Source: Candidatus Margulisiibacteriota bacterium
GTDB taxonomy: Bacteria > Margulisbacteria > WOR-1 > JAHJIW01
NCBI GenBank assembly: GCA_018823125.1
Contig: JAHJIW010000011.1
Coordinates: 62,001 to 126,000, forward strand
Length of the DNA stretch: 64,000 nt
Direction: 5' to 3'
Shown: one piece after another, positions 1-64,000 of the stretch
Layout of the letters: each line of letters begins with the position of its first letter
How positions within the stretch are numbered: position 1 is the first letter of the stretch
Made by a program: the position numbers and the translations under genes
The notes under the pieces: model-generated
Databases searched by the model: none
What the model was told of the DNA's origin: nothing
The model's input: the letters and a program-made list of their open reading frames with translations, nothing else

Positions 1-192
1 TTAACCCTGGCAATTGCAGCTTTCGGCTGCGCTTTGGGCATCGGTTTTTTAGCCGGCAAAGGACTGGAAGCAATGGGCCGACAACCCGAAGCATCCGGAT
101 CAATTCGAACTGCAATGCTAGTAGCCATTGCTTTTATTGAAGCTATCGCATTATATGCATTAGTTATCGAAATTTTAATTCTTTACAAGTAA
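1..192 (+). CDS. atpE: ATP synthase F0 subunit c (3' part)
   Basis: The window opens inside this gene, leaving the last 63 residues and a TAA stop at 190-192. Subunit c forms the rotating membrane ring that carries ions through F0. The visible part has the Gly-rich end of helix 1 (GCALGIG), the polar loop (GRQPEA) that contacts gamma and epsilon, and helix 2 with the ion-binding Glu in FIEAIALYALV. The residues after that Glu (A-I-A-L-Y) lack the Ser-Thr of sodium-binding rings, so proton coupling is the likelier inference. atpF follows 30 nt downstream in the same operon. Confidence 0.93.
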   Translation, partial: LTLAIAAFGCALGIGFLAGKGLEAMGRQPEASGSIRTAMLVAIAFIEAIALYALVIEILILYK

Positions 193-222
193 ATAATATT
201 AATTTAAAAGAAAAGGCTTAAA

Positions 223-711
223 ATGTTTGAACTTGAAACATCTTTAATTTTCTGGAGTACGGTTTCATTTGCAATCTTACTGGCCCTGCTCTACAAGATT
301 GCCCTGCCGCCGCTGATGCAGATCATGGAAGAACGCAAAGATCAAATCGCAAGCGATTTATCCACGGCGCAAACCTCTAAAGATACCGCTCAACAGCTGG
401 TAATTTCCAGGCAAAAATCGCTGGAAGAAGCTTTGCAAAAGGGTGAAAAAATTATCACGGATTCGACCCTGAATGCCGAGGTGCAAAAAAAAGAAATTTT
501 AGCCAAAGCCGAAAGTACGGCCAGCAAGGTTATTGCCCAGGCGCAAAATAAAATTGAAACTGAAGAAGAAAAAGCAAAACAGGAGCTGAAAGATTCGATC
601 GCAACCTTTGTGGCTGAAGCATCCAGCAAACTCATCGGCAAAACTTTAACCGAAAAAGAACAGTTTAAATTAATTGACGAAAGCCTGAAGGAATTGAAAA
701 ATAAATTATGA
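223..711 (+). CDS. atpF: ATP synthase F0 subunit b
   Basis: The 162-residue protein is the peripheral stalk of ATP synthase. It has one N-terminal membrane helix (about residues 8-27, including FWSTVSFAILLALLYKIALP), followed by a long charged coiled coil rich in Glu, Lys, Ala and Gln that reaches F1. Length matches ordinary b subunits of about 160 residues. A purine-rich but weak ribosome site precedes the ATG. Its stop overlaps the atpH start in an ATGA arrangement, so the two are probably translationally coupled. Only one b-type gene is visible, which implies a homodimeric stalk. Confidence 0.93.
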   Translation: MFELETSLIFWSTVSFAILLALLYKIALPPLMQIMEERKDQIASDLSTAQTSKDTAQQLVISRQKSLEEALQKGEKIITDSTLNAEVQKKEILAKAESTASKVIAQAQNKIETEEEKAKQELKDSIATFVAEASSKLIGKTLTEKEQFKLIDESLKELKNKL

Positions 712-1241
712 AACACTTCACGGTTGATTACAAAACCCTTTATGAGCTTACCGAACGCGAAGGTGAAACTTTGCGGGTGGAATCTGAACTTTTTGACGTA
801 TTAAACCTGCTAAAAACCAACTTCGATCTAAAAACCACCCTAGAAGACGTACGCATCAGCCGTAAATTTAAAAAACGGCTACTGGCTGAAATTTTAAAAA
901 ACTACTCCCCTGCCGTCCTGGAAATTGTTAATCTTTTAATTGAAGTCCGCAAATTATCCGAGCTTTATAACCTCTCCCATCATTTTAGTTTATTTGTGGC
1001 CGAAAAAAGAAACCACATGCTGGGAGAGTTTATCACTGCTATACGGGTTCCGGACAAATACAAAGAAAAAGCCGCCCGCATGCTTAGCGAAAAATACCAA
1101 AAAAATGTTTTACTGAAAAACCGGGTTGCCCCTGATATTCTGGGCGGTTTCATCATCAAAATACTAAACGGCAAAATCATTGACGCATCACTGCGGCAAA
1201 AACTAAATAACCTGAAGAAATGCATGAGTGAGGAGATGTAA
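708..1241 (+). CDS. atpH: ATP synthase F1 subunit delta
   Basis: The 177-residue protein is the delta (OSCP-type) subunit that joins the b stalk to the top of the alpha3beta3 head. It has the usual length and an all-helical N-terminal region. The family-typical C-terminal motif ([24 protein letters not shown]) is readable around residues 143-166, but the N-terminal half is divergent. Identification is supported by its position between atpF and atpA, the standard bacterial order. The ATG overlaps the end of atpF by 4 nt, and a GAGGAG ribosome site for atpA lies inside its last codons. Confidence 0.9.
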
Positions 1242-1243
1242 AA

Positions 1244-2761
1244 GTGGGAATAACGTCAGAAGAAATTAAAAAAATTATCAAAAAGCACATTGCCGAATTT
1301 AAAACCGAAGTCTCCGCGGAAGAAATCGGCATTGTGGTTGAATCCGGGGACGGCATTGCACACATTACCGGACTGCCATCAGCAATGGCGGGCGAACTCA
1401 TTGAATTTCCGGGTCACGTATACGGATTAGTTTTCAACCTCGAACGTGAAATGATTACCGCCATAATTTTAGGGCGGCACACGCAAGTTATTGAAGGCGC
1501 CACCGCCAAGTGCACCGGCTACATCATGAGCACTCCGGTCGGCGAAGAGTTAATTGGCCGGGTCATCAACAGCTTAGGAAAACCAATCGACGGCAAAGGA
1601 AAAATAAATACCAAAAAATATCGACCGGTTGAGTTCACGGCTCCGGCGGTAATCGAGCGCGAACCGGTAACCGAACCCCTGCAAACCGGCTATAAATTAA
1701 TTGACGCGCTGGTTCCGATTGGTAAAGGCCAAAGAGAATTAATTATTGGAGACCGCCAGACCGGAAAAACCGCGATTGCGGTGGACACCATCCTGAATCA
1801 AAAAAATAAAAATGTGATCTGCATCTACGTGGCCACCGGGCAAAAGGCCAGTGATATTTCGGCTTTGGTAAAAACCCTGGAAAGCTACGATGCTATGGAT
1901 TACACCATTATCGTGGCGGCCCCGGCTTCCGACGCCGCCGCCCTGCAATACCTGGCCCCCTTTACCGGATGCGCCATTGCCGAAGATTTTATGTACAACG
2001 GCAAAGATGTTTTAATCGTATACGATGATTTTTCCAAGCACGCCAAAGCCTACCGCATGCTGTCATTGCTTTTGCGCCGCCCTCCCGGACGTGAAGCTTA
2101 TCCCGGAGATATTTTTTATCTACACGCCAGGCTTTTAGAGCGCGCGGCTAAGCTTTCAAAGGAAAAAGGCGGCGGATCAATGACCGCCCTGCCGATCATC
2201 GAAACTCAAGCCGGTGACGTTTCGGCCTACATTCCAACTAACGTAATTTCCATTACCGACGGGCAAATATTTTTAGAATCTGATCTATTTAATGCCGGAC
2301 AACGCCCGGCGGTAAACGTTGGAATATCCGTTTCCCGGGTCGGCGGCCGCGCGCAAACTAAAGCGATGCGCAAAGTAGCCGGACGACTAAGGCTGGATCT
2401 GGCCCAGTTCCGTGAAAAAGAATCTTTCACTACTTTTGCCGCCGAACTGGATAAAGAAACCCGCTGCCAGATCGCCCGCGGCAAAGCCATCTCTGAAATT
2501 TTAAAGCAAGATAAGCATAAACCCATGCCGCTTTCTGATTTAATCATAATTTTGTATGCCGGAGTCAACGGTTTTCTCGATAATCTTTCGTCGCAGCAAA
2601 TTAAAGCCTTTGAAGAAAACCTGCTGGCCTTAATCACCCAGGAATACCGGGAAATCATGGTATCCATCGAAAAAGAAAAAGAATTAACCGACCAGAACGA
2701 AAAAGCATTGCAGTCTGTCATCGTAAAATTTAAAAAAGATTTTATCGGGGAAGAAAAATAA
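1244..2761 (+). CDS. atpA: ATP synthase F1 subunit alpha
   Basis: The 505-residue alpha subunit contributes the non-catalytic nucleotide sites of the F1 head. The Walker A motif GDRQTGKT is at about residues 169-176, and the family signature region around [14 protein letters not shown] is near residue 360. Length matches the family. Translation starts at a GTG preceded by GAGGAG inside the end of atpH. The protein appears complete and unremarkable. It lies in the order atpE-F-H-A-G-D-C. Confidence 0.96.
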
Positions 2762-2762
2762 A

Positions 2763-5302
<2,540 letters not shown>

Positions 5303-5322
<20 letters not shown>

Positions 5323-6511
5323 GAATCACCAACGGTTCAACCGCATTGCCTAAATCTCGATTTTCTAGTATTAAGTTTGCTAATATCGCTTCTCGCTTTT
5401 CAATTGGATGAGAATTGATAACCTCCGCCGCGTGTTGATAATCTTCTTTTGAATATTTTGCCGGAGCAACCTCATCGGCCGGGATACTTTTGGTCAAAAA
5501 TTTATTGATGAGTTTGGCGACTTCTTCTGGTGTTTTACGCTGATCGGAAGCCATAAATAATCCGATATTTCTATCAAAAATAATATTACGTTCTACCAAT
5601 CTTTCTTTATCAGACATTTTAACCGCGGAATGATCTAATAATACCCGTCCAATTGATTCCTGTCTTTTGCCGCGAATAATCATCGCATCCACCAAAACCG
5701 TTATTGCAAACGGCTTTAATTTAGAAATATATCCGGCTACTGCCTCTGGGTTACGGAAACTTTCCAACAAACCTAATACTTCCCGCGACGTAGACATTTC
5801 CCCACCATCAAATTCAGTATATTTACTCAAAAGATCAAACTGCATTGCAATGTGATGACGCCGGTAGGCCCATTTTGCTATTTTGGCAGCCGAAGTTATT
5901 CCCAGATCAAATACATAAGGTAAGACAAAAAATCCTAATGCTCCGCCTACCGCCATACCTTCCAATATATTCATATTTCCACCCTCACCCGCTCCCCAAG
6001 CAACCCCACCCAGTATTCCTATAAGTCCAAATGCCTCATTCACCCAGTTACCGGTACGCTCAACCTTAAAAGGCCCCTGCGATACTAATTCGTGATAAAT
6101 ATTATCCCAGGTGAAGGGGATTTCAACTTTCCGGTCTTCAATTTCTATTTCAAAAGATAGATTGCGCAATTTATTTCTGGCCACCAGCACATCGAAACCC
6201 GCAACCGTTCTCAACATGGTACTAAGATCTTTAGCGGATGTCCCTTGCTCAATTTCAATCCTGGTTATACCAGCAAAACCAAGACGACCAGAAAGAAAAG
6301 TTGAAGGATCAACAAGGTCCAGAGATTGATCTTTGCTCTCCATAATAGAAACAAAAGTTTCATGAACGTTTAACCTAAAATAACTTCCTTGGGCACGCCT
6401 TTCAAGCTTGTTGCTTATCGTTCCTATTTCCGGATTACTAATCCTGCTCCACAGACGTTGCGGCAAAGTATTTCGCACAAAAGTTCGGTTAATAATTACT
6501 TTTCCAGGCAT
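5303..6511 (-). CDS. orphan protein with glycine-rich hydrophobic segment, sigma-28-like promoter
   Basis: I do not recognise this 402-residue protein. It has no signal peptide. Residues about 160-205 form a glycine-rich hydrophobic stretch (FGLIGILGGVAWGAG, then GMAVGGALGFFVLPYVFDLG) that could be a membrane hairpin or a membrane-inserting segment. The flanks are charged and predicted soluble. The ATG has a good GGAGGA site. It is a single gene, convergent with atpC and divergent from thrC, with its own GAAATTT/12/TAAGATAAC promoter at 6557-6584, shared in type with seven other genes here. Function unknown. Confidence 0.75.
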
Positions 6512-6556
6512 AAACTATTCCTCCAAAGTTGATCTATTCAACCATCCTGACATTTA

Positions 6557-6584
6557 GTTATCTTACATTCAGCGCCAAAATTTC
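6557..6584 (-). promoter_or_regulatory. sigma-28/sigma-D-like promoter of the 5303-6511 gene
   Basis: On the minus strand GAAATTT (6578-6584) is followed after exactly 12 nt by TAAGATAAC (6557-6565). The ATG lies about 45 nt downstream. The box order and spacing match the seven other promoters of this type in the window and resemble the sigma-D pattern TAAA-N15-GCCGATAT. Confidence 0.6.
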
Positions 6585-6634
6585 AGTTTTTGGGGTGTTT
6601 ATTTCTTCAACCACCTCAGATACCCTCCAGGGCC

Positions 6635-6663
6635 TTTAATCGCCCTCTCTCCCATGATATAAT
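6635..6663 (+). promoter_or_regulatory. probable sigma-70 promoter for thrC and the glycan block
   Basis: A perfect TATAAT at 6658-6663 lies 17 nt downstream of TTTAAT (6635-6640), a weak -35 box. It is the only clear promoter before the long co-directional series that begins with thrC. Confidence 0.55.
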
Positions 6664-6691
6664 TTACCGTTTCATTGCCAAAAATTGATGA

Positions 6692-6727
6692 GCCCGCCTT
6701 TGGCGGACATGCCCGCCGCAGGCGGAC
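6692..6727 (+). repeat. small GC-rich palindromic repeat in the thrC leader
   Basis: Two adjacent short hairpins, CCGCC-TTT-GGCGG and CCGCC-GCA-GGCGG, sit in the 5' leader of thrC just before its ribosome site. They stand out in GC content from the AT-rich surroundings. A related palindrome occurs in frame at 11879-11894. They look like a dispersed repeat family rather than a gene-specific regulator. Confidence 0.6.
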
Positions 6728-6740
6728 AAGGAGGAATTTC

Positions 6741-7790
6741 ATGAAATGGCGTGGGGTTATTGAAGAATATAAAGATTTTTTACCGGTAACTAAAAAAACA
6801 CCGTTTATTACTTTTCAGGAAGGAAACACACCACTGCTCCCTGCCAAATATTTAAGCGAATTAACCGGCTGTAATGTTTACCTAAAATTCGAAGGGGCCA
6901 ACCCTACCGGATCGTTTAAAGACCGCGGAATGTGTATGGCGATCGCTAAAACTTTAGAGAAAGACTTTAAAGCGGTAATTTGTGCTTCAACCGGTAACAC
7001 TTCTGCCTCTGCCGCAGCTTATTCTGCCAGAGCCGGATTAAAATGTATTGTAGTAATTCCCGAAGGAAAAATCGCCTTAGGAAAACTGGCCCAAGCGATG
7101 ATGCACGGAGCCCATGTTTTAGCCGTGGACGGAAATTTCGACCAGGCTTTAAATTTAGTAAAAGAAATTACCGAAAAATATCCGATTGATCTGGTAAATT
7201 CACTCAATCCTTTTAGAATCGAAGGTCAAAAAACCGGCGCATTTGAAATCTGCAATCAATTAGGAAAAGTTCCCGATTATCATTTTATACCAGTCGGCAA
7301 CGCCGGAAACATTACCGCTTACTGGAAAGGCTATAAAGAATATAAAAAGGCCGGGAAAATAAAAACTTTACCAAAAATGATGGGCTTTCAGGCCGCCGGA
7401 TCCGCTCCGATTGTTTTAGGTCACCCGATTGAAAAACCAGAAACGATTGCTACGGCAATCCGCATCGGAAATCCAGCCAGTTGGAAACAAGCCGAAGCGG
7501 CACGTGATGAATCCAAAGGAACCATTGATATGGTCACCGACGAAGAAATTTTAGAAGCCTACAAACTAATCCCCGCTAAAGAAGGGGTTTTCTGTGAACC
7601 CGCTTCTGCTGCATCAGTTGCCGGATTAATTAAAACCCATCAAGCCGGAAAGTTAGAAAAAGGTAAAACGATTGTTTGTATTTTAACCGGTCACGGTTTA
7701 AAAGATCCGGATCAGGCTATTAAACAAGGAAAAAAGCCGGATAAAGTACCCTGCACGGTTGAGGCAATCATTAAAAAAATTGGTCTCTAA
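6741..7790 (+). CDS. thrC: threonine synthase
   Basis: Threonine synthase converts O-phosphohomoserine to threonine with pyridoxal phosphate. The 349-residue protein has the PLP lysine in GSFKDRG (about residue 59), the phosphate-binding motifs [14 protein letters not shown] and [14 protein letters not shown], and a C-terminal [12 protein letters not shown] start it at the ATG at 6741, which has GGAGG seven bases upstream. Reading could extend back to a TTG at 6675, but that would translate the palindromic repeat. The LpxB-like gene follows after 3 nt. Confidence 0.92.
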
Positions 7791-7793
7791 TTT

Positions 7794-9050
7794 ATGGCAA
7801 AAAATTTACTAACCCGAAAAGCCGAATTTGACGTTATTATTATGACGAACAGTCCGGGAGAGCTTTCGGCTTTGGCCCGCCCCACTATCGAAAAGCTGCA
7901 TGCCGAGCTTCCGCGGGCGCGCATTATTTTAATCTTAACCCCCTGCCAGTATGCCAGCGGCAGAGAAATTGATTACGCTAATACCATTCCGGGAATTTCT
8001 CGCATTATTACTCCTAAAGAATACAAAAAATGGTTGTTTTTAAATAAAAAACCAATTGGCATTCGTTTTAATCCAAAAGGAATTGTTATCTTTTTGGGTG
8101 GCGACCTATTTCATTCAATTTTCATCGCAAAAAGATTACGCTTCAAGGCCATGGCCTACGTATTGGATCGTATCGGCTGGAAACGTTCTTTTACTAAATT
8201 TTTAGTGCCGGATGAACGCACCTATAAAAAATTCAAAAGACTGGGCCTGACTGATAAAAAATTAAATATTATCGGAGACTTAATGGTAGATTCGATTAAT
8301 ACTTATCCTAAAAAAGAAGATATTATCGAAAGAAATAATCTTAAACCTAATAAAAAAATTGTAACCTTTTTGCCCGGCAGCCGTCCCTTACAAACCAAAA
8401 ATCTACTCCCCTTCTATGTAGATATTATTGATCTGCTAAATTCAAAAACCAAAGAAGCACAGTATGTTCTTTCGGTTTCACCTTTTACCGCAATTGATGA
8501 TCTGGCAAATTACGTAAAAGGAAAGGGCAAATTAGTAACCGAATCCGGCTTAAGTTACATTATTTCCAATGCCGGGAATCGGGTTTTAGTCTCTAAAGCA
8601 TTAAATTACGAAGTGATCAGCATTTCTGACTTATGCGTTACCGTTCCGGGCACGAACACCGCTCAAGTAGCAGCTTTGGGCAAGCCGATGTTGGTCGTTT
8701 TTCCATTTAACAAACCCGAAGTACTGCCGGTTGAAGGCCTGCTCGGTTTAATTACCAGTATTCCCATATTAGGAGTACAATTAAAAAGGATGCTGGTCAA
8801 AATTGTTAACGAAAATACCGACTTTTTTGCCTTACCCAATATTAAAGCCGAAAAGGAAATTGTTCCGGAAATTAGAGGGGTACTTACCCCGAGTGAAGTT
8901 GCTGAAAGCATTTTAAGCCTGTTAAGAAACCAAAGAAAACTGGATCAAATGTCGGCGGCGCTGACCGCCATCATGGGAGAAAAAGGAGCTGCCGCCAATC
9001 TTTTAGCAGAAGTAAAATTATTAATCCGGGAGGAAGTATCGACCAAATGA
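7794..9050 (+). CDS. LpxB-like lipid glycosyltransferase (first copy)
   Basis: The 418-residue protein resembles lipid-A-disaccharide synthase and its uncharacterised relatives. Family features are the N-terminal NSPGELSALARP, the central GDLMVDSI and LPGSRPLQTKNLLPF segments, and SDLCVTVPGTNTAQVAALGKPMLVVFPFN in the donor-binding half. It probably transfers a sugar to a lipid at the cytoplasmic membrane. True LpxB makes the lipid A disaccharide, but no other lpx gene is in the window, so I assign only the fold family. It overlaps the MsbA-like gene by 4 nt, linking glycan assembly to flipping. Confidence 0.82.
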   Translation: MAKNLLTRKAEFDVIIMTNSPGELSALARPTIEKLHAELPRARIILILTPCQYASGREIDYANTIPGISRIITPKEYKKWLFLNKKPIGIRFNPKGIVIFLGGDLFHSIFIAKRLRFKAMAYVLDRIGWKRSFTKFLVPDERTYKKFKRLGLTDKKLNIIGDLMVDSINTYPKKEDIIERNNLKPNKKIVTFLPGSRPLQTKNLLPFYVDIIDLLNSKTKEAQYVLSVSPFTAIDDLANYVKGKGKLVTESGLSYIISNAGNRVLVSKALNYEVISISDLCVTVPGTNTAQVAALGKPMLVVFPFNKPEVLPVEGLLGLITSIPILGVQLKRMLVKIVNENTDFFALPNIKAEKEIVPEIRGVLTPSEVAESILSLLRNQRKLDQMSAALTAIMGEKGAAANLLAEVKLLIREEVSTK

Positions 9051-10786
9051 AAATCTATTTAAGATTGCTGAAATACCTTAAACCATATTGGAAACAATGC
9101 GTCGGCGCCCTATGCTGCATGCTATTGATGTCGCTCTGCAACGTTTTATTGATTCCATTAGTGGCTAAACTATCGGATGGAATTGGCTCTAAAGATTTCG
9201 CGCTATTAAACCTGGTTATTCTGGCGGCAATCGTACTTTACTTTTTTAGGGGCGCTTCAATTTACGGGCAAATTTATTTAATGTCATTTGGCGCCCGCCG
9301 GGTCGTAACTGATCTGAGAATTCAGGTTTATAAACATCTGCAGGATCTTTCTTTAGACTTTTACTCTAAGTGGCGCTCGGGAGACGTAATTTCCAGAGTC
9401 ATTGACGATATTAGAATTATTCAAACCGCATTAATATCATCCGTAACTGAGTTATTCCCAAGTATTATTACCTTAATCGGTGTGTTTGGCTTTTTAATGT
9501 ACTTAAACTGGAGACTTACTTCCTTAACCATCGTTGTCATGCCGCTTTTGGCCTACACCATAACCCATTTAGGTCTGCAAATGAGAATTGCCACCACCAC
9601 AGCTCAGGCAAAAATCGCCGATATTTCTTCTCAACTGCAGGAAACGCTGATGGGAATACGCGTGGTTAAATCCTTTGCTATGGAAAATCACGAAATCGAT
9701 AAATTTACCCAGGAGTCCGAAAAAACCTTCTGGGCCACGATGAAACAAAGCCAAATCATTGCCACTCAAGTTCCACTTTTAGGTTTCATTCAAGCACTGG
9801 CGGTAGTAGCGATTATCTGGTACGGCGGCTATGAAGTTGTTTCCGGAAGACTGGCTCCCAGTAATTTAATTGCTTTCTTTACCGGAATTGCGCTTTTAGC
9901 CGACCCTTTAACCAAACTTGGAAATATAAATACGATGGTGCAAGAATCGCTGGCCGCCGCGCAGCGCGTATTTGAGGTAATCGACATCCATCCTACCGTA
10001 AAAGAAAAAGCCGACGCGGTAAAGCTTGAAAAAATCAACGGAGAAGTTATTTTTAAAGATGTCTCATTTAAATATGAAGATGAACAAAATGCGGTACTCA
10101 AAGATATCAACATTAAAGTTAATCCCGGAGAAGTTATTGCTATCGTGGGTCCATCCGGAGCAGGAAAAACATCTTTTGTTAATTTAATTCCCCGTTTTTA
10201 TGACGTAACCAGCGGAGAAATTTTAGTGGACGGGGTCAACGTTAAAGATATTCAGCTTTTTTCACTGCGTTCGCAAACCGGAATTGTTCCTCAGGAAACG
10301 ATTCTCTTTTCCGGATCTATCAAAAGTAATATTGCCTACGGCAAAATCGGCGCCACGGATGAAGAAATAATCAATGCGGCCCAGGCCGCGAATGCGCATC
10401 AATTTATTCAGGAATTTACCGATGGTTATGATACTTTTGTTGGCGAGCGCGGGGTTAAATTATCCGGCGGACAAAGACAGCGCGTTGCCATTGCCCGGGC
10501 CCTGCTGCGCAATCCTAAAATATTGATTTTTGATGAAGCTACTTCCGCTTTGGACACCGAATCCGAACGCCTGGTACAGGACGCCATGGATCATTTAATG
10601 GCCGGCCGCACCACTTTTGTAATTGCCCACCGGCTCTCAACCGTACAACACGCCGGTCGCATCCTGGTTGTAGATCAAGGGGAAATCGTCGAAGAAGGCA
10701 ACCACCAAACTCTAATTGCAAAAGGCGGTTTATACAAAAAACTATATGACATGCAGTTTAGAGATGAAATACCCAAACAATCCTAA
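9047..10786 (+). CDS. MsbA-like ABC transporter (lipid-linked glycan flippase)
   Basis: The 579-residue protein is a half-transporter with an N-terminal six-helix membrane domain (about residues 10-300) and a C-terminal ATPase. Visible motifs are Walker A GPSGAGKT (about 368), signature LSGGQRQR, Walker B ILIFDEATSALD and the switch His in IAHRLST. This architecture is that of MsbA and related exporters that flip lipid A core or other lipids. It sits between two LpxB-like genes with overlaps on both sides, supporting an envelope-lipid substrate. The exact cargo is inference. Confidence 0.88.
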   Translation: MKIYLRLLKYLKPYWKQCVGALCCMLLMSLCNVLLIPLVAKLSDGIGSKDFALLNLVILAAIVLYFFRGASIYGQIYLMSFGARRVVTDLRIQVYKHLQDLSLDFYSKWRSGDVISRVIDDIRIIQTALISSVTELFPSIITLIGVFGFLMYLNWRLTSLTIVVMPLLAYTITHLGLQMRIATTTAQAKIADISSQLQETLMGIRVVKSFAMENHEIDKFTQESEKTFWATMKQSQIIATQVPLLGFIQALAVVAIIWYGGYEVVSGRLAPSNLIAFFTGIALLADPLTKLGNINTMVQESLAAAQRVFEVIDIHPTVKEKADAVKLEKINGEVIFKDVSFKYEDEQNAVLKDINIKVNPGEVIAIVGPSGAGKTSFVNLIPRFYDVTSGEILVDGVNVKDIQLFSLRSQTGIVPQETILFSGSIKSNIAYGKIGATDEEIINAAQAANAHQFIQEFTDGYDTFVGERGVKLSGGQRQRVAIARALLRNPKILIFDEATSALDTESERLVQDAMDHLMAGRTTFVIAHRLSTVQHAGRILVVDQGEIVEEGNHQTLIAKGGLYKKLYDMQFRDEIPKQS

Positions 10787-11870
10787 AAAAAATATTCTGT
10801 TTATCACCAACGGCCACGGCGAAGACGCGGTGGCTGCGGAAATCATCAAAAATCTCCCAGCAGTAAACATTTCGGTCATGCCGTTGGTCGGCGCCGGTAA
10901 AGCATTTGAAAATCTTTACGTAAATATACTGGGAAATCCCCGGGCCCTGCCCAGCGGCGGCTTTTCTTTTAGAAATTTATCGTTTTTAGTGCGGGATCTG
11001 GCGGCCGGACTGCTGCCGGATATTTTCGGAAAACGATCTGCCTTAAAAAAACTTAAAAATGAATTTGCTTTAGTAGTGGGCATCGGCGATATTATCTCTC
11101 TGGTGTTTTCCAAACTGACCAAGGCTCCCCTGATTTATGTCGGCGTAAACAAATCCAGTTATTATCAATCTTATGGTTTTGATTACACTAATCCAGAAAA
11201 AAAACTAATTAAAAACCGTGCCAAAATTGCCTTTGTGCGTGACGCCTTAACCCAAGAAACCCTGAAAATGGACGGGATCGATGCGCAATTCATTGGAAAT
11301 CCATTAATGGACTGCATTAATTTCTCGCAAAAGATTGAAATCGACCGTCATAAAACTTATATCACCCTGCTCCCCGGATCGCACCAAGATGCCATCATTA
11401 ATTACTCTGATTTATTAGATGTTTCTAATCAGATCATTGAACTAAACCCGCAAAAAGAGATCGAATTTCTGATGCCGGTTCCGTCCACGGTTTACGAAAA
11501 GCTGTCCGCGAAAAGAGTTCCAAGTATTAAGTTGCTAAATGGCTATTTCGGCGTAGCTTTATCCGCCGCAAAAATTGTAATCGGCCTCGCCGGATCCGCC
11601 AATGAACAAGCGGCCGGATTAGGAAAACCAGTAATTGCTTTTCCCGGCAAAGGCTCACAATATACTCAAAAGTTTGCCCAGGCTCAAAAACAGCTTTTAG
11701 GAGAAGCACTGCTTATAACCACAAAGGAAGCAGCCGCCAAAGCCGCCACCGATCTATTCAATAACGAAACTAAGCTGGCACGCATGACGAAGGAAGGAAA
11801 ATCACGCATGGTCAAAAATAATGCGTGTGAAAAGATTGCGCTGTCGATTAAGGAGCTTCTCGCTTCATGA
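10764..11870 (+). CDS. LpxB-like lipid glycosyltransferase (second copy)
   Basis: This 368-residue protein is a second, diverged LpxB relative. It shows an N-terminal nucleotide-sugar enzyme start (NILFITNGHGEDAVA), the family-like GNPLMDCI and LLPGSHQDAIINY, and GLAGSANEQAAGLGKPVIAFPGKG in the C-terminal half. I start at the ATG at 10764 because earlier starts would only add residues encoded inside the transporter C-terminus. It overlaps the transporter by 23 nt and the next glycosyltransferase by 4 nt. Two LpxB-like enzymes around one flippase suggest successive steps on one lipid. Confidence 0.78.
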   Translation: MKYPNNPKKNILFITNGHGEDAVAAEIIKNLPAVNISVMPLVGAGKAFENLYVNILGNPRALPSGGFSFRNLSFLVRDLAAGLLPDIFGKRSALKKLKNEFALVVGIGDIISLVFSKLTKAPLIYVGVNKSSYYQSYGFDYTNPEKKLIKNRAKIAFVRDALTQETLKMDGIDAQFIGNPLMDCINFSQKIEIDRHKTYITLLPGSHQDAIINYSDLLDVSNQIIELNPQKEIEFLMPVPSTVYEKLSAKRVPSIKLLNGYFGVALSAAKIVIGLAGSANEQAAGLGKPVIAFPGKGSQYTQKFAQAQKQLLGEALLITTKEAAAKAATDLFNNETKLARMTKEGKSRMVKNNACEKIALSIKELLAS

Positions 11871-12997
11871 AAAAGCCATGCCTGCCGGCAGGCAGAAAAA
11901 AAATCCTGTTTATCTGGCACGCCGCAGTCGTCAGATCTTATCAACAATACATCGCCGAACTAGCCGAACACCATAATTTGGATATCACTCTGCTGATTCC
12001 CCAAGGCAGTGTCGAGGGCAGCAAATACCACAAAGCCTACAAACCACATACAGCAAATTATAAAGTAATTGTAGGCTACGCCCATTACCCTAAAGACCCG
12101 CTCATCAGTATTTATCCGGCTCTTCCCTATTATCTCTGGAAAGTAAAACCGGATTTAATCCATATGTTTGAAGAGCCGTATCATAACCTGGCCGCTTATT
12201 TAACTTTTTGGAAAAAAATAATCTGTCCCAAAGCAAAATTTATTTTCCAAACTTTTCAAAACCAAATTGAAGACTATCGTAAATCATGGGTAAAAATTCA
12301 AAATAAAACATTTGCAGCTTCTGGCGCAGCGATTGCCTGCGCCGAAGAGATGAAACAGGTTTTACTACACTGGGGATATAAAAAACCAATTTACGTAGTT
12401 TACCCGGGCATCGAAACTAATCTTTTTGCCCCCAAAGACGATACCGGACTTAGAAAAACATTAGAACTCGATAAATTTACCATTGGTTTTGCCGGTCGCA
12501 TGCTGGAAGAAAAAGGCATTGAAGATATTATCAATGCCGGAAAACTATTGAAGTTTCCCTACCAGCTGCTTTTTATCGGGGACGGCAAAGATAAAGCGAA
12601 ATTCAAAAAATTAACTGATAAAGCAGTTTGGATTGACGCCCAGCCCCCCGGAAAAATGAATAAATATTATAATTGCATGGACGTACTGGTGCTCCCTTCT
12701 CGCACCACTAAAAAATGGAAAGAACAGTTTGGCAGAGTAATTATTGAAGCGATGCTGTGCGGGGTTCCGGTGATTGGTTCTTCTTCGGGGGAGATCCCCA
12801 GAGTTATCGGGGACGCCGGACTAATTTTTAAAGAACAGGATTCCCAGGAATTAGCCGAAAGAATTACTTCACTGTACGAAAGTGCACCCTTAAGGAACGA
12901 ATTAGCTGAAAGAGGCTTGAGTTACGCAAAGCAATTCGACTGGAAATACGTTGCAGACAAAGTTCACAAAATTTATATGAGCTTATTATACGAATAA
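11867..12997 (+). CDS. family 4-type glycosyltransferase
   Basis: The 376-residue protein is a GT-B glycosyltransferase of the GT4 type. The donor half carries GFAGRMLEEKGIEDII, and the EX7E-like motif region reads FGRVIIEAMLCGVPVIGSSSGEIPRVIGDAGLIF. It probably adds a sugar to a lipid-linked glycan in the cytoplasm. Residues 4-9 (PCLPAGR region) are encoded by a 16-bp palindrome (11879-11894) that interrupts an otherwise ordinary N-terminus; without it the start would read MKKKKILFIWHA. It overlaps its neighbours by 4 nt and 1 nt. Confidence 0.88.
   Translation: MKKPCLPAGRKKILFIWHAAVVRSYQQYIAELAEHHNLDITLLIPQGSVEGSKYHKAYKPHTANYKVIVGYAHYPKDPLISIYPALPYYLWKVKPDLIHMFEEPYHNLAAYLTFWKKIICPKAKFIFQTFQNQIEDYRKSWVKIQNKTFAASGAAIACAEEMKQVLLHWGYKKPIYVVYPGIETNLFAPKDDTGLRKTLELDKFTIGFAGRMLEEKGIEDIINAGKLLKFPYQLLFIGDGKDKAKFKKLTDKAVWIDAQPPGKMNKYYNCMDVLVLPSRTTKKWKEQFGRVIIEAMLCGVPVIGSSSGEIPRVIGDAGLIFKEQDSQELAERITSLYESAPLRNELAERGLSYAKQFDWKYVADKVHKIYMSLLYE
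11879..11894 (+). repeat. 16-bp perfect palindrome inside a coding region
   Basis: TGCCTGCCGGCAGGCA is its own reverse complement. It lies at codons 5-10 of the glycosyltransferase and keeps the reading frame open, adding CLPAG to the protein. It looks like an inserted dispersed repeat related in style to the thrC leader repeat. Confidence 0.7.
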
Positions 12998-14343
12998 TGC
13001 AGATAAATAAAGAAAAAATTAAAAAAATACTATTAATCCGTCCCGAAATGATCGGAGATTACGTTATCATCACTCCGGCGATCACCGCACTTAAAAACGC
13101 TTTCCCCAATGCTAAAATCGCAATTTTTATTAAAGAAATGACTAAATCCTTAGTAGAAACTAATCCGGATATCGACGAAATCATCCTGGATCCAAACCAA
13201 ATAAAAAAGGGCAGCTTTGATTTAGCGATTGATTTTTATGGCGATCCCAAATATGCCCGCCTGATTTACCTATGCCGCATCCCCTATCGTATCGGTGACT
13301 GCTCCAGAATTTTAAATTGTCTTTTTTATAACGTGAGGGTTTTCATTAACTGGCGAGATTTCACTAAACATTATCTCGAACATTATCTGGAGCTGTTAAG
13401 ACCTTTGGGAATAGAAGTAAAAGATCCAAAAATAAATATTCGACCTGCTAAATCTGCAGAAGAGTCAGTTAAAAAACTGCTCCCGTCCGGTAAATACATC
13501 GGTTTACATATTGGCACCGGTGGATCAAACCGCTCCTGGACCAGCAAAAACTTTGCTAAAACTGCAGAGCTCATTATGGAAAAGCTGGGACTGCAGGTAG
13601 TGCTTTTGGGTGGCAAGAAGGAGGAGGCAAAGGCAAAGGAAATTATGAACCTCTCCAATCCCAAGCCCATTAATCTGGTTAATAAAATATCGCTTCCTGA
13701 ATTAGCTGCGGTTTTAAGTAAACTAGCGGTTTACGTAGGTTCAGACACCGGACCCTTTCACCTGGCAGCCGGACTTGGTATTCCAATCGTAGCCCTAATG
13801 CCCACCAAATTTGTAAAGCCAACTCAATGGGGACCGTGGAATACCCGCAATATAGTATTGCGGCCAAATAGTCCGTGTGATAAAGCCTGTAATCCTCGCT
13901 CCTGCAAAGATTCAACCTGCCTGATTAAAATTAGCCCGGATGAAGTGCTATCTGCCATTCAAAGTTTAATGGCCGGCGGTGGCAATAATACATTGGAAGA
14001 AAGTAAAAAGGACTGGATCAAAAAGAGCCTTAATATATTACTGATAGGGAAAGATTTGAAAAACCTGGAAAAAGCAAGTTCCCTGCTTTTTAACGACGAT
14101 TACCGCGCATGTTCTATCAAGAATGCTTCGTTAAGAAAATTATTAAGCATTTTTGTTAAAGAAGATATAAACATTTTACACTCACTGGATAGCGGACCAA
14201 ACTTTAAATTGCGCCTGGCCTGCCTATTATCCAGCATTAAATTGTTACTGCCGGTTTTATTTATTAAAACCACGCAAGCTTTTAACCAAAGCAGCGAGAT
14301 AATTGATATTTATTTAAAAACATTATGCCGAAAATTCCATTAG
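12997..14343 (+). CDS. heptosyltransferase-family (GT9) protein with C-terminal extension
   Basis: Residues 1-325 match GT9 heptosyltransferases: KILLIRPEMIGDYVIITPAI at the N-terminus, GLHIGTGGSNRSW in the middle, and VGSDTGPFHLAAGLGIPIVALM for donor binding. A Cys-rich CDKACNPRSCKDSTC segment follows, as in the next gene. The protein then continues about 115 residues beyond a normal GT9, from about residue 330, with no motif I recognise. It probably adds a heptose-like sugar to the lipopolysaccharide core. The next gene is a second GT9 whose start overlaps this one by 19 nt. Confidence 0.88.
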   Translation: MQINKEKIKKILLIRPEMIGDYVIITPAITALKNAFPNAKIAIFIKEMTKSLVETNPDIDEIILDPNQIKKGSFDLAIDFYGDPKYARLIYLCRIPYRIGDCSRILNCLFYNVRVFINWRDFTKHYLEHYLELLRPLGIEVKDPKINIRPAKSAEESVKKLLPSGKYIGLHIGTGGSNRSWTSKNFAKTAELIMEKLGLQVVLLGGKKEEAKAKEIMNLSNPKPINLVNKISLPELAAVLSKLAVYVGSDTGPFHLAAGLGIPIVALMPTKFVKPTQWGPWNTRNIVLRPNSPCDKACNPRSCKDSTCLIKISPDEVLSAIQSLMAGGGNNTLEESKKDWIKKSLNILLIGKDLKNLEKASSLLFNDDYRACSIKNASLRKLLSIFVKEDINILHSLDSGPNFKLRLACLLSSIKLLLPVLFIKTTQAFNQSSEIIDIYLKTLCRKFH

Positions 14344-15362
14344 AAAAAATTAAAAAGGTTTTAATCGTTCGCCCCGAAATGATCGGAGATATTATTATAT
14401 TAACTCCGCTTGTATCTGCGATTAAAAATGCCATTCCGGGGGTTCAAATTACCCTTTTGATTCAACCGCAGACCGAAGATGTCATTAAAAACAATCCCGA
14501 AATTAATAATTATATTTTCACTAAGAAAAAAACCACTCTATCTGAAAAAATTGAATTATTCAACATCATCCGGGCCGAAAAGTTTGATCTTTCGATCGTT
14601 TTTGAAGATAATCCTACCCCCGAATACGCCCTGCTTTGTTTTTTAGCCGGGATCCCCTACCGGATCGGCGATAAAGCCCGCATCCTTTACGGCTGGGCCT
14701 ATAATTACGGCGTCTGGCTCAATTCTAGCGACCCCCAACCACATCAAATTGAACTTTATTCCCATTTACTAGAACCGTTAGCTATCAGCAACGTTAAACT
14801 TGATCTGCAATTACATACCGACGAAGCCAGCGAAAACGAAGTTTCGCAAATTTTAGAAAAACATGACCTCAAAAACTCTACGCTGGTGGGATTACACATT
14901 GGAACCGGCGGCGGCGACCGTCCCCTCTTGCCGCAAACCTATGCAATGATATCAGACGCAATCCAAGACAAAATGAAATGCTCGGTAGTATTACTAGGAG
15001 GGAAAAAAGAAGTAGAAACCGAGAAAAAAATCAAAACTTTTGCCAAAAGACCTTTTGTAAGTCTGGTAGACAAACTATCTTTATCAGGATTATTTGCGTT
15101 GATGGACTATTTAAATGTATTTATCGGCGTAAACAGCGGCCCTTTGCATGCCGCCTCCGCTAAAAAGGTGCCAGTGGTGGCCATTTATGTAGCTAATGAC
15201 GTAAGAGTAGAACGCTGGCTTCCCTGGATGACCAAATACACCATCATCCGCAGTAAAAATGACTGCAAATTACCCTGTAAACATCGTGAATGCACTTTTG
15301 ATTACTGCACCAGCGCCGTTGATCCCGAAGAAGTAGTTGAAGCGGCAGTAAATCTTTTATGA
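14325..15362 (+). CDS. heptosyltransferase-family (GT9) protein
   Basis: The 345-residue protein is a standard-length GT9 enzyme, clearly paralogous to the preceding gene. Shared pieces are VLIVRPEMIGDIIILTPLVSA, GLHIGTGGGDRP, a LGGKKEVETEKKI segment, VNSGPLHAASAKKVPVVAIY and a C-terminal CKLPCKHRECTFDYC. Tandem GT9 genes usually build successive inner-core sugars. The start overlaps the end of the upstream gene and the stop overlaps the next start by 4 nt, so the block is read as one operon. Confidence 0.9.
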   Translation: MPKIPLEKIKKVLIVRPEMIGDIIILTPLVSAIKNAIPGVQITLLIQPQTEDVIKNNPEINNYIFTKKKTTLSEKIELFNIIRAEKFDLSIVFEDNPTPEYALLCFLAGIPYRIGDKARILYGWAYNYGVWLNSSDPQPHQIELYSHLLEPLAISNVKLDLQLHTDEASENEVSQILEKHDLKNSTLVGLHIGTGGGDRPLLPQTYAMISDAIQDKMKCSVVLLGGKKEVETEKKIKTFAKRPFVSLVDKLSLSGLFALMDYLNVFIGVNSGPLHAASAKKVPVVAIYVANDVRVERWLPWMTKYTIIRSKNDCKLPCKHRECTFDYCTSAVDPEEVVEAAVNLL

Positions 15363-16516
15363 ATAAGAAAAAAATTGTTATTGATGCCCGGCCTCTTCAA
15401 CATTCTCCTCACCGGGGACTAGGAAGATATACCAGTAATTTATTAGATAACCTACTGACCCTTGGCCAAAACAATGATTTTCAACTTTATTTTGATCCTA
15501 ACTTTTCCATTGATCCACAATTTAAACGCTTCACTGAAGCACCCCATACTTTTGGAGTAAAACAGCCCTTTTTCATGAAAAATGATAGTATTTTGTATTA
15601 CCGATACTGGCTAAAAAAACAATTTTCCAAACTAAATTATGATTTAATTCACTTTACCGCCCAAATCCACCTGCCGCCGACACTTCCCAAAAACTCAATT
15701 ATCACCGTACATGATTTAATTAATTTTGCTCTCAAAAATATGTTTTATAAAATTAACTTTGCTTATCAGGCCGACGTAAAATATACCCGCAACATGTTAA
15801 ATGGTGCCCAAAAAATCATCGCCATTTCGGAAAACACCAAAAAAGACATCATTAATATATTAGGGATTGATGAGCAAAAAATCAAAGTTATCCATCAGGG
15901 CATCGAAGAACACTTTTCTAATGAATATTCAAAAGAAGAAACCGCTGCAGTGCTCAATAAATACAAAATAAAACAAGACTATCTGCTTTATTACGGCGGC
16001 TGTGAAAGCCGAAAAAACGTCTCACGTCTGATTGAAGTATTTTCGCAATTAGCAAAAGAATTTATCCACTTAAAATTAGTCATCATTACAAATCTAAATG
16101 ATCCACCTACTCATAAAATTCAAGAAGAAGTGAAAGAGTTAGCAATTGAAAATAAAGTGTCCATTATCGGCCAAGTATATGATAAAGTTTTAAAAATTTT
16201 GTTAAAAAATGCAAAGTTATTTATCATGCCTTCATTATACGAGGGTTTTGGGCTGCCACCGCTTGAAGCTAATGCCTGCGGTACACCAGTGATCTCGTCC
16301 AATGCTTCATCATTACCAGAGGTTTTAGGTGATGCCGCCTTATTTTTTGATCCACTCGATAAAAAACAAATGTACGATCAAATTAAGCTGGGTTTAACCA
16401 ATGATCATTTAAGAAGAGAACTAATTACCCGGGGCATTAAAAACGCGCAAAGATTTTCGTGGAAAAAGTGTGCAGAAAAAACCGTAGCATTATACGAAAA
16501 TTGTTATAATATATAA
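15359..16516 (+). CDS. family 4-type glycosyltransferase, mannosyltransferase-like
   Basis: The 385-residue GT-B protein has the N-terminal IDARPLQHSPHRGLGRYTSNLL typical of WbdB/WsaF-like mannosyl- or rhamnosyltransferases. The linker LLYYGGCESRKNVSRLIEVF opens the donor domain, and LYEGFGLPPLEANACGTPVISSNASSLPEVLGDAALFFDP holds the EX7E motif. It likely extends a surface polysaccharide or O-antigen precursor. It begins inside the last codon of the GT9 gene and is followed after 13 nt by a membrane glycosyltransferase with its own AAAGGA site. Confidence 0.88.
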   Translation: MNKKKIVIDARPLQHSPHRGLGRYTSNLLDNLLTLGQNNDFQLYFDPNFSIDPQFKRFTEAPHTFGVKQPFFMKNDSILYYRYWLKKQFSKLNYDLIHFTAQIHLPPTLPKNSIITVHDLINFALKNMFYKINFAYQADVKYTRNMLNGAQKIIAISENTKKDIINILGIDEQKIKVIHQGIEEHFSNEYSKEETAAVLNKYKIKQDYLLYYGGCESRKNVSRLIEVFSQLAKEFIHLKLVIITNLNDPPTHKIQEEVKELAIENKVSIIGQVYDKVLKILLKNAKLFIMPSLYEGFGLPPLEANACGTPVISSNASSLPEVLGDAALFFDPLDKKQMYDQIKLGLTNDHLRRELITRGIKNAQRFSWKKCAEKTVALYENCYNI

Positions 16517-16529
16517 AAGGAATGTAACT

Positions 16530-18137
16530 ATGGACCGCAAAAAAGAAATTCTAATAGTTTTATTACTTTTTATCTTTGCTTTTTTCTTATTTACCTGGCA
16601 AATCGGATCAATCCCGATTTTAGACGGGGATACCGCTTACAGCGCCACCATTGCCAAAAACATGCTGCAATCCGGCGACTGGATGACTCTCAAATACCAG
16701 GATTCAGGAGAAATCATCCCCAAGCCCCCGCTTTTCTACTGGATCATTGCCGCCGGCTTTAAAATTTTTGGCATTAATGAGTTTGGATTAAGTATCTTTC
16801 ACTCTTTGCTGGCAGCATTAACTATATTATTGACCTATTTAGTTACCCGCGAGCTTTTTAATAAGCGGATTGCTCTCTGGTCAAGTTTAATTCTTTTAAC
16901 TTCGGCACAGTTTTTCTATCAGGCGCGCTCACCGCTGCAGGATGTACCGCTTACTTTATTTATCACGGCGGCTTTCTACTGTTTTATTCTCTTTGAGAAG
17001 AGAAAGAATTATATCTTTTATTATCTCATTCCGATTTTTGCCGCTCTAGCCGTATTAACCAAGGGCCCCATCGGGTTGGTTTTAATTGGTTTGGTTTTAC
17101 TAATTTACGCCATTATCACCAAAAAATTCTTCAGTTACATCAACTTCCATCTAATCCTGGCGCTAATTCTATTCTTATTAGTAGTTTCTCCCTGGTTTAT
17201 TGCTGAGTACAAAATATTAGGCCCGGATTTCGCCAAAGTTTTCTGGAAAACTAACGTCGGACGGTTTTTCATGCCCACCGATCAAATCGGCAAAGACTTA
17301 AGCGCCCCCACCAAGCCCCAATATGATTTTTATACCTACATCGCCCAGCTCTTTATTTTATTCCTCCCCTGGTCGGGATTTTTGTATCCGGCCATCTTTT
17401 ATAATTTCAAGAGGGAAAAGGTTTTAATCGGCTGGGTGCTGGGGATTATTATATTTTTCTCGCTTTCACTTAATTATAAAATCGGGCGCTATATTTTGCC
17501 GGCCTACCCTGCGCTGGCCATGCTGGTGGCTAAATTTTTAGATGATGCCCTGAATAATTATGACAGTCTTAAAAAGCATCTCGCGGTATCAAAATGGATT
17601 TTGACTTTATTCATTCTGCCTTTTATGCTTGCCGCCACGATCTACTTCATCAAAGTATTTCCGTCAGAACAAGCTCTTTATCAGGGAATTGTTTTACCCT
17701 CACTCACCATTTTGTTCTTAGGATTGATCATCTCAACAATATTTCTTTTTAGAAAACAATTAAAGTACGCCATCGTAGGTTTTGCTACCACGGCCATTAT
17801 TACTTATCTGGTATTAATTCCATCCCTGGATATTTACTTTAAAAAAGCCAATCCGATCAAGGAATACTGCTTAACATTAAATCACATTATTAAACCCGGT
17901 AATCACGTGGTGCTATACGATGCCATTCCTTCTTCGCCGTTTGCGGCTTTCTACCTGGAGCATAAGTTTTTAAACACGCAAAACCATCAGGCCCTGCTCG
18001 AAAAATTAAAAAGCAGACAAAGAACCTACGTAATTTCTGAAAATCCAAAAGTGATCTCCCGGCTCGAAAAGATAGCAGGAATTAAGTTGAAAATCATTAG
18101 CCAAAATCCTAATTTTGTGCTATTTTCTAACCAATGA
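16530..18137 (+). CDS. ArnT/PMT-type membrane glycosyltransferase
   Basis: The 535-residue protein is a polytopic GT-C enzyme. The first loop contains the catalytic-type Asp motif in PILDGDTAYSATIAKNML, followed by GDWMTLKYQDSGEIIPKPPLFYWI, which strongly resembles the ArnT/PMT family. About ten further hydrophobic segments follow, then a soluble periplasmic C-terminus. ArnT uses a polyprenyl-phosphate sugar to modify lipid A. The next gene encodes a polyprenyl-phosphate-sugar-synthase-like enzyme and overlaps by 4 nt, so donor synthesis and transfer are probably coupled. The actual sugar is unknown. Confidence 0.87.
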   Translation: MDRKKEILIVLLLFIFAFFLFTWQIGSIPILDGDTAYSATIAKNMLQSGDWMTLKYQDSGEIIPKPPLFYWIIAAGFKIFGINEFGLSIFHSLLAALTILLTYLVTRELFNKRIALWSSLILLTSAQFFYQARSPLQDVPLTLFITAAFYCFILFEKRKNYIFYYLIPIFAALAVLTKGPIGLVLIGLVLLIYAIITKKFFSYINFHLILALILFLLVVSPWFIAEYKILGPDFAKVFWKTNVGRFFMPTDQIGKDLSAPTKPQYDFYTYIAQLFILFLPWSGFLYPAIFYNFKREKVLIGWVLGIIIFFSLSLNYKIGRYILPAYPALAMLVAKFLDDALNNYDSLKKHLAVSKWILTLFILPFMLAATIYFIKVFPSEQALYQGIVLPSLTILFLGLIISTIFLFRKQLKYAIVGFATTAIITYLVLIPSLDIYFKKANPIKEYCLTLNHIIKPGNHVVLYDAIPSSPFAAFYLEHKFLNTQNHQALLEKLKSRQRTYVISENPKVISRLEKIAGIKLKIISQNPNFVLFSNQ

Positions 18138-18811
18138 AATTATCAATAATCATTCCGGTTTATAACGAACAAAACACACTGCTGGAAATCCTAAAAAGAG
18201 TGCAGGCTCTCGACCTCAATAAGGAAATAATTATCGTCGACGACTACTCAACCGACCGCACCAGAGAAATTCTTTCCAAATACAAGGAAGCCAACACCAA
18301 AATAATTTTACAGAGCAAAAACCAAGGAAAAGGCGCCGCTATCCGCGAAGGAATTAAAATGGCCGGCGGCGACTACGTCATTATTCAGGATGCGGACCTC
18401 GAATATAATCCTCAAGAAATTTTAAAACTAATAAAATTGGTAATCGATGGTCAGGCACAGGTAGTATACGGGTCACGCTTCAAAGGAAAACATGTTTTCC
18501 GCTCGCTTTCCCATTATCTGGGCAATAAACTTTTAACCCTAATTACTAACCTGCTCTATCGCACCACTTTGACTGACATGGAAACCTGTTACAAATTAAT
18601 ACCAACCGATTTAATCAAACAAATTCCGCTCCGGGCTAACCGTTTTGATTTTGAGCCCGAAATCACCGCTAAAATCCTTAAAAGAGGATATAAAATAACC
18701 GAAGTCCCTATCTCTTACGACAGCCGCACCTTTGCGCAGGGCAAAAAAATCAGCTGGAAAGATGGGTTTGCGGCGATTTACGCACTAATAAAGTACAAAT
18801 TTAAGGATTAA
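18134..18811 (+). CDS. family 2 glycosyltransferase, DPM1-like
   Basis: The 225-residue protein is a GT-A enzyme resembling dolichol/polyprenyl-phosphate sugar synthases. Motifs are SIIIPVYNEQNTLLEIL, IIIVDDYSTDRT, the metal-binding QDADLEYNP, and the family-specific ETCYKLIPTDLI and RFDFEPEITAKILKRG. It has no C-terminal membrane domain. It probably makes the lipid-linked sugar donor for the membrane transferase encoded immediately upstream. The overlap of 4 nt supports coordinated translation. Confidence 0.88.
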   Translation: MKLSIIIPVYNEQNTLLEILKRVQALDLNKEIIIVDDYSTDRTREILSKYKEANTKIILQSKNQGKGAAIREGIKMAGGDYVIIQDADLEYNPQEILKLIKLVIDGQAQVVYGSRFKGKHVFRSLSHYLGNKLLTLITNLLYRTTLTDMETCYKLIPTDLIKQIPLRANRFDFEPEITAKILKRGYKITEVPISYDSRTFAQGKKISWKDGFAAIYALIKYKFKD

Positions 18812-18813
18812 CA

Positions 18814-19731
18814 ATGTACAAAGTAGTAGTATCAGTAGTCATCGGAACCTATAATCAAAAGGAAGTCTTAAGAAAAACCCTGCGCTCGCTTTTTGAACAA
18901 TCAATCGCTTACGATCTTTACGAAGTAATTGTAGTAGACAGCTCTTCAACCGACGGCACCGAAGAAATGATCCGCAGCTTAAATCCGCATTGCGACCTCG
19001 AATACATTAAACAACCTAATCTGGGCAAAGGCGCAGCCCGTAATCGAGGGATCAAAGAAGCGAAGGGTGACATCATCATCATAACTGACGCTGACATAAT
19101 TGCTAACGACCGCCTGGTAGAAGAACACCTCTTAATTCAAACCAAATACAAAAATGTAATTACCGAAGGTCTAGAATATAACTTTAAAAATATCAAAGGT
19201 AACCTTAAAGATCCCAACAACCTGGAACCCTACATCAAAGAAAAAATCAAACCCCTGCAAAAAATCAGGTGGTCATACTTTTTAACCGGAAATTTAGGAG
19301 CCAAGAAGAAAACACTATTAGAAGCCGGGCTTTTCGACGAAGATTTTACTGGCTACGGCTGGGAAGACATTGAACTGGGTTATCGTATCCATAAAATGGG
19401 GGTACCAATCATTTATCTACCCACCGCAATTAATTATCATTATCATCCGGTATCAGACGAAGAAACTGTAAACCGCAAATACAATATGGGCAAATCCGCC
19501 GCCCGTTTTTACCTCAAACATCCCAATTTTGAAATTAAGATGTTTTTAGGTTTAAATCCGCTGGCCATGTTTATCTTCAGAATAATGACTAAAAGCAAAT
19601 TCTTTAGAGATTTGGTCTTTAAGAAAGCCAATTTAAAGAAACCTAAAAGATTTTACACTTATTTAATGCATGAATACGTTTACCGCACCGGTATCATGGA
19701 CGGCATCAAGGAACTTACTGGGACAAAATGA
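18814..19731 (+). CDS. family 2 glycosyltransferase with galactosyltransferase-type C-terminal motif
   Basis: The 305-residue GT-A protein starts VSVVIGTYNQKEVLRKTLRSL and has VVDSSSTDGTEEM, a DxD-type DADIIANDR, and the acceptor-domain motif GYGWEDIELGYRIHKMG seen in chondroitin- and galactosyltransferase-type enzymes. The C-terminus is basic and hydrophobic and may sit on the membrane. Gaps to its neighbours are 2 nt upstream and a 4-nt overlap downstream. The specific acceptor and sugar cannot be read from sequence. Confidence 0.85.
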   Translation: MYKVVVSVVIGTYNQKEVLRKTLRSLFEQSIAYDLYEVIVVDSSSTDGTEEMIRSLNPHCDLEYIKQPNLGKGAARNRGIKEAKGDIIIITDADIIANDRLVEEHLLIQTKYKNVITEGLEYNFKNIKGNLKDPNNLEPYIKEKIKPLQKIRWSYFLTGNLGAKKKTLLEAGLFDEDFTGYGWEDIELGYRIHKMGVPIIYLPTAINYHYHPVSDEETVNRKYNMGKSAARFYLKHPNFEIKMFLGLNPLAMFIFRIMTKSKFFRDLVFKKANLKKPKRFYTYLMHEYVYRTGIMDGIKELTGTK

Positions 19732-20588
19732 ATACTAAAATCGATCTATCAATCATAATCTTAACCCATAACAATCCGGTTCTATTAGAAACATGCATCT
19801 GCTCCATTGTTGCGCACACTAAAGCCATAAATTACGAAATTATCGTTATTGCAAATAATTGCACTGACAACACGGCCGAAATGGTAAGAAAACGCTTCCG
19901 TGGAGCAGCGGTAATCGAAACCGAAACCAATGAAGGTTTCTGTCAGGCCAATAACCGCGGCATTAAAGTTGCCCGCGGCGAATACCTCTTGCTTTTAAAC
20001 GATGATACCGAAATATTAGACCAGGCCCTCGATATTCTAGTAAAGTTTATGCGGGAAAATAAAAATGTAGGCATTAGCGGCCCCCTCCTCTTAAACCCGG
20101 ACGGATCACCGCAACGCCAGGGCGGATTATTAGGCAAAAAATTCTGGAAAGCGAAGCGCCCCACCCCCTGTGATTTTGTGATTGGCGCCGCGCTCATCAT
20201 CCGGAGAGAAACATTAAACCAAATCGGCCCGTTAGACGAAAAACTATATTTTTATAACGACGACTTGGATTGGTGTCTTTCCGCCCGCAAAGTCGGCTGG
20301 AAAGTTTATATTGTTCCGGAAGCAAAAGTAATTCACTACGGCGGCTGGAGCACCAAACGCACCTTCTCTCGCAAGCATTTTGTAGAAGGATTTAAAGGCG
20401 GCCTGTATTTTTGCAAAAAACATTACGGACCAGTTGTTTTTGGAATCTACAAAGTTCTTTTATTAATACTTCTGCCAATAGCCATTGCATTTGCCTTTAT
20501 AGGTATGTTGTTATTCCGCGGGGAATTCAAAGAAAAGGTCAAAGCTTACCTCGAAGTTTACCGATTTGTGCTCTCTTCACCCCTTTGA
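19728..20588 (+). CDS. family 2 glycosyltransferase, rhamnosyltransferase-like
   Basis: The 286-residue protein resembles WbbL-type rhamnosyltransferases. It has LSIIILTHNNPVLLETCICS, NEGFCQANNRGIKVARGEYLLLLNDDTEI, VIGAALIIRRETLNQIGPLDE and DDLDWCLSARKVGWKVYIVPEAKVIHYGG, followed by one hydrophobic C-terminal segment (about residues 240-265) that may anchor it. It ends the glycan block. The -35 element of the rpmE promoter overlaps its last codons, marking a new transcription unit. Confidence 0.87.
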   Translation: MNTKIDLSIIILTHNNPVLLETCICSIVAHTKAINYEIIVIANNCTDNTAEMVRKRFRGAAVIETETNEGFCQANNRGIKVARGEYLLLLNDDTEILDQALDILVKFMRENKNVGISGPLLLNPDGSPQRQGGLLGKKFWKAKRPTPCDFVIGAALIIRRETLNQIGPLDEKLYFYNDDLDWCLSARKVGWKVYIVPEAKVIHYGGWSTKRTFSRKHFVEGFKGGLYFCKKHYGPVVFGIYKVLLLILLPIAIAFAFIGMLLFRGEFKEKVKAYLEVYRFVLSSPL

Positions 20589-20612
20589 GCAACCCCCTAT
20601 TTATGATATAAT
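20585..20612 (+). promoter_or_regulatory. sigma-70 promoter of rpmE
   Basis: TTGAGC (20585-20590) is followed after 16 nt by TATAAT (20607-20612). Transcription would start near 20619, leaving a short leader with an AGGAGG ribosome site before the rpmE ATG. Confidence 0.7.
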
Positions 20613-20643
20613 CACAGGGTTTTGTAACAGGAGGAATCACGAA

Positions 20644-20904
20644 ATGAAGGAAAAAATACACCCACAATACTATGCTGCCAAAGCGCACTGCGTTTGCGGC
20701 AAAACTTATGAAATTGGCTCTACCGAAAAAGATCTTAAGCTGGATATCTGCTCAAACTGTCACCCGCTGTTTACCGGCAAAGAAAAAATGATGGATATCG
20801 AAGGCCGCGTACAAAAATTCAAAAAGAAATATGCCGGGGTTAAGGTCAGCACCACCAAAAGAAAATCCAAGACTAAAAAGAAGAAAAAATCCGCCAAAAA
20901 GTAG
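20644..20904 (+). CDS. rpmE: ribosomal protein L31
   Basis: The 86-residue protein is bL31 of the 50S subunit. It has the zinc-type cysteines in AHCVCGKTYEIGS and LDICSNCHPLFTGKEK, then the conserved GRVQKFKKKY. The C-terminal tail is a lysine-rich extension ending in KKKKKSAKK. I start at the ATG at 20644, directly behind AGGAGG. The following DUF1385-prfA-prmC order is a conserved neighbourhood in several bacterial phyla. Confidence 0.94.
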   Translation: MKEKIHPQYYAAKAHCVCGKTYEIGSTEKDLKLDICSNCHPLFTGKEKMMDIEGRVQKFKKKYAGVKVSTTKRKSKTKKKKKSAKK

Positions 20905-20914
20905 CACCTAAATC

Positions 20915-21784
20915 ATGCCTGAAAATCAAATCGCCATTGGGGGACAAGCTGTAATCGAAGGGGTGCTGATGCGCTCACAAACTGCTTGGGCGATCGCCGT
21001 CCGCAATCCCCAAAAAGAAATTGTCCTCAAGAAAAAAGACGAAATCCCCTGGACCAAAAAGTATAAAATCTTAGGGCTGCCCATCATCCGCGGCGTAGTT
21101 ACCCTGATCGAAACCTTCCGGTTAGGCGTCATGGCCATTAACTACTCGGCAAATATAAATCTTGAAGATCAAAACGAACAAATAACCAAAAACGAATTTA
21201 TAGTATCCATGGTAGTAAGCTTTGGCGTAGCCATTTTGCTGTTTATCGTTACCCCCGCCTTTATTTTCACTCAACTTAAAGGTTTTGGCATAAATATAAT
21301 CCTATTAAATTTAATCGAAGGATTAATCCGGATTTGTATTTTCCTGTCGTTTCTTTTTGCAGTTTCATTGATGCCCGACATGAAAAGAGTTTTCGAATAT
21401 CATGGCGCCGAACATATGGCGGTACATCTCTGGGATGAGACTAACGACAAAAGCCAACTAACCGTGGAAAACGCCAAAAGACATAAAACATTACATCCCA
21501 GCTGCGGTACTAGTTTCGTATTAATAGTATTAATCGTCAGTATTGTAGTGTTTGCTTTTCTGGGACGCCCTTCCCTTTTGACCCGTATTGCCTTAAAAGT
21601 AGCCCTGCTGCCACTGATTGCCGGGGTTTCCTACGAAATCATCCGAATCGCACGCCGCAAAAATGCTCCTTTTATTTTTAAAATGCTGGTGGCACCCGGT
21701 ATGTTATTGCAATACATTACTACTAAGCCGCCCCGGGATGATCAAATTGAAGTAGCGCTCGAATCACTGAAGGCTGTGCTTTAA
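20915..21784 (+). CDS. DUF1385 family membrane protein
   Basis: The 289-residue protein starts with the diagnostic IGGQAVIEGVLMRSQTAWAIAVR of the DUF1385 (YqhQ-like) family and keeps IRGVVTLIETFRLG, EYHGAEHMAVHLWDE and HPSCGTSFVLIVLIVS. It has about five membrane segments. The family is uncharacterised but often lies between rpmE and prfA, as here. The conserved His and Glu residues of YHGAEHMAVH suggest a metal site or enzyme activity; that is inference. The gap to prfA is 8 nt. Confidence 0.9.
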   Translation: MPENQIAIGGQAVIEGVLMRSQTAWAIAVRNPQKEIVLKKKDEIPWTKKYKILGLPIIRGVVTLIETFRLGVMAINYSANINLEDQNEQITKNEFIVSMVVSFGVAILLFIVTPAFIFTQLKGFGINIILLNLIEGLIRICIFLSFLFAVSLMPDMKRVFEYHGAEHMAVHLWDETNDKSQLTVENAKRHKTLHPSCGTSFVLIVLIVSIVVFAFLGRPSLLTRIALKVALLPLIAGVSYEIIRIARRKNAPFIFKMLVAPGMLLQYITTKPPRDDQIEVALESLKAVL

Positions 21785-21792
21785 GGTGCATT

Positions 21793-22860
21793 ATGGGATT
21801 AATTGAAGAAAAACTTACTAGAATTGAAAAAAAATATACTGAAATCGAAAACAAACTGGCCGATCCAGAAGTATCCACTAATCCGGCACTCATCCAAAAA
21901 TATTCGAAAGAACTTTCTGATCTAAAAGAAATTGTCGAAAACTTCCGCATCTATAAAACCGTCTCCCAACAAATCAAAGACGCTAAAGAAATGTTAAAAG
22001 ATCCCGAAATGAAAGAATTAGCCGAAAGTGAACTCAAAGGACTGGAAGACGAAAAATCCAAACTCGATGCAAAACTAGAATTTTTAATGATTCCCAAGGA
22101 TCCCAACGACGAAAAAAGTATTTTCCTGGAAATCCGGGCCGGCACCGGTGGCGACGAAGCCGCCCTCTTTGCCGGCGACCTTTTCAGAATGTACACCCGC
22201 TATGCCGAACGGAACGGCTTTAAAACCGAAGTCATGTCAGCCAATTCCACCGGGTTAGGTGGATTTAAAGAAGTGGTATTAGGCGTATACGGTAAAGGTG
22301 CCTTTAGTAAACTAAAATTCGAAGGCGGAACCCACCGGGTACAACGGGTACCAGATACTGAGACCGGCGGCCGCATTCATACCTCAGCGGCCACCGTGGC
22401 GGTTATGCCTGAAGCCGAAGATATTGATATTAAAGTTGAAACCAAAGACCTAAGAGTTGATACCTACCGCGCTTCCGGCCCCGGCGGCCAGAGCGTTAAT
22501 AAAACCAGCTCCGCCGTACGCATCACCCACGTCCCTTCCGGCATCGTAGTGGCTTGCCAGGACGAAAGATCACAGCATCAAAACCGCGATAAAGCCATGA
22601 AATTATTAAAAGCCAAAATCTTTGAAGCCCAGGAAGAAAAACAGCGCAAAGAACGCGAAGAATTGCGCCGAGTCATGGTGGGATCCGGAGACCGCAGTGA
22701 AAAAATCCGCACCTATAACTTTCCGCAAAGCCGGGTAACCGATCACCGCATTGGTTTTACCACGCATAATTTGCAAGGATTACTCGACGGTGACATTAAC
22801 GACTTAATCGAAGCCCTGATCGCCGCCGATCGCGTTGTTCGCCTGGAAAAGATGAAATGA
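21793..22860 (+). CDS. prfA: peptide chain release factor 1
   Basis: RF1 ends translation at UAA and UAG. The 355-residue protein has the peptidyl-hydrolysis motif GGQ (about residues 230-232, within SGPGGQSVNKTSSAVR), the N-terminal coiled coil, and the conserved GTGGDEAALFAGDLFRMY. A YNFPQSRVTDHRIG segment near the C-terminus is also typical. Its gene overlaps prmC by 4 nt. prmC methylates the Gln of the GGQ motif, a textbook pairing. Confidence 0.95.
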   Translation: MGLIEEKLTRIEKKYTEIENKLADPEVSTNPALIQKYSKELSDLKEIVENFRIYKTVSQQIKDAKEMLKDPEMKELAESELKGLEDEKSKLDAKLEFLMIPKDPNDEKSIFLEIRAGTGGDEAALFAGDLFRMYTRYAERNGFKTEVMSANSTGLGGFKEVVLGVYGKGAFSKLKFEGGTHRVQRVPDTETGGRIHTSAATVAVMPEAEDIDIKVETKDLRVDTYRASGPGGQSVNKTSSAVRITHVPSGIVVACQDERSQHQNRDKAMKLLKAKIFEAQEEKQRKEREELRRVMVGSGDRSEKIRTYNFPQSRVTDHRIGFTTHNLQGLLDGDINDLIEALIAADRVVRLEKMK

Positions 22861-23705
22861 CCTGGACCATCAACAAAATCCTCGAATGGACCACGGATTA
22901 CCTCAAAAAATATAACACTGAATGGCCGCATCTTGAGGGAGAGATACTGCTGGCACATACCTTAGGCGTAAAACGGATTGAACTGTACGTTCAGCACGAA
23001 AGAATTCTCAGTGAGAAAGAACTGGCCAAGTATAAAGCATTGATTCTCCGCCGCAGTAAACATGAACCCATCGCTTACATTGTAGGCAACCAGCCTTTTA
23101 TGTCACTGGAACTTGAAGTTACTCCGGATGTTTTGATTCCCCGACCCGAAACCGAAAAATTAGTAGAAATCGCTTTAGAAGAAGCTAAAAACTTAAAAGG
23201 TACGGTTAAAATTGCCGATATCGGCACCGGCTCCGGAGCCATTGCGGTAACCCTGGCAAAATATATTCCTAATTGTGAAGTTACCGCTATAGAAATATCT
23301 GAAAAAGCACTCGAGATCGCTAGGAAAAATGCAGAAAAGTTTGGCGTAGCCAATAAAATAACATTTTTAAAAGGGAATTTTCTGGCGCCATTAGCAAATC
23401 GTAAATTTGATATGATTGTTTCCAATCCACCCTATATTGCCAGCGCTCAAATCAAAACTTTAATGCCGGATGTGCGAGATTTCGAACCTACTGGAGCATT
23501 AGACGGTGGAGAAGATGGATTAAAATACATTAAGCAGCTTTTAGAGCAGGCTCCTGCCCTGCTTTCAGATAAAGGATACTTAATCATTGAAATCGGTGAA
23601 GATCAGAAAGCAAAAACCCTAGCCGCCGCACAAAACTTTTCAAACCCCAAAGTCCTGAAAGATCAGTTTGAGAAAGATCGGGTATTTATTGCTCGCTATT
23701 CTTGA
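22857..23705 (+). CDS. prmC: release factor glutamine methyltransferase
   Basis: The 282-residue enzyme methylates the GGQ glutamine of release factors. It has the helical N-terminal domain, the family motif VLIPRPETEKLVEIAL, the SAM-binding IADIGTGSGAIAVTLAKY, and the catalytic NPPY in VSNPPYIAS (about residue 188). It overlaps prfA by 4 nt. Its last 10 bases overlap the 3' end of the convergent orphan gene at 23696-24457. Confidence 0.93.
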   Translation: MTWTINKILEWTTDYLKKYNTEWPHLEGEILLAHTLGVKRIELYVQHERILSEKELAKYKALILRRSKHEPIAYIVGNQPFMSLELEVTPDVLIPRPETEKLVEIALEEAKNLKGTVKIADIGTGSGAIAVTLAKYIPNCEVTAIEISEKALEIARKNAEKFGVANKITFLKGNFLAPLANRKFDMIVSNPPYIASAQIKTLMPDVRDFEPTGALDGGEDGLKYIKQLLEQAPALLSDKGYLIIEIGEDQKAKTLAAAQNFSNPKVLKDQFEKDRVFIARYS

Positions 23706-24457
23706 GCTAAGGTAATGCCCTGTTCTGCGGCAATGACTCTTTCAAAACCATCGATAATATTATCGGGTATGGCCATGGTAGACGGTCCCATCCAATGAAA
23801 ATAATTTCCGCTGGGTCGAAAAGCTAAAACCGCACAAACAATACGTTTACCCCAAGTCTGTAGAGCTCTAGTTCCATTCGAATGTAAGATCATATATGAA
23901 CCACCGCGAACATTAGCAGTTAAATCTATCAAGTCCATTAAGACATCTACATCTTGTGTTGGCTGTTCGTATATCGGTCGAGCACTAGCAATTGCTTGTC
24001 CTCGACATTCAACAATTAAAGATTTTCTAGTTCTCGGCCCGCTTGTTGGCCAGCCAACATCAAGTAGTAATGCTTCCATATCTTGGCGAAGGGCTTGCGC
24101 CTTTGGCTTTTGCGCAAAACCCTCGGCGGCTACAACTTCTAGTTTCTTTCCGGGCAAAGAATATGCTAATACTACTGCGGGACGCGGGGCACCTTGTTCT
24201 CCAATAAGGCTTGCATCACTGAGCAAAGCGCTCCTGAATACCCTGGCTGCTCTACCAAATCGGTTATTCTCGCCTGCAGCACATATCCCTTCTGGCTTTT
24301 CCAGTTTTGGACCATGAAGCCCAAATTTACTAAGATATCCCAGTCGACGCTGAATATGTGACCGACCAAAAGCATGTTCTGACGTCGGCATTTCTCCCGC
24401 GCTGCTACCATTTAATCTTCTTGGCACTGATCTTGGGGGCGATGCAACCTTTGACAT
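23696..24457 (-). CDS. orphan protein, sigma-28-like promoter
   Basis: I do not recognise this 253-residue protein. The N-terminal 60 residues are basic and rich in Ser, Arg and Pro (SPPRSVPRRLNGSS), with no signal peptide or membrane segment. The rest is a mixed alpha/beta pattern, with a hydrophobic strand APRPAVVLAYSLPGKKLEVVAAEGFA and SYMILHSNGTRALQTWGKRIVCAVLAF. The ATG has an AGGAGA site. It lies downstream of another orphan gene on the same strand but has its own GAAATTT/12/ACCGATAAC promoter, so it is a separate unit. Confidence 0.72.
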   Translation of the reverse strand: MSKVASPPRSVPRRLNGSSAGEMPTSEHAFGRSHIQRRLGYLSKFGLHGPKLEKPEGICAAGENNRFGRAARVFRSALLSDASLIGEQGAPRPAVVLAYSLPGKKLEVVAAEGFAQKPKAQALRQDMEALLLDVGWPTSGPRTRKSLIVECRGQAIASARPIYEQPTQDVDVLMDLIDLTANVRGGSYMILHSNGTRALQTWGKRIVCAVLAFRPSGNYFHWMGPSTMAIPDNIIDGFERVIAAEQGITLAQE

Positions 24458-24485
24458 AATAATTTCTCCTTTTAATTGCTAATTA

Positions 24486-24513
24486 GTTATCGGTGTATTG
24501 TCCGAAAAATTTC
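24486..24513 (-). promoter_or_regulatory. sigma-28/sigma-D-like promoter of the 23696-24457 gene
   Basis: On the minus strand GAAATTT (24507-24513) is followed after exactly 12 nt by ACCGATAAC (24486-24494), among the closest matches to GCCGATAA in the window. The upstream box overlaps the stop codon of the preceding orphan gene. The ATG lies about 30 nt downstream. Confidence 0.65.
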
Positions 24514-25678
24514 ACTTTAATTGTTCGATATCCAACTGAAACCGTAACGCTAACCCATCAGCACGTCCATAAAATTCTGCGTCTCTATAAAATTCCCGAC
24601 TGCCAGAAACGGGCATCAGAGAAGATTTTCTACTTAAATAACTATTTGCCCAGCGCAAAAGTTCAGGCACATGATGCTCTCCTCCATATCTTTCCTTTAA
24701 AGCAGCAATAATGCCGCCGTGAATATCCGGAACAGTGAAAGGATAGATCGCATACCATTCAAACCCAGGAGCTCCACGATCCTGATGAGTAACACTATTT
24801 TCCAGACGATTCAAAATTCTCCAGGTAAAAATAAACTTATTCAAATCCGGATTATCTAATTCGCAGTCGGGAAGCCGGCTGAAACCTCGTGCGGTAATCA
24901 GCTTTAGGGTCGGTGATCCATCTTCAGCTTGTCGATACACGAAATCTCCCGCATTTACCAGCCAATCCCTGATTCCCTCTCCGGTTGCCGGATTAAAATA
25001 TAAAGCCAGTATTTTAACCATGGATCCAGCAATTTTAATTTGAGCCCGGGTCTCCTCAACCATCCTATCAAGAAAAGGAACCGCAGGATCATTAATCAAT
25101 ACCTGCCTTGGCCGCGCACATGCCCACGGATGAGGCAAAGATCCTTCGCTGTCTAGATCCATTAAATAGGCAGCATTCAGCATGTTTACCTCAATAAATC
25201 CTTCTAACCATTCGGTAGAATACACCGCTAATTCGCCTTCAGCTCGATGATAGGTAAACCGTCCTTCGCCAAAACAAAAAGGCTCAACCACGTATCGATC
25301 ATTAATCAAACGTAAACCACGTAAATTTGTAAAAATACCTGAGTGTAGATCATTCAATTCTGGGCCCTTAGCAGTGTGGAGACAAAATGAAACCGGACGA
25401 TATCCTCCATCGACATTTACTTCAGCAGTAACCTTGAATATTCCCGAATCGCCGCCTTCGTTTGTTCTGCTAATAGTTATTTGCGGTTTTACATGCCGCA
25501 AAATTACATCTTGCCCGCAAGCATGTGAAAGCGATGGTAAAAGAAAAGCCTTTCCTGCATCTCGATTAATGAGATCAGTTAATGCTCTTTTAGTAGCCCG
25601 AATTGGCATGTGTTGTGGACCAGGAAGAATATGCCAGCGGCGGGTATTTCTTCTCCAATTGATTTGAAACCCTTTCAT
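24512..25678 (-). CDS. orphan protein, possibly kinase-like, sigma-28-like promoter
   Basis: The 388-residue protein is not assignable with confidence. It is soluble, without signal peptide. The order of short motifs, a strand-rich first third, YVVEPFCFGEGR then AVYSTEWLEGFIEVN, and a later IRDWLVNAGDFVYR near LKLITARGF, is faintly reminiscent of kinase-fold proteins. I see no HxD catalytic loop, so the suggestion is weak. The ATG follows an AGAGGT site. Its own promoter (25698-25725) overlaps the divergent promoter region of the phosphoesterase gene at 25750. Confidence 0.72.
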   Translation of the reverse strand: MKGFQINWRRNTRRWHILPGPQHMPIRATKRALTDLINRDAGKAFLLPSLSHACGQDVILRHVKPQITISRTNEGGDSGIFKVTAEVNVDGGYRPVSFCLHTAKGPELNDLHSGIFTNLRGLRLINDRYVVEPFCFGEGRFTYHRAEGELAVYSTEWLEGFIEVNMLNAAYLMDLDSEGSLPHPWACARPRQVLINDPAVPFLDRMVEETRAQIKIAGSMVKILALYFNPATGEGIRDWLVNAGDFVYRQAEDGSPTLKLITARGFSRLPDCELDNPDLNKFIFTWRILNRLENSVTHQDRGAPGFEWYAIYPFTVPDIHGGIIAALKERYGGEHHVPELLRWANSYLSRKSSLMPVSGSREFYRDAEFYGRADGLALRFQLDIEQLK

Positions 25679-25697
25679 TTATATACCTCTATAGATA

Positions 25698-25725
25698 CTT
25701 ATCGTTAAATAACCCCAAAAATCCC
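25698..25725 (-). promoter_or_regulatory. sigma-28/sigma-D-like promoter of the 24512-25678 gene
   Basis: On the minus strand GGGATTT (25719-25725) is followed after exactly 12 nt by AACGATAAG (25698-25706). The first box is a two-base variant of GAAATTT, while spacing and the CGATA core are kept. The ATG is about 20 nt downstream with an AGAGGT site. Confidence 0.55.
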
Positions 25726-25733
25726 ATTATATT

Positions 25734-25742
25734 TGCTATAAT
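25734..25742 (+). promoter_or_regulatory. extended -10 promoter giving a leaderless mRNA
   Basis: TGCTATAAT is a perfect extended -10 element with no good -35 box. Only 7 nt separate it from the ATG at 25750, so transcription should begin at or next to the start codon, and no ribosome site is present. Confidence 0.6.
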
Positions 25743-25749
25743 TTGATAT

Positions 25750-26481
25750 ATGAAGTTTGCCATAATCTCTGATATTCACAGCAACCTTGAAGCATTGGAA
25801 GCGGTCCTGAGCCGGATCCGAAACGTAGATAAGATTATCTGCCTGGGAGATATTGTAGGATACGGCCCTAATCCCAATGAATGTATCGATCTCATCCGGA
25901 ATCAGGAAAACTTAGTTTGCATCGCCGGCAATCACGATAAAGCCGCGGTGGGAATTATGGATATGACTAATTTCAATCGCAATGCTAAAGACGCCATGCT
26001 GTGGACTAAAATTACACTTACCGATGAAAATAAAGAATACCTTAAAGCCCTGCCTTTAACCTTAGACATTCCCGAGTTTCAAATTGTACACGGAAGTTTA
26101 GTAAATCCGCTGGAAGAATACATCACCAATTTAGCCGAAGCCAGCCCTACCCTGCAAAAGATGGAAAAGCCCATCCTTTTTGTCGGCCATTCGCACGCTC
26201 CCCTTTATATCGGCCAAAAAGAAGACGGAATGATAGAAGGCAAAAAATTAAAGGACAAAGATAGCGTTGATACCAAGTTATTTAAAAAAATCATCATCAA
26301 CGTGGGTTCCATCGGTCAGCCGCGCGACGGCGATCCCAACGCCAGCTACGTATTTTACAACCACGCTGACAAAATTGCCCACCTCAACCGGGTGCATTAC
26401 AACATTAAACAAGTCCAGGAAAAAATGACCGAGGCCGAACTACCGGACGCACTGATTAACCGCTTAACTAATGGATTATAA
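25750..26481 (+). CDS. calcineurin-like metallophosphoesterase
   Basis: The 243-residue protein carries the full metal-binding set of the calcineurin-like family: ISDIHSN at the N-terminus, LGDIVGYGPNPNECI, AGNHDKA, and FVGHSHAPLYI. It resembles the YfcE/MJ0936-type phosphodiesterases; its natural substrate is unknown. No ribosome site is visible and the promoter abuts the ATG, so the transcript is probably leaderless. It overlaps the downstream Sua5-type gene by 11 nt. Confidence 0.9.
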   Translation: MKFAIISDIHSNLEALEAVLSRIRNVDKIICLGDIVGYGPNPNECIDLIRNQENLVCIAGNHDKAAVGIMDMTNFNRNAKDAMLWTKITLTDENKEYLKALPLTLDIPEFQIVHGSLVNPLEEYITNLAEASPTLQKMEKPILFVGHSHAPLYIGQKEDGMIEGKKLKDKDSVDTKLFKKIIINVGSIGQPRDGDPNASYVFYNHADKIAHLNRVHYNIKQVQEKMTEAELPDALINRLTNGL

Positions 26482-27040
26482 ATTTAAAAAAGCCTGCCAG
26501 CTGATCAAAAATGGTGAAGTCGTTATTTTCCCAACCGAAACCGTGTACGGGATTGGCGCTTCAATCAACTATCCGGAAAGCATCGACAAGATTTTTACCA
26601 CCAAAGAGAGAGACAAGTCCAAACCCATGCAGATTTTGGTTTCAAACCTAAATCAGATCAAAACTTTAGTGAAGGAAATTCCCAAAGTAGCCGAAGAAAT
26701 CATCGAAAAGTACATGCCGGGGCCGATTACGATATTATTATATAAGTCAGGCGAGGTGTCAGGCTTAATCACCGCCGGATCAGACAAAGTTGGGATCCGC
26801 TTCCCGGATAACGAACTGACCCTCAAGCTGATTAATGAGTGCGGACCGCTGGTAGCTACCTCCGCTAATCTATCCGGACAAAAGCCGGCGGCCACCGCCA
26901 AAGAAGCAGAAAAATACTTTCCTGATCTTTTCATCCTAGACGGCGGGAAATGTAAGTATAAAGAAGCGTCTGCAGTGGTTGACCTCACCTTCTCCCCTTA
27001 TAAGATTTTAAGGAAAGGGCCGATTGAGATAAGGATGTAA
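26471..27040 (+). CDS. tsaC: threonylcarbamoyl-AMP synthase (Sua5/YrdC family)
   Basis: The 189-residue enzyme makes threonylcarbamoyl-AMP from threonine, bicarbonate and ATP for the t6A37 modification of ANN-decoding tRNAs. Signature elements are IFPTETVYGIGASI, KERDKSKPMQILV, VGIRFPDN and the phosphate-binding ATSANLSGQKPA. Length is that of the YrdC form, without the extra Sua5 domain. The start lies inside the end of the phosphoesterase gene. Its last 56 bases overlap the convergent lnt gene, an unusually long tail-to-tail overlap. Confidence 0.93.
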   Translation: MDYKFKKACQLIKNGEVVIFPTETVYGIGASINYPESIDKIFTTKERDKSKPMQILVSNLNQIKTLVKEIPKVAEEIIEKYMPGPITILLYKSGEVSGLITAGSDKVGIRFPDNELTLKLINECGPLVATSANLSGQKPAATAKEAEKYFPDLFILDGGKCKYKEASAVVDLTFSPYKILRKGPIEIRM

Positions 27041-28442
27041 GGCCTACATAAGCTAAACAAAGCCACGCAAACCAGTCTCCGAACTTTTTATAAATGGTAG
27101 GTTTTTGTTTTAAACCAACTTCCACATTAGCATAGGCCATTTCATATTCGGGCAAGAAGGTCATTATCTTTCCAGTTGGAGAAATTACTGCCGACGGCCC
27201 ATTATTATTGAGATGAATCGCATAACTCCCATTTTCAATTGCTCTAAAAATTGCACAAGCCAGGTGAAACCGCGGCCAATTAGAATCTCCGAACCAGGCA
27301 TCATTGGATAAAACCACCAGAAAGGAGATTTCCTTTTTACTTAAACTCCGAGAAATCTGTGGAAACAATGATTCAAAACAAAGCAGGGCCCCAACTTTTC
27401 TTATCTTTTTACTAATCAGCAAAGGCCTTAAGGTTTTTCCTTCAATATAGTCAATTTCTTCAAATTTTGGAAAGAGTTTAGTTTTTGAATATTTATCTCT
27501 GATTAATCCCATCTCTGACAACACCAAAACCGTATTTTTCATGCCTTGGTGTTGATAATCATAATATGGTGATCCAAAGAGAAGAGGAATTTGCAAATTA
27601 TTTGCAAATTCTTCAAATATACCATTAGTTGTTTGTACTATTGATCGTAAAACCGAAAGCTCGGGCCATATTATTAAATCACAATTGGGATCGGGCCGGC
27701 TTAGATAAATCAATCTTCGCATGGACTGATTATAAAAATAATCAACTTTACTGGAACGCAGTCCCGCCTTAAACTCAATATTGGGCTGAACTAGACACAC
27801 TTTCGCAGTACCATTTTCAGGAAAATCGCGGTTCAACTGCACAGCTATCAATCCGTACACCTGATTACTTACTAAAACAGCAAGCAGAAAGGCAAAAAGA
27901 TAAAATGCCACACGCAGTCGACCCGATTGGGATAGCATTACTATTTTATAAAGTACATAATTTGTTAAAAATATCAAAAAAGTGACAACCCACGGCCCAA
28001 AAACATTAACACTTTGAATACCTATGCTATTATTTTGCTGAGTCACACCAAAATACATAGGCAAAGACAGTGGAATGATCGTTAATAAGTACTCATAAGC
28101 TACTAAAGCCGCAGGCAAAATAAAAATTCCTAAAAACAACGGCAGCTTTCTTCTCAAGTTTAGCGCAAAAACAAAAACTAAAGCATAGCCAAGAGAAAAA
28201 CTTAAATAAAAGGCCAGCAACCTTATCCAATCGAAGAAACCCCTGAGATGATTTAGCAAAAATTGAGGTGGAATCCAAAATAGAAGCAAAGACAGCAACA
28301 AAAAATACAAAAATATCCATCCGGTTTTATGCTGGCGCGTTTTTAAAAATAAAAGCAGCGGAATAAACCCAACTAACCCAAAAAGACTCCCCCATGAAAG
28401 AGAGAAAGATAAATAGACCAAAAAAAGTGAGAAAAGAAACAT
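26985..28442 (-). CDS. lnt: apolipoprotein N-acyltransferase
   Basis: Lnt adds the third acyl chain to lipoproteins in the inner membrane. The 485-residue protein has about six N-terminal membrane helices and a periplasmic nitrilase-like domain. The expected triad is present: Glu in IIWPELS (about 259), Lys in YSKTKLFPKFE (about 317) and Cys in GALLCFESLFP (about 353). WFGDSNWPRFHLACAIFRAIENG follows, and one membrane helix closes the protein. Lnt is a hallmark of diderms, though some monoderms have it. It directly follows a secreted propeller gene. Confidence 0.93.
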   Translation of the reverse strand: MFLFSLFLVYLSFSLSWGSLFGLVGFIPLLLFLKTRQHKTGWIFLYFLLLSLLLFWIPPQFLLNHLRGFFDWIRLLAFYLSFSLGYALVFVFALNLRRKLPLFLGIFILPAALVAYEYLLTIIPLSLPMYFGVTQQNNSIGIQSVNVFGPWVVTFLIFLTNYVLYKIVMLSQSGRLRVAFYLFAFLLAVLVSNQVYGLIAVQLNRDFPENGTAKVCLVQPNIEFKAGLRSSKVDYFYNQSMRRLIYLSRPDPNCDLIIWPELSVLRSIVQTTNGIFEEFANNLQIPLLFGSPYYDYQHQGMKNTVLVLSEMGLIRDKYSKTKLFPKFEEIDYIEGKTLRPLLISKKIRKVGALLCFESLFPQISRSLSKKEISFLVVLSNDAWFGDSNWPRFHLACAIFRAIENGSYAIHLNNNGPSAVISPTGKIMTFLPEYEMAYANVEVGLKQKPTIYKKFGDWFAWLCLAYVGLTSLSQSALSLKSYKGRR

Positions 28443-29525
28443 CTATTTAAGTGCAGAAAAATCAAAAGAAATAGGGCTAAATTGCCCCGGAATAGTTTTA
28501 ATGATCTTATCTTGCTCAACATCAATAACATAAATTCCAATTCCAGGCGAGGAAACATATAATTTATTATTACCAATATAATTAAGCTTTTTGATATGCT
28601 TGACTGCTATTTTACCGATTACTTTATCTTTTTTACAATCGATAACCTCTATGTAGGGCTCATGGGGACCAAAGGCCCCATAAGTTACGTATAACTTATC
28701 AACATCGGCTACGTAAACCAGGTCTTTGGCCAAGATATGGGTTTTAATTTTCCTGATCAACTTAAAATTATCAATCGAATAAACAAAAATGTTATCATTT
28801 TTAGGGCGATACATCCCGTAAGACCAATAGGTTGCCGAAATATATATTTTCCTGTCCCTGGATATCGCTAAGCCCGAAACCCCTCCCGGCACCTCCAAAT
28901 CCGCTTCTCTGGATATGCTTGCGGTTTCCAAATCGATTTCATAAATAAAACTGCGGTATTGTTCTTCAGCCGGCAATACCCGATAAGCTAATACGTATAT
29001 CTTTTTACTATTAAAATCTACATCCATCTGATGGGAAAAAGTATTAGTTCCCGTCCCCAATATTAATTCTTTTTCAAATTCATATTTATTTTTGCCAGCT
29101 TTTTTAAGCACTTCGATACTAGCCGCACGTCGTTTTCCATAAGCGTCTCCCCGGCAATACATCAGCACAAATAATCTGTCTTGATAAGGAACCACCGTCA
29201 ACGGTCCCATTCCATAAGTTTCAGCAACTTTAATAATTTTATTATCTTTTGCAATGTATTTATCAATCTGCTGCCCCAAAAAATCAACATCCTTATATCT
29301 CGTAACAAAAACATCACCGTTAGCATCAATACTCAAGTTATTATGCATGCGATGGCATTTAGTTTCCCGAATGATTGCATCGTTTTCAATATCAATTTTA
29401 ACTAAAGCAGGAGTTTTTACCTTAGGCCAGTCAAATTTAATCGAATAAGCATAATCTTGAGCGGCAAAAACGGCCGTACTAAATACCTGAGCTAGAAAAA
29501 TTCCAATCAAAATATATTTACCCAT
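28443..29525 (-). CDS. secreted beta-propeller-like protein
   Basis: The 360-residue protein has a signal peptide (about residues 1-21, ending VFAAQ) and a series of degenerate blade-like repeats. Examples are KIYVLAYRV, RKIYISATYWS, DKLYVTYGAFGPHEPYIEVIDCKKDKVIGKI and NKLYVSSPGIGIYVIDVEQDKIIKTI. This resembles YncE/NHL-type propellers, which bind proteins or polymers in the periplasm. It probably acts outside the cytoplasm. It stops one base before the lnt start region on the same strand and follows a YiiX-like hydrolase, so it belongs to the same operon. Confidence 0.75.
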   Translation of the reverse strand: MGKYILIGIFLAQVFSTAVFAAQDYAYSIKFDWPKVKTPALVKIDIENDAIIRETKCHRMHNNLSIDANGDVFVTRYKDVDFLGQQIDKYIAKDNKIIKVAETYGMGPLTVVPYQDRLFVLMYCRGDAYGKRRAASIEVLKKAGKNKYEFEKELILGTGTNTFSHQMDVDFNSKKIYVLAYRVLPAEEQYRSFIYEIDLETASISREADLEVPGGVSGLAISRDRKIYISATYWSYGMYRPKNDNIFVYSIDNFKLIRKIKTHILAKDLVYVADVDKLYVTYGAFGPHEPYIEVIDCKKDKVIGKIAVKHIKKLNYIGNNKLYVSSPGIGIYVIDVEQDKIIKTIPGQFSPISFDFSALK

Positions 29526-29537
29526 AACCTAACTCCC

Positions 29538-30434
29538 CTAAAATGCCCAACCAGGAAATGGTTCGCTTAAATTCTCAAGTCCATCATAAAATATGTCCGC
29601 CGACAATTGTTCAGAATAATAAATATCGTCTGGAGATACCCCGATCCAGGCAGAATAGATCGGACGTCCGTCTTTATACTCCCAGGTCATATTAGGCATA
29701 GTTTGGGACATAGTTCGATCGCTATCGAGATCGACGTTTAAGGGATAAAATGTCCAATATACCAATTTCGAACAATACATAGAGTCAAAATCATCTTTAT
29801 CGCTCCACTTTCTTAAATAATGATAAGGAGACATGGCATCAGTACTTATATTTTTAGGAAAATACGGGATCCCGCGATATTTATAAATTGCATTATCCAC
29901 TGCTTCTGAGATTCGAAAATAATCTAACCGTAATTGCTTCATCGAGTAAGTGAAAATATGTTCCCAGTTGTTTTCCGTGGAATTATAGATATCTACTCCC
30001 CGATTTTTTAGTGATTCAAAGGTTTCCTCTCCGGGTGGATTATTTATAATTGCTACGTGGGTGAATGAAGAAGCAAACTTCACCACCTTTCCCGCCGCAC
30101 CGCCCGTCCGCAAAAACACTAAATCCCCTCTTTCTAAAACATCCCTGAAAGATATCCAGGGAAAAGATATTTCACTGATCCCATTGGCAAAACCGCGCGC
30201 CCATTGATTCGAATCCGGCGGAATCGAAGGTAAAGAGGCAATCGCATTTTGCGGCTTATTGGTCCCATCAAACGTAAAACTGGAACCATTTCTTTCCATT
30301 TCCTCGGCTAAATCCTCAAAAGTATAATAGGATGGACTCGAGCTTTCCCCCTTTGCGCTACCGCCGCCCGCCAAACCTGCCCCCTGAAAAACCAGTAAAC
30401 ACATCAGCACATACAATATTAAACTATTTCTCAT
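29538..30434 (-). CDS. YiiX/YebB-like (permuted NlpC/P60-type) cysteine hydrolase
   Basis: The 298-residue protein has a signal peptide (VLMCLLVFQGAGLAGGG). The core shows the circularly permuted papain-fold order: LERGDLVFLRTG, then the His strand FASSFTHVAIINN, and later the Cys helix MYCSKLVYWTFYPL. Related enzymes cut peptide or acyl bonds in envelope material. It lies 12 nt downstream of a lipoprotein gene and upstream of a propeller gene on the same strand, suggesting a periplasmic set. The substrate is unknown. Confidence 0.78.
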   Translation of the reverse strand: MRNSLILYVLMCLLVFQGAGLAGGGSAKGESSSPSYYTFEDLAEEMERNGSSFTFDGTNKPQNAIASLPSIPPDSNQWARGFANGISEISFPWISFRDVLERGDLVFLRTGGAAGKVVKFASSFTHVAIINNPPGEETFESLKNRGVDIYNSTENNWEHIFTYSMKQLRLDYFRISEAVDNAIYKYRGIPYFPKNISTDAMSPYHYLRKWSDKDDFDSMYCSKLVYWTFYPLNVDLDSDRTMSQTMPNMTWEYKDGRPIYSAWIGVSPDDIYYSEQLSADIFYDGLENLSEPFPGWAF

Positions 30435-30446
30435 TTTCCACCTCCT

Positions 30447-31070
30447 TTATTCAATAATTACTTCTACATACCGTTGAATTTGATCCTGTGAAGCCCCAAT
30501 ACTTACCGATGCGGGCCCGGCTCCCCCATCATCCCCGGACTGAATACAATAACCAACTACCAGTGCCTCAATCGGCCGCATATTTTCGTTTTGGTTTGCA
30601 ATATTAGGTAATTCTTCACGGACACGGGTTTGCACTTCCCCTACTAGCTCCCTAGTCACTTCATTTTGCTTTCCATTGGCTATCGTATTAATTGTGTTGC
30701 TAACTTTACCAGTAGAAATACCATCATCTTCTCCTGACAAAATCATCTTTTTCTCAACCTGCTTTTCAGCAATTGCATCTAATAATGCATCCGCAAGAAT
30801 TACATCATTTGAATTTCGAGACCGCAACGCATCCTCTTCTTTTAATCTCGAATCAACGTAATCTGCAAAAACCTGCAAAGCTGCTCGGGCACCAGTTTTA
30901 TCAGAAATTGATCCTAAAGCGGTATTAAATTCATTTAAACGTTGGTCTCGGGGAATTTCTTTTACTATACTTACCCCTTCAGCAATTTCGGTTGCGTTTT
31001 GCGTAGAACATCCAACAATCAGAAACATTAAGATAAATGCAAACATGAAAACTAATATTTTGTTTTTCAT
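30447..31070 (-). CDS. lipoprotein of unknown function
   Basis: The 207-residue protein starts with a lipoprotein signal, KNKILVFMFAFILMFLIVGC, in which the last Cys is the predicted lipidation site. The mature part is acidic and helical, with many Glu, Asn and Gln and no domain I recognise. The C-terminal portion has a GYCIQSGDDGGAGPASV turn. It precedes the YiiX-like hydrolase by 12 nt and follows the ORF6N gene by 2 nt, so all probably share a transcript. Lnt, encoded at the end of this group, would acylate it. Confidence 0.72.
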   Translation of the reverse strand: MKNKILVFMFAFILMFLIVGCSTQNATEIAEGVSIVKEIPRDQRLNEFNTALGSISDKTGARAALQVFADYVDSRLKEEDALRSRNSNDVILADALLDAIAEKQVEKKMILSGEDDGISTGKVSNTINTIANGKQNEVTRELVGEVQTRVREELPNIANQNENMRPIEALVVGYCIQSGDDGGAGPASVSIGASQDQIQRYVEVIIE

Positions 31071-31072
31071 TT

Positions 31073-31609
31073 TTATTTTCTCCTTCCTTTAATATCAGTT
31101 ATGAAACCGATTTTCTTGTTTGGTTTTTCTGGCGGACACATTATTTTTCTTATGGCTTCAAAAATAGTATGAATTTCAACATCGTGTTTTTCAAATTTAT
31201 TTTCGAGCTCATTTAATTTATGGGCTAGTTCCTTGTGGGTTGACAGGATTTGTCTTAATTTAACAAATGCCCGCATTATGGCAATATTAACTCTGATTGC
31301 AGTTTTGCTATTAAGTAGGCCCGATAACATTGCTACCCCTTGCTCTGTAAATGCAAACGGCCGCCACCGTAAACCCATTTTGTCAGAATTGGAGATCACA
31401 ATTTGTGATCTCCAAATTTCAAATTCTTTTTTGCTAAGTTGAAACATGAAATCCATTGGAAACCTTGATTTATTTCTTTTAACGACTTGACTTAATATTC
31501 TCGTCTCAACACCATATAATTCGGCCAAATCCCTATCAAATATGACTTTTTGTCCTCTGATTATAAAAATTTTGCTTTCGATTCTTTCGGATGGGATTAA
31601 ATTGCTCAT
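31073..31609 (-). CDS. ORF6N-domain protein
   Basis: The 178-residue protein is a clear ORF6N-domain protein: IESKIFIIRGQKVIFDRDLA, YGVETRILSQVVKRN, RFPMDFMFQLSKKEF and FAFTEQGVAMLSGLLNSKTAI are all family motifs. The C-terminal third is a coiled coil. ORF6N proteins are common in phages and mobile islands and are thought to bind DNA. Here it heads a minus-strand group of envelope genes, an odd partnership that may be accidental. The ATG has no strong ribosome site. Confidence 0.88.
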   Translation of the reverse strand: MSNLIPSERIESKIFIIRGQKVIFDRDLAELYGVETRILSQVVKRNKSRFPMDFMFQLSKKEFEIWRSQIVISNSDKMGLRWRPFAFTEQGVAMLSGLLNSKTAIRVNIAIMRAFVKLRQILSTHKELAHKLNELENKFEKHDVEIHTIFEAIRKIMCPPEKPNKKIGFITDIKGRRK

Positions 31610-31691
31610 GCCAATTTATAAGCAACTTTTCTGCCAAAGAAGATGAGCGTAAAAGTGTCGAAATCAGCTAATTATTGGGAAAAGGTGTAGC

Positions 31692-34181
31692 CTAAGCCGT
31701 CATGGGGCCGTCATAATGCGGAGGATAATCCTGAATCGGGCCTTCGGTAGAGGTAACCCCCTTGGGTGGTTTCTGGAGTCTTTCTTTAACCTCTGGTGAT
31801 ACTTTTACCGGGGTTTTAACCAAAGCCAGTTTTAATACTTCTTTCATGTTTTTTACCGGATGAAAGATCATATCTTCCGGTAATTCTTTTTTAATTTCAT
31901 CCAGGTCTTTCTGGTTTTCATCCGGGAAGATAACTTCTTTTATGCCGATTCTGCGGGCCGCTAAAATCTTTTCCTTTAAGCCGCCGATTGGTAAAACATT
32001 ACCTCTTAACGTTAATTCACCGGTCATCGCAACATCCCTGCGCGTGGGTATGCCGGTTAATGCCGAAGCCACGGCGGTAGCAATGGTAATTCCGGCCGAA
32101 GGCCCATCTTTGGGCACGGCCCCTTCCGGTACATGGATATGAATATCATATTTTCGATAAAAATTTTCGTCCAAGCCTAAACTTTTGGCTTCGGTTCGGA
32201 TAAAACTCATGGCGGCCTTAGCTGATTCCTGCATTACGTCACCCAGTTGCCCGGTAATGGTAAGATTTCCCCTGCCCCGCATAATGGTAACTTCAATCAA
32301 CAAGGTATCGCCGCCTACTTCGGTCCAGGCTAAGCCGTTGGCGGCGCCTAACAAGTCTTTTTCTTCGATTTCACCGTACTTAAACCGGGGTGCTCCCAAG
32401 TAATCCTGCAGGTCTTTCTTTTTAACGGTAAAAACTTTGTCTTTATTCTTTTTATTTCTCACAATCTTAGTAACAATTTTCCTTAAAACCTTGGCAATGG
32501 TTCTTTCTAATCCCCTGACTCCGGCTTCTTTGGTGTACTCCCGGATCATCAGCAGCAGCGCATCGTCATTAAATTCGACCGAATCCTCGGCTAAGCCGTG
32601 TTTTTCTAATGATTTTGGCATTAAGTAGCCTTTGCAGATGCCCATTTTTTCTGCTTCGGTATAACCGGACATCTGAATGATTTCCATACGGTCTCGCAAA
32701 GGTTTGGGGATGGGTTCCATGGTATTAGCCGTGGTAATAAAGAAAACATCGGACAGGTCAAAAGGCACTTCCAAATAATGGTCGCTAAAAGTTTTATTTT
32801 GCTCCGGATCCAGCACTTCCAAAAGCGCGGCCGAAGGGTCTCCTCTGAAATCGGCGCCCATTTTATCTACTTCATCCAGTAAAAATACCGGATTATTTAC
32901 TTTTACTTTATGGATTGACTGAATAATTCTTCCCGGCAGGGATCCAACGTATGTGCGGCGGTGTCCTCTGATTTCGGCTTCATCCCTCACCCCGCCTAAT
33001 GAAATCCGGGTAAATTTACGTGCCATCGCATCGGCAATAGAGCTGGCTACCGAAGTTTTTCCAACTCCCGGCGGCCCCACCAAACACAAAATCGATCCGC
33101 CAATTTTGCCGGTTAACTGCAGTACCGCAAAATATTCTAAAATTCTTTCTTTTACTTTTTCTAAACCAAAGTGGTCTTCGTTTAGCTTTTTTTCTACTTC
33201 TTCGATGTCCAGTTTACTGCGTGATTTTTTCTTCCAGGGAAGCTCAATCAGCCAGTCCAGATAAGTTCGAATCACCGTGGCTTCGGCGGCCATGGCCGGC
33301 ATTTTTTCCAGGCGTTCCAGCTCTTTTTTGGCTTTATCTTTTACTTCCGCCGGAAGTTTGGCCTCTTCTATCTTTTTGCGGTACTCGTTAATTTCCGGCT
33401 GCGCCGATTCCTCCACCTCTTCGCCCAGCTCTTCCTGAATGGCGCGCATCTTTTCTTTTAAATAGTATTCTTTCTGAACTTTTTCGATCTGGCGGCGAAC
33501 TTTACCCTGCAGTTTCTTTTCAACCTCTAAAACTTCGATTTCTTTGTCTAAAACTTCAGAAAGTCTTTTTAATCTTTTTTCGGGAGCTACCGCTTCGAGA
33601 ATGGATTGTTTTTCTTCAACTTTTAGTGAAAGATAAGAAGCGATTAAGTCTGCCAGGCGTCCGGGATGATCAACGTTGATGATCGACATTAAGGTTTCAG
33701 AAGGAATGCGTTTGTTTAATTTAACGTAATTTTCAAATTGTTTGATCACCATGCGGATTAAGGCTTCGGTTTCAACCTCCACTTCTTCCGGCTCGGAAAT
33801 ACGGGCAATTTCTACTCTAAAATAGGGGTCCAGCTGGGTAAATTCTTCAACCCGTGCGCGGGCAATACCTTCGACCAGGATTTTAGTGGTTCCATCCGGC
33901 AGCTGAAGCATCTGGACCACTTCGGCTAAGGTTCCGATGCGGCAGATATCTTTGGGTTCGGGTTCTTCAACCTCTTCGTCCTTTTGTGAGGCAAAAACTA
34001 CCAGACGCTCTTTGGCTAACGTATCTTCCAGCGCCTTGACTGATTTATTACGTCCAATGAAGAGAGGCACTATCATCTGAGGAAAAACAACCATATTCCG
34101 GAGAGGAATAAGGGGTAATTCTTCGCGCCACTCAGCCAACCTTTCCGGTCGGCCTTTTTCAGCTTTTTCCCTAGCGGCCAA
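31692..34181 (-). CDS. lon: ATP-dependent protease Lon
   Basis: The 829-residue LonA protease degrades misfolded and regulatory proteins. It has the N-terminal substrate domain ([23 protein letters not shown]), a coiled coil, the AAA domain with Walker A GPPGVGKT, and the protease domain with the catalytic Ser in KDGPSAGIT (about 693) and the Lys near [11 protein letters not shown] (about 735). A 40-residue proline-rich tail ends the protein. It is the third gene after tig and clpP, 14 nt behind clpP. Between clpP and lon the usual clpX is missing. Confidence 0.96.
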
Positions 34182-34195
34182 AAGGGATCACTCCT

Positions 34196-34822
34196 TTACT
34201 TTTTCTTTCCGGTTCCGGTTTCTAGGTCTTTTCTGGATTGAATTACTTCGTCTACCAATCCGTACTTTACGGCTTCTCCGGCTCCCATGTAGAAGTCACG
34301 GTCGGTATCTTTTTCGATTTTTTCTAAAGACTGACCGGTATGCTTAACTAAAATATTTTGCAGCAGTTTTTTAACTCTTAAAATTTCCTGGGTTTGTATT
34401 TCGATATCCGTAGCCTGTCCTTGTGCTCCGCCTAACGGTTGGTGGATCATAATGCGTGAATTAGGCAGGGCAAATCGCTTGCCTTTGGCTCCGGCGGCTA
34501 AAAGCAAAGCTCCCATCGAAGCCGCCTGACCCACGCAAATAGTTGAAACTTTAGTTTTAATGTATTGCATCGTGTCGTATACCGCTAATCCCGCCGTGAC
34601 CACTCCCCCCGGAGAATTAATGTACATATAAGCATCTTTACTGGAATCTTCTGATTCTAAAAAGAGCAGCTGGGCAATAATTAAGTTTGAAATCTGATCG
34701 TCAATCGGCGTTCCGACAAATATAATTCTTTCTTTTAATAAACGGGAAAAAATATCGTAGGCGCGTTCTCCGCGGGCACCTTGTTCGACGACCATCGGAA
34801 CTAATTGATTAACTTCCTTCAT
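34196..34822 (-). CDS. clpP: ATP-dependent Clp protease proteolytic subunit
   Basis: ClpP forms the barrel-shaped peptidase. The triad is present: Ser in [11 protein letters not shown] (about 101), His in [10 protein letters not shown] (about 126) and Asp in DTDRDFYMG (about 175). I start at the ATG at 34822, which has AAGGAGG eight bases upstream and gives about 208 residues, the normal length; a longer reading to 34867 would overlap tig and lacks a site. An unfoldase partner gene (clpX or clpA) is not in the window. Confidence 0.95.
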
Positions 34823-34835
34823 TTTTACATCCTCC

Positions 34836-36131
34836 TTATTTTTCTTCACTAACTTTTGCCTTATCAATTACAAAATCTAAGGCTTTTTGTCTCAATAAAT
34901 AGTCTTCCACGAACTGCCGGCCGCCTTCACTTACGGATTCTTTGAATTCGGACAGGGTTTTACCGCTGCTGGTGGCCATTTTTGAAAATTCCATTTCAAC
35001 GTCGGATTCTTCAAGTTTAATGTTTTCATCTTTACTGATTTCTCTTAATATCACTTTAGCTTCGACCCTGGATTTAGCCGGAGTCTTAAGTTCTTCTCTT
35101 AATTGTGATTCTTCTTTACGAATACTTTGCAGATAGGCTTCTAAAGTTAAGTTACTGCGCGACAGCGAATGCGCCATTTCGTCTAACATGATGTCAACTT
35201 CGCGATCGAGCATGGCGGGCGGCAGTTCGATTTGCGTATCTTTTACGATTTGTTCAATCAACTGATTACTAAGGTCCGCTTCAGCAGTTTGTTTTTTTTC
35301 TGCCTGTAAATTGGAGGTGATTTGCTGTTTAAGTTCTTCCAGCGTATTTAAACGGCTTACCTTTTTAGCAAACTCATCATCCAGGGGAACGGTTTCTTTC
35401 TTTGAAATTTTATTAACTTTAACTTTAAAATTGATTTTTTTACCGGCTATTTCCGGAACGGGATGTCCGGCACCAAAATCAAGTGAAAATTCTTTTTTTT
35501 CGCCTACTTTGGAACCTTTAAGCTTGGCATCAAATTCAGGAGAGATTCCGCCGTGTCCAACAATGATGCGAATTCCTTTACGGGTTAAGGGAATGAAGTT
35601 CTGATCTCCTTCTTTGGCTTCCATATCGACATCTACTAAATCGCTTTCTTCTGCCCCGCCCTCTTTTCTTTCCTCAAACCGGGCAAAACGATCCTGTAGG
35701 TTAGTTAAAACTTTATTGATATCTTCTTCTTTGACTGCAGTTGTTTTTTTAGTAGCTTTCAGTCCTTTATATTTACCAAGCTTCACTTCGGGGTAAACAT
35801 CCACTTCAATCGAAAAAACCAGGGGTTTTCCGTCGCCCTGGCTAACGATGGCAATATGCGGATAATCAACCGGATCAATTTTGCTTTCTTTAATGATTTC
35901 GGGATACAAATCGGAGATTAGATTTTGGGTAGCATGCGCAGAAAGCGCCTCTTTATCGATAGAACGTTCAATTAAATTGGCAGGGGCTTTACCTTGACGG
36001 AAACCGGGAACCTTAATTTCCCGAGCTGCTTCTTTTAATGCCTTTTCTTCTGCCTTTTTTACTAACTCTACTGCTGCTTCAATCTCTAATTTAACTTTAT
36101 TACCGGTTCTCTCATTTTTCAATATTTTCAC
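34836..36131 (-). CDS. tig: trigger factor
   Basis: The 431-residue ribosome-associated chaperone has the N-terminal ribosome-binding helix with the signature GFRQGKAP in [19 protein letters not shown], a divergent FKBP-like middle domain (about 155-235), and a helical C-terminal domain. The start codon is GTG. It leads the tig-clpP-lon operon behind a strong promoter at 36171-36199. This order, without clpX, places co-translational folding and protein turnover under one promoter. Confidence 0.93.
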
Positions 36132-36170
36132 AAAACATTACCTGCCTTTTTACGCGTGTTTAAGGCAAAA

Positions 36171-36199
36171 ATTATACCAAAAACGGGGGGTTTCTTCAA
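36171..36199 (-). promoter_or_regulatory. sigma-70 promoter of tig-clpP-lon
   Basis: On the minus strand TTGAAG (36194-36199) is followed after 17 nt by a perfect TATAAT (36171-36176). The GTG of tig lies about 40 nt downstream. I see no CIRCE or other heat-shock operator next to it. Confidence 0.75.
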
Positions 36200-36226
36200 A
36201 CCAAAAGGATATATTAAGTTAACTGA

Positions 36227-37330
36227 CTAGAAAGTTGCTCCCGCATCTACCACAAAGGATAAATTCTTTGAGTTTTTACCATCAATAACCATGGCAGCCT
36301 GAACATTTAAAAATGGAATATTTACGGCTGCGCCTAAGGTTGTGCGGGAAACATTTTGTCCGGTAGCCAGACCGGCTCTGCCGATTAATGTATTAGCAAT
36401 TATGGGCATCTCAAGTCCCAGATGCGTAACCGTTTCGTTATTAGCCACCATTCCGGTTCCACCGCTGATTGATTCGATATCGGCGGCAACCATTAAACCC
36501 ATTCCCGGCACCGTCCCCGAACATCCAATCGCAGTGGTGGTAGGAAATGTATAGTCTTGAGAAGCACCGGTAGTTTCGGCTCCTTCTGTAATTGTACTAT
36601 CTGCATTAAAAGTGACATTGCGTGATTTTGGTTCAGCTACGGTTGCCTTGGCGCCGATATCCCGCATGGCAATTCCGACCGCAAACGAAGAAAGAAAAGG
36701 AATAGCTATATTCGTACGTGCTCCGATATCCAGTCCGGTACCGGATCCAACTCCGTAGGTTTGGCTGGCAGTAAAAGGCAAGGTTTGTCCAGCCGCATTA
36801 ACATTTCCATAACCAAAACCGATATATTTCAGGTTTGTTCCTAGATCCACTCCACCTAATCCTGGCACCGGAACCGTGGTGCCAAGCGTAAGCGCCACAT
36901 CATAACGGCCAGTGATGGTTGCACTGCCGGCAATCGTTCCGGACGGCTTATTAAGGGCCGCTGTCATGCTGGGAAGAATAACACTTAAACCAACCTTATT
37001 AAAACAAAAACCCAAAAGCCCAAATAACGATCCGTTGGCTTCTAAGTTAGTATTGAGGTTATTGACTAAAAATGTAGCCGGATCAGTAGCCGCACCCACG
37101 GCATTAATTATCTGATCAATATTTTGGGATGCGCCGCCTAAAGATAACGTAAACTCTCCCATACCCGAATTTATCAATCCAGCCGGGTTATAAGCCACTG
37201 AGGTCAAACCAAAGGCAGAAGAAACTCCGCAACCACCCATGCCAGCCTCTCTAGCTCCAATAAACGTTTGAGCCGAAACCATAGTAGCAAACAAACACAG
37301 AGACAAAACAACCAATAATATCTTTTTCAT
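36227..37330 (-). CDS. outer-membrane beta-barrel protein, PorV/FadL-like
   Basis: The protein (367 residues from the ATG at 37330) has a signal peptide (KKILLVVLSLCLFATMVSAQ), then AREAGMGGCGVSSAFGLTSVAYNPAGL, the N-terminal signature of PorV/PorQ and related FadL-type barrels. The remainder alternates amphipathic strands with Gly and Ser turns, and the last residue is Phe (DAGATF), typical of barrel insertion. I start at 37330 because GGGGGA precedes it; upstream codons would put about 31 charged residues before the signal. It has its own promoter-like region and stands alone. Confidence 0.8.
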   Translation of the reverse strand: MKKILLVVLSLCLFATMVSAQTFIGAREAGMGGCGVSSAFGLTSVAYNPAGLINSGMGEFTLSLGGASQNIDQIINAVGAATDPATFLVNNLNTNLEANGSLFGLLGFCFNKVGLSVILPSMTAALNKPSGTIAGSATITGRYDVALTLGTTVPVPGLGGVDLGTNLKYIGFGYGNVNAAGQTLPFTASQTYGVGSGTGLDIGARTNIAIPFLSSFAVGIAMRDIGAKATVAEPKSRNVTFNADSTITEGAETTGASQDYTFPTTTAIGCSGTVPGMGLMVAADIESISGGTGMVANNETVTHLGLEMPIIANTLIGRAGLATGQNVSRTTLGAAVNIPFLNVQAAMVIDGKNSKNLSFVVDAGATF

Positions 37331-37457
37331 AAATATTCCCCCTTCAATTGTCGTTGGACAAATTCTAGCACGTGGCAATTCATAATAGAACAATTTTTTT
37401 GCGCATTTTTTTGTAATTTGCAATTTTGCAGGCGATAGCTTAAAATTGTTTAGTTTT

Positions 37458-37531
37458 CGGAGCGTAGCTCAGCTTGGTAGAGCGCTTGGTTTGGGACCAA
37501 GAAGTCGCAGGTTCGAATCCTGTCGCTCCGA
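37458..37531 (+). tRNA. tRNA-Pro (UGG)
   Basis: The 7-bp acceptor stem pairs CGGAGCG with CGCTCCG. The D arm, anticodon arm CTTGG-TTTGGGA-CCAAG with anticodon TGG (37492-37494), and T loop TTCGAAT are all standard. A is the discriminator base and CCA is not encoded. Confidence 0.95.
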
Positions 37532-37535
37532 AATT

Positions 37536-40500
37536 TTATTTCTTTTTAAAATCAATGCGGCAGAGCTTTTTATTAGCGAAGAATCCCATCCTAGCCGAAA
37601 ACCAGATATTCAAATCTCTTTCTACGATATAAAACGATGGGATTAAAAAGAGAGTAATAAAAGTAGAAAAGACTAATCCCCAACATAGTGCTAACAGTAG
37701 CGGAAATAAGAAGTCAATTCTCCCGCCAAAGAATCCGTAAAGTGAAGGCAGCAGTCCAGCAACCGTAGTTATCGTCGTCAAAGTAATCGGTCTAAAGCGC
37801 AACATGGCCGCATCGGCAATATGATCCAGGGTAAGATGTTCACCGTTTGAGCAGATTTCATCTTCCTTCTTGTTTAAAAACTTAAGCATAACCAATGAGT
37901 TATTTACTACTACACCGGCTAAACCTAAAATTCCGATTAAACCTAAGAAACTCATGGTTTCATGGTGGAGAGCAAAAGCAAAAATTACTCCGGCCAGACC
38001 AAACGGAATGGCTAACATAACAATGGCCGGTTCGGTAAATGAATTAAATAAAACCACCAGAATAATATAAATTACGATGAGCGCTAAAAGCATGGCATTA
38101 AAGAAATTAGCTAAAGATTCTTCGGCTACCCTTTCCTCTCCACCAAAATAAAGCCTAAAACCGGGATACTGGGTGACGATCGGTTCGAATTTTTCTTTAA
38201 TAACTTTATTAAATTCGCGGGCGTTTACTTTTTTAGTATCAATTTCAGCGGTAATCTCAAGTACCCGATCTCCTTCCGAATGGTAAATTCCAATCGGTGA
38301 AGTTTTTTCTTCGAAACGGATAAAACTACCCAGCCTGATTAATTTACCTATGCGGTTTGGAATAGTAAGGTTTTTGATATAATCCGGATTGTTGCGATAT
38401 TTATCTTTTAACATTACCCGATAGTCAATTTCCTCTCCTTCTTTACGGATGGAAGTAACTACGTTTCCGGTAATGGCAGCTCTAATTACTCCAGCCACAT
38501 CGGCGGCCGTAATGCCTAGCTCATTCATTAAGCCCTGATTAAGCTTAATATTTAACTCATTCAAACCTTCTTCGTCAGTACGGACAATATCAAATACTCC
38601 GTCGGTTTTAGTCAGAAAGGCTTCAAATTGATCACCCAACTCGGCACGAATTTTATCATCGTTACCGATAAAACTAACGTCGATGGGTTTACCCGTGGGC
38701 GGCCCTCCCCGCATCGCAACTACGGTAACTTCGGTAAATTTGTTACCGTTTTTGATATCTGCCAGCACTTTTTCAAGATCATCTGATATTTTTTCAGAAG
38801 TGATCTTGCGTTTTTGGGTCGGGATAAGATTAATGTCCAGGCGAGCCCAGTGACCTTGCGAAACCCCGCTGGCACTATCCCATAAATCAGTTCCTTTTTG
38901 TCCAATGGTAGTGACGTAGCTGGATAGTACTTTTTCGGGTACGGTTTTAACCACAATATTTTCGATTTCCTTGACGCGCTGATGGGTTTCTCTTAAAGGA
39001 GTGCCTTTGGGCGTTTGGATTTTTATCATAACAATATCGGCATCGTGGCTGCTGAATAATTCGAAACCAATCATCGGCAGAACTACCAAAATTGCGAACA
39101 AGAAAATCGCAATAAAGATACCAATAAAAACGTATTTACGCCTAAGTACGCGCAGCAGATTTCTGCGGTATATTTTCTCTAAAAAGATTAGAAGCTTAGG
39201 TTTACTTTTTTCTTTTAATTTTGTATGGGCCAAATGCGAAGGTAATATAAAAGCCGATTCAAAAAGTGAGGCCAAAAGCACTACCGTAATTACAATTGGC
39301 ATGGCTCGAATAAAATCTCCCCAGATTCCGCCCATCAAAAGGATCGGGAGAAATGCAGCAATCGTGGTAGTAACCGTGGCGCATACCGGCCAAAAAATTT
39401 CAGAGATTCCCTTAACCGAAGCTTCGACCGGATCCATCCCCTTTTCTCTAAATGAATAAATATGTTCGGCTACAACTATAGCGTCATCCACCAGCATTCC
39501 TAAGACAATAACAAAAGCTAATAAGGCAATGCTAGTAACCGATATGTTGTAGATCGGCATGAAATAAAAAGCTACCAAAAGTGAAAACGGGATACCCAAT
39601 GCCGTCCAAAAAGCTACCCGGTGATCAAGGAAGATCATTAAACATAAAATTACCAACAAAAACCCAATGATGGCATTGGAAATAACGGCACGCAGCATCG
39701 CATTAACGTAAATTGAATAGTCTTTTACAATTTGCGCATGCACACCTTCGGGCAGGTCCTGATTACATTTATCCAGTAATGTTTTTACACGCCGTGCAAC
39801 CCGGACGGCATCCGCATTGGCTTTTTTACTGATAATAATGTTAATGCACGGCTCACTATTAGTATTTACTAATATGGTTTCTTCATCAAAGCCTTCTTTT
39901 ACCTCAGCCACTTCGGAAACATAGATACGTTCTCCAGAAAACGCAGAGCGAACGATAACATTTTTTACTTCGAGCGGTTCGTCAAATTGTGAAAGGGTAA
40001 TGACTTTTTTCTTGGTAGTTAGTGACTGGATATCGCCTCCGCTCATGCGGATGTTTGTAGCTTGAATCGCCCCCATGACCTCGGCCAGCGAAACATAATT
40101 ACTGGCAGCCAGAACCGGATCAACTTCGATGTGGACTTCTCTTTTGCGGTAGCCAACCTTTTCGGTTCCCCCTACCCCAGACAACAATTTAATCTTATCT
40201 TCCAGCATTTTGGCGTATTTTCTTAATTCTAGTTCGGAAATATTGTGATTACCGCTAATCGCAACTTCAAATACCGGGAAAATATCAGTTTTTAACTCAG
40301 TAACTAACGGCTTATCAAGAATTTCTTTAGGAAGCCCGGCCACTCGGTCGACAGCCTTATTAATATCCGTTTTTACTTGTTCAACATCTTTAGCTTCGGG
40401 ATCAATTTCAACGAAAACCAGGGAATAGTTTTCTCCGGAAAATGACTGCATTTCCTTGATACCGGCTACTTCTTGAATTTGTTCTTCGATCGGAATAGTA

Positions 40501-40691
40501 ACGTTAACTTCAACATCCTCCGGAGCAGCTCCTGGATAAATGGTAGTAACAAACATCATTTTAAAATCAACGTTCGGGGTACTATTACGTTTTAAATTCA
40601 TAAAAGAAATGGATCCCATAATCAGAACCAGGATCAAAAACAAATTGACCAGTTTAGGGTGTTCGATAAACCATCTAAAAATTACTTTCAT
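37536..40691 (-). CDS. RND-family efflux pump (AcrB/HAE1-like)
   Basis: The 1051-residue inner-membrane transporter has the RND plan of twelve helices and two large periplasmic loops. The proton-relay Asp pair is in VLGMLVDDAIVVAEH, and GIPFSLLVAFYF and LAGVVVNNSLVMLKFLN mark the two repeated halves. It starts in the last codons of the tolC-like gene. Unlike most such operons, no membrane-fusion (adaptor) gene is present between regulator, TolC-like protein and pump. Substrate is unknown: drugs, lipids or, as in MmpL/HpnN-like cases, hopanoids are possible. Confidence 0.92.
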   Translation of the reverse strand: MKVIFRWFIEHPKLVNLFLILVLIMGSISFMNLKRNSTPNVDFKMMFVTTIYPGAAPEDVEVNVTIPIEEQIQEVAGIKEMQSFSGENYSLVFVEIDPEAKDVEQVKTDINKAVDRVAGLPKEILDKPLVTELKTDIFPVFEVAISGNHNISELELRKYAKMLEDKIKLLSGVGGTEKVGYRKREVHIEVDPVLAASNYVSLAEVMGAIQATNIRMSGGDIQSLTTKKKVITLSQFDEPLEVKNVIVRSAFSGERIYVSEVAEVKEGFDEETILVNTNSEPCINIIISKKANADAVRVARRVKTLLDKCNQDLPEGVHAQIVKDYSIYVNAMLRAVISNAIIGFLLVILCLMIFLDHRVAFWTALGIPFSLLVAFYFMPIYNISVTSIALLAFVIVLGMLVDDAIVVAEHIYSFREKGMDPVEASVKGISEIFWPVCATVTTTIAAFLPILLMGGIWGDFIRAMPIVITVVLLASLFESAFILPSHLAHTKLKEKSKPKLLIFLEKIYRRNLLRVLRRKYVFIGIFIAIFLFAILVVLPMIGFELFSSHDADIVMIKIQTPKGTPLRETHQRVKEIENIVVKTVPEKVLSSYVTTIGQKGTDLWDSASGVSQGHWARLDINLIPTQKRKITSEKISDDLEKVLADIKNGNKFTEVTVVAMRGGPPTGKPIDVSFIGNDDKIRAELGDQFEAFLTKTDGVFDIVRTDEEGLNELNIKLNQGLMNELGITAADVAGVIRAAITGNVVTSIRKEGEEIDYRVMLKDKYRNNPDYIKNLTIPNRIGKLIRLGSFIRFEEKTSPIGIYHSEGDRVLEITAEIDTKKVNAREFNKVIKEKFEPIVTQYPGFRLYFGGEERVAEESLANFFNAMLLALIVIYIILVVLFNSFTEPAIVMLAIPFGLAGVIFAFALHHETMSFLGLIGILGLAGVVVNNSLVMLKFLNKKEDEICSNGEHLTLDHIADAAMLRFRPITLTTITTVAGLLPSLYGFFGGRIDFLFPLLLALCWGLVFSTFITLFLIPSFYIVERDLNIWFSARMGFFANKKLCRIDFKKK

Positions 40692-42172
40692 AATTTAAGT
40701 ACGTCCTTATACTCGACCAAATACTGATCGGTTAAAGTTTTAATTTGATTAATAATTTCTTCGCGGGCAAAAACGGTTTCGTTTAGGTTATTTTCAGCCT
40801 TTAATAAGTCATCCTCTGCCTGCAGCACAAAAAAGACCGAACTGCGGCCCTGATTAAATTTTTTCTTTTCTAGGGTCAGGCGTTGTTGAGCCAGTTTGAG
40901 ATTGTTTTCGTTAAGCTGAACCATTTCGGTCAGTCGGTTCAGGTTATTATAAAGCGCAGATAAACCAATTTTGGCGCTTAATAAAATTTCTTCCTTTTCT
41001 GCTTGCGCTTTTTTATATTCGGCCTTAGCTTTTGCGGCTTCGGCATCCGCCTCGTCATTCGCCAGCGGACGACTGGCCGTTATGGTAAAGGAATTATTTC
41101 TATACTCACCGAGGGTTGAATAAGTTTCACTAAATTTTTCGGAATACGCATTAGGTTGCGCAGAAAGCACCAGGCTGACATCCATCAGTTGAGCATTTTC
41201 TTTAGTTTCGAGATTTATATCTTGCAACTCAACCAAAATATCCGCCGTTTTTTTAACATTTGATAATGAAACCAGATATGCGCCGGCGGTTATTTCATCC
41301 ATGCCGGCTTCATTAGGAGTAAAGGCTTCGGGTTTGATGGCCTCAATCGATACTTCTGCGTGTCCCATCAGCAATGAAACTTTTTGGGTTTGCGTATCAC
41401 AAGCCAGTTTTGCCTGTGCTAATAAGATTTTATAGGCTTCGAGTTTTTGCTGGACCTGAACCACGTCCAGGTCTTCGGACAAACCGTATTTTTGCTGTTT
41501 TTGGGTTAAAGTTAATTGATCTTCCGCAGTTTCAACCTGTTTTTTTACATACTCAACATTTTTATTGCACTTTTGCCAAATCAGATACTCTCCCCGCAGC
41601 AGACTGATAAAATCTTCCCAGTCTTCCGATAATTTTATTTTAGCCAGTTTAAGCGAATAGTCTGACATTTTTAGCGCATTCTTGGTTGCCAGACCAAAAG
41701 CATTTTTTAACAATGGCTGGACAATGGTTACCGAAATCGACGAAAGATAATATTTGGCCGGCGGGTTAAAATCGAGGGTCCCTATCCCAGGAATAGTAAT
41801 CGGCGGCGGATATTGTGAATCAATCCGTGTATTACTATGTTCAATCTGAATCGCAGTACCCGAATTTGCAATATATTTTTCTAATCCAACCGAGTACCCC
41901 ATCGTTCTTTGGTAATTGGCAGAAAGCGTACTAATGGGAGCCGGAGTAGCTTCGTCCCAAATACCCGCAACCACTAGATTCCAGTCCTCCAGAGATCTAA
42001 CACTTTTATCTGATTCTAAGGCAATTAAATATTCCTGCGCTGAGATTTGATAACTGGGATTACGGCTGATGGCTTCATTAATAAAAGCAGTCTGCGTCAG
42101 GGTATTTTCGGCCCAGACCTGACTGGACAAAACCAATATACATAATACTAAAGTAATAATTAATTTATTCAT
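40688..42172 (-). CDS. TolC-like outer-membrane efflux protein
   Basis: The 494-residue protein has a signal peptide (IITLVLCILVLSSQVWAE) and the two-fold repeated helical plan of TolC proteins. The coiled-coil parts have NALKMSDYSLKLAKIKLSEDWEDF in the first half and AKAEYKKAQAEKEEILLSAKIGLSALYNNLNRLTE and LTLEKKKFNQGRSS in the second. Barrel strands lie around residues 80-150 and 330-365. It overlaps the pump start by 4 nt and the marR stop by 8 nt. It would form the outer-membrane exit duct of the pump. Confidence 0.88.
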   Translation of the reverse strand: MNKLIITLVLCILVLSSQVWAENTLTQTAFINEAISRNPSYQISAQEYLIALESDKSVRSLEDWNLVVAGIWDEATPAPISTLSANYQRTMGYSVGLEKYIANSGTAIQIEHSNTRIDSQYPPPITIPGIGTLDFNPPAKYYLSSISVTIVQPLLKNAFGLATKNALKMSDYSLKLAKIKLSEDWEDFISLLRGEYLIWQKCNKNVEYVKKQVETAEDQLTLTQKQQKYGLSEDLDVVQVQQKLEAYKILLAQAKLACDTQTQKVSLLMGHAEVSIEAIKPEAFTPNEAGMDEITAGAYLVSLSNVKKTADILVELQDINLETKENAQLMDVSLVLSAQPNAYSEKFSETYSTLGEYRNNSFTITASRPLANDEADAEAAKAKAEYKKAQAEKEEILLSAKIGLSALYNNLNRLTEMVQLNENNLKLAQQRLTLEKKKFNQGRSSVFFVLQAEDDLLKAENNLNETVFAREEIINQIKTLTDQYLVEYKDVLKL

Positions 42173-42614
42173 GTTTTAATTCTTGATTGGAAATGATTTT
42201 ATCAAATAAATCCAACATCGTCTCAATATCTTTTTTGGACAGCTTATTTAAAACTTTTTGAAGGATGGATTTTTTGCGTTTATTAGCCTTAGCGGTTATT
42301 TCTTTTCCTTTACTGGTTAACTTTACTTTAACCACGCGGCGATCATCGGAATCGTGCTCCCTGGCTACATACCCTCCTTTGATCAAGCGATCTACCATGC
42401 TGGTCATATTACCCATGGTTACCCCCAGGTTTTTGCTGAGGTCAGACATAATACAATTATCGGTGCAAGAAATGATTTTTAAGGTGACTAATTGAGGCGG
42501 AGTTAAATCTATCTCTTCGAGACAGGTTTGATCCATCTCGATGATGCTCCGGTGAAAAAGGAGCATGAAGTTTTCAAATCTTTTAATGTATTGATCTATA
42601 TTGCGTTGACTCAT
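42165..42614 (-). CDS. MarR-family transcriptional regulator
   Basis: The 149-residue protein has the winged-helix of MarR repressors: DLTPPQLVTLKIIS, CIMSDLSKNLGVTMGNMTSMVDRLIKGGYVAREHDSDDRRVVKVKLTSKGKEI, with the DDRR wing turn. It is the first gene of the marR-tolC-RND operon and probably represses it, being released by a ligand exported by the pump. A perfect 6-2-6 palindrome lies immediately upstream of its ATG and is a plausible operator for autorepression. Confidence 0.92.
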   Translation of the reverse strand: MSQRNIDQYIKRFENFMLLFHRSIIEMDQTCLEEIDLTPPQLVTLKIISCTDNCIMSDLSKNLGVTMGNMTSMVDRLIKGGYVAREHDSDDRRVVKVKLTSKGKEITAKANKRKKSILQKVLNKLSKKDIETMLDLFDKIISNQELKHE

Positions 42615-42615
42615 A

Positions 42616-42629
42616 ATTTACCCGTAAAT
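42616..42629 (-). promoter_or_regulatory. candidate MarR operator
   Basis: ATTTACCCGTAAAT is a perfect inverted repeat of 6 bp arms around 2 bp. It begins 2 bp before the marR ATG and downstream of the likely transcription start, where binding would block elongation and also cover the ribosome site. MarR proteins typically bind such short AT-rich dyads. Confidence 0.5.
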
Positions 42630-42644
42630 GTTTATATGGTGAAT

Positions 42645-42672
42645 AGTTTAACAGATAAAGTAATTTTGTCAA
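42645..42672 (-). promoter_or_regulatory. sigma-70 promoter of marR-tolC-RND
   Basis: On the minus strand a perfect TTGACA (42667-42672) is followed after 16 nt by TAAACT (42645-42650). The candidate MarR operator is about 16 nt downstream. Confidence 0.65.
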
Positions 42673-42702
42673 GTAAGTAAAAATGGGAGGGACAAATGAA
42701 GA

Positions 42703-43959
42703 TTAAATTGCTGAAAATGTCTCTCTAGTATTATCAATCGCTGTCTTAATTATCGCACGATGAGTCATAAGTGCCTCATACAAAGCTTCAATATGCGGCA
42801 CTCTAAAAACATCTAAAACCTGCTCATCAATTTCCACATTATTAGATGACCCACGTGAAAAATGGCCTAGCACCGGCAGGTCGGGTCCACCGCTTAAATA
42901 AATAGTGGTTATAGCCCTTGCTTTAATAAGCCAATCGAGAGCCACAAATAATTGACTTCCTAATCTTTCTCCTAAGATGTCAGGAATCGCCTGGCATTCC
43001 AAAAAGTCGGTATAAGTAACTGGAATACTTGTTTTATCTCCTGCAATCCCTGAAAACCCAAGCAAAAACATTAACTGAAAACCCCGTTGGGATCCGCCAT
43101 CTTTTTTTGCGTATAACTCCACTTTTTCCAAGTTACTAATATCTGCAGGAACTCTAATTCTATCCTTACTTTCTGCAAGGCGTTTCAGAGCTAAAGGCAA
43201 GTTTTTTGTTGCCAAATCAACATCAATTGCATCATAAAATTCTCTTTCAATTTCGTAGTATTGTTCTTCGTTCCCAAAAATAAATTTCCTGGTTAAAATA
43301 TCCCATGCCTGGTGTTGCCTTTTATATCCAGCGGAAAAATCTCGAGAACGATACAATCCACTCTCCCTAAACACGATTGGATCTCTTAAGGCCGCCCAAG
43401 AATATAAATTAAGTAAATCAAATCCTCCAACCGTAATGATATTTCGCCTGCCTGCTTGACGACGCAATTCATAAATCATTCCTCTTCGAATGCTCCGACT
43501 AGAACTAATTCTTTCCGGCAAGCGCTTTATAACACTTAACGGAAGCTGATTTATTTCATTATTATGAATATCATCCGCAGACATTCCCAAAACAATACTT
43601 AGTGCTTGGATAAGATTTTTTTCAAAAGGATGATACACTGCAAAATGTGATTCTGGATAAACAATATTTAAATCTAAATCTGAAGCAGGAGTACAAGTCT
43701 GACGAGCGATCCCACCCTGCTCATACCCAATTACATCATTTATTTTTATCCCACATTCCCCGGCTAATTTTCGAGAAACATCGGATATAACTTTTAAAAT
43801 AAATCCTTGATATTCAAGCGTTACAGGCAAAAGTGAAGAATTATTATGAGTAGCACGGACTGTTTTACGGCGTAAATCTATAATACGGGGCGCAACTTCT
43901 TCCCTCATGGATCTTATCCATTTTGGTACTTTTCTATAACTCCGGAGAGTAGTTTTCAT
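42703..43959 (-). CDS. orphan protein with nucleotidyltransferase-like motif, sigma-28-like promoter
   Basis: The 418-residue protein is soluble and not assigned. Residues about 78-100 read IGYEQGGIARQTCTPASDLDLNIVY, matching the GG/S-x-R…SDxDL signature of DNA-polymerase-beta-type nucleotidyltransferases such as the GlnD N-terminal or DUF294 domains. A third acidic residue cannot be placed with certainty. Other segments are mostly helical with many Arg. It could be a nucleotidylyl- or uridylyltransferase. The ATG follows AAGGGAG. The promoter at 43994-44021 is of the shared type, and about 45 bp of upstream sequence closely match those of the 51210 gene. Confidence 0.74.
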   Translation of the reverse strand: MKTTLRSYRKVPKWIRSMREEVAPRIIDLRRKTVRATHNNSSLLPVTLEYQGFILKVISDVSRKLAGECGIKINDVIGYEQGGIARQTCTPASDLDLNIVYPESHFAVYHPFEKNLIQALSIVLGMSADDIHNNEINQLPLSVIKRLPERISSSRSIRRGMIYELRRQAGRRNIITVGGFDLLNLYSWAALRDPIVFRESGLYRSRDFSAGYKRQHQAWDILTRKFIFGNEEQYYEIEREFYDAIDVDLATKNLPLALKRLAESKDRIRVPADISNLEKVELYAKKDGGSQRGFQLMFLLGFSGIAGDKTSIPVTYTDFLECQAIPDILGERLGSQLFVALDWLIKARAITTIYLSGGPDLPVLGHFSRGSSNNVEIDEQVLDVFRVPHIEALYEALMTHRAIIKTAIDNTRETFSAI

Positions 43960-43993
43960 GACTGACTCCCTTAAGCTCCATCCCCTCTATATA

Positions 43994-44021
43994 TACATCG
44001 TCAAAAATTGAGGAAAATTTC
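43994..44021 (-). promoter_or_regulatory. sigma-28/sigma-D-like promoter of the 42703-43959 gene
   Basis: On the minus strand GAAATTT (44015-44021) is followed after exactly 12 nt by GACGATGTA (43994-44002). TTCTCT precedes the first box, as it also does at the 51210 gene, and TATATAGAGG-type sequence follows both. Confidence 0.65.
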
Positions 44022-44132
44022 AGAGAATGCGGCTATCAACCATGATTTTATTTTGCGCAAAAATAATAGTTATTGTATAATTCAAATTGCTCAAACTGAT
44101 CCCTGAGCGGGATTAGCTCAGTGGTAGAGCTC

Positions 44133-44197
44133 CAACTCGGGTCTTGCGTCTTGTTATCGCATTATCATATGCTTAAGGTAAAGACACAAAACCCTCG
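44133..44197 (+). repeat. hairpin insert A in the outer tRNA-Gly
   Basis: The 65-nt insert lies between the D arm and anticodon arm. Its ends pair imperfectly: GGGTCTTGCGTCTTG against AAAGACACAAAACCC, with about 12 of 15 positions complementary. It has no coding potential. Confidence 0.55.
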
Positions 44198-44254
44198 GCC
44201 TTCCAGCAGGAGGTCGAATTTGAAAATCGAATAGATAATTTAACAACCCCTCGA

Positions 44255-44326
44255 GCGGGAGTAGCTCAGTGGTAGAGCTCCTGCCTTCCAAGCAGGAGGT
44301 CGCGGGTCCGAATCCCGTCTCCCGCT
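44255..44326 (+). tRNA. tRNA-Gly (UCC), nested inside an interrupted tRNA-Gly
   Basis: The acceptor stem pairs GCGGGAG with CTCCCGC. The anticodon arm is complete with TCC at 44287-44289, and the D arm has the invariant GG. The T loop reads TCCGAAT, so the position normally T55 is C, which is unusual. The acceptor stem is prolonged by flanking complementary bases (AACCCCT…/…AGGGGTT). It lies inside the second insert of the outer tRNA, whose arms TTTGAAAATCGAA and TTTCGATTTTCAAA flank it. Confidence 0.88.
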
Positions 44327-44376
44327 CAAGGGGTTTTGTTTTTTATTTCGATTTTCAAAAAAATAGAGGTCGCGGG

Positions 44377-44440
44377 CGAGAGATTTTTGTTTGCACATTA
44401 ATTCTTAGAATAATGCGAAGCCAAACGAAAATCACGAGTA
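44377..44440 (+). repeat. 64-nt hairpin insert in the T arm (first copy)
   Basis: The insert interrupts the T arm of the outer tRNA-Gly. Its arms GATTTTTGTTTG and CAAACGAAAATC pair with one mismatch, and the centre ATTCTTAGAAT is a second dyad. It is almost identical to 50984-51047. Confidence 0.75.
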
Positions 44441-44524
44441 GAATCCCGTCTCCCGCTCAGGGATTTAGTATTTTTAGAATCTTCGCAATAAAATCAGATT
44501 TTCAAAAGTGGCAAAGTGAAATTT

Positions 44525-45172
44525 CTAAGAACGTCGCAGGGATACCATCTTGCCAATGATTGGACTCAAGACTTTATCATGTGGGATTGATTCTGCCGGA
44601 AAACCGTACCATGCAGTTATCACGCCATTAACAAACCGGTGCCCTAATGAAACATGCTCTTTACTGCCAGACGGGTACAAACCGCAGGCGATATCCGCAG
44701 TTAGAGATGTAAAATCAAATTTCTCTCCTCGATGCAGCCAATAATCTTCTAACCAGTCTTTCATTAACGCAATTCTTTCGGCCATCCCCTCCTCACTCAC
44801 ATCAAGCTCCAGGATATTTTCTTTGAAATCAACTAATCTTCCCAAAACCGCACTTCTAATATTCCATACATTGCGCGCTTCGCCTTTACGCAAACCGATA
44901 CCAAGCCAACTGGGAATGACCGCCTTCAAATTTCCAAATAATTCTGAAACATAAATCCGATCATCAACAATTCCCAAATAATCAATTTTATCGAGTATAT
45001 CACCGTCGACGTAAACCCGCATGCCAAGCTTCCTTACCGCCAACTCATGAGAATAATCCGCACGCAATTTCAAAGAGTTTTGCACTCGGGGCTTAACCCT
45101 TAGCAAACGAAACTGACGTTCGGTCCCGTTGGTAAATCTAAGGGCAGAAATTCCCCCAGCGTTACTAACCAT
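44525..45172 (-). CDS. orphan protein, sigma-28-like promoter
   Basis: I do not recognise this 215-residue soluble protein. It has no signal or membrane segment. The N-terminal half contains many Arg and Leu (FRLLRVKPRVQNSLKLRADY) and a VYVDGDILDKIDYLGIVDDRIYVSEL strand pattern. The C-terminal half has FDFTSLTADIACGLYPSG and EHVSLGHRFVNGVITAWYGFP, with Cys and His residues that could belong to an active site, but no family pattern fits. AAGGAG precedes the ATG. It is a single-gene unit with the shared promoter type, and starts divergently from the LOG-family gene. Confidence 0.7.
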   Translation of the reverse strand: MVSNAGGISALRFTNGTERQFRLLRVKPRVQNSLKLRADYSHELAVRKLGMRVYVDGDILDKIDYLGIVDDRIYVSELFGNLKAVIPSWLGIGLRKGEARNVWNIRSAVLGRLVDFKENILELDVSEEGMAERIALMKDWLEDYWLHRGEKFDFTSLTADIACGLYPSGSKEHVSLGHRFVNGVITAWYGFPAESIPHDKVLSPIIGKMVSLRRS

Positions 45173-45192
45173 ATAATTACACTCCTTACATA

Positions 45193-45220
45193 CTCTTCGT
45201 CAATTTTGCCCAAAAATTTC
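45193..45220 (-). promoter_or_regulatory. sigma-28/sigma-D-like promoter of the 44525-45172 gene
   Basis: On the minus strand GAAATTT (45214-45220) is followed after exactly 12 nt by GACGAAGAG (45193-45201). The second box is a variant of GACGATATA, but the first box and the spacing are exact. Confidence 0.55.
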
Positions 45221-45286
45221 GCTTTTTCATAAATATATTTTTTTAACATTCTACTCTCCCAACAATTATGCTAAAATTCATACCGT

Positions 45287-46312
45287 ATGAAAAAGTATAA
45301 ACCCTATAGCACCGGCGATCCGCTAATTGATAATGAAATAAAGTTATTGGCCAATAAATACAGCCACACCAAAACCCAGGAATTCTTCCGTCAGCTTTTT
45401 ACTACTATCATCAAATTACACTTAGATCATGCCGAAACCGCTGACCTGCATTTAATCAACACAACCTTAAAAGAACTGCGGCATGCTTTTAGAGTTTTTA
45501 CTCCATATCGCAGTCAAAGGAAGATTGCGGTTTTTGGTTCGCATCGCATCAGCCGCAATAGCCATGAATATAAGTTATCCGAAGAGTTTTGTCGGGAGAT
45601 CGCAAAGCGGGGATTTCTGGTGATCACCGGCGGGGGCGGCGGCATCATGGAAGCCGGCAATAAAGGCGCCGGTGAAAAAAGTTTTGCCGCAAAAATCAGA
45701 ATTGCCGCCGAACAGCTTAATCCTTATATCCCCAAAGGAGAGAAAGTAATTACTTTTAATTACTTTTTTAACCGCAAATTAATTTTTATCAAAGAATCGG
45801 ATGCAACGGTACTCTTTCCGGGAGGGTTTGGAACCCAGGACGAAGGCTTTGAGGTTTTAACCTTGCTACAAACCGGTAAATGCACGCCCCGCCCTATTAT
45901 AATGATGGAAAATAAAAAAGGTTATTGGAAATTTTGGTTAAAATTCATAAAAGATAAACTGATCAAAGGCGGGTTTTTAACCAAAGAGGACTTAACTCTC
46001 TTTAGCGTGGTAAAAAACGCAAAAGATGCGATTGCTGAAATTGAAAACTTTTACCGGGTCTATCATTCAATTCGATACTCAAAAGATTTAACGATCGTCA
46101 GATTAAACCGCGAATTATCCCCCGCGGCTTATAAAACATTAAACCAGAAATTTAAAGATATATTAACTCACGGAACCATCCAGCCCTGCCAGGCTTTGCC
46201 CATCGAAAAGAAAAACGGCGAACATCCCCACCTACCCCGCCTCCAAATGTATTTCAATCAAAAAAGTTTTACCCGGCTGCAGCAATTTGTCAAAGAATTG
46301 AATACTTTGTAG
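45287..46312 (+). CDS. LOG-family protein (lysine decarboxylase-like nucleotide phosphoribohydrolase)
   Basis: The 341-residue protein has the two LOG-family motifs: VITGGGGGIMEAGNKGA and LFPGGFGTQDEGFEVLTLLQTGK (the PGGxGTxxE motif). LOG proteins release free bases from nucleoside 5'-monophosphates, although many bacterial members are uncharacterised. It is longer than plant LOG (about 215 residues), with about 75 extra N-terminal and 70 extra C-terminal residues, like the long bacterial form. It lies between two minus-strand genes and abuts the 3' end of the next one. Confidence 0.9.
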   Translation: MKKYKPYSTGDPLIDNEIKLLANKYSHTKTQEFFRQLFTTIIKLHLDHAETADLHLINTTLKELRHAFRVFTPYRSQRKIAVFGSHRISRNSHEYKLSEEFCREIAKRGFLVITGGGGGIMEAGNKGAGEKSFAAKIRIAAEQLNPYIPKGEKVITFNYFFNRKLIFIKESDATVLFPGGFGTQDEGFEVLTLLQTGKCTPRPIIMMENKKGYWKFWLKFIKDKLIKGGFLTKEDLTLFSVVKNAKDAIAEIENFYRVYHSIRYSKDLTIVRLNRELSPAAYKTLNQKFKDILTHGTIQPCQALPIEKKNGEHPHLPRLQMYFNQKSFTRLQQFVKELNTL

Positions 46313-47188
46313 TTATCTTTTCAAAAAGCGAAGAATTTTATTGTAAACCGGCTGATTCCATTGATACACATAGTCAACGTGCCGCGCATCTACATATTGA
46401 AGATATTTCACTTTCGAACCGACATGCTTATATATGTATTCGGCGGAAGAGGGATTAACAATCCGATCCCGGGTAGCTTGCAGGATCAAAATCGGCGCAG
46501 TAACTTTAGGCATGTTTTCTTTTACGTCATCAATTAACTCTAATAGCTCAAGCACGTTTTTTCTGGGATATTTTTCGTAATTTTTTTCTGGAATCCACAA
46601 ATCACCCCAGTATTCATAACCGGCATTGATCCCTAGAAAATTGGCTGCCGGAACCAGCGTGCGCGCTAAATCTGCATATTTATTTTGCAATTCAATCGGG
46701 GCCGAAACGCAAACGATACCATCAACTTTTTCTTTAGCTGCAATGTCAAGGGCAATGATTCCACCCGTAGAAGTCCCCACCAAGTAAACTTTACCCATCG
46801 ATTTTTTCATTGCCTGATAAACATCTTCAACTGATTCAACCCAATCTTTCCAGTTAGTATCCAACATAGCCTCAGGAGCAATCCCATGGCCGGGAAGCCT
46901 TACTCCGTATACCACAAACCCATTGCTTGCTAAGAATTTTCCTAACTTCCTTACTTCGACCGGATAAGCAGTAAAACCATGGATTAAAATTACGCCGCGA
47001 CGGTTTTTATGATTTTTTTGGTCGTAAAAAAACGAGAGGTGCTGGGGGTCTACCCCTTTGGCAATGGAGCTACCCACATCCTGAATAAAATATTCTGCCA
47101 GCGGAGAACGACTAGCCGACGCAAAACTTGCGCCCTGAAAAAGAATTACGATTAAGAGAAAACAAAGCAAAGTTTTAGGAAATCGCAT
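46313..47188 (-). CDS. secreted alpha/beta hydrolase, esterase/lipase-like
   Basis: The 291-residue protein has a signal peptide (TLLCFLLIVILFQGASFASA). The mature part is an alpha/beta hydrolase close to Est30-type carboxylesterases and monoacylglycerol lipases: GVILIHGFTAYPVEVRKLG (oxyanion region), the nucleophile Ser in VGTSTGGIIALD, the Asp in ILQATRDRIVNP and the His in DARHVDYVY. It probably cleaves acyl esters in the periplasm. Its promoter-like TTGCAA/17/TAACCT lies very close to the ATG. It is convergent with the LOG-family gene and adjoins it without a gap. Confidence 0.85.
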   Translation of the reverse strand: MRFPKTLLCFLLIVILFQGASFASASRSPLAEYFIQDVGSSIAKGVDPQHLSFFYDQKNHKNRRGVILIHGFTAYPVEVRKLGKFLASNGFVVYGVRLPGHGIAPEAMLDTNWKDWVESVEDVYQAMKKSMGKVYLVGTSTGGIIALDIAAKEKVDGIVCVSAPIELQNKYADLARTLVPAANFLGINAGYEYWGDLWIPEKNYEKYPRKNVLELLELIDDVKENMPKVTAPILILQATRDRIVNPSSAEYIYKHVGSKVKYLQYVDARHVDYVYQWNQPVYNKILRFLKR

Positions 47189-47260
47189 ACAAAAGAGAGG
47201 TTAGCACCAAAGCCAGTAGATTGCAATACCACAATGGATACGATATACTTTTTTCAAAAT

Positions 47261-47334
47261 GTCCCTGTAGCTCAGACGGATAGAGCAACAGATTTCTAAT
47301 CTGTAGGCCACAGGTTCGAATCCTGTCAGGGACG
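47261..47334 (+). tRNA. tRNA-Arg (UCU)
   Basis: The acceptor stem pairs GTCCCTG with CAGGGAC. The anticodon loop TTTCTAA gives TCT, and the T loop TTCGAAT is standard. G is the discriminator and CCA is not encoded. A tRNA-Lys follows after about 20 nt, so they may be cotranscribed. Confidence 0.95.
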
Positions 47335-47355
47335 TTTTTGTTTGCCACATCTCAT

Positions 47356-47428
47356 GCGCCGCTAGCTCAATTGGCAGAGCAGGACACTCTTAATGTCAAG
47401 GTTGAAGGTTCAATTCCTTCGCGGCGCA
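47356..47428 (+). tRNA. tRNA-Lys (CUU)
   Basis: The acceptor stem pairs GCGCCGC with GCGGCGC. The anticodon loop CTCTTAA gives CTT. The anticodon stem has one imperfect outer pair. The T loop TTCAATT is acceptable. A is the discriminator base. Confidence 0.92.
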
Positions 47429-47438
47429 GATTTTCAAA

Positions 47439-48083
47439 TTAGCCTAAAACACACTCTCTCTTTTCGTCCGACATTAATACTTTCATGCCTAATTGCTTAG
47501 CAATAAATTCAAAGGTTTTCGGTGTGTAAAACGAAATATGGGTTAAATCCCTGCGGTACCACCAATCCTTAAATTTCTCTTCGTCCTGCGGATGAAATAA
47601 AGTCATAATGGCTAAAATTCCGTTAGTATTGAGATGCTCTTTTAATAGTTTTAATGTTTTTAGCGGATCCTTAAGGTGTTCCATAACCTCGGTAGCAGTA
47701 ATTAAGTCATACTTTTTGTTTTGGTAAACCTTTTCGGGCGCAAAATACTTATCATAGATATCAACCTGAAATCCTTTTTCTTTTAGTAAAGCTGCTAACA
47801 CCGGACCTGGTCCACATCCAAAATCGAGCGCTGTTTTGATACGCTTTTGATAAGGCGCTACGCTTTTTTCAATGAAATCGCGAAACATGTTGACGTAACC
47901 TTCATTATCAGGGGTATTATTATGCAACGAATAGGATTCCTTTTCCTTTTCCGGAGAGATAATTTTTAATTCATCAATAAATATAAAATCACAGCTTGGA
48001 CAGCAGTAATAATTAATATCAAACTGGCAATCGTAAATAGTTTTAGCCTCGCCAGAACAAATTTTACACTCCATTTTTTGCAT
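47439..48083 (-). CDS. SAM-dependent methyltransferase with N-terminal zinc ribbon
   Basis: The 214-residue protein has an N-terminal four-cysteine cluster (CKIC … CCPSC) typical of the putative zinc-binding part of sugar C-methyltransferases, then a class I methyltransferase core with LDFGCGPGPVLAALL and TATEVMEHLKDPLKTLKLL. The C-terminus is short, so it resembles class I methyltransferases of unknown substrate. A perfect TATAAT (48090-48095) ends only 6 nt before the first ATG, so the transcript may be leaderless; an ATG 9 nt further in is a possible alternative start. Confidence 0.85.
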   Translation of the reverse strand: MQKMECKICSGEAKTIYDCQFDINYYCCPSCDFIFIDELKIISPEKEKESYSLHNNTPDNEGYVNMFRDFIEKSVAPYQKRIKTALDFGCGPGPVLAALLKEKGFQVDIYDKYFAPEKVYQNKKYDLITATEVMEHLKDPLKTLKLLKEHLNTNGILAIMTLFHPQDEEKFKDWWYRRDLTHISFYTPKTFEFIAKQLGMKVLMSDEKRECVLG

Positions 48084-48089
48084 ATTAAT

Positions 48090-48095
48090 ATTATA
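48090..48095 (-). promoter_or_regulatory. -10 element giving a leaderless mRNA
   Basis: TATAAT on the minus strand lies 6 nt upstream of the ATG of the methyltransferase gene. There is no ribosome site and no clear -35 box. Confidence 0.45.
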
Positions 48096-48126
48096 CGCTT
48101 TTTGATAAATATTTTTGGTTTTTTTA

Positions 48127-48155
48127 TTGACAATAAAACGCGGTCGACCTACAAT
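48127..48155 (+). promoter_or_regulatory. near-consensus sigma-70 promoter of the holin-like gene
   Basis: A perfect TTGACA (48127-48132) is followed after 17 nt by TACAAT (48150-48155), among the strongest promoters in the window. The short leader contains a GAGGGAGGTGA ribosome site, so expression should be high. Confidence 0.75.
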
Positions 48156-48176
48156 TTTTCACGAGGGAGGTGACAA

Positions 48177-48428
48177 ATGAAATTAGATGCGCTTAAATTT
48201 GGTTTAGCTTGCGGAATTATTTGGGCAGCCTGCGTATTGTGCTTAGGCGCAATGGGCGGAATTTTTGACTGGGGAATGGGTCTGGTAAAAGGCCTCGGAA
48301 CACTATATTTAGGATACAAGCCAACCGTAGGTGGAATTGCAATTGGTACCGTTTGGGCCTTTTTTGATGCAGGTATTGGCGGCTTAATATTAGCCGGACT
48401 TTACAACCTGTTAGTTGGGAAAAAATAG
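48177..48428 (+). CDS. small glycine-rich membrane protein, holin-like
   Basis: The 83-residue protein has two hydrophobic glycine-rich segments (about 8-33 and 52-79) flanking an amphipathic GLVKGLGTLYLGYKPTVGG turn, and a short basic C-terminus. Similar small proteins are labelled bacteriophage holin in many genomes, but the evidence for pore formation is thin. The very strong promoter and ribosome site suggest abundant expression. The next gene on the other strand is a secreted muramidase-like protein, which would fit a holin/endolysin-like pair; they are convergent, not an operon. Confidence 0.75.
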   Translation: MKLDALKFGLACGIIWAACVLCLGAMGGIFDWGMGLVKGLGTLYLGYKPTVGGIAIGTVWAFFDAGIGGLILAGLYNLLVGKK

Positions 48429-48464
48429 TTAGCTGCGTTCACCTAGAGGTGGCTACATACCCGG

Positions 48465-49097
48465 TTATTTCTGCTGCGCGACTTCACGATTTAGCGCGCT
48501 CTTCTCGCCTGCCTCAAAATCATCATATTGGATGGCTCCCCAAGCACTAAGCTCTTCCTGCTGTGCCTGCCTGATCCGGTTTTTTATATAAGCTTGCTCC
48601 GCCTTCTTCTTTTCCTCTTTAATGGGAATGGCACTAATCGCATCCAAAGTATATCTAATGTTCCGGATATAATGCGCATAAGGAGGAACTCCTTTATAAG
48701 TATAAACCAGGTCCTCAATTTTTCTGGTTTGGCGATATTTTTTATACCATTTGGCAGTACCAATGAGCTTATGCGTTTCATAAATATTTTTATAGATCGA
48801 ATCAAAAGTAGTATTACAGCTGTTATAGCCAGTTAAATTACTGGTCGCTTTGGGATACTTTTTTCCAAAAGTACTTTCGGCTCCGGCAATGGCAACGTAC
48901 AAACGATAATCCAGGTTAAACTTATCCGCACAATATAAAATTTCCTGCTCGTGGCCGCGTAGCGGGCTAAAGGGATAACGATCTAAAAATATTTTAAGCC
49001 TAACCGCCCGTAAATCTTTATCGTAATTAGCCTGAGCATAAGCGAAATTTGCCGACAAACATATGATAAATACAATTATAACTATTCTTTTTGCCAT
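48465..49097 (-). CDS. secreted muramidase/glucosaminidase-like protein, sigma-28-like promoter
   Basis: The 210-residue protein has a signal peptide (IVIIVFIICLSANFAYAQ). The mature domain has ILYCADKFNLDYRLYVAIAGAESTFGKKYP, where the Glu of AESTFG matches the catalytic Glu of lysozyme-like and glucosaminidase-type folds, and a later PYAHYIRNIRYTLDAI. It probably cuts peptidoglycan. The C-terminal 45 residues are charged and coiled. The promoter contains GCCGACATA only 8 nt before the ATG, so the mRNA is probably leaderless. In Bacillus, sigma-D controls autolysins, which would fit the promoter type. Confidence 0.8.
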   Translation of the reverse strand: MAKRIVIIVFIICLSANFAYAQANYDKDLRAVRLKIFLDRYPFSPLRGHEQEILYCADKFNLDYRLYVAIAGAESTFGKKYPKATSNLTGYNSCNTTFDSIYKNIYETHKLIGTAKWYKKYRQTRKIEDLVYTYKGVPPYAHYIRNIRYTLDAISAIPIKEEKKKAEQAYIKNRIRQAQQEELSAWGAIQYDDFEAGEKSALNREVAQQK

Positions 49098-49105
49098 AAC
49101 AAATA

Positions 49106-49133
49106 TATGTCGGCATTTTTATGGAGAAATTTC
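49106..49133 (-). promoter_or_regulatory. sigma-28/sigma-D-like promoter of the muramidase-like gene
   Basis: On the minus strand GAAATTT (49127-49133) is followed after exactly 12 nt by GCCGACATA (49106-49114). The second box ends 8 nt before the ATG, leaving essentially no leader. Confidence 0.65.
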
Positions 49134-49149
49134 ACTTTTGGGGCAGGTT

Positions 49150-50166
49150 TTAATTAGCGGTAAATATTTGAGGTTCGTCAGCTGGAATACCCAGCGCTAT
49201 TTTTTCTAACCAAGTAATGGTTTTGCGTAAAATCTTATCCGCGCCTGCTTGACCCAGCGGCATATGCCCTTCATCTTCCAGCGCAATAACATTTTTATTA
49301 TCTGCAGAGATGTTGTCACCAATTTCTTGAACATGTTCGTGACTGACCCAAGGATCTTGGTCACCATAAAGCAGCAAACAAGGCTGCTTTATCTGAGATA
49401 ATTCTTTCATTACCTTTTCGCGACTATTTACATGCAGAATATCTTTCATAAACTTGCGAGTTAAATATACCCACTTGCCATTCTTTTTAAGTACAAACAT
49501 TTTCCCGGTTAATCTCCAGAAAAAGAAGGCAGCTTTCTTTAATAACCTTTTGGTTCTCCACATCCACACCCTTAAAATCCTTCCAAAATGATGTAATTTT
49601 TCCAGAAGCTTTGCGGTATGGTTAAATCCAACTTCAAAAATATCAACTACCGGACAAATACCAATGGCGCCTTTAATTCTTTCGTCCTGGCTGCGGGCTA
49701 AATACAATAAAGAAGAAAAACTGCCAAAGCTGTGTCCGGCAATATACAACTGGGCTTGATCAACTGATTCGTGGTTATAAACGTAGTCAACTACGTCTTT
49801 GACATCCTTAACTAACTGCGAAATGGTGTAATCTTCAAAATCCTGGCTTTCGGTCTCCCCTACTGAAAAGTCAACCGTCCAGGCCGCAAAGCCTTTCTTC
49901 ACAAAACTCTGTGCGATGTTGGTCATATCGTTTGAGTCCCCAGCGCACCCCGGGAAGATAACCATACTTTTTATCTTTCCAGCTACCCCTTTAGGTAGGT
50001 GCAGCTCAACTTCGATATCACGCCCATCTTTTCGTTCAATGATAAATCGCTGAGAGTTAGAATCTTTAGAAAAGGCAATCCTTACGCTAGAAAGACCCAA
50101 AGGTGAAAACACATTTGAGAATGTTTCGTTTTTGACTTTTGTTTGCAGCTCAGCAACTTTTTGCAT
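49150..50166 (-). CDS. alpha/beta hydrolase (dienelactone-hydrolase-like), sigma-28-like promoter
   Basis: The protein is a cytoplasmic alpha/beta hydrolase with VIFPGCAGDSNDMTNIAQSFVKKG, the nucleophile Ser in IAGHSFGSFSSLL, Asp in LLYGDQDPWVSH and His in ALEDEGHMPLGQ. An insertion of about 60 basic residues between core strands forms a lid-like region. No signal peptide is present. I prefer the ATG at 50166, which has GGAG nine bases upstream; a GTG at 50181 lies too close to the promoter. The small C-terminal extension is unremarkable. Substrate unknown; single gene with the shared promoter type. Confidence 0.82.
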   Translation of the reverse strand: MQKVAELQTKVKNETFSNVFSPLGLSSVRIAFSKDSNSQRFIIERKDGRDIEVELHLPKGVAGKIKSMVIFPGCAGDSNDMTNIAQSFVKKGFAAWTVDFSVGETESQDFEDYTISQLVKDVKDVVDYVYNHESVDQAQLYIAGHSFGSFSSLLYLARSQDERIKGAIGICPVVDIFEVGFNHTAKLLEKLHHFGRILRVWMWRTKRLLKKAAFFFWRLTGKMFVLKKNGKWVYLTRKFMKDILHVNSREKVMKELSQIKQPCLLLYGDQDPWVSHEHVQEIGDNISADNKNVIALEDEGHMPLGQAGADKILRKTITWLEKIALGIPADEPQIFTAN

Positions 50167-50185
50167 TTTGGCCATCTCCACTTAA

Positions 50186-50213
50186 TATATCGGGTATTTA
50201 AGCCAAAAACTTG
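50186..50213 (-). promoter_or_regulatory. sigma-28/sigma-D-like promoter of the alpha/beta hydrolase gene
   Basis: On the minus strand CAAGTTT (50207-50213) is followed after exactly 12 nt by CCCGATATA (50186-50194). The CAAGTTT box is closer to the enteric TAAAGTTT form than the others. A GCCAAAAAC…GTTTTTGGC dyad surrounds the first box. Confidence 0.6.
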
Positions 50214-50248
50214 CATGTTTTTGGCAAATATTTCGCTAAAAAGAGCCG

Positions 50249-50277
50249 TTGATTTTTACTTATCTACGGCGTAATAT
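50249..50277 (+). promoter_or_regulatory. sigma-70 promoter of the 50305 gene
   Basis: TTGATT (50249-50254) is followed after 17 nt by TAATAT (50272-50277). It points away from the hydrolase promoter, and a GAGGAGG ribosome site follows. Confidence 0.6.
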
Positions 50278-50304
50278 TAGGCCAAATCTAAGAGGAGGAA
50301 CAAA

Positions 50305-50625
50305 ATGAGTAAAATAAAAGCCGGTCTACTTTTTGGTGCCATCGCAGGGATTTTAGACGTCATACCTATGATTATTATGAAATTAACTTGGGATGCTAAT
50401 ACCTCAGCTTTTGTTACCTGCATAATTGGCGGATTCCTGATTGCTACTTCTAACCTAAGATTACATAATGTTCTCAAAGGTGTAGTTATCTTCTTCCTGC
50501 TAGCGGTACCAATCATGATCTTGGTTGGTTTCGGCAACCCTGCAGATTTAATCCCCATGCTAATCATGAACCTTATCCTGGGAAGTTTTCTGGGGTATAC
50601 GATTGGCAGGTTTGGGAGAGAATAA
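50305..50625 (+). CDS. small polytopic membrane protein of unknown function
   Basis: The 106-residue protein has about four hydrophobic segments (approximately 8-28, 33-50, 52-73 and 80-100), with glycine-rich helix starts such as GLLFGAIAGILDVIPMIIM and LILGSFLGYTIGRFG. I do not recognise a family; it may be a small membrane-stabilising or permeability protein. The start is clear, with GAGGAGG seven bases before the ATG and a promoter just upstream. It precedes tRNA-Leu on the same strand. Confidence 0.78.
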   Translation: MSKIKAGLLFGAIAGILDVIPMIIMKLTWDANTSAFVTCIIGGFLIATSNLRLHNVLKGVVIFFLLAVPIMILVGFGNPADLIPMLIMNLILGSFLGYTIGRFGRE

Positions 50626-50671
50626 CTTCAGCCCGTACTAAAGTTATGTTATCATATGGTTTCGTATTTCT

Positions 50672-50753
50672 GGGCGAGTGGCGGAATTGGCAGACGCGCC
50701 AGACTTAGGATCTGGTGCCGAAAGGCTTGGAGGTTCGAGTCCTCTCTCGCCCA
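50672..50753 (+). tRNA. tRNA-Leu (UAG)
   Basis: The acceptor stem pairs GGGCGAG with CTCGCCC, the anticodon is TAG (50706-50708), a long variable arm follows, and the T loop TTCGAGT is normal. A is the discriminator base. The structure is complete. Confidence 0.95.
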
Positions 50754-50780
50754 TTAATTTTGTGATATAATATCCGGCAC

Positions 50781-50806
50781 GGCTTGCCCGCAAAAGGTCG
50801 TAGGTT
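50781..50806 (+). pseudogene. diverged tRNA-Gly fragment upstream of tRNA-Gly (GCC)
   Basis: GGCTTGCCCGCAAAAGGTCG followed by TAGGTT matches the anticodon arm, variable loop and T-stem start of tRNA-Gly (GCC) with a few changes. It has no acceptor or D arm and is a remnant. Confidence 0.5.
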
Positions 50807-50847
50807 TTTTACTGAGCATTAAAAAGCTATAATTAGCTTAGTTCCAA

Positions 50848-50919
50848 GCGGGAGTAGCTCAGTGGTAGAGCTTTTGCTTGCCAAGCAAAAGGTCGCGGGT
50901 TCGAGCCCCGTCTCCCGCT
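50848..50919 (+). tRNA. tRNA-Gly (GCC), flanked by inverted repeats
   Basis: The acceptor stem pairs GCGGGAG with CTCCCGC, the anticodon loop TTGCCAA gives GCC, and the T loop TTCGAGC is standard. Outside it AGTTCCAA (50840-50847) pairs with TTGGAACT (50919-50926), lengthening the acceptor stem to 15 bp; further out CTGAGCATTAAAA (50812-50824) pairs perfectly with 50940-50952. The gene therefore sits in the middle of a long inverted repeat. Confidence 0.93.
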
Positions 50920-50960
50920 TGGAACTGTAGAAGCATTTATTTTAATGCTCAGGAGATAGG

Positions 50961-51071
50961 GCTTGCCAAGCAAAGTGGTCGCGTGAGTGATTTTTGTTTG
51001 CACATTAATTCTTAGAATAATGCGTAAGCCAAACGAAAATCACGAAGTGGTTCGAGCCCCGTCTCCCGCTT
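50961..51071 (+). pseudogene. tRNA-Gly (GCC) fragment interrupted by the 64-nt hairpin
   Basis: 50961-50983 corresponds to the anticodon arm and variable loop of tRNA-Gly (GCC), and 51048-51071 to the T loop and acceptor 3' strand. Between them is a 64-nt insert. There is no 5' half. A third, shorter fragment of the same tRNA part follows at 51114-51135. Confidence 0.65.
50984..51047 (+). repeat. 64-nt hairpin insert in the T arm (second copy)
   Basis: This copy nearly matches the insert at 44377-44440; more than 50 positions agree. Arms GTGATTTTTGTTTG and CAAACGAAAATCAC pair with one mismatch, and the centre has the CATTAATTCTTAGAATAATG dyad. The insertion point in the tRNA is equivalent. 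Confidence 0.75.
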
Positions 51072-51151
51072 GGGTTTTAGTTTGGGTTATTTCGGTTTTC
51101 AACATTCCAATCTATTGCCAAGCAAAGTGGTCGCGGCGAGCGACTTTCTCT

Positions 51152-51179
51152 GAAATTTCTCCTCATTTTTGACGATATA
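51152..51179 (+). promoter_or_regulatory. sigma-28/sigma-D-like promoter of the 51210 gene
   Basis: GAAATTT (51152-51158) is followed after exactly 12 nt by GACGATATA (51171-51179). The surrounding sequence closely matches the promoter of the 42703-43959 gene in inverted orientation. A GAGGAG site and a TTG start follow. Confidence 0.68.
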
Positions 51180-51209
51180 TATATAGGACCTGAATGAGGA
51201 GATTTAAAC

Positions 51210-52097
51210 TTGACCACTGCAATGCGAACCACAATTAGAAGTGTCGTAAAAGAAATGCAACGCCGTTTTCCGCTGGAACATTATGGCGGAGGACGAGATA
51301 TTTTATCACGTGGAAAATTTGCCCAAAGAAACCACGAGGCACACTTTGTTCCGCCCGCTAATCATCGTGGTTATACCTGTATCCGATCAAGTATTGAAAT
51401 TGAAAGAGCTTTACAGCGAAGAGGCATTCCGGCCGAACGCATCCAGGTAAAAATCCCTCGCCAGCATAAAGAATCAACACTAGTAATACCTCCGGCATTG
51501 CACGAATTTGTTGTAGCCGGAGACACTATGATCGGCATTACACCATGGGATCAAATTATTGGTGTTTATCCTTTTACCAGAATTGCACCTGCTCATCCCA
51601 TATTAGATGCTGCGCTCCGGTCTACTCCTGAAAAGGCTGAAGAAGAGCTAACTAATTATCTTGAGGTCGGAATGGTTACGGCCAGCACTATCCGCGGTCC
51701 ATTGCACTACCAATTAGGTTTTGCAGCACATTGTTATATGACTGCCGCCAGCGCTCGTTTTACCGTTGTGGCTTATGAACAAAACAATAATCCTTTCGGC
51801 ATAATCAGCTCGCAACCTTTTGCCGTTAGCATTCATCTTAATCATTTTCGCAAAATACCAGCTCTTAGGGGGTCTTTTAGGAGTTATTTTAACCGGGCAG
51901 CCGCCGCCGAACTGTTTTTAGAAGATAAGATAACCCCGCGCAACCAGAAAGAAGAAGAAACAATCTGGGAGCTACTCGAAACCGGTTGGCCCAGTATCAG
52001 AACTTTTCTATCAAGATTGAGACAAGCAGAAAAAAGACATCTCGCCTCTTTACCCGCTGAGGAACAAAGAATGGCCCGCCTCGCCAGCGGCGCATAA
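51210..52097 (+). CDS. orphan protein with possible Cys-His peptidase pattern, sigma-28-like promoter
   Basis: The 295-residue soluble protein is not recognised. Residues about 55-115 contain YTCIRSSIEIERALQRRGI and, forty residues later, LHEFVVAGDTMIGITPWDQ. A Cys-led helix followed by a His strand and an Asp is the order seen in transglutaminase- and papain-like folds, so a Cys-His-Asp enzyme is possible but unproven. The rest is helical and basic. Translation starts at a TTG with GAGGAG eight bases upstream. It has the shared promoter type and stands alone beside the tRNA-Gly fragments. Confidence 0.7.
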   Translation: MTTAMRTTIRSVVKEMQRRFPLEHYGGGRDILSRGKFAQRNHEAHFVPPANHRGYTCIRSSIEIERALQRRGIPAERIQVKIPRQHKESTLVIPPALHEFVVAGDTMIGITPWDQIIGVYPFTRIAPAHPILDAALRSTPEKAEEELTNYLEVGMVTASTIRGPLHYQLGFAAHCYMTAASARFTVVAYEQNNNPFGIISSQPFAVSIHLNHFRKIPALRGSFRSYFNRAAAAELFLEDKITPRNQKEEETIWELLETGWPSIRTFLSRLRQAEKRHLASLPAEEQRMARLASGA

Positions 52098-52166
52098 CTG
52101 CAAAATTTTTGATATCTGGTTGCTTCATCATCAGTTTTAGAATAAAATTAACTTTCGGAGTAAACT

Positions 52167-52805
52167 ATGAGCCCTAACTATGTATCCGGATACCGAAAAA
52201 AATCTAACGCCAAATGGCCTAAAATAATTATTGGGATAGCTCTCATCGGTTTAGCCATCGCCTGGATTATGACCAGTGAACCAACCGAAAATAAAAAAAG
52301 CCCTACCCCCGAAAAACAAGAAACCATAGTTGAAAAGAAAGTTGCAGTAGAAACCAAAGCTACTAAACCAGCAGCCAAACCAATAGAAAAACCAAAAACA
52401 CCATCGATCAAAGAAACTTTAGCGAAAAAAGTTGAACCTCAAAAACCCGCCATTAATACTCTTTCTGCCTCCCCCACCCAAACCGTTTTTACCGCCGCCA
52501 CCGCTAACTCAATTTCTGCAGTAAATACCCCGATCAATCCAAAAAGTTCATTCTCCGCCAAACCACAACGAATTTATTATTATATTAAAATTAAGTCACA
52601 AAATGTGCCGGTAACCATCCATCACAATTGGTACAATCCAAGTGGTAGACGAGTTGCATCAATCCCTCTTTACTTAACTAGTGACATTGCCCACACTTAC
52701 AGTTTCAACACCGTTTCTGGCACCGAAAAAGGAACCTGGAAAGTTGAAACCGTAGACAAAAACGGAAATATTCTCAACACTACCACTTTTATTGTCGAAA
52801 ACTAG
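52167..52805 (+). CDS. membrane-anchored DUF2914-like protein
   Basis: The 212-residue protein has a short basic N-terminus, one membrane helix (about 19-36) and a long Lys-, Pro- and Thr-rich linker (about 42-130) that would span the periplasm. The C-terminal 80 residues read like a DUF2914 beta domain: IYYYIKIKSQNVPVTIHHNWYNPSG, then TEKGTWKVETVDKNGN. Such domains bind unknown ligands at the cell surface. TTGCTT/17/TAAAAT is a possible promoter. Two tRNA genes follow on the same strand. Confidence 0.75.
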   Translation: MSPNYVSGYRKKSNAKWPKIIIGIALIGLAIAWIMTSEPTENKKSPTPEKQETIVEKKVAVETKATKPAAKPIEKPKTPSIKETLAKKVEPQKPAINTLSASPTQTVFTAATANSISAVNTPINPKSSFSAKPQRIYYYIKIKSQNVPVTIHHNWYNPSGRRVASIPLYLTSDIAHTYSFNTVSGTEKGTWKVETVDKNGNILNTTTFIVEN

Positions 52806-52843
52806 TAACCTGTGATAAGATATCACCGCGACTCTCAATTTTT

Positions 52844-52916
52844 GCGCCCGTAGCTCAAAGGATAGAGCGTCTGGCTTCGAACCAGCAGGTTGGAGGTTCG
52901 AGTCCTCTCGGGCGCT
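52844..52916 (+). tRNA. tRNA-Arg (UCG)
   Basis: The acceptor stem pairs GCGCCCG with CGGGCGC. The anticodon loop CTTCGAA gives TCG, and the T loop TTCGAGT is normal. It lies 3 nt upstream of tRNA-His, so the two should be cotranscribed. Confidence 0.95.
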
Positions 52917-52918
52917 AT

Positions 52919-52993
52919 GGCGGCCTTGGTGTAGAGGTAACACAGCAGATTGTGGTTCTGCCTTCAGGGGTTCGATTCCCCTAGGCCGCCCCA
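52919..52993 (+). tRNA. tRNA-His (GUG), with encoded CCA and recombinase overlap
   Basis: The gene has G-1 paired with C73, the acceptor stem GCGGCCT/AGGCCGC, anticodon GTG and T loop TTCGATT. Unlike the other tRNAs here it is followed by encoded CCA (52991-52993). Its last 27 bases are also the antisense 3' end of the serine recombinase gene. The end GCCGCCCCA recurs at 63312-63320, marking it as the likely integration site. Confidence 0.93.
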
Positions 52994-54556
52994 TCTTGAA
53001 TTTCGAGCGTAAGCTAACTCGATTTTTCTTTGGTTCATGCGGTTTTTCATGGGTTCTAACCTTCTATGCAATAACTGCACCTCAGGAGCAAAGGCTGGAA
53101 ATATATCCAGCGGTTTTTTCAAGGTAACATGCAGTTTTCTGTCCTTTAACAGGAGGTTCGAGCCAAGATAGAAAAGAATCTTCTTTTTTGTTTCCAGGCT
53201 GCCATTGGTAAAACTTTCTCTGGCAGTTTCAGCAAATGAAAAGACCTGCTCGGCTTTTTCAAGCCATGCTTCAGTCCTCTGGTTTGAATCCACCAAGAGT
53301 TCTTCCAGCCTCTGTTTTTCTTTTAGCAGTTTTTCCTTTTTCTTCTTATATTCATCTGGCTCAATCTCATTATTCATCCGCATCTCAAATATTACGTCCA
53401 GGTTTCTCGTACACCTGCCAAGAGCTTGCTGTTGCGATTGGATAATTTGATTCCTGTCTTCCATTTCTTTGGCGTGCTCTTGTTTCAAGCATTTAATCGC
53501 CCACTGATGGAATTCGGGGGGAATCCTGATAGTATTTATGACATCAACCACTTGTTTTTCCAGTTCTTCTTCCCTGATGGTTTTCTGGCTACAATTTGGG
53601 TCAAGCTTTTTAGTGCAGCGGTAATATTTATAATTATGCGTATTTCCATTTTTTTGATGTTTAAACTTGTTTTCGGCAGTAATGGAAGCTCCGCACTCTC
53701 CACACCTTATAAGCCCCGTATAAGCAAATAAATGCCGTTTAGGACGTGGTTTCCCCCGACCACTGATGATTTGCTGCGCTGTTTCATATTCTGCTTGGGT
53801 AATCGTCGGTTCGTGACTACCTGGGTAAAGCTCTTTTTTCCAATAAAAGCTCCCATAATAAAAAGGATTTTTAAAAGTAAGATAAAACTTGCTCTTAGTA
53901 ATCTTCTTACCTTTGTCGGTAGTTAATCCCATATCATTTGCAACTTCATAAAGTTTGTTAACAGTATAGTTCTGTTCGATTATCATGTACCATAATTTTT
54001 TAACGAGGTCGAATCTATCTGGGTCTTTGTATATTGGTGGTTTGTCTGGCAGGTTATACTTGTTGTTTAAATAACCCAGGGGCGGTTTATGGGGATACCA
54101 TCCACTGCTTAGTTTTTTTCGCTGCCCTCTTTTGGTGGTTACGCTAAGGTCAAGGCTAAACTGGGTAGCAGAACCAAATTCAAGAGTCATCATTAGGACA
54201 TTATCGGTGGGGGAAAAACCTCTTTGATAAGTCTGTATATGTTTTATCGTGCCTTGCTGTAAATGCCAGCTTATCGTTCCGGCGTCAATCGGATTTCTTG
54301 TCAGCCTATCGAGCTTCCAACAAATTATCCCTTGGGCTTCCCCTTTTTGAATCCTTTCTATCATTTGGGTAAAAATCGGTCGGCCTGGTGCTTTTGCGGA
54401 TTTTTCTTCCTTAAAAACCTTTTTTATGGTTAGGCCTTTTTGTTTGGCAAGCCTGGTAAGTTCTTCAATTTGTGAAGGGATTGATGCAATCTGACGGTCT
54501 TCGCTTTCAGATGATTTTCTTGTATAGAGAAAATATTTAATTGAATTTTCCTTCAT
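52964..54556 (-). CDS. large serine recombinase
   Basis: The 530-residue protein is a large serine integrase. The catalytic Ser is in FLYTRKSSESEDRQIASI (about residue 15). The resolvase domain continues with IICWKLDRLTRNPIDAGTI, followed by the recombinase domain and a zinc ribbon (IRCGECGASI … YYRCTKK). A coiled coil lies near residues 390-450. The C-terminus is translated from the antisense of tRNA-His, so the last dozen residues (RWGGLGESNP) are dictated by the tRNA. It probably catalyses element integration at that site. Confidence 0.9.
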   Translation of the reverse strand: MKENSIKYFLYTRKSSESEDRQIASIPSQIEELTRLAKQKGLTIKKVFKEEKSAKAPGRPIFTQMIERIQKGEAQGIICWKLDRLTRNPIDAGTISWHLQQGTIKHIQTYQRGFSPTDNVLMMTLEFGSATQFSLDLSVTTKRGQRKKLSSGWYPHKPPLGYLNNKYNLPDKPPIYKDPDRFDLVKKLWYMIIEQNYTVNKLYEVANDMGLTTDKGKKITKSKFYLTFKNPFYYGSFYWKKELYPGSHEPTITQAEYETAQQIISGRGKPRPKRHLFAYTGLIRCGECGASITAENKFKHQKNGNTHNYKYYRCTKKLDPNCSQKTIREEELEKQVVDVINTIRIPPEFHQWAIKCLKQEHAKEMEDRNQIIQSQQQALGRCTRNLDVIFEMRMNNEIEPDEYKKKKEKLLKEKQRLEELLVDSNQRTEAWLEKAEQVFSFAETARESFTNGSLETKKKILFYLGSNLLLKDRKLHVTLKKPLDIFPAFAPEVQLLHRRLEPMKNRMNQRKIELAYARNSRWGGLGESNP

Positions 54557-54644
54557 TGCCTACCTTCTGATCTCGACCAAATGTTACCATGTTTTAACGC
54601 TTTTCAGCACGATTATTGTTGCATGTCGCTTTCATTGGTAATTC

Positions 54645-55292
54645 CTAATAAAATGCACGGAGTCTACTACACGCTTCATCTAATCTTTTTTGAAGCTTAG
54701 TAGGTTTGCCTGCATAATATTTTCGCCTCATTTTTGCTGATAATTTATCTATTTTATCTTCCAAGTTATAAAGGACAGTTAAGAAATGGTATTTTCCATC
54801 CCGATTTTCATTCCTCGATTTGTAGGTTAAGTTATAACAATGCCGGCATCCAAAATAGTCCCCTGCCTTGTAAAGCGTGGCAACCCTTTTACTACAATAC
54901 TTACCGTTTATTGAAAGCGGGCAAATAAACCAGTATCGCTCTGCGCCATAGTTGCATGGGGTAGTTGTTAAAGTCACTTTATAATCAAATTCCTTCTTCT
55001 CATTATTGTCTTCAGTTTGAGTATAACGAAGGTGTATATAGTTATCTTTGCCTAATGTTGAAACTGTAATATTGATAGCATTTTTCTCATCCGAAAAACT
55101 ATTTGGCCATTCAATAATTGCGGATATCAAACCGATCAGGTAGCCCTGCTGTTTCAGCCAGCGGATATCTATTTTTGATAATCGATCTGCTTCTCTTTTG
55201 CCTGCACATTTAACCATGTTTTTCGCCATTCCTACCGAAATCATTAAGGATCCACTCGGGACTCGTCTTTCACTTCTTCCAAACGAACCCAT
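54645..55292 (-). CDS. zinc-ribbon protein of unknown function, element gene
   Basis: The protein of about 215 residues starts at the ATG at 55292 (MGSFGRSERRVPSGS), which directly follows the preceding gene's stop; a longer start at 55316 would overlap that gene. It has a strand-rich middle and a CPLSINGKYCSKR … GDYFGCRHCYNLTYKSRNEN cysteine cluster that looks zinc-binding, then a helical C-terminus. The YFGCRHC-NLTY motif occurs in proteins of other mobile elements, as far as I recall. Function is unknown. Confidence 0.68.
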   Translation of the reverse strand: MGSFGRSERRVPSGSLMISVGMAKNMVKCAGKREADRLSKIDIRWLKQQGYLIGLISAIIEWPNSFSDEKNAINITVSTLGKDNYIHLRYTQTEDNNEKKEFDYKVTLTTTPCNYGAERYWFICPLSINGKYCSKRVATLYKAGDYFGCRHCYNLTYKSRNENRDGKYHFLTVLYNLEDKIDKLSAKMRRKYYAGKPTKLQKRLDEACSRLRAFY

Positions 55293-55293
55293 T

Positions 55294-55824
55294 TTATTTT
55301 TCGGAAATATCAACATCTATTGCCAACGGAATGTTATGTTTTTTTCCAGTACGAGCGGCTTGGATGCGCTGCAATTCGTGAAGGGCTTTATAAATGCCTC
55401 GCTCGATGCTTGCCTCGTAGCGTATAAGCTTCCCGTAAGTATCAAATTTGGCAAAATTGATGCTCATCGCCTTGCCAAGCGTCTTTGGGGTGTCGACGAT
55501 TTCGAAATCACTACCGTTTAGATCATAGTTCATCATCTCCCGTTCTACTCGCATTACACGTCTCAATCGCCAGGTATTAGCAGTGATCCTATCTACCAGC
55601 ATAAATTCAAGCTCTGTTTCCGGTTCTAATTCCGTCCTCAATCTTTTGCCGATTTCAATAAGAACTTCCTCGTCTTCTCCTGCAAGCAAAACCTCTTTAC
55701 TTAATAAACCGTGTTTCAAAGCGTTATATTTACTTACTACTTTGCCCTCTTGAGTTTTAGGCCCGGTGGACTGTAAGGCGTTCTGCTGATTGGCCTCCAA
55801 CTGTTTTTGTGATACTTCATTCAT
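55294..55824 (-). CDS. conserved element protein with STGPKTQEGK motif
   Basis: The 176-residue protein starts ANQQNALQSTGPKTQEGK and continues SKYNALKHGLLSKE, a recurring but uncharacterised motif pair in bacterial accessory regions. The rest is helical, with LVDRITANTWRLRRVMRVE. Function unknown; a DNA-associated role is a guess. It overlaps the primase-like gene by 8 nt and precedes the zinc-ribbon gene without a gap, so it belongs to one operon with the replication genes. Confidence 0.72.
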   Translation of the reverse strand: MNEVSQKQLEANQQNALQSTGPKTQEGKVVSKYNALKHGLLSKEVLLAGEDEEVLIEIGKRLRTELEPETELEFMLVDRITANTWRLRRVMRVEREMMNYDLNGSDFEIVDTPKTLGKAMSINFAKFDTYGKLIRYEASIERGIYKALHELQRIQAARTGKKHNIPLAIDVDISEK

Positions 55825-57997
55825 GGTTTCCCTCCTTATTGATATCTACCCCACCATACTGTTCACTATTGTTTTGCTGGGTAGATATAGTGAGCGGCGT
55901 GGTGGGGTAAACCAGCATTTTCCTTTTGTCATCAGGGTCTCGCTCCTGCATTATTAAGCCAGCGTTTTCTAACATCGGTATAATCTGCATTCGTAGAAGC
56001 CAATCGGCCAATACCCGTCCGTATTCCTGGATGTGCTTCTGCGTTACCTCTCGCCTCGTTAAACCCAGCCATTCTGCCGTATTATTGCCTCTATCCAGAT
56101 TTTTCTCTCTCCAAGCGGGGGTAATGATATCTTGGTATATCTGATAAATATAGGGGGGCAGATTAAACTCCTGGCTTTCGGAAATTATATGCCACACTTT
56201 GAACGCCTCATTGATATCATCTTCATTTACTATGATTGTCGATCCACTTCTTTCTCTGAACCATAAATTAAGTAAGGCAAATGCCTTAATAAGTGAGAGA
56301 ATACGTCCAATATCCCGCTGGTGTCTTGGTTTTAATATCTTATTTACAGTAAAAAATGCCTTTTCTATCTTTTCAGGCGAGCTTATTTTTATATCTCTAA
56401 TCTTTGCCTGCTTGATTGCTCGTATTCGCTCTTTGAGTAATTTTCGTTCCGGTTCATTCTCTAGAAATTGTTGAAATGTTAAGCTATCAGCTTCTTTTCT
56501 TATTTTTTGATAAATTGCTTCTCTTATTTTCTCTCGATTGGTTTCTGGGCTTAATAAAAGGAATCTCGTTGTCTCTTGCTCATCGAGTTTTAATCCCGCA
56601 GTGCAGAAAATCACGGATGGGAAACCTCGGAGATAGATATTTTTTGTCCTAAGTCCTGCTTTTTGGGATTTATCCGTAATCTTTATCCGAATTTCCTTTT
56701 TGTCGTGAGACAATAGAGGACGCAGGTGCTGTAAGAGCAAAGTATGCGGCTGGTCAAGAAAAATCAGAATCTTTCTGGATAAATCAACGGTATATCCTTC
56801 TTTCTCTTTTTCGTATTTCCCAGCGTCATGAAAGAATGCGGTGGGACTGCAATAGCCAACTTCGATTATATCTTCTTCTGGGAATAGTTGGGCGATCTCC
56901 GTGGGGATATATGATTTTCCGGTTGATGACGGCGCATTAAAACTGATATTTAACTGTGAGTTTTCTGTATAGGCGGAAAGTTCACATAAAAAGGTTATTA
57001 GTTTATTTTCCTCGTCCTTTTTGATGGTCAAGCCTAATATCTCGATGAGTTTTTGAGTCGAAAGCGGCTTAAACTGCGAAGTATCAATCTTTTCGGGATA
57101 TTCTTTTGCGTATTTCCCAAATAAATCTTCTGTTGAGCCTTTCAGTTTAACAAAATAATCAGTTATATCCCCGCCTTCCCCAACTTCATCAGGCAAAGTG
57201 ATAAGGTAGAGATCGTTATTTCCAGTCTCGAAAAGCATATCCACAACCCGTCTGGATCCATTCCGGCCAGCTTCGTCATTGTCATAGCAAATGTAGATTT
57301 TTCTCCCTTTCCCAATCTTCTCGACCCATTCCTGCTTGAAGGTCATGGCTCCGTGCGTCGAGCTGATCGCCGGTATTCCTTTTGATATCAACAGCAGTCT
57401 ATCCAGCTCGCCCTCGCAGATTACAAGCATTTTTTCTATATTTTGCAGAACTTCCCAATCGTATATTTGAGCTTCTACACCTTTCGGATAGGTCATTTTG
57501 TCATTGCCTTTGTTAGGATCTTGCCTTAACTTGAAAAACACAAAATTGCCATTGTTATCCTTAATTGGGATAGTTATCCAAGATTTACCATAGAATTCGC
57601 CCAGGCCGAGCTTGCACACCCCTATAACCGCATCTGTGATGCCTCTGGCGTTTAAATACCGCCTAATTTGTTCGGGAAGCGCTTGATGGCACTTTTCCAC
57701 CAAATCTTGATTGAACTTAGCTTTTTTATGATTTGGGCGTTTGATTGGACACAAGACAATATCTTTTGAATCGTCACCAAAATGCTTTGCAAGTGTTATA
57801 AGATTGCCGCTCGTACCACATTTTTTGCAATCATATTGCCCAGTATTAGCGCTAAAATAAAGATGCCTCTCACTACCCCTGCTGTCGTTATCACAGCCAT
57901 TAAATAAACATTGAGTTATTAGTTCTCCGCCTCTTTCTATAAAAATAATCCCTTTTTTACTTAAGTACTCTTTAATTGTAATTGTTTCTAAACTCAT
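55817..57997 (-). CDS. primase/helicase-like replication protein
   Basis: The 726-residue protein has an N-terminal zinc-finger region (CLFNGCDND … CKKCGTSG, about 28-62) like CHC2 primases, a Toprim domain (CEGELDRLL about 193; YDNDEAGRNGS about 238), and an ATPase domain with Walker A APSSTGKS (about 356) and LIFLDQPHTLL as Walker B. The C-terminal third contains a winged-helix-like region. This order matches replication proteins of phages and plasmids. It overlaps the genes on both sides by a few bases. A 26-bp part of its end recurs at the element's right end. Confidence 0.85.
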   Translation of the reverse strand: MSLETITIKEYLSKKGIIFIERGGELITQCLFNGCDNDSRGSERHLYFSANTGQYDCKKCGTSGNLITLAKHFGDDSKDIVLCPIKRPNHKKAKFNQDLVEKCHQALPEQIRRYLNARGITDAVIGVCKLGLGEFYGKSWITIPIKDNNGNFVFFKLRQDPNKGNDKMTYPKGVEAQIYDWEVLQNIEKMLVICEGELDRLLLISKGIPAISSTHGAMTFKQEWVEKIGKGRKIYICYDNDEAGRNGSRRVVDMLFETGNNDLYLITLPDEVGEGGDITDYFVKLKGSTEDLFGKYAKEYPEKIDTSQFKPLSTQKLIEILGLTIKKDEENKLITFLCELSAYTENSQLNISFNAPSSTGKSYIPTEIAQLFPEEDIIEVGYCSPTAFFHDAGKYEKEKEGYTVDLSRKILIFLDQPHTLLLQHLRPLLSHDKKEIRIKITDKSQKAGLRTKNIYLRGFPSVIFCTAGLKLDEQETTRFLLLSPETNREKIREAIYQKIRKEADSLTFQQFLENEPERKLLKERIRAIKQAKIRDIKISSPEKIEKAFFTVNKILKPRHQRDIGRILSLIKAFALLNLWFRERSGSTIIVNEDDINEAFKVWHIISESQEFNLPPYIYQIYQDIITPAWREKNLDRGNNTAEWLGLTRREVTQKHIQEYGRVLADWLLRMQIIPMLENAGLIMQERDPDDKRKMLVYPTTPLTISTQQNNSEQYGGVDINKEGNHE
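55886..55911 (+). repeat. 26-bp repeat (copy 1, inside the primase gene)
   Basis: The sequence begins TATAGTGAG and ends TGGTGGGGTAAA. It matches 63229-63254 at 23 of 26 positions in the same orientation. A further inverted relative is at 55847-55870, giving an inverted repeat in the last codons of the primase gene. Confidence 0.65.
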
Positions 57998-58170
57998 TTT
58001 AATGCCTCCGTTTTTATGTGGTTCTTTGAAACTGCTTTTGGTTGATAAACTGCTCTTACAAGCCCAATCAATCTTTCTCCATTTTCCCTTGCCTCCTTTC
58101 CGCTTATTTCCACTCCGAAGCGGTTTTTGTAAAGTATTTGAAATTGTTTAATTTGATCATTAGTTAACAT
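57994..58170 (-). CDS. small element protein (58 residues) upstream of the primase gene
   Basis: This short frame encodes MLTNDQIKQFQILYKNRFGV with EISGKEARENGERLIGLVR after it. Very similar small proteins occur next to replication genes on plasmids and phages of uncultivated bacteria, as far as I recall. Its stop overlaps the primase start as ATGA, and GGAGG for the primase lies in its last codons, so the two are translationally coupled. The start ATG follows the DUF5659-like gene's stop. Function unknown. Confidence 0.72.
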   Translation of the reverse strand: MLTNDQIKQFQILYKNRFGVEISGKEARENGERLIGLVRAVYQPKAVSKNHIKTEALK

Positions 58171-58171
58171 T

Positions 58172-58423
58172 TCAAATGTTATAAATCCTCGTCTTTATTT
58201 CCTTAAGAAAATTAAAGAAACTGATCGGTTCAACATTGGCCTGATGGGCAAAATAAAGTTTTATCAAATCATCAAGCTGCTCATCCCTTTTAATGGAGAA
58301 AATAGCCTTAGAAGGATTGCTCCGATCGATTGTTTCTATCTGGTAGCCAAAGCAACAAAGGGCTGAACATAAAGAAATATCTGAGGTTTTGAAGTAATCT
58401 TTTTCATGTAATAGTTTTTTCAT
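58172..58423 (-). CDS. DUF5659-like small protein, first gene of the replication operon
   Basis: The 83-residue protein reads like DUF5659: FKTSDISLCSALCCFGYQIETIDRS, AIFSIKRDEQLDDLIKLYFA and PISFFNFLKEIKTRI. Members are common on phages and plasmids and have no known function. An AGGAGG ribosome site precedes the ATG. It lies directly downstream of a promoter bracketed by two GGTGA/TCACC dyads, so this gene leads the replication operon that ends with the recombinase region. Confidence 0.72.
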   Translation of the reverse strand: MKKLLHEKDYFKTSDISLCSALCCFGYQIETIDRSNPSKAIFSIKRDEQLDDLIKLYFAHQANVEPISFFNFLKEIKTRIYNI

Positions 58424-58450
58424 ATAAAATCATTCCTCCTACTACTACAT

Positions 58451-58464
58451 GGTGAAAAATCACC
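58451..58464 (-). promoter_or_regulatory. operator-like dyad, promoter-proximal
   Basis: GGTGAAAAATCACC has perfect 5-bp arms around 4 bp. It lies between the -10 box and the ATG of the 58172-58423 gene, in position to block transcription. Confidence 0.5.
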
Positions 58465-58478
58465 CAGAAGGAGACAAT

Positions 58479-58507
58479 TGTATAAAATTAGCTATAAATT
58501 TTCGCAA
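58479..58507 (-). promoter_or_regulatory. promoter of the replication operon
   Basis: On the minus strand TTGCGA (58502-58507) is followed after 17 nt by TATACA (58479-58484). The two dyads lie about 15-20 bp either side of it. Confidence 0.55.
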
Positions 58508-58527
58508 AATATCTATATTGGGAGTTC

Positions 58528-58539
58528 GGTGATTTCACC
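58528..58539 (-). promoter_or_regulatory. operator-like dyad, promoter-distal
   Basis: GGTGATTTCACC has perfect 5-bp arms around 2 bp and the same half-sites as 58451-58464. It lies upstream of the -35 box. Paired sites suggest cooperative repression, perhaps by the element's XRE protein or an unseen regulator. Confidence 0.45.
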
Positions 58540-58562
58540 TAGATTGATATTGACAGAGGATT

Positions 58563-59375
58563 CTACTTATCGGAGATTAGAGTAAATCGGGTCTTGTAGG
58601 CCTTTACTTGTTTATAAGAGAAAAAGGGATCTCCCTCTATTTGATTTCCATCCATTTGGATGATGGCCTTTTTTAAGGTTTTGGAGAGCTGCTTCTTTCT
58701 TGCTTTATTTTGATCTGGCACCTTGATTATGCCAAATCCTCTGTTTTGAGCTTCATTGTTAGCGTCATCAAAATCATTGCTAAAATCCTGTGCGATTTTT
58801 CTGAGGTTGGTTTTTTTACCTAAGTGAGGCTTTTCCCAAGATATCTCTCCGTTGTTTTCAGCTAATTGTCCCAGCATTTCCCATTGTATGTTTGGCAGTA
58901 GACTTTTTCTGTCCTCAAATCCCATTTCTTTATAATTTCTGGTTTCATTGACGTTTTTACCAGTGATCTTTATAGTATGTCCATCGATAAATTTAATTGT
59001 TATAGCATCCCATTTAGTACCGTTAGGAACTATTACGGGATTGATCGGCAACTTAGGAATCCTTTTTTTCTCAATCTTAGCGGCCTTATGCTTATATGAT
59101 TTATATAATTCATCAAATTTTGGCTGATTGATTGTTGCCCAATAGCGAAATACTTGTTCTTCAACCATCCCAGGACATGCATCTGGTTTGATGAAAAAAG
59201 CTCCTTCTCTTCCTAATTTATAAAGTGCCTGTCTTTGTCTATGAAGAGATATTCCTAGCGAGGGTTTAACTTCGAATGTTACACGAGAAAGCAGCTCGTC
59301 TTGACAAACTAATTCCTCTTTGATTTCGTTTATTATCAACCACTTGCAATAATCAGATTTTTCTTCATGTGTCAT
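58563..59375 (-). CDS. element protein of unknown function, possible winged-helix part
   Basis: The 270-residue protein is soluble, Lys-rich and not assignable. The N-terminal half is helical. Residues about 115-160 (PNGTKWDAITIKFIDGHTIKI and then TGKNVNETRNYKEMGF) look like a small strand-turn-helix module. The C-terminal LSKTLKKAIIQMDGNQIEGDPFFSY segment may be a winged-helix-like or DNA-binding end. Similar short phrases occur in accessory proteins of uncultivated bacteria. It ends about 140 nt upstream of the replication operon and is probably transcribed separately. Confidence 0.65.
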   Translation of the reverse strand: MTHEEKSDYCKWLIINEIKEELVCQDELLSRVTFEVKPSLGISLHRQRQALYKLGREGAFFIKPDACPGMVEEQVFRYWATINQPKFDELYKSYKHKAAKIEKKRIPKLPINPVIVPNGTKWDAITIKFIDGHTIKITGKNVNETRNYKEMGFEDRKSLLPNIQWEMLGQLAENNGEISWEKPHLGKKTNLRKIAQDFSNDFDDANNEAQNRGFGIIKVPDQNKARKKQLSKTLKKAIIQMDGNQIEGDPFFSYKQVKAYKTRFTLISDK

Positions 59376-59447
59376 AGTAATTTATTGTAATTCTGCCCCA
59401 TTTTATCAAAAATTTAGGGTTATTCCAAATCGGCATGAAAAAAGCTC

Positions 59448-60494
59448 TTAGAAAAGGATAGTAGCTCTTAACTTGTAATGGTCATATTTTATTTCATTAA
59501 GATTTACTATTTGAAATGGCGCTTTGTCTTTTGTATCAAGATGAGCAAAAAAATCAGAATCTGTGCCCAAAACATCTCCATTTTCATCATAATATGTAAC
59601 TGAAATTTCTATGGCAGTCGCATATCTTCCTGTATTATTTTGTGCTTCTCCAACTATTACCGGTATTCCTGCGGCTGAAGTTGCTCTATGGCTTAGTATA
59701 TCAATATGTCTATTTCCTCCAATTACGCTTTTCAATGACTTCCTAGGTGCATTATCTGCTTTGTTTTTTGTAGTTGATTTTATTTTCTTCCCCTTCTCAT
59801 AGTATTCTTCCTTTAGAAGATTGCCCTCATTGTCATAATTTCTAGCATAGCCATCTAATGCCCCATCATTGAAATACATTTCCCGTTGTAAGTGTCCATC
59901 TGTGTAGAAGGTTCTTAATATCCCGTCTAGCTTGCCTTCTTTATAGTTGGATTCATATTTAATTTGGCCATTAGGATAGAACATTTTGTTTAAGCCCTCT
60001 GGGGTTCCATTTTTTAGGTTTCCTTCAAGCTGAAGAATGCCATTATCGAATACTTTAATAACCCCATTCTTTTTCCCTGCCACAAAACTAGTAATAGATT
60101 GTAATTTTCCGTTTTCATCATAATATGCGTTTTGATGACCTTCAAAAAGATTATCTTTTAAATTGTAACTTACCTTAAGATTTCCGTTTTCATAATATTC
60201 GATCTGTTTGCCATTTATTTTGTTGTTTTTGTATTGAACTAATAATTCTAACTTGCCATCTGAATAATACCGACTAACAAATCCATCAGGGATATTACCA
60301 ACGACCTCTTTTGCTACCCCATTCTCATCAAAAAGCTTATGAGCAATCATCTTATTATGCTCATAAAAAGTTACTTCTTTGGCGATCCCATTTGCATATC
60401 TTTGTGTAATTTCAGAAGTCACTTCGGCAATAGAACTGCTTGACGAAATTGCCATAATAATAAGCATAAACAGTAAAACAGTGATTTTCTTCAT
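59448..60494 (-). CDS. secreted MORN-variant repeat protein (YwqK-like) with FxLYD-type end
   Basis: The 348-residue protein has a signal peptide (ITVLLFMLIIMAISSSSSIAEV) and about eight tandem 20-23-residue repeats of the MORN variant kind (for example YYENGNLKVSYNLKDNLFEGH and MFYPNGQIKYESNYKEGKLDG) over residues 30-235. The last 90 residues resemble an FxLYD-type domain (VGEAQNNTGRYATAIEISVTYYDENGDVLGTD). Databases often call such repeats YwqK-family antitoxin, but that function is poorly supported. A neighbouring secreted protein gene follows 130 nt upstream. Confidence 0.78.
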   Translation of the reverse strand: MKKITVLLFMLIIMAISSSSSIAEVTSEITQRYANGIAKEVTFYEHNKMIAHKLFDENGVAKEVVGNIPDGFVSRYYSDGKLELLVQYKNNKINGKQIEYYENGNLKVSYNLKDNLFEGHQNAYYDENGKLQSITSFVAGKKNGVIKVFDNGILQLEGNLKNGTPEGLNKMFYPNGQIKYESNYKEGKLDGILRTFYTDGHLQREMYFNDGALDGYARNYDNEGNLLKEEYYEKGKKIKSTTKNKADNAPRKSLKSVIGGNRHIDILSHRATSAAGIPVIVGEAQNNTGRYATAIEISVTYYDENGDVLGTDSDFFAHLDTKDKAPFQIVNLNEIKYDHYKLRATILF

Positions 60495-60621
60495 TTAATC
60501 CCTCCAAAAGATGGCTTTAGCACAGCATCCTTATGCTACCGAGTATTTTTTAGCAACAACATCATGAGCAATAGCAAACGAAGCTACCATTTTGTTTGTT
60601 CCTTAGTTTTTGATTTATTCA

Positions 60622-61020
60622 TCATTTACCCTTTCTAAAGTCTTCAATAGTATATTTACCCATGAACTTATCTTTGTAATAAACATAAGAATGTTTAATT
60701 ATTTTATCGCTTTTATTATCAATGTATTCACTATTAGCTACGTTCCATATTGATTTAGCCATTCCCCCGTAAGGATCTTTAATGCTATCATCAACACTAA
60801 GATATAATCCCATAGCGACCTTCCCAAGCTCACTTAAGTAAACTCTAATTGTATCTCCTTTAATCTCTACCCTTTCAAAGATACTGTTGTCACCAAGCAG
60901 GAGTTCTAAATAAACTTTAATTTCAACCTTATTATCAATATTTGTCACATCTACCAAAGAAAATGCCGGACCAGATAAAACCATTAAAATAAACATAACT
61001 AATAATAATTTACTTCTCAC
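60622..61020 (-). CDS. small secreted protein of unknown function
   Basis: Starting at the GTG at 61020, which has GGGGTGA upstream, the protein has 132 residues with a signal peptide (SKLLLVMFILMVLSGPAFS). The mature part is a strand-rich domain (KVEIKVYLELLLGDNSIFERVEIKGDTIRVYLSE) followed by GGMAKSIWNVANSEYID. I recognise no family. A longer frame to 61140 exists but would run antisense-free through the superinfection-immunity-like gene, so I reject it. It lies 5 nt behind that gene. Confidence 0.65.
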   Translation of the reverse strand: MRSKLLLVMFILMVLSGPAFSLVDVTNIDNKVEIKVYLELLLGDNSIFERVEIKGDTIRVYLSELGKVAMGLYLSVDDSIKDPYGGMAKSIWNVANSEYIDNKSDKIIKHSYVYYKDKFMGKYTIEDFRKGK

Positions 61021-61025
61021 AAAGA

Positions 61026-61205
61026 TCACCCCTTTTTTTCGGCCGCTAAAGCCCAGCATAATGCCCCTACTCACCCGAAAAAAGTCCAACCGAGCAATAT
61101 GTTCAATGCAATAATCCCATCGCGACCCTTTCTGTTCCATGCAATTATTGACGGAGCAAAATAAATAACTAAAAATGCGATAAACATTAGTGTTGAATCG
61201 TCCAT
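61026..61205 (-). pseudogene. superinfection-immunity-like small membrane protein with in-frame TGA
   Basis: This frame, too short for routine detection, starts at an ATG with a GGAGGA site and encodes two hydrophobic segments, MFIAFLVIYFAPSIIAWNRK and IIALNILLGWTFFG. It then meets TGA at codon 45 (61071-61073) and continues in the same frame as VGALCWALAAEKKG to a second TGA. Superinfection-immunity proteins (T4 Imm-like) have GWT-x(2)-GW at this point, so the TGA replaces an expected Trp. The simplest reading is a Trp-to-stop mutation; the first 44 residues may still be made. Confidence 0.72.
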
Positions 61206-61267
61206 TTCTTTCCTCCGATTCATTGCGTTAATGGTAGGTTTTTCTCTAAACTATGAGCATATGTTAT

Positions 61268-61285
61268 CACCGCATATATGCGGTG
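61268..61285 (+). promoter_or_regulatory. 18-bp perfect palindrome, likely repressor operator
   Basis: CACCGCATATATGCGGTG is its own reverse complement. It ends at the region expected for the -35 of the XRE gene and lies between the divergent XRE and superinfection-immunity-like genes. This is the expected place for an XRE repressor to control both directions. Confidence 0.7.
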
Positions 61286-61306
61286 TAAAGCCAATATTGC
61301 CTGTGT

Positions 61307-61312
61307 GATAAT
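61307..61312 (+). promoter_or_regulatory. -10 element of the XRE gene, leaderless
   Basis: GATAAT lies 7 nt before the ATG at 61320, and the expected -35 region overlaps the right end of the palindrome. No ribosome site is present. Confidence 0.45.
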
Positions 61313-61319
61313 CCCATCC

Positions 61320-61541
61320 ATGAATAAGGATATTAAAATTGAATTAGGGAAGCGTATTAAGGCTCTGCGAGGTAAATATAACCTAAGTCAAGAGCGATTG
61401 GCCGAATTGGCGAGAACAGACTATAAGCACATCCAAAAATTGGAAGGTAAAAATCCTCCGGCAGCTCAAATAGACACTTTAGAAAAGATTGCAAAGGCAT
61501 TTAAGCTGAGTGTGTCTAAACTGCTCGATTTTGACGATTAA
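61320..61541 (+). CDS. XRE-family HTH repressor
   Basis: The 73-residue protein is almost only a helix-turn-helix domain: LGKRIKALRGKYNLSQERLAELARTDYKHIQKLEGKNPPAAQIDTLEKIAKAF, of the lambda-repressor/XRE type. It is small and without a ligand or dimerisation domain, as in many phage and plasmid repressors. I start at the ATG at 61320, which is leaderless; a longer frame would add residues encoded by the palindrome region. It probably regulates itself and the divergent element genes through 61268-61285. Confidence 0.88.
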   Translation: MNKDIKIELGKRIKALRGKYNLSQERLAELARTDYKHIQKLEGKNPPAAQIDTLEKIAKAFKLSVSKLLDFDD

Positions 61542-61774
61542 ACCGCCTTAAATCAATTTTAATCTTTCATCCCAAACTCAACTTCTTGAAGTCCCATTTA
61601 TTTTAAATTCATAATGAGACAGCTAATGGGGTAAGGTCAATTTCTACTAGTCATTTTTTTATACTATGCCTATAATACCTGCGCGCCAAATACGTCGTGC
61701 ATACCTGTATGACAAGAGGTCGATATATAGTGTTTTACTTGGAGAGAAAATACCTACTTGCTTTTGGAGGTCGA

Positions 61775-61882
61775 TATGGAAGAATCTTTATTTAAAGATA
61801 TTTATAAATTTGTTCAAGATTATTTAGCAGCAAGCCCTTCAATAAATTCTATCATTTCACTAACCACATTAAACGCCGAATG
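61775..61882 (+). pseudogene. truncated 5' end of a gene, now overlapping the HEPN-like gene
   Basis: A GGAGG site and ATG open a 35-residue frame, MEESLFKDIYKFVQDYL followed by residues that are antisense to the 3' end of the HEPN-like gene. The first 17 residues look like the start of a real protein that is cut off where the HEPN-like gene begins (about 61820). It suggests the HEPN-like gene was inserted here. GAGGTCGATAT occurs twice (61707 and 61766), once at the ribosome site. Confidence 0.45.
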
Positions 61883-63055
61883 AGCTTCCTCTATTGTGGC
61901 CTCAGCCACTTTCCCATGGGCCAGATTATTCCTTAGCTTTCTTGCGGAATTGATCTTCCCCAACAAATCCTTGCTTGGCTTCTTATTTTCAGGACAAACA
62001 GCTACAAAATCTATATTCAAGACATGGCTAAAAGTCATGTCTTTTCCGTGTTCATCAAGTTTATTTTTAGAAACTCCTAGATCTATTAACATTTTAGTCG
62101 TAAATTTTGAAACACAAATATCTATTGCAAAAACCGATTGAAGTAACGCCTGTGTCCAATTCCCCACATCCAGCCAACTTCCTGCCTGTAATAATATATC
62201 TTTATAATTTAATTTCCCCCAATTATCACTATTTATATCTTTAAGGTCTAAATATTCTTGCTTTGATAATCTCAACGGTTTTTCAATTACACGTGCGGTA
62301 TTTGCGGAAAATGCCATTGACGTATTAACACGAGCATCTTTTCCCCATACCGCTATTATAATTTTATCTAATATTAACAAATCGATGTAGGGCGGGATTA
62401 TGCCGCGATAACCACTACGCAATCTTCGAAAAGCAAACAATATCTTATTTAAATCAACCAATAAATATTGCAATATCTTTTCTAAGTTTTCCTCAAAAGC
62501 AGTTTCCGGACTCTCCCCCCTTATTTCGAAAACAGAGGTTACAAATGTTTTCATTAAATTCACTATATATGGCTTCTCAGATAAATCGAATTCTTTTATT
62601 GCCTCTCTGATTTTTGGCCCAGGCATAACGTAATATCTGGCAGCACTACCATCAAGAGCTCCATGCCCAACATCGAGCCTTATGTGTTGGTTAGAAATAA
62701 AATATTCTCTCACGCCACTATTGCATGGAACATTTATTGAAAACTCATTTTCTCCTTCTGGGGCAGGCAACAATATCGGCAATTCTACCCCCAGTTCAAT
62801 AAAATACTTGTTCTTATCGGCTGGGTATATTTTATCAAAGAATTTAGCTATGGAACGACGACTTCCCCCAACACCATCAAGATGGGCAAAAATTTCCAAA
62901 GGATTTAATTCTACGGCAGATTTAAGCAAAAGGCTTTTATCTGCAAAACGCATATTTCCTGATTCGAACTCTCTTAAAAATAAACGTAGCTTCTTTATTT
63001 CAAGCATATCCAAATTATACCCTAACAAATTGAAACCTGCTAACAACGTGCTCAC
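61820..63055 (-). CDS. HEPN-like protein near the element's right end
   Basis: The 411-residue protein is not recognised as a whole. The C-terminal 120 residues form a helical HEPN-like end with NSARKLRNNLAHGKV (about 366-380), which contains the R-N-x3-H motif of HEPN ribonucleases in toxins and defence systems; GSWLDVGNWTQALLQSVFAIDICVSKF precedes it. The N-terminal 230 residues have no recognisable motif but include PEGENEFSINVPCNSGVREYF. I see no clear partner antitoxin gene. The start ATG lies in a region without an obvious ribosome site, so the true start may be slightly inside. Confidence 0.68.
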   Translation of the reverse strand: MSTLLAGFNLLGYNLDMLEIKKLRLFLREFESGNMRFADKSLLLKSAVELNPLEIFAHLDGVGGSRRSIAKFFDKIYPADKNKYFIELGVELPILLPAPEGENEFSINVPCNSGVREYFISNQHIRLDVGHGALDGSAARYYVMPGPKIREAIKEFDLSEKPYIVNLMKTFVTSVFEIRGESPETAFEENLEKILQYLLVDLNKILFAFRRLRSGYRGIIPPYIDLLILDKIIIAVWGKDARVNTSMAFSANTARVIEKPLRLSKQEYLDLKDINSDNWGKLNYKDILLQAGSWLDVGNWTQALLQSVFAIDICVSKFTTKMLIDLGVSKNKLDEHGKDMTFSHVLNIDFVAVCPENKKPSKDLLGKINSARKLRNNLAHGKVAEATIEEAHSAFNVVSEMIEFIEGLAAK

Positions 63056-63228
63056 ACTCTCAGTCGTCTTCAGTGGTTCTGTGTGGGTTTGTATGGGTTT
63101 GAGTGGTTCTGTGCGGTGCTCAGTTGTGCTTAAATCCCTATATCAAGAGGGGATTCATTGTAACTGTAAATTAGGTCAAACAGGATCACAAGTAGCCACT
63201 TTTTCGGTTTTAGAGAAAGAATGGGGGC

Positions 63229-63254
63229 TATAGTGAGTAGCATGGTGGGGTAAA
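63229..63254 (+). repeat. 26-bp repeat (copy 2, right end of the element)
   Basis: This copy matches the last codons of the primase gene. Its minus-strand translation YPTMLLTIA resembles YPTTPLTIS of the primase, so it may be a remnant of a second replication gene. It lies 60 bp inside the proposed right attachment site. Confidence 0.55.
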
Positions 63255-63288
63255 TTTTGATAGAATTCATGCAGGTTGGCTCATTAAA

Positions 63289-63307
63289 CAAGTTCTAACT
63301 TGGTTTA
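63289..63307 (+). repeat. imperfect dyad near the right attachment site
   Basis: AACAAGTTCTAACTTGGTT has arms AACAAGTT and AACTTGGTT (one bulged base) around CT. It lies 4 bp from the GCCGCCCCA repeat. Serine recombinase sites are often such dyads, so this could be part of the attachment site. Confidence 0.35.
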
Positions 63308-63333
63308 ACAAGCCGCCCCAAATTTTAGGAGAA

Positions 63334-63906
63334 ATGATGCTACTCGTCATCGATAACTACGATTCGTTTACTTACAACCTGGTTCAATACCTGGGTGAGC
63401 TGGGTGCGGACTTAAAAGTTATCCGCAACGATAAAATTGACATCGAAGGGATCAAAAACCTCAACCCTTCTCAGATAATTATCTCTCCCGGACCAGGAAC
63501 CCCCAAAGACGCCGGCATTTCGGTTGATGTAGTAAAAAACTTTTCGGGAAAAACTCCCATTTTAGGCGTCTGCCTGGGACTGCAGTCTATTGCCTTTGCA
63601 TTTGGCGGAAAGATTGTACATGCAAAATCACTGATGCACGGAAAAGTTTCTGATATTTACCACGACGGGAAAGGTGTATTTAAGGGGCTATCAAATCCTT
63701 TCACGGCTACACGGTATCATTCATTGGTGGCTGAAGAAAAATCCCTACCTAACTGCCTCGAAATTACCGCCCGCACTAAAGATGACAATGAAATTATGGG
63801 CATTAAACATAACGAACATCCTACTTATGGAGTTCAGTTTCATCCGGAGTCAATCTTAACCGACGAAGGCAAAAAGCTGCTTAAGAATTTTCTGGAGTTG
63901 GCTTAG
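63334..63906 (+). CDS. trpG: anthranilate/aminodeoxychorismate synthase glutamine amidotransferase
   Basis: The 190-residue class I amidotransferase supplies ammonia from glutamine to TrpE or PabB. The nucleophile Cys is in GVCLGLQSIA (about residue 79), and the His-Glu pair in VQFHPESILT (about 169-171). Opening LVIDNYDSFTYNLVQYLGELG and IISPGPGTPKDAG are typical. The synthase partner is not in the window, so trpG versus pabA cannot be decided. An AGGAG site precedes the ATG, just after the proposed right end of the integrated element. Confidence 0.92.
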   Translation: MMLLVIDNYDSFTYNLVQYLGELGADLKVIRNDKIDIEGIKNLNPSQIIISPGPGTPKDAGISVDVVKNFSGKTPILGVCLGLQSIAFAFGGKIVHAKSLMHGKVSDIYHDGKGVFKGLSNPFTATRYHSLVAEEKSLPNCLEITARTKDDNEIMGIKHNEHPTYGVQFHPESILTDEGKKLLKNFLELA

Positions 63907-64000
63907 TTTCTTTCTTTTCTGCTTTAGTTTCCGGCTTTTCTTTTTTAGGCGCAGATAAAACACTTTTATCTTTTTTATAATCCGTAACGTGAAACCCGGA
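63881..64000 (-). CDS. 3' end of an unidentified protein (truncated by the window)
   Basis: On the minus strand an open frame enters from beyond the window and ends at a TAA at 63881-63883. Its 39 visible residues begin SGFHVTDYKKDKSVLS and end in a Lys-, Glu- and Pro-rich tail (EKPETKAEKKETKPTPENS). Such tails occur on several ribosomal and secretion proteins, but this fragment is not enough to identify one. It overlaps the 3' end of trpG by 26 nt tail to tail. Confidence 0.5.
   Translation of the reverse strand, partial: SGFHVTDYKKDKSVLSAPKKEKPETKAEKKETKPTPENS

Follow-up and report, generated by a model that had tools for sequence, protein, structure and literature searches.

The window (64,000 nt of contig JAHJIW010000011.1 from a Candidatus Margulisiibacteriota assembly) contains two tRNA-Gly loci at which an intact gene is surrounded by pieces of its own sequence. 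In the first locus, an intact tRNA-Gly(GCC) was identified on the forward strand at 50848–50919 (ends 50847/8 and 50919/20; 73 bits), which is the sole gene with a GCC anticodon found in the assembly. Direct reading revealed an acceptor stem extended by 8 bp (AGTTCCAA, 50840–50847, and TTGGAACT, 50919–50926) and a perfect outer inverted repeat of 13 bp (CTGAGCATTAAAA, 50812–50824, and TTTTAATGCTCAG, 50940–50952), the arms of which pair in the predicted fold; all four segments are given for the forward strand. The region as a whole, which an earlier note on this DNA had proposed to fold, reached −140.9 kcal/mol (z = −5.7 compared to shuffled sequences). The gene, the extended stem, and the outer repeat described in that note were likewise recovered.

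Fragments of the same tRNA were detected on both sides of the intact gene, all on the forward strand and with E-values between 4e-9 and 0.016 (1.2 kb flank searched). To the left lies a diverged remnant comprising anticodon arm and T stem (50780–50806; nt 38–48, E = 0.016), in line with the earlier note, which had placed it at about 50781. The note had furthermore reported two partial copies to the right; both exist, with starts at about 50959 and at 51114, but the first of them is actually a 3′ half split by a 63-nt hairpin that the note had not named. The first piece of this half comprises the anticodon arm and the variable region (50959–50983), the second piece extends from the T loop to the 3′ end (51047–51071; nt 51–72, E = 4e-9), and the T arm between them is interrupted by the hairpin element, hereafter termed H (50984–51046, forward strand; 79 bits, E = 2.7e-18). 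The third remnant extends from the 3′ side of the anticodon to the T stem (51114 to about 51136–51140) and terminates in CGAG, i.e., the terminal bases of H.

A cleaner case is found at 44.1–44.5 kb, where an intact tRNA-Gly(TCC) lies within nested inverted repeats inside a split outer tRNA-Gly(TCC); the two loci, whose alignment the earlier note had suggested, have a common layout. The outer tRNA begins with a 5′ part that reaches the anticodon stem (44105–44135; nt 1–27, E = 1e-9), is interrupted in the anticodon arm by an antisense H (44136–44197, reverse strand; E = 1.8e-16), and continues from the anticodon to the variable region with the 3′ terminus GAGGTCG (44198–44216). The inner unit follows, enclosed by an inverted repeat recognised by direct reading (TTTGAAAATCGAA, 44219–44231, and TTCGATTTTCAAA, 44347–44359), and contains the intact tRNA (44255–44326) with the extended acceptor stem (44245–44254 and 44327–44336) that the earlier note had also pointed out. 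The outer tRNA then resumes with GAGGTCG (GAGGTCGCGGG, 44366–44376), is interrupted in the T loop by a sense H (44377–44438; E = 2.8e-20), and closes with its 3′ end and its own extended-stem partner CAGGGA (44439–44463). Apart from the antisense H, all of these features are located on the forward strand. The earlier note had interpreted the intact tRNA genes as cargo of hairpin units inserted in older copies of the same tRNA. This is a good description of the anatomy and fits tRNA-Gly(TCC), where GAGGTCG is present at either end of the inner unit; at tRNA-Gly(GCC), however, the palindrome flanking the gene cannot be identified as H, and the interpretation as a whole is only partly supported. 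The tRNA may travel as cargo, or it may be a copy that duplication left in place when a break was repaired.

H is a 62-nt hairpin family with 11 copies in the genome, as identified by a covariance model. An alignment of eight copies shows 82% identity and CGAG at both termini, and the stem is maintained by compensatory changes (15 double-change cells compared to 5.0 ± 1.8 upon shuffling). Nine of the 11 copies have an intact tRNA or 5S gene at a distance of no more than 300 nt (binomial ~1e-15; this and the other neighbour statistics rest on simple positional expectations), and 10 are found in or beside remnants of stable RNAs, which applies to tRNA-Gly (three copies), Lys, Pro (two), Val (two), Glu, and 5S rRNA. 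The copy associated with Glu lies within a hairpin cluster preceding a tRNA-Glu 3′ remnant. The effect extends beyond tRNA genes, because a 5S rRNA 3′ remnant, situated ~60 nt beyond the intact 5S gene (contig C10:2857), is also split by H. The remaining copy interrupts an unrelated, non-tRNA palindromic repeat of 156 bp with three copies (C16:65683, C19:50427, and C3:7037), of which the one on C3 carries H and the other two represent the empty site. The orientation of H is fixed, being sense in every T arm and antisense in every anticodon arm.

The tRNA-Pro(GGG) locus shows the order tRNA, hairpin, tRNA, hairpin, tRNA, an arrangement in which, twice over, an outer tRNA is interrupted by an H whose loop contains a further tRNA. 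Joining the flanks of the middle tRNA yields a complete H (E = 4e-13), and joining those of the inner tRNA yields a nearly complete one (E = 8e-6); the cargo image is therefore literal at this locus. Simple tandem duplication was rejected as a full account of tRNA-Pro(GGG), since the arms of one hairpin enclose a whole tRNA. At two contig ends (C15 and C18), an apparent IS3-type insertion sequence has entered tRNA-Pro remnants that carry H.

With its short asymmetric hairpins in several copies, the family resembles REP/RAYT and other bacterial palindromic repeats, from which it differs by its specificity for tRNA loops and by the absence of a Y1 transposase from the genome. A Y1 (HUH) transposase was rejected as the mover of H, as the assembly (94% complete) contains no PF01797 match, and the same holds for a reverse transcriptase of a retroelement or group II intron (PF00078, no match in the assembly). 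An Rfam scan of the window returned tRNAs only and no intron family. A search of the 30 other class genomes with the H model gave only two weak matches (E = 0.05 and 0.08), and H is absent from these genomes; as an exact pattern, it had no match in genome and viral collections and thus appears to be lineage-specific.

The assembly comprises 1.73 Mb in 19 contigs, and its atpD shares 72–76% identity with candidate division WOR-1/Margulisiibacteriota genomes. When each of the 43 tRNA genes was used to search its own 600-bp flanks, self-remnants were detected at 12 loci compared to ~1 expected at the cut-off. These include both Gly loci, Lys(TTT), Pro(GGG), Val(CAC), Val(TAC), Met, Ala(TGC), Glu(TTC), and Glu(CTC), as well as the weaker cases Tyr and Arg; Val(GAC) and Gln(CTG) were missed by the scan and found by reading. 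Regarding extended stems elsewhere in the genome, about which the earlier note had asked, these occur chiefly at remnant loci (6/12 versus 1/31; Fisher p = 0.0009), and they probably help the intact tRNA to fold separately from the look-alike fragments. The association, the strong folding (z = −5.7), and the fact that nested intact tRNAs are the sole genes of their anticodon in the assembly (three CAT genes aside) also fit a functional role of stems, remnants, and hairpins in the expression or processing of tRNA, e.g., as an insulator or decoy. We consider this highly unlikely, as 31 of the 43 tRNA loci do without any such feature (no remnants in the 600-bp flanks), the remnants are diverged and variable in number, and relatives retain these tRNAs without the structures. 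The chance that assembly or amplification created the loci is next to negligible: some of the 19 contigs do terminate at such loci, but the copies differ by compensatory changes, and the same layouts are present in the curated complete relative MEUD01000001.

The relatives (30 other class genomes, one per species, none close to this species) contain hairpin-split tRNA copies beside an intact tRNA in the layout seen in the window, with hairpins other than H. The earlier note had named absence from relatives as evidence against its reading, and such loci are present. Their most conspicuous insert is a double hairpin (TCCCG..CGGGA-TCCCG..CGGGA), i.e., two adjacent hairpins inserted as a unit, in contrast to the single hairpin H of the window. 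The double hairpin is found in the T loop after GTTC (GTTC^RA), in the D loop after ~nt 16, and occasionally in the anticodon loop. Its excision rebuilds an uninterrupted tRNA in 22 of 29 pattern matches (among which are three alternative starts of one same element), compared to 0/400 for randomly joined flanks. Among the matches that did not restore a tRNA, two are clearly located elsewhere and one is T-loop-like but unmatched. The double hairpin also occurs in the genome under study, namely in both broken Pro copies and in the tRNA-Gln 3′ remnant.

Such loci could in principle be ordinary scars, i.e., attR-type fragments and tandem tRNA duplications that later decayed and were struck by unrelated repeats. 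Prokaryotic tRNA fragments are usually attR remnants (PMC9897764), partial copies beside an intact tRNA are shared with the attR fragments of integrated elements, and some loci in relatives, e.g., tRNA-Ile of G002, have a 3′ fragment only. The loci described here differ in that they hold both parts of one tRNA, 5′ on the left and 3′ on the right, separated by tens of bases at the Gly loci and with no large element or integrase between them. Moreover, the hairpins lie exactly in loops, and the arms of H enclose a whole tRNA at tRNA-Pro. We therefore regard this explanation as decidedly unlikely, and it also leaves unexplained the association of remnants with endonuclease genes described below.

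All listed small GIY-YIG ORFs of the 31 class genomes were split by motif into type A (21 ORFs) and type B (55 ORFs). Type A served as an internal control: 12 of the 21 ORFs are located downstream of tRNA-Gln, Asn, or Met, and none of these 12 is accompanied by tRNA remnants. In many genera, type-A ORFs lie just 3′ of tRNA-Gln or tRNA-Asn without remnants, which represents a conserved neighbourhood. Type-B ORFs are free-standing; 38 of them have a tRNA, always on their own strand, at a distance of up to 300 nt (~1 expected by position), and the other 17 have no tRNA nearby. Upstream of an intact tRNA we found 32 type-B ORFs, and remnants of that very tRNA are present at 30 of these loci. In 29 cases, the remnant lies upstream of the ORF and usually begins at nt 1, i.e., it is a 5′ part. 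Most of these remnants terminate in the anticodon or T loop, and hairpins in the D, anticodon, or T loop interrupt many of them. The stop codon of the ORF is located within or past the start of the following tRNA in 14 of 29 cases. The GIY-YIG catalytic residues are invariant in 16 aligned type-B sequences, and the motifs are intact in the relatives as well as in the ORF of the studied genome. In a tree of 36 type-B proteins, whose resolution is limited by 71 alignment columns, the isotype labels of the adjoining tRNAs required 16 changes compared to a mean of 25.7 upon shuffling (0/200 as low), and the isotype clades span bacterial families. A viral origin of the type-B enzymes was rejected, because viral contigs contained no close relative and phage or plasmid matches reached only ~40–45% identity.

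Double hairpin and GIY-YIG ORF coincide in 10 of 34 cases; near type-A ORFs, the combination does not occur. At tRNA-Pro of relative G011 (L307), for instance, the double hairpin is located exactly at GGTTC|AAATCC and is followed by the ORF and then by the intact tRNA-Pro; further examples of type-B loci read base by base are tRNA-Ser of G001 (L308) and tRNA-Tyr of G011 (L298). The genome under study contains one type-B GIY-YIG ORF, which lies between a tRNA-Glu 5′ remnant and the intact tRNA-Glu. At this locus, the contig ends C10:171116 and C7:43541 overlap with small differences, so that the two contigs probably join here, or else two near copies exist. No endonuclease ORF was found in or near either tRNA-Gly locus of the window, where the linkers of 34–60 nt hold no trace of one. 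The ORF in relatives, the recurrent loop hairpin in the broken halves, and the extent of the phenomenon (about a quarter of the genome's tRNA loci, plus 5S) had all been missed by the earlier note.

Taken together, we consider it somewhat probable that the tRNA-Gly loci are traces of selfish homing elements that target tRNA genes and leave a rescue tRNA, the loci themselves being scars without an ORF or non-autonomous forms. In this view, a small, free-standing endonuclease of the GIY-YIG type would cut the tRNA gene in a conserved loop (T loop at GTTC^RA, D loop, or anticodon loop), and repair would leave one copy broken, usually with a palindromic insert exactly in the loop. The enzyme would thereby drive the duplications, and a complete copy would remain beside or inside the broken one, by which the cell retains its sole tRNA of that kind. 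In the relatives, the ORF, flanked by the broken 5′ copy on one side and the intact one on the other, would represent a natural home-and-rescue layout; as the window loci share this layout minus the ORF, they are most likely forms that lack an ORF or have lost one. H would be the counterpart of the relatives' double hairpin in this lineage, and the palindromes may be separate elements entering at the cuts of the enzyme. Several observations count against the involvement of the endonuclease: both window loci lack the ORF, the rescue copy still retains the loop motifs and should therefore be exposed to the enzyme, H is also found in the 5S remnant and in the non-tRNA palindromic repeat, the genome has a sole type-B ORF compared to about a dozen affected loci, and 17 of the 55 type-B ORFs have no tRNA nearby. 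Furthermore, H itself was never observed beside an endonuclease, since it is absent from the 30 class relatives searched.

Alternatively, the hairpins could be palindromic mobile repeats (MITE-like or double-hairpin elements) that are independent of the endonuclease, favour loops of structured RNAs, and are tolerated in duplicated tRNAs, with GIY-YIG ORFs as a second, separate tRNA parasite. H and the double hairpin are indeed present at loci without an ORF, H has entered non-tRNA sequence and 5S, and nested palindromes recur in the genome. This explanation nevertheless appears unlikely to us, because neither a Y1/REP transposase nor a reverse transcriptase was found in the assembly, double hairpin and type-B ORF share loci as described, and the T-loop sites match the motif of a known tRNA-cutting enzyme. 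SegB of T-even phages is a free-standing GIY-YIG homing endonuclease that cuts within tRNA genes with the preferred motif RAWTSGAAC (PMC13096335), which we read as the complement of the T-loop sequence GTTCSAWTY. SegB co-occurs with tRNAs in phages, next to many isotypes, and drives amplification of tRNA-segB units via microhomology between the segB end and the tRNA 5′ end (PMC13096335). The type-B ORFs likewise are small GIY-YIG genes adjoining tRNA genes of many isotypes, the double-hairpin site GTTC^RA coincides with the complement of the SegB motif, and the ORFs that run into the following tRNA recall the microhomology. Unlike SegB, they are found in bacterial chromosomes at essential single-copy tRNAs, where a broken copy of the tRNA in question, with hairpins in its loops, precedes the ORF.

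Two further systems are comparable in part. Double-hairpin or repetitive hairpin elements of mitochondrial DNA are inserted in or near structural RNA genes (PMC2800124), as are the single or tandem hairpins described here. Only the double hairpin of the relatives is a unit of two whose flanks rejoin to an intact gene, H being single; in contrast to the mitochondrial elements, the hairpins are bacterial and occur almost exclusively in tRNA loops and in broken copies that have an intact one alongside. Engineered home-and-rescue drives use a Cas9 nuclease that breaks an essential gene and is carried with an intact copy (PMC7968924), and the same combination would be realised here in a natural arrangement, as judged from sequence alone. 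Tentatively, and without calling it probable, we therefore propose a natural home-and-rescue class in bacterial chromosomes, in which an isotype-specific GIY-YIG endonuclease lies between a hairpin-inactivated and an intact essential tRNA, with ORF-less descendants such as the Gly nests, where the rescue tRNA lies inside a hairpin. No earlier account of such bacterial loci was found in the open-access literature searched. If true, essential tRNA genes throughout a bacterial class would be battlegrounds of a selfish nuclease that is tolerable by leaving a working copy, forming a natural parallel to the designed drives. It would also constitute a source of tRNA duplications and nested palindromes and explain odd tRNA fragments in annotations. 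Because the endonuclease clades are linked to tRNA isotypes, the idea lends itself to direct testing with small proteins and synthetic tRNA genes. An insertion element with such exact targeting of tRNA loops is unusual in itself, whatever the role of the endonuclease.

Two other features of the window caught our interest. A large serine recombinase ORF (52964–54556, reverse strand) overlaps the end of tRNA-His (52920–52993), and a DnaG-like primase ORF is located nearby at 55817–57997; the region 52920–57997 is probably an element integrated at tRNA-His. Furthermore, a promoter-like repeat of ~40 nt (..GAAATTTCTCCTCATTTTTGACGATATATATATAGG..) is present at 43987–44034, 49103–49134, and 51139–51186, where it precedes the ORFs 42703–43959 (reverse strand), 48465–49097 (reverse strand), and 51210–52097 (forward strand), all three without a Pfam match. 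With ~25 copies genome-wide and similar TATATATAGG boxes in relatives, this repeat may mark a co-regulated gene set.

Follow-up and report, generated by a model that had tools for sequence, protein, structure and literature searches.

An Imm_superinfect-family gene of an integrated element in a Candidatus Margulisiibacteriota genome carries an in-frame TGA at an invariant tryptophan codon

The window analysed here is a stretch of 64,000 nucleotides of contig JAHJIW010000011.1 (positions 62,001 to 126,000) from a Candidatus Margulisiibacteriota bacterium, whose genome is a draft of 19 contigs and 94% complete (GCA_018823125.1). It contains an integrated element (Table 1), to which small genes belong in addition to those for the recombinase, the primase, the MORN/FxLYD protein and the 132-aa protein. 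One of the element genes, hereafter imm, is interrupted by a TGA codon.

Table 1 Features of the imm locus and of the surrounding element. Positions are those of the window; aa, amino acids.
Feature	Position	Strand	Basis
Imm_superinfect (PF14373) gene with an in-frame TGA inside (imm)	61026..61205	-	Frames, profile search, sequence
In-frame TGA at the invariant second Trp of the family (GWT-x-x-G-W)	61071..61073	-	Sequence, profile alignment
Second TGA, final stop at the family-typical gene end	61026..61028	-	Sequence; comparison with viral loci
GGAGG ribosome-binding-like site and ATG start	61203..61216	-	Sequence read directly
Cro/CI-like HTH regulator (HTH_19, HTH_3), divergent from the imm operon	61320..61541	+	Profile match, frame scanned from 61281; putative start at 61320
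Perfect 18-bp palindrome CACCGCATATATGCGGTG	61268..61285	.	Between promoter-like hexamers facing imm
132-aa protein with signal-peptide-like N-terminus, no family; downstream of imm	60622..61020	-	Profile searches, sequence
MORN_2 repeat protein with C-terminal FxLYD domain, cargo	59448..60494	-	Profile searches
Toprim primase/helicase-like element protein	55817..57997	-	Profile searches
Large serine recombinase (integrase), 3' end overlapping tRNA-His	52964..54556	-	tRNA and profile searches

The imm gene starts on the minus strand with the ATG at 61205-61203, upstream of which lies a GGAGG (CGGAGGAAAGAAATG). The frame runs for 44 codons to the TGA at 61073-61071, continues for 14 more codons (VGALCWALAAEKKG) and ends with the TGA at 61028-61026, giving 44 aa up to the first stop and 59 residues if this is read through. 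A second in-frame ATG lies further upstream at 61223, while the GGAGG precedes 61205 instead. The plus strand across the gene holds an unrelated frame containing stops. A first-pass annotation, made from the sequence alone, had proposed a superinfection-immunity gene here. We retain its span, family and frame, to which the minus strand has to be added.

The 44-aa frame alone matched profile PF14373 with 39.0 bits, above the cut-off of 27.9. With the TGA read as Trp the score rose to 53.8 bits and the match covered 42 of 42 profile positions, the codons after the TGA thus contributing approximately 15 bits. The earlier proposals that the frame continues behind the TGA and that the gene is of the superinfection immunity kind are therefore corroborated. 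In addition, the imm protein matched phrog_1039 ('immunity to superinfection') in PHROGs, and PADLOC returned no match for it. Judged by its sequence, the imm frame is a true member of the PF14373 family and not a chance match. A whole-genome search showed that it is the only such gene in the 1.73-Mb genome, this one copy having one TGA. A limited search of the open-licence literature yielded no paper naming the accession PF14373.

An intact protein of this family is predicted from its sequence to have two membrane helices, and imm would thus encode a two-helix membrane protein. As the family name suggests, such a protein may reside in the inner membrane and hinder the entry of DNA from other phages, as T4 Imm would. 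Translation of imm should terminate at the TGA and leave the second membrane helix cut in half, so that the resulting 44-residue product probably lacks activity.

The surroundings of imm are those of a mobile element. The palindrome between imm and the divergent HTH regulator is the only perfect one of its length in the window and likely represents the operator of this regulator, which may thereby control imm. A promoter scan returned sites no more numerous than in shuffled sequences (6 versus 5.2). Among 74 genomes of the phylum, the 132-aa protein encoded downstream had a match only in the window's own genome. Two further proteins gave weak matches: a 270-aa protein (58563-59375) to the RexA model of PADLOC (20.8 bits, E 5.3e-05), and a 411-aa protein (61820-63055) with a HEPN-like C-terminus (20.2 bits, under the Pfam cut-off). 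The closest relative of the element was found in a genome (G025) from the same class but a different family, where a 77% identical primase lies beside a related recombinase gene (2785-4508 of the retrieved locus, L044) with a 3' end overlapping tRNA-Gln. Related elements thus use different tRNA genes, namely tRNA-His in the window (52920-54556) and tRNA-Gln in the relative, and carry swapped cargo. A search for an exact repeat of the tRNA-His 3' end, extended to 40 kb past the window, gave no match that would mark the far end of the element.

To assess the residue at the TGA position, we used two HMM-based surveys that were independent of the motif and gave 15 matches in 369 genomes and 35 matches in 385 genomes. 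For 45 of these 50 matches a locus was available; one (L214) failed to align to the profile, and two (L177 and L191) belong to genomes already known from loci found by pattern. Trp occupied the column of the TGA in all 44 alignable loci, as well as in both relatives from the phylum, with the profile that defines the column built from 11 sequences including the window's own read-through product. This makes it the most constant residue of the family; the first Trp of the motif was conserved in only 38 of the 44. The TGA hence lies at an expected Trp codon, as the first-pass annotation had stated, and the second Trp of GW-x-x-x-GW is not encoded in imm. Trp was also present in all nine genome_contigs loci, which, like 13 viral loci, had been fetched with patterns including GWTFFGWV, and a further 80 viral loci were fetched with a pattern requiring the Trp. 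As these patterns included the Trp, all three sets carry little information on its conservation.

Apart from imm itself, none of 58 distinct genome matches contained a stop inside the gene. These comprise 2 relatives found in 190 genomes, 8 genomes whose loci came from the earlier pattern search, and sets of 14 and 34 matches (G195 and G191 each counted once). Homologues that end at the position of the imm TGA or lack the Trp, which would have spoken against the first-pass annotation, were not seen among the relatives. All 80 viral relatives extend beyond the GW motif, by 9-113 residues compared to 14 in imm, which together with the constancy of the Trp indicates that imm is not a naturally short gene. 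Viral contig L174, the sole match of the motif with TGA in place of the Trp codon, proved on translation to be a chance match in a stop-filled frame and not a relative; the same motif with TAG was not found in viral contigs. Taken together, imm appears to be a family member by descent that has been disrupted, and its working state is putative.

It is very unlikely that the 44-aa frame is used as such, or that a -1 shift at T TTT TTC just before the TGA carries ribosomes on into the reading frame of the protein encoded downstream. A slippery-type heptamer does lie in the suitable phase within ACT TTT TTC GGG TGA, and no stop interrupts the -1 frame across 60622-61140. However, the heptamer coincides with the conserved T-F-F, which dictates the codons, and ACT TTT TTY occurred in 2 of 35 GWTFFG motif matches (from 104 fetched loci, some viral contigs having been fetched twice). 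Moreover, no RNA structure was detected downstream of the TGA, the downstream gene has a GTG start of its own preceded by an AGGGG site, and the fusion would cost half of helix 2. A conserved -1 fusion was not seen among the relatives, and the C-terminal half that the short frame would lack is kept in all relatives seen. Both natural truncation and -1 frameshifting were tested, and the evidence lowers the likelihood of each.

Three explanations had been offered by the first-pass annotation: a fresh nonsense mutation, an element that came from a host reading TGA as Trp, and readthrough. It had also considered full recoding unlikely, which agrees with the presence of an RF2-like gene and the wide use of UGA as a stop. 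RF-1 family proteins are encoded at three places in the genome, and the host has RF1 besides the RF2-like gene; of the 62 ORFs of 80 aa or longer picked mechanically from the window, 17 have TGA as their stop. All 43 tRNA places in the genome were given an anticodon by ARAGORN, and a UCA anticodon was not among them, in a genome whose 94% completeness leaves room for a missing tRNA. The single tRNA-Trp has the anticodon CCA, a 5-bp anticodon stem (C27-G43 to T31-A39), A9 and G24. A 4-bp anticodon stem, A9C and G24A in tRNA-Trp have been linked to UGA reading (excerpt of PMC13092985); with its full 5-bp stem, A9 and G24, the host tRNA-Trp is without all three of these features. Recoding of TGA as Trp in the host or the element is hence not supported. 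The RF2-like gene itself (L093, G000:C4:215000-216500) is interrupted by TAT CTT TGA A, and the remainder of the protein lies in the +1 frame. This resembles the known RF2 autoregulatory +1 frameshift site, published as CUU UGA C (excerpt of PMC5289835), the base after UGA being A in the host and C in the published site.

A donor in which TGA means Trp, or insertion of selenocysteine at the imm TGA, is barely credible, even though the TGA falls exactly at a Trp codon position. A search for other in-frame TGA codons, as suggested by the first-pass annotation, covered nine further genes of the element, in which 26 TGG and not a single internal TGA were counted and of which five end in TGA; this disfavours such a donor. 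So does the similar primase of G025, a member of the same class, as it indicates that this kind of element circulates within the phylum. Selenocysteine would require a machinery of which neither SelB (best 82.2 bits in the genome, cut-off 242.25) nor tRNA-Sec (best 45.6, cut-off 47, at a place that ARAGORN calls tRNA-Leu) exceeded its cut-off, their absence being not fully proven at 94% genome completeness. A SECIS-type structure after the imm UGA was likewise not found, as no stable fold was obtained.

Functional readthrough at a low level, in which near-cognate tRNA-Trp places Trp at the UGA and yields a small amount of full-length immunity protein, perhaps as a form of dose tuning, is quite improbable. 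It would account for a downstream frame that is intact and ends at the family-typical length, and UGA is described as the bacterial stop most often read through (excerpt of PMC5289835). Against it stand the host tRNA-Trp, which lacks the 4-bp anticodon stem, A9C and G24A (excerpt of PMC13092985), and the G that follows the imm TGA, whereas in E. coli it is an A at this place that reportedly promotes misreading by tRNA-Trp (excerpt of PMC5289835). Furthermore, the stretch of 87 nt starting with the codon ahead of the TGA is less stably folded than shuffled sequences (z = +1.78), and the stop is shared by none of the 58 relatives. With a standard tRNA-Trp, an RF2-like gene and no downstream RNA structure, readthrough as proposed by the first-pass annotation has no positive support. 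It may be speculated that selection keeps the UGA, either because its leaky decoding by tRNA-Trp holds the membrane immunity protein at a very low dose or because it makes that dose depend on the levels of Trp-tRNA and RF2, but this we regard as most improbable.

Of the three explanations offered initially, the fresh nonsense mutation is the best supported. We consider imm, which the small integrated element carries as cargo, to have probably undergone a recent nonsense mutation at the codon for the invariant second Trp. The change would be recent since the start site, both flanking frames and the terminal stop are intact. On the other hand, the 14 downstream codons look unspoiled and fit the profile, which selection combined with readthrough would produce as well. 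Among the searched genomes there was no closely related imm copy that could date the change or reveal an intact parent, and the element in G025, which lacks imm (best tblastn E 0.66), offers no date for it either. A consensus error, in which the true base would give the usual Trp codon and leave imm intact, is rather unlikely, although imm is perfect apart from a single base and lies in a draft assembly of several contigs. Most simply, the TGA is explained either by a nonsense mutation that arose recently in dispensable cargo or by a consensus error in a draft genome.

If the nonsense mutation is real, it is of little consequence in itself, as it affects a single gene that is decaying among the cargo of a mobile element; the survey, in turn, shows how constant this Trp is across the family. 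Readthrough, if shown, would constitute an unusual control of the dose of a phage-exclusion protein by a stop codon. The observations speak for a commonplace loss of function of recent date or for a consensus error, and not for a novel reading of the code.

T4 Imm is the namesake of the Imm_superinfect family PF14373. A part in blocking the translocation of secondary phage genomes has been ascribed to it (excerpt of PMC6832632). Like the members of this family, imm is carried by a mobile element, comprises approximately 60 aa if read through and shares the motifs Y-x-x-P-x-I-x-A and N-x-x-x-GWT-x-x-G, whereas the TGA replaces the invariant second Trp. Its loop is two residues shorter than in most of the family, as is also the case in the relative from genome G042. 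Bacteria that read UGA as Trp, by a tRNA-Trp with anticodon UCA or by a tRNA-Trp CCA with a 4-bp stem (excerpt of PMC13092985), likewise have in-frame UGA at Trp positions. In contrast to them, a single gene is affected in the present genome, which has an RF2-like gene and a canonical tRNA-Trp CCA and uses UGA as a common stop.
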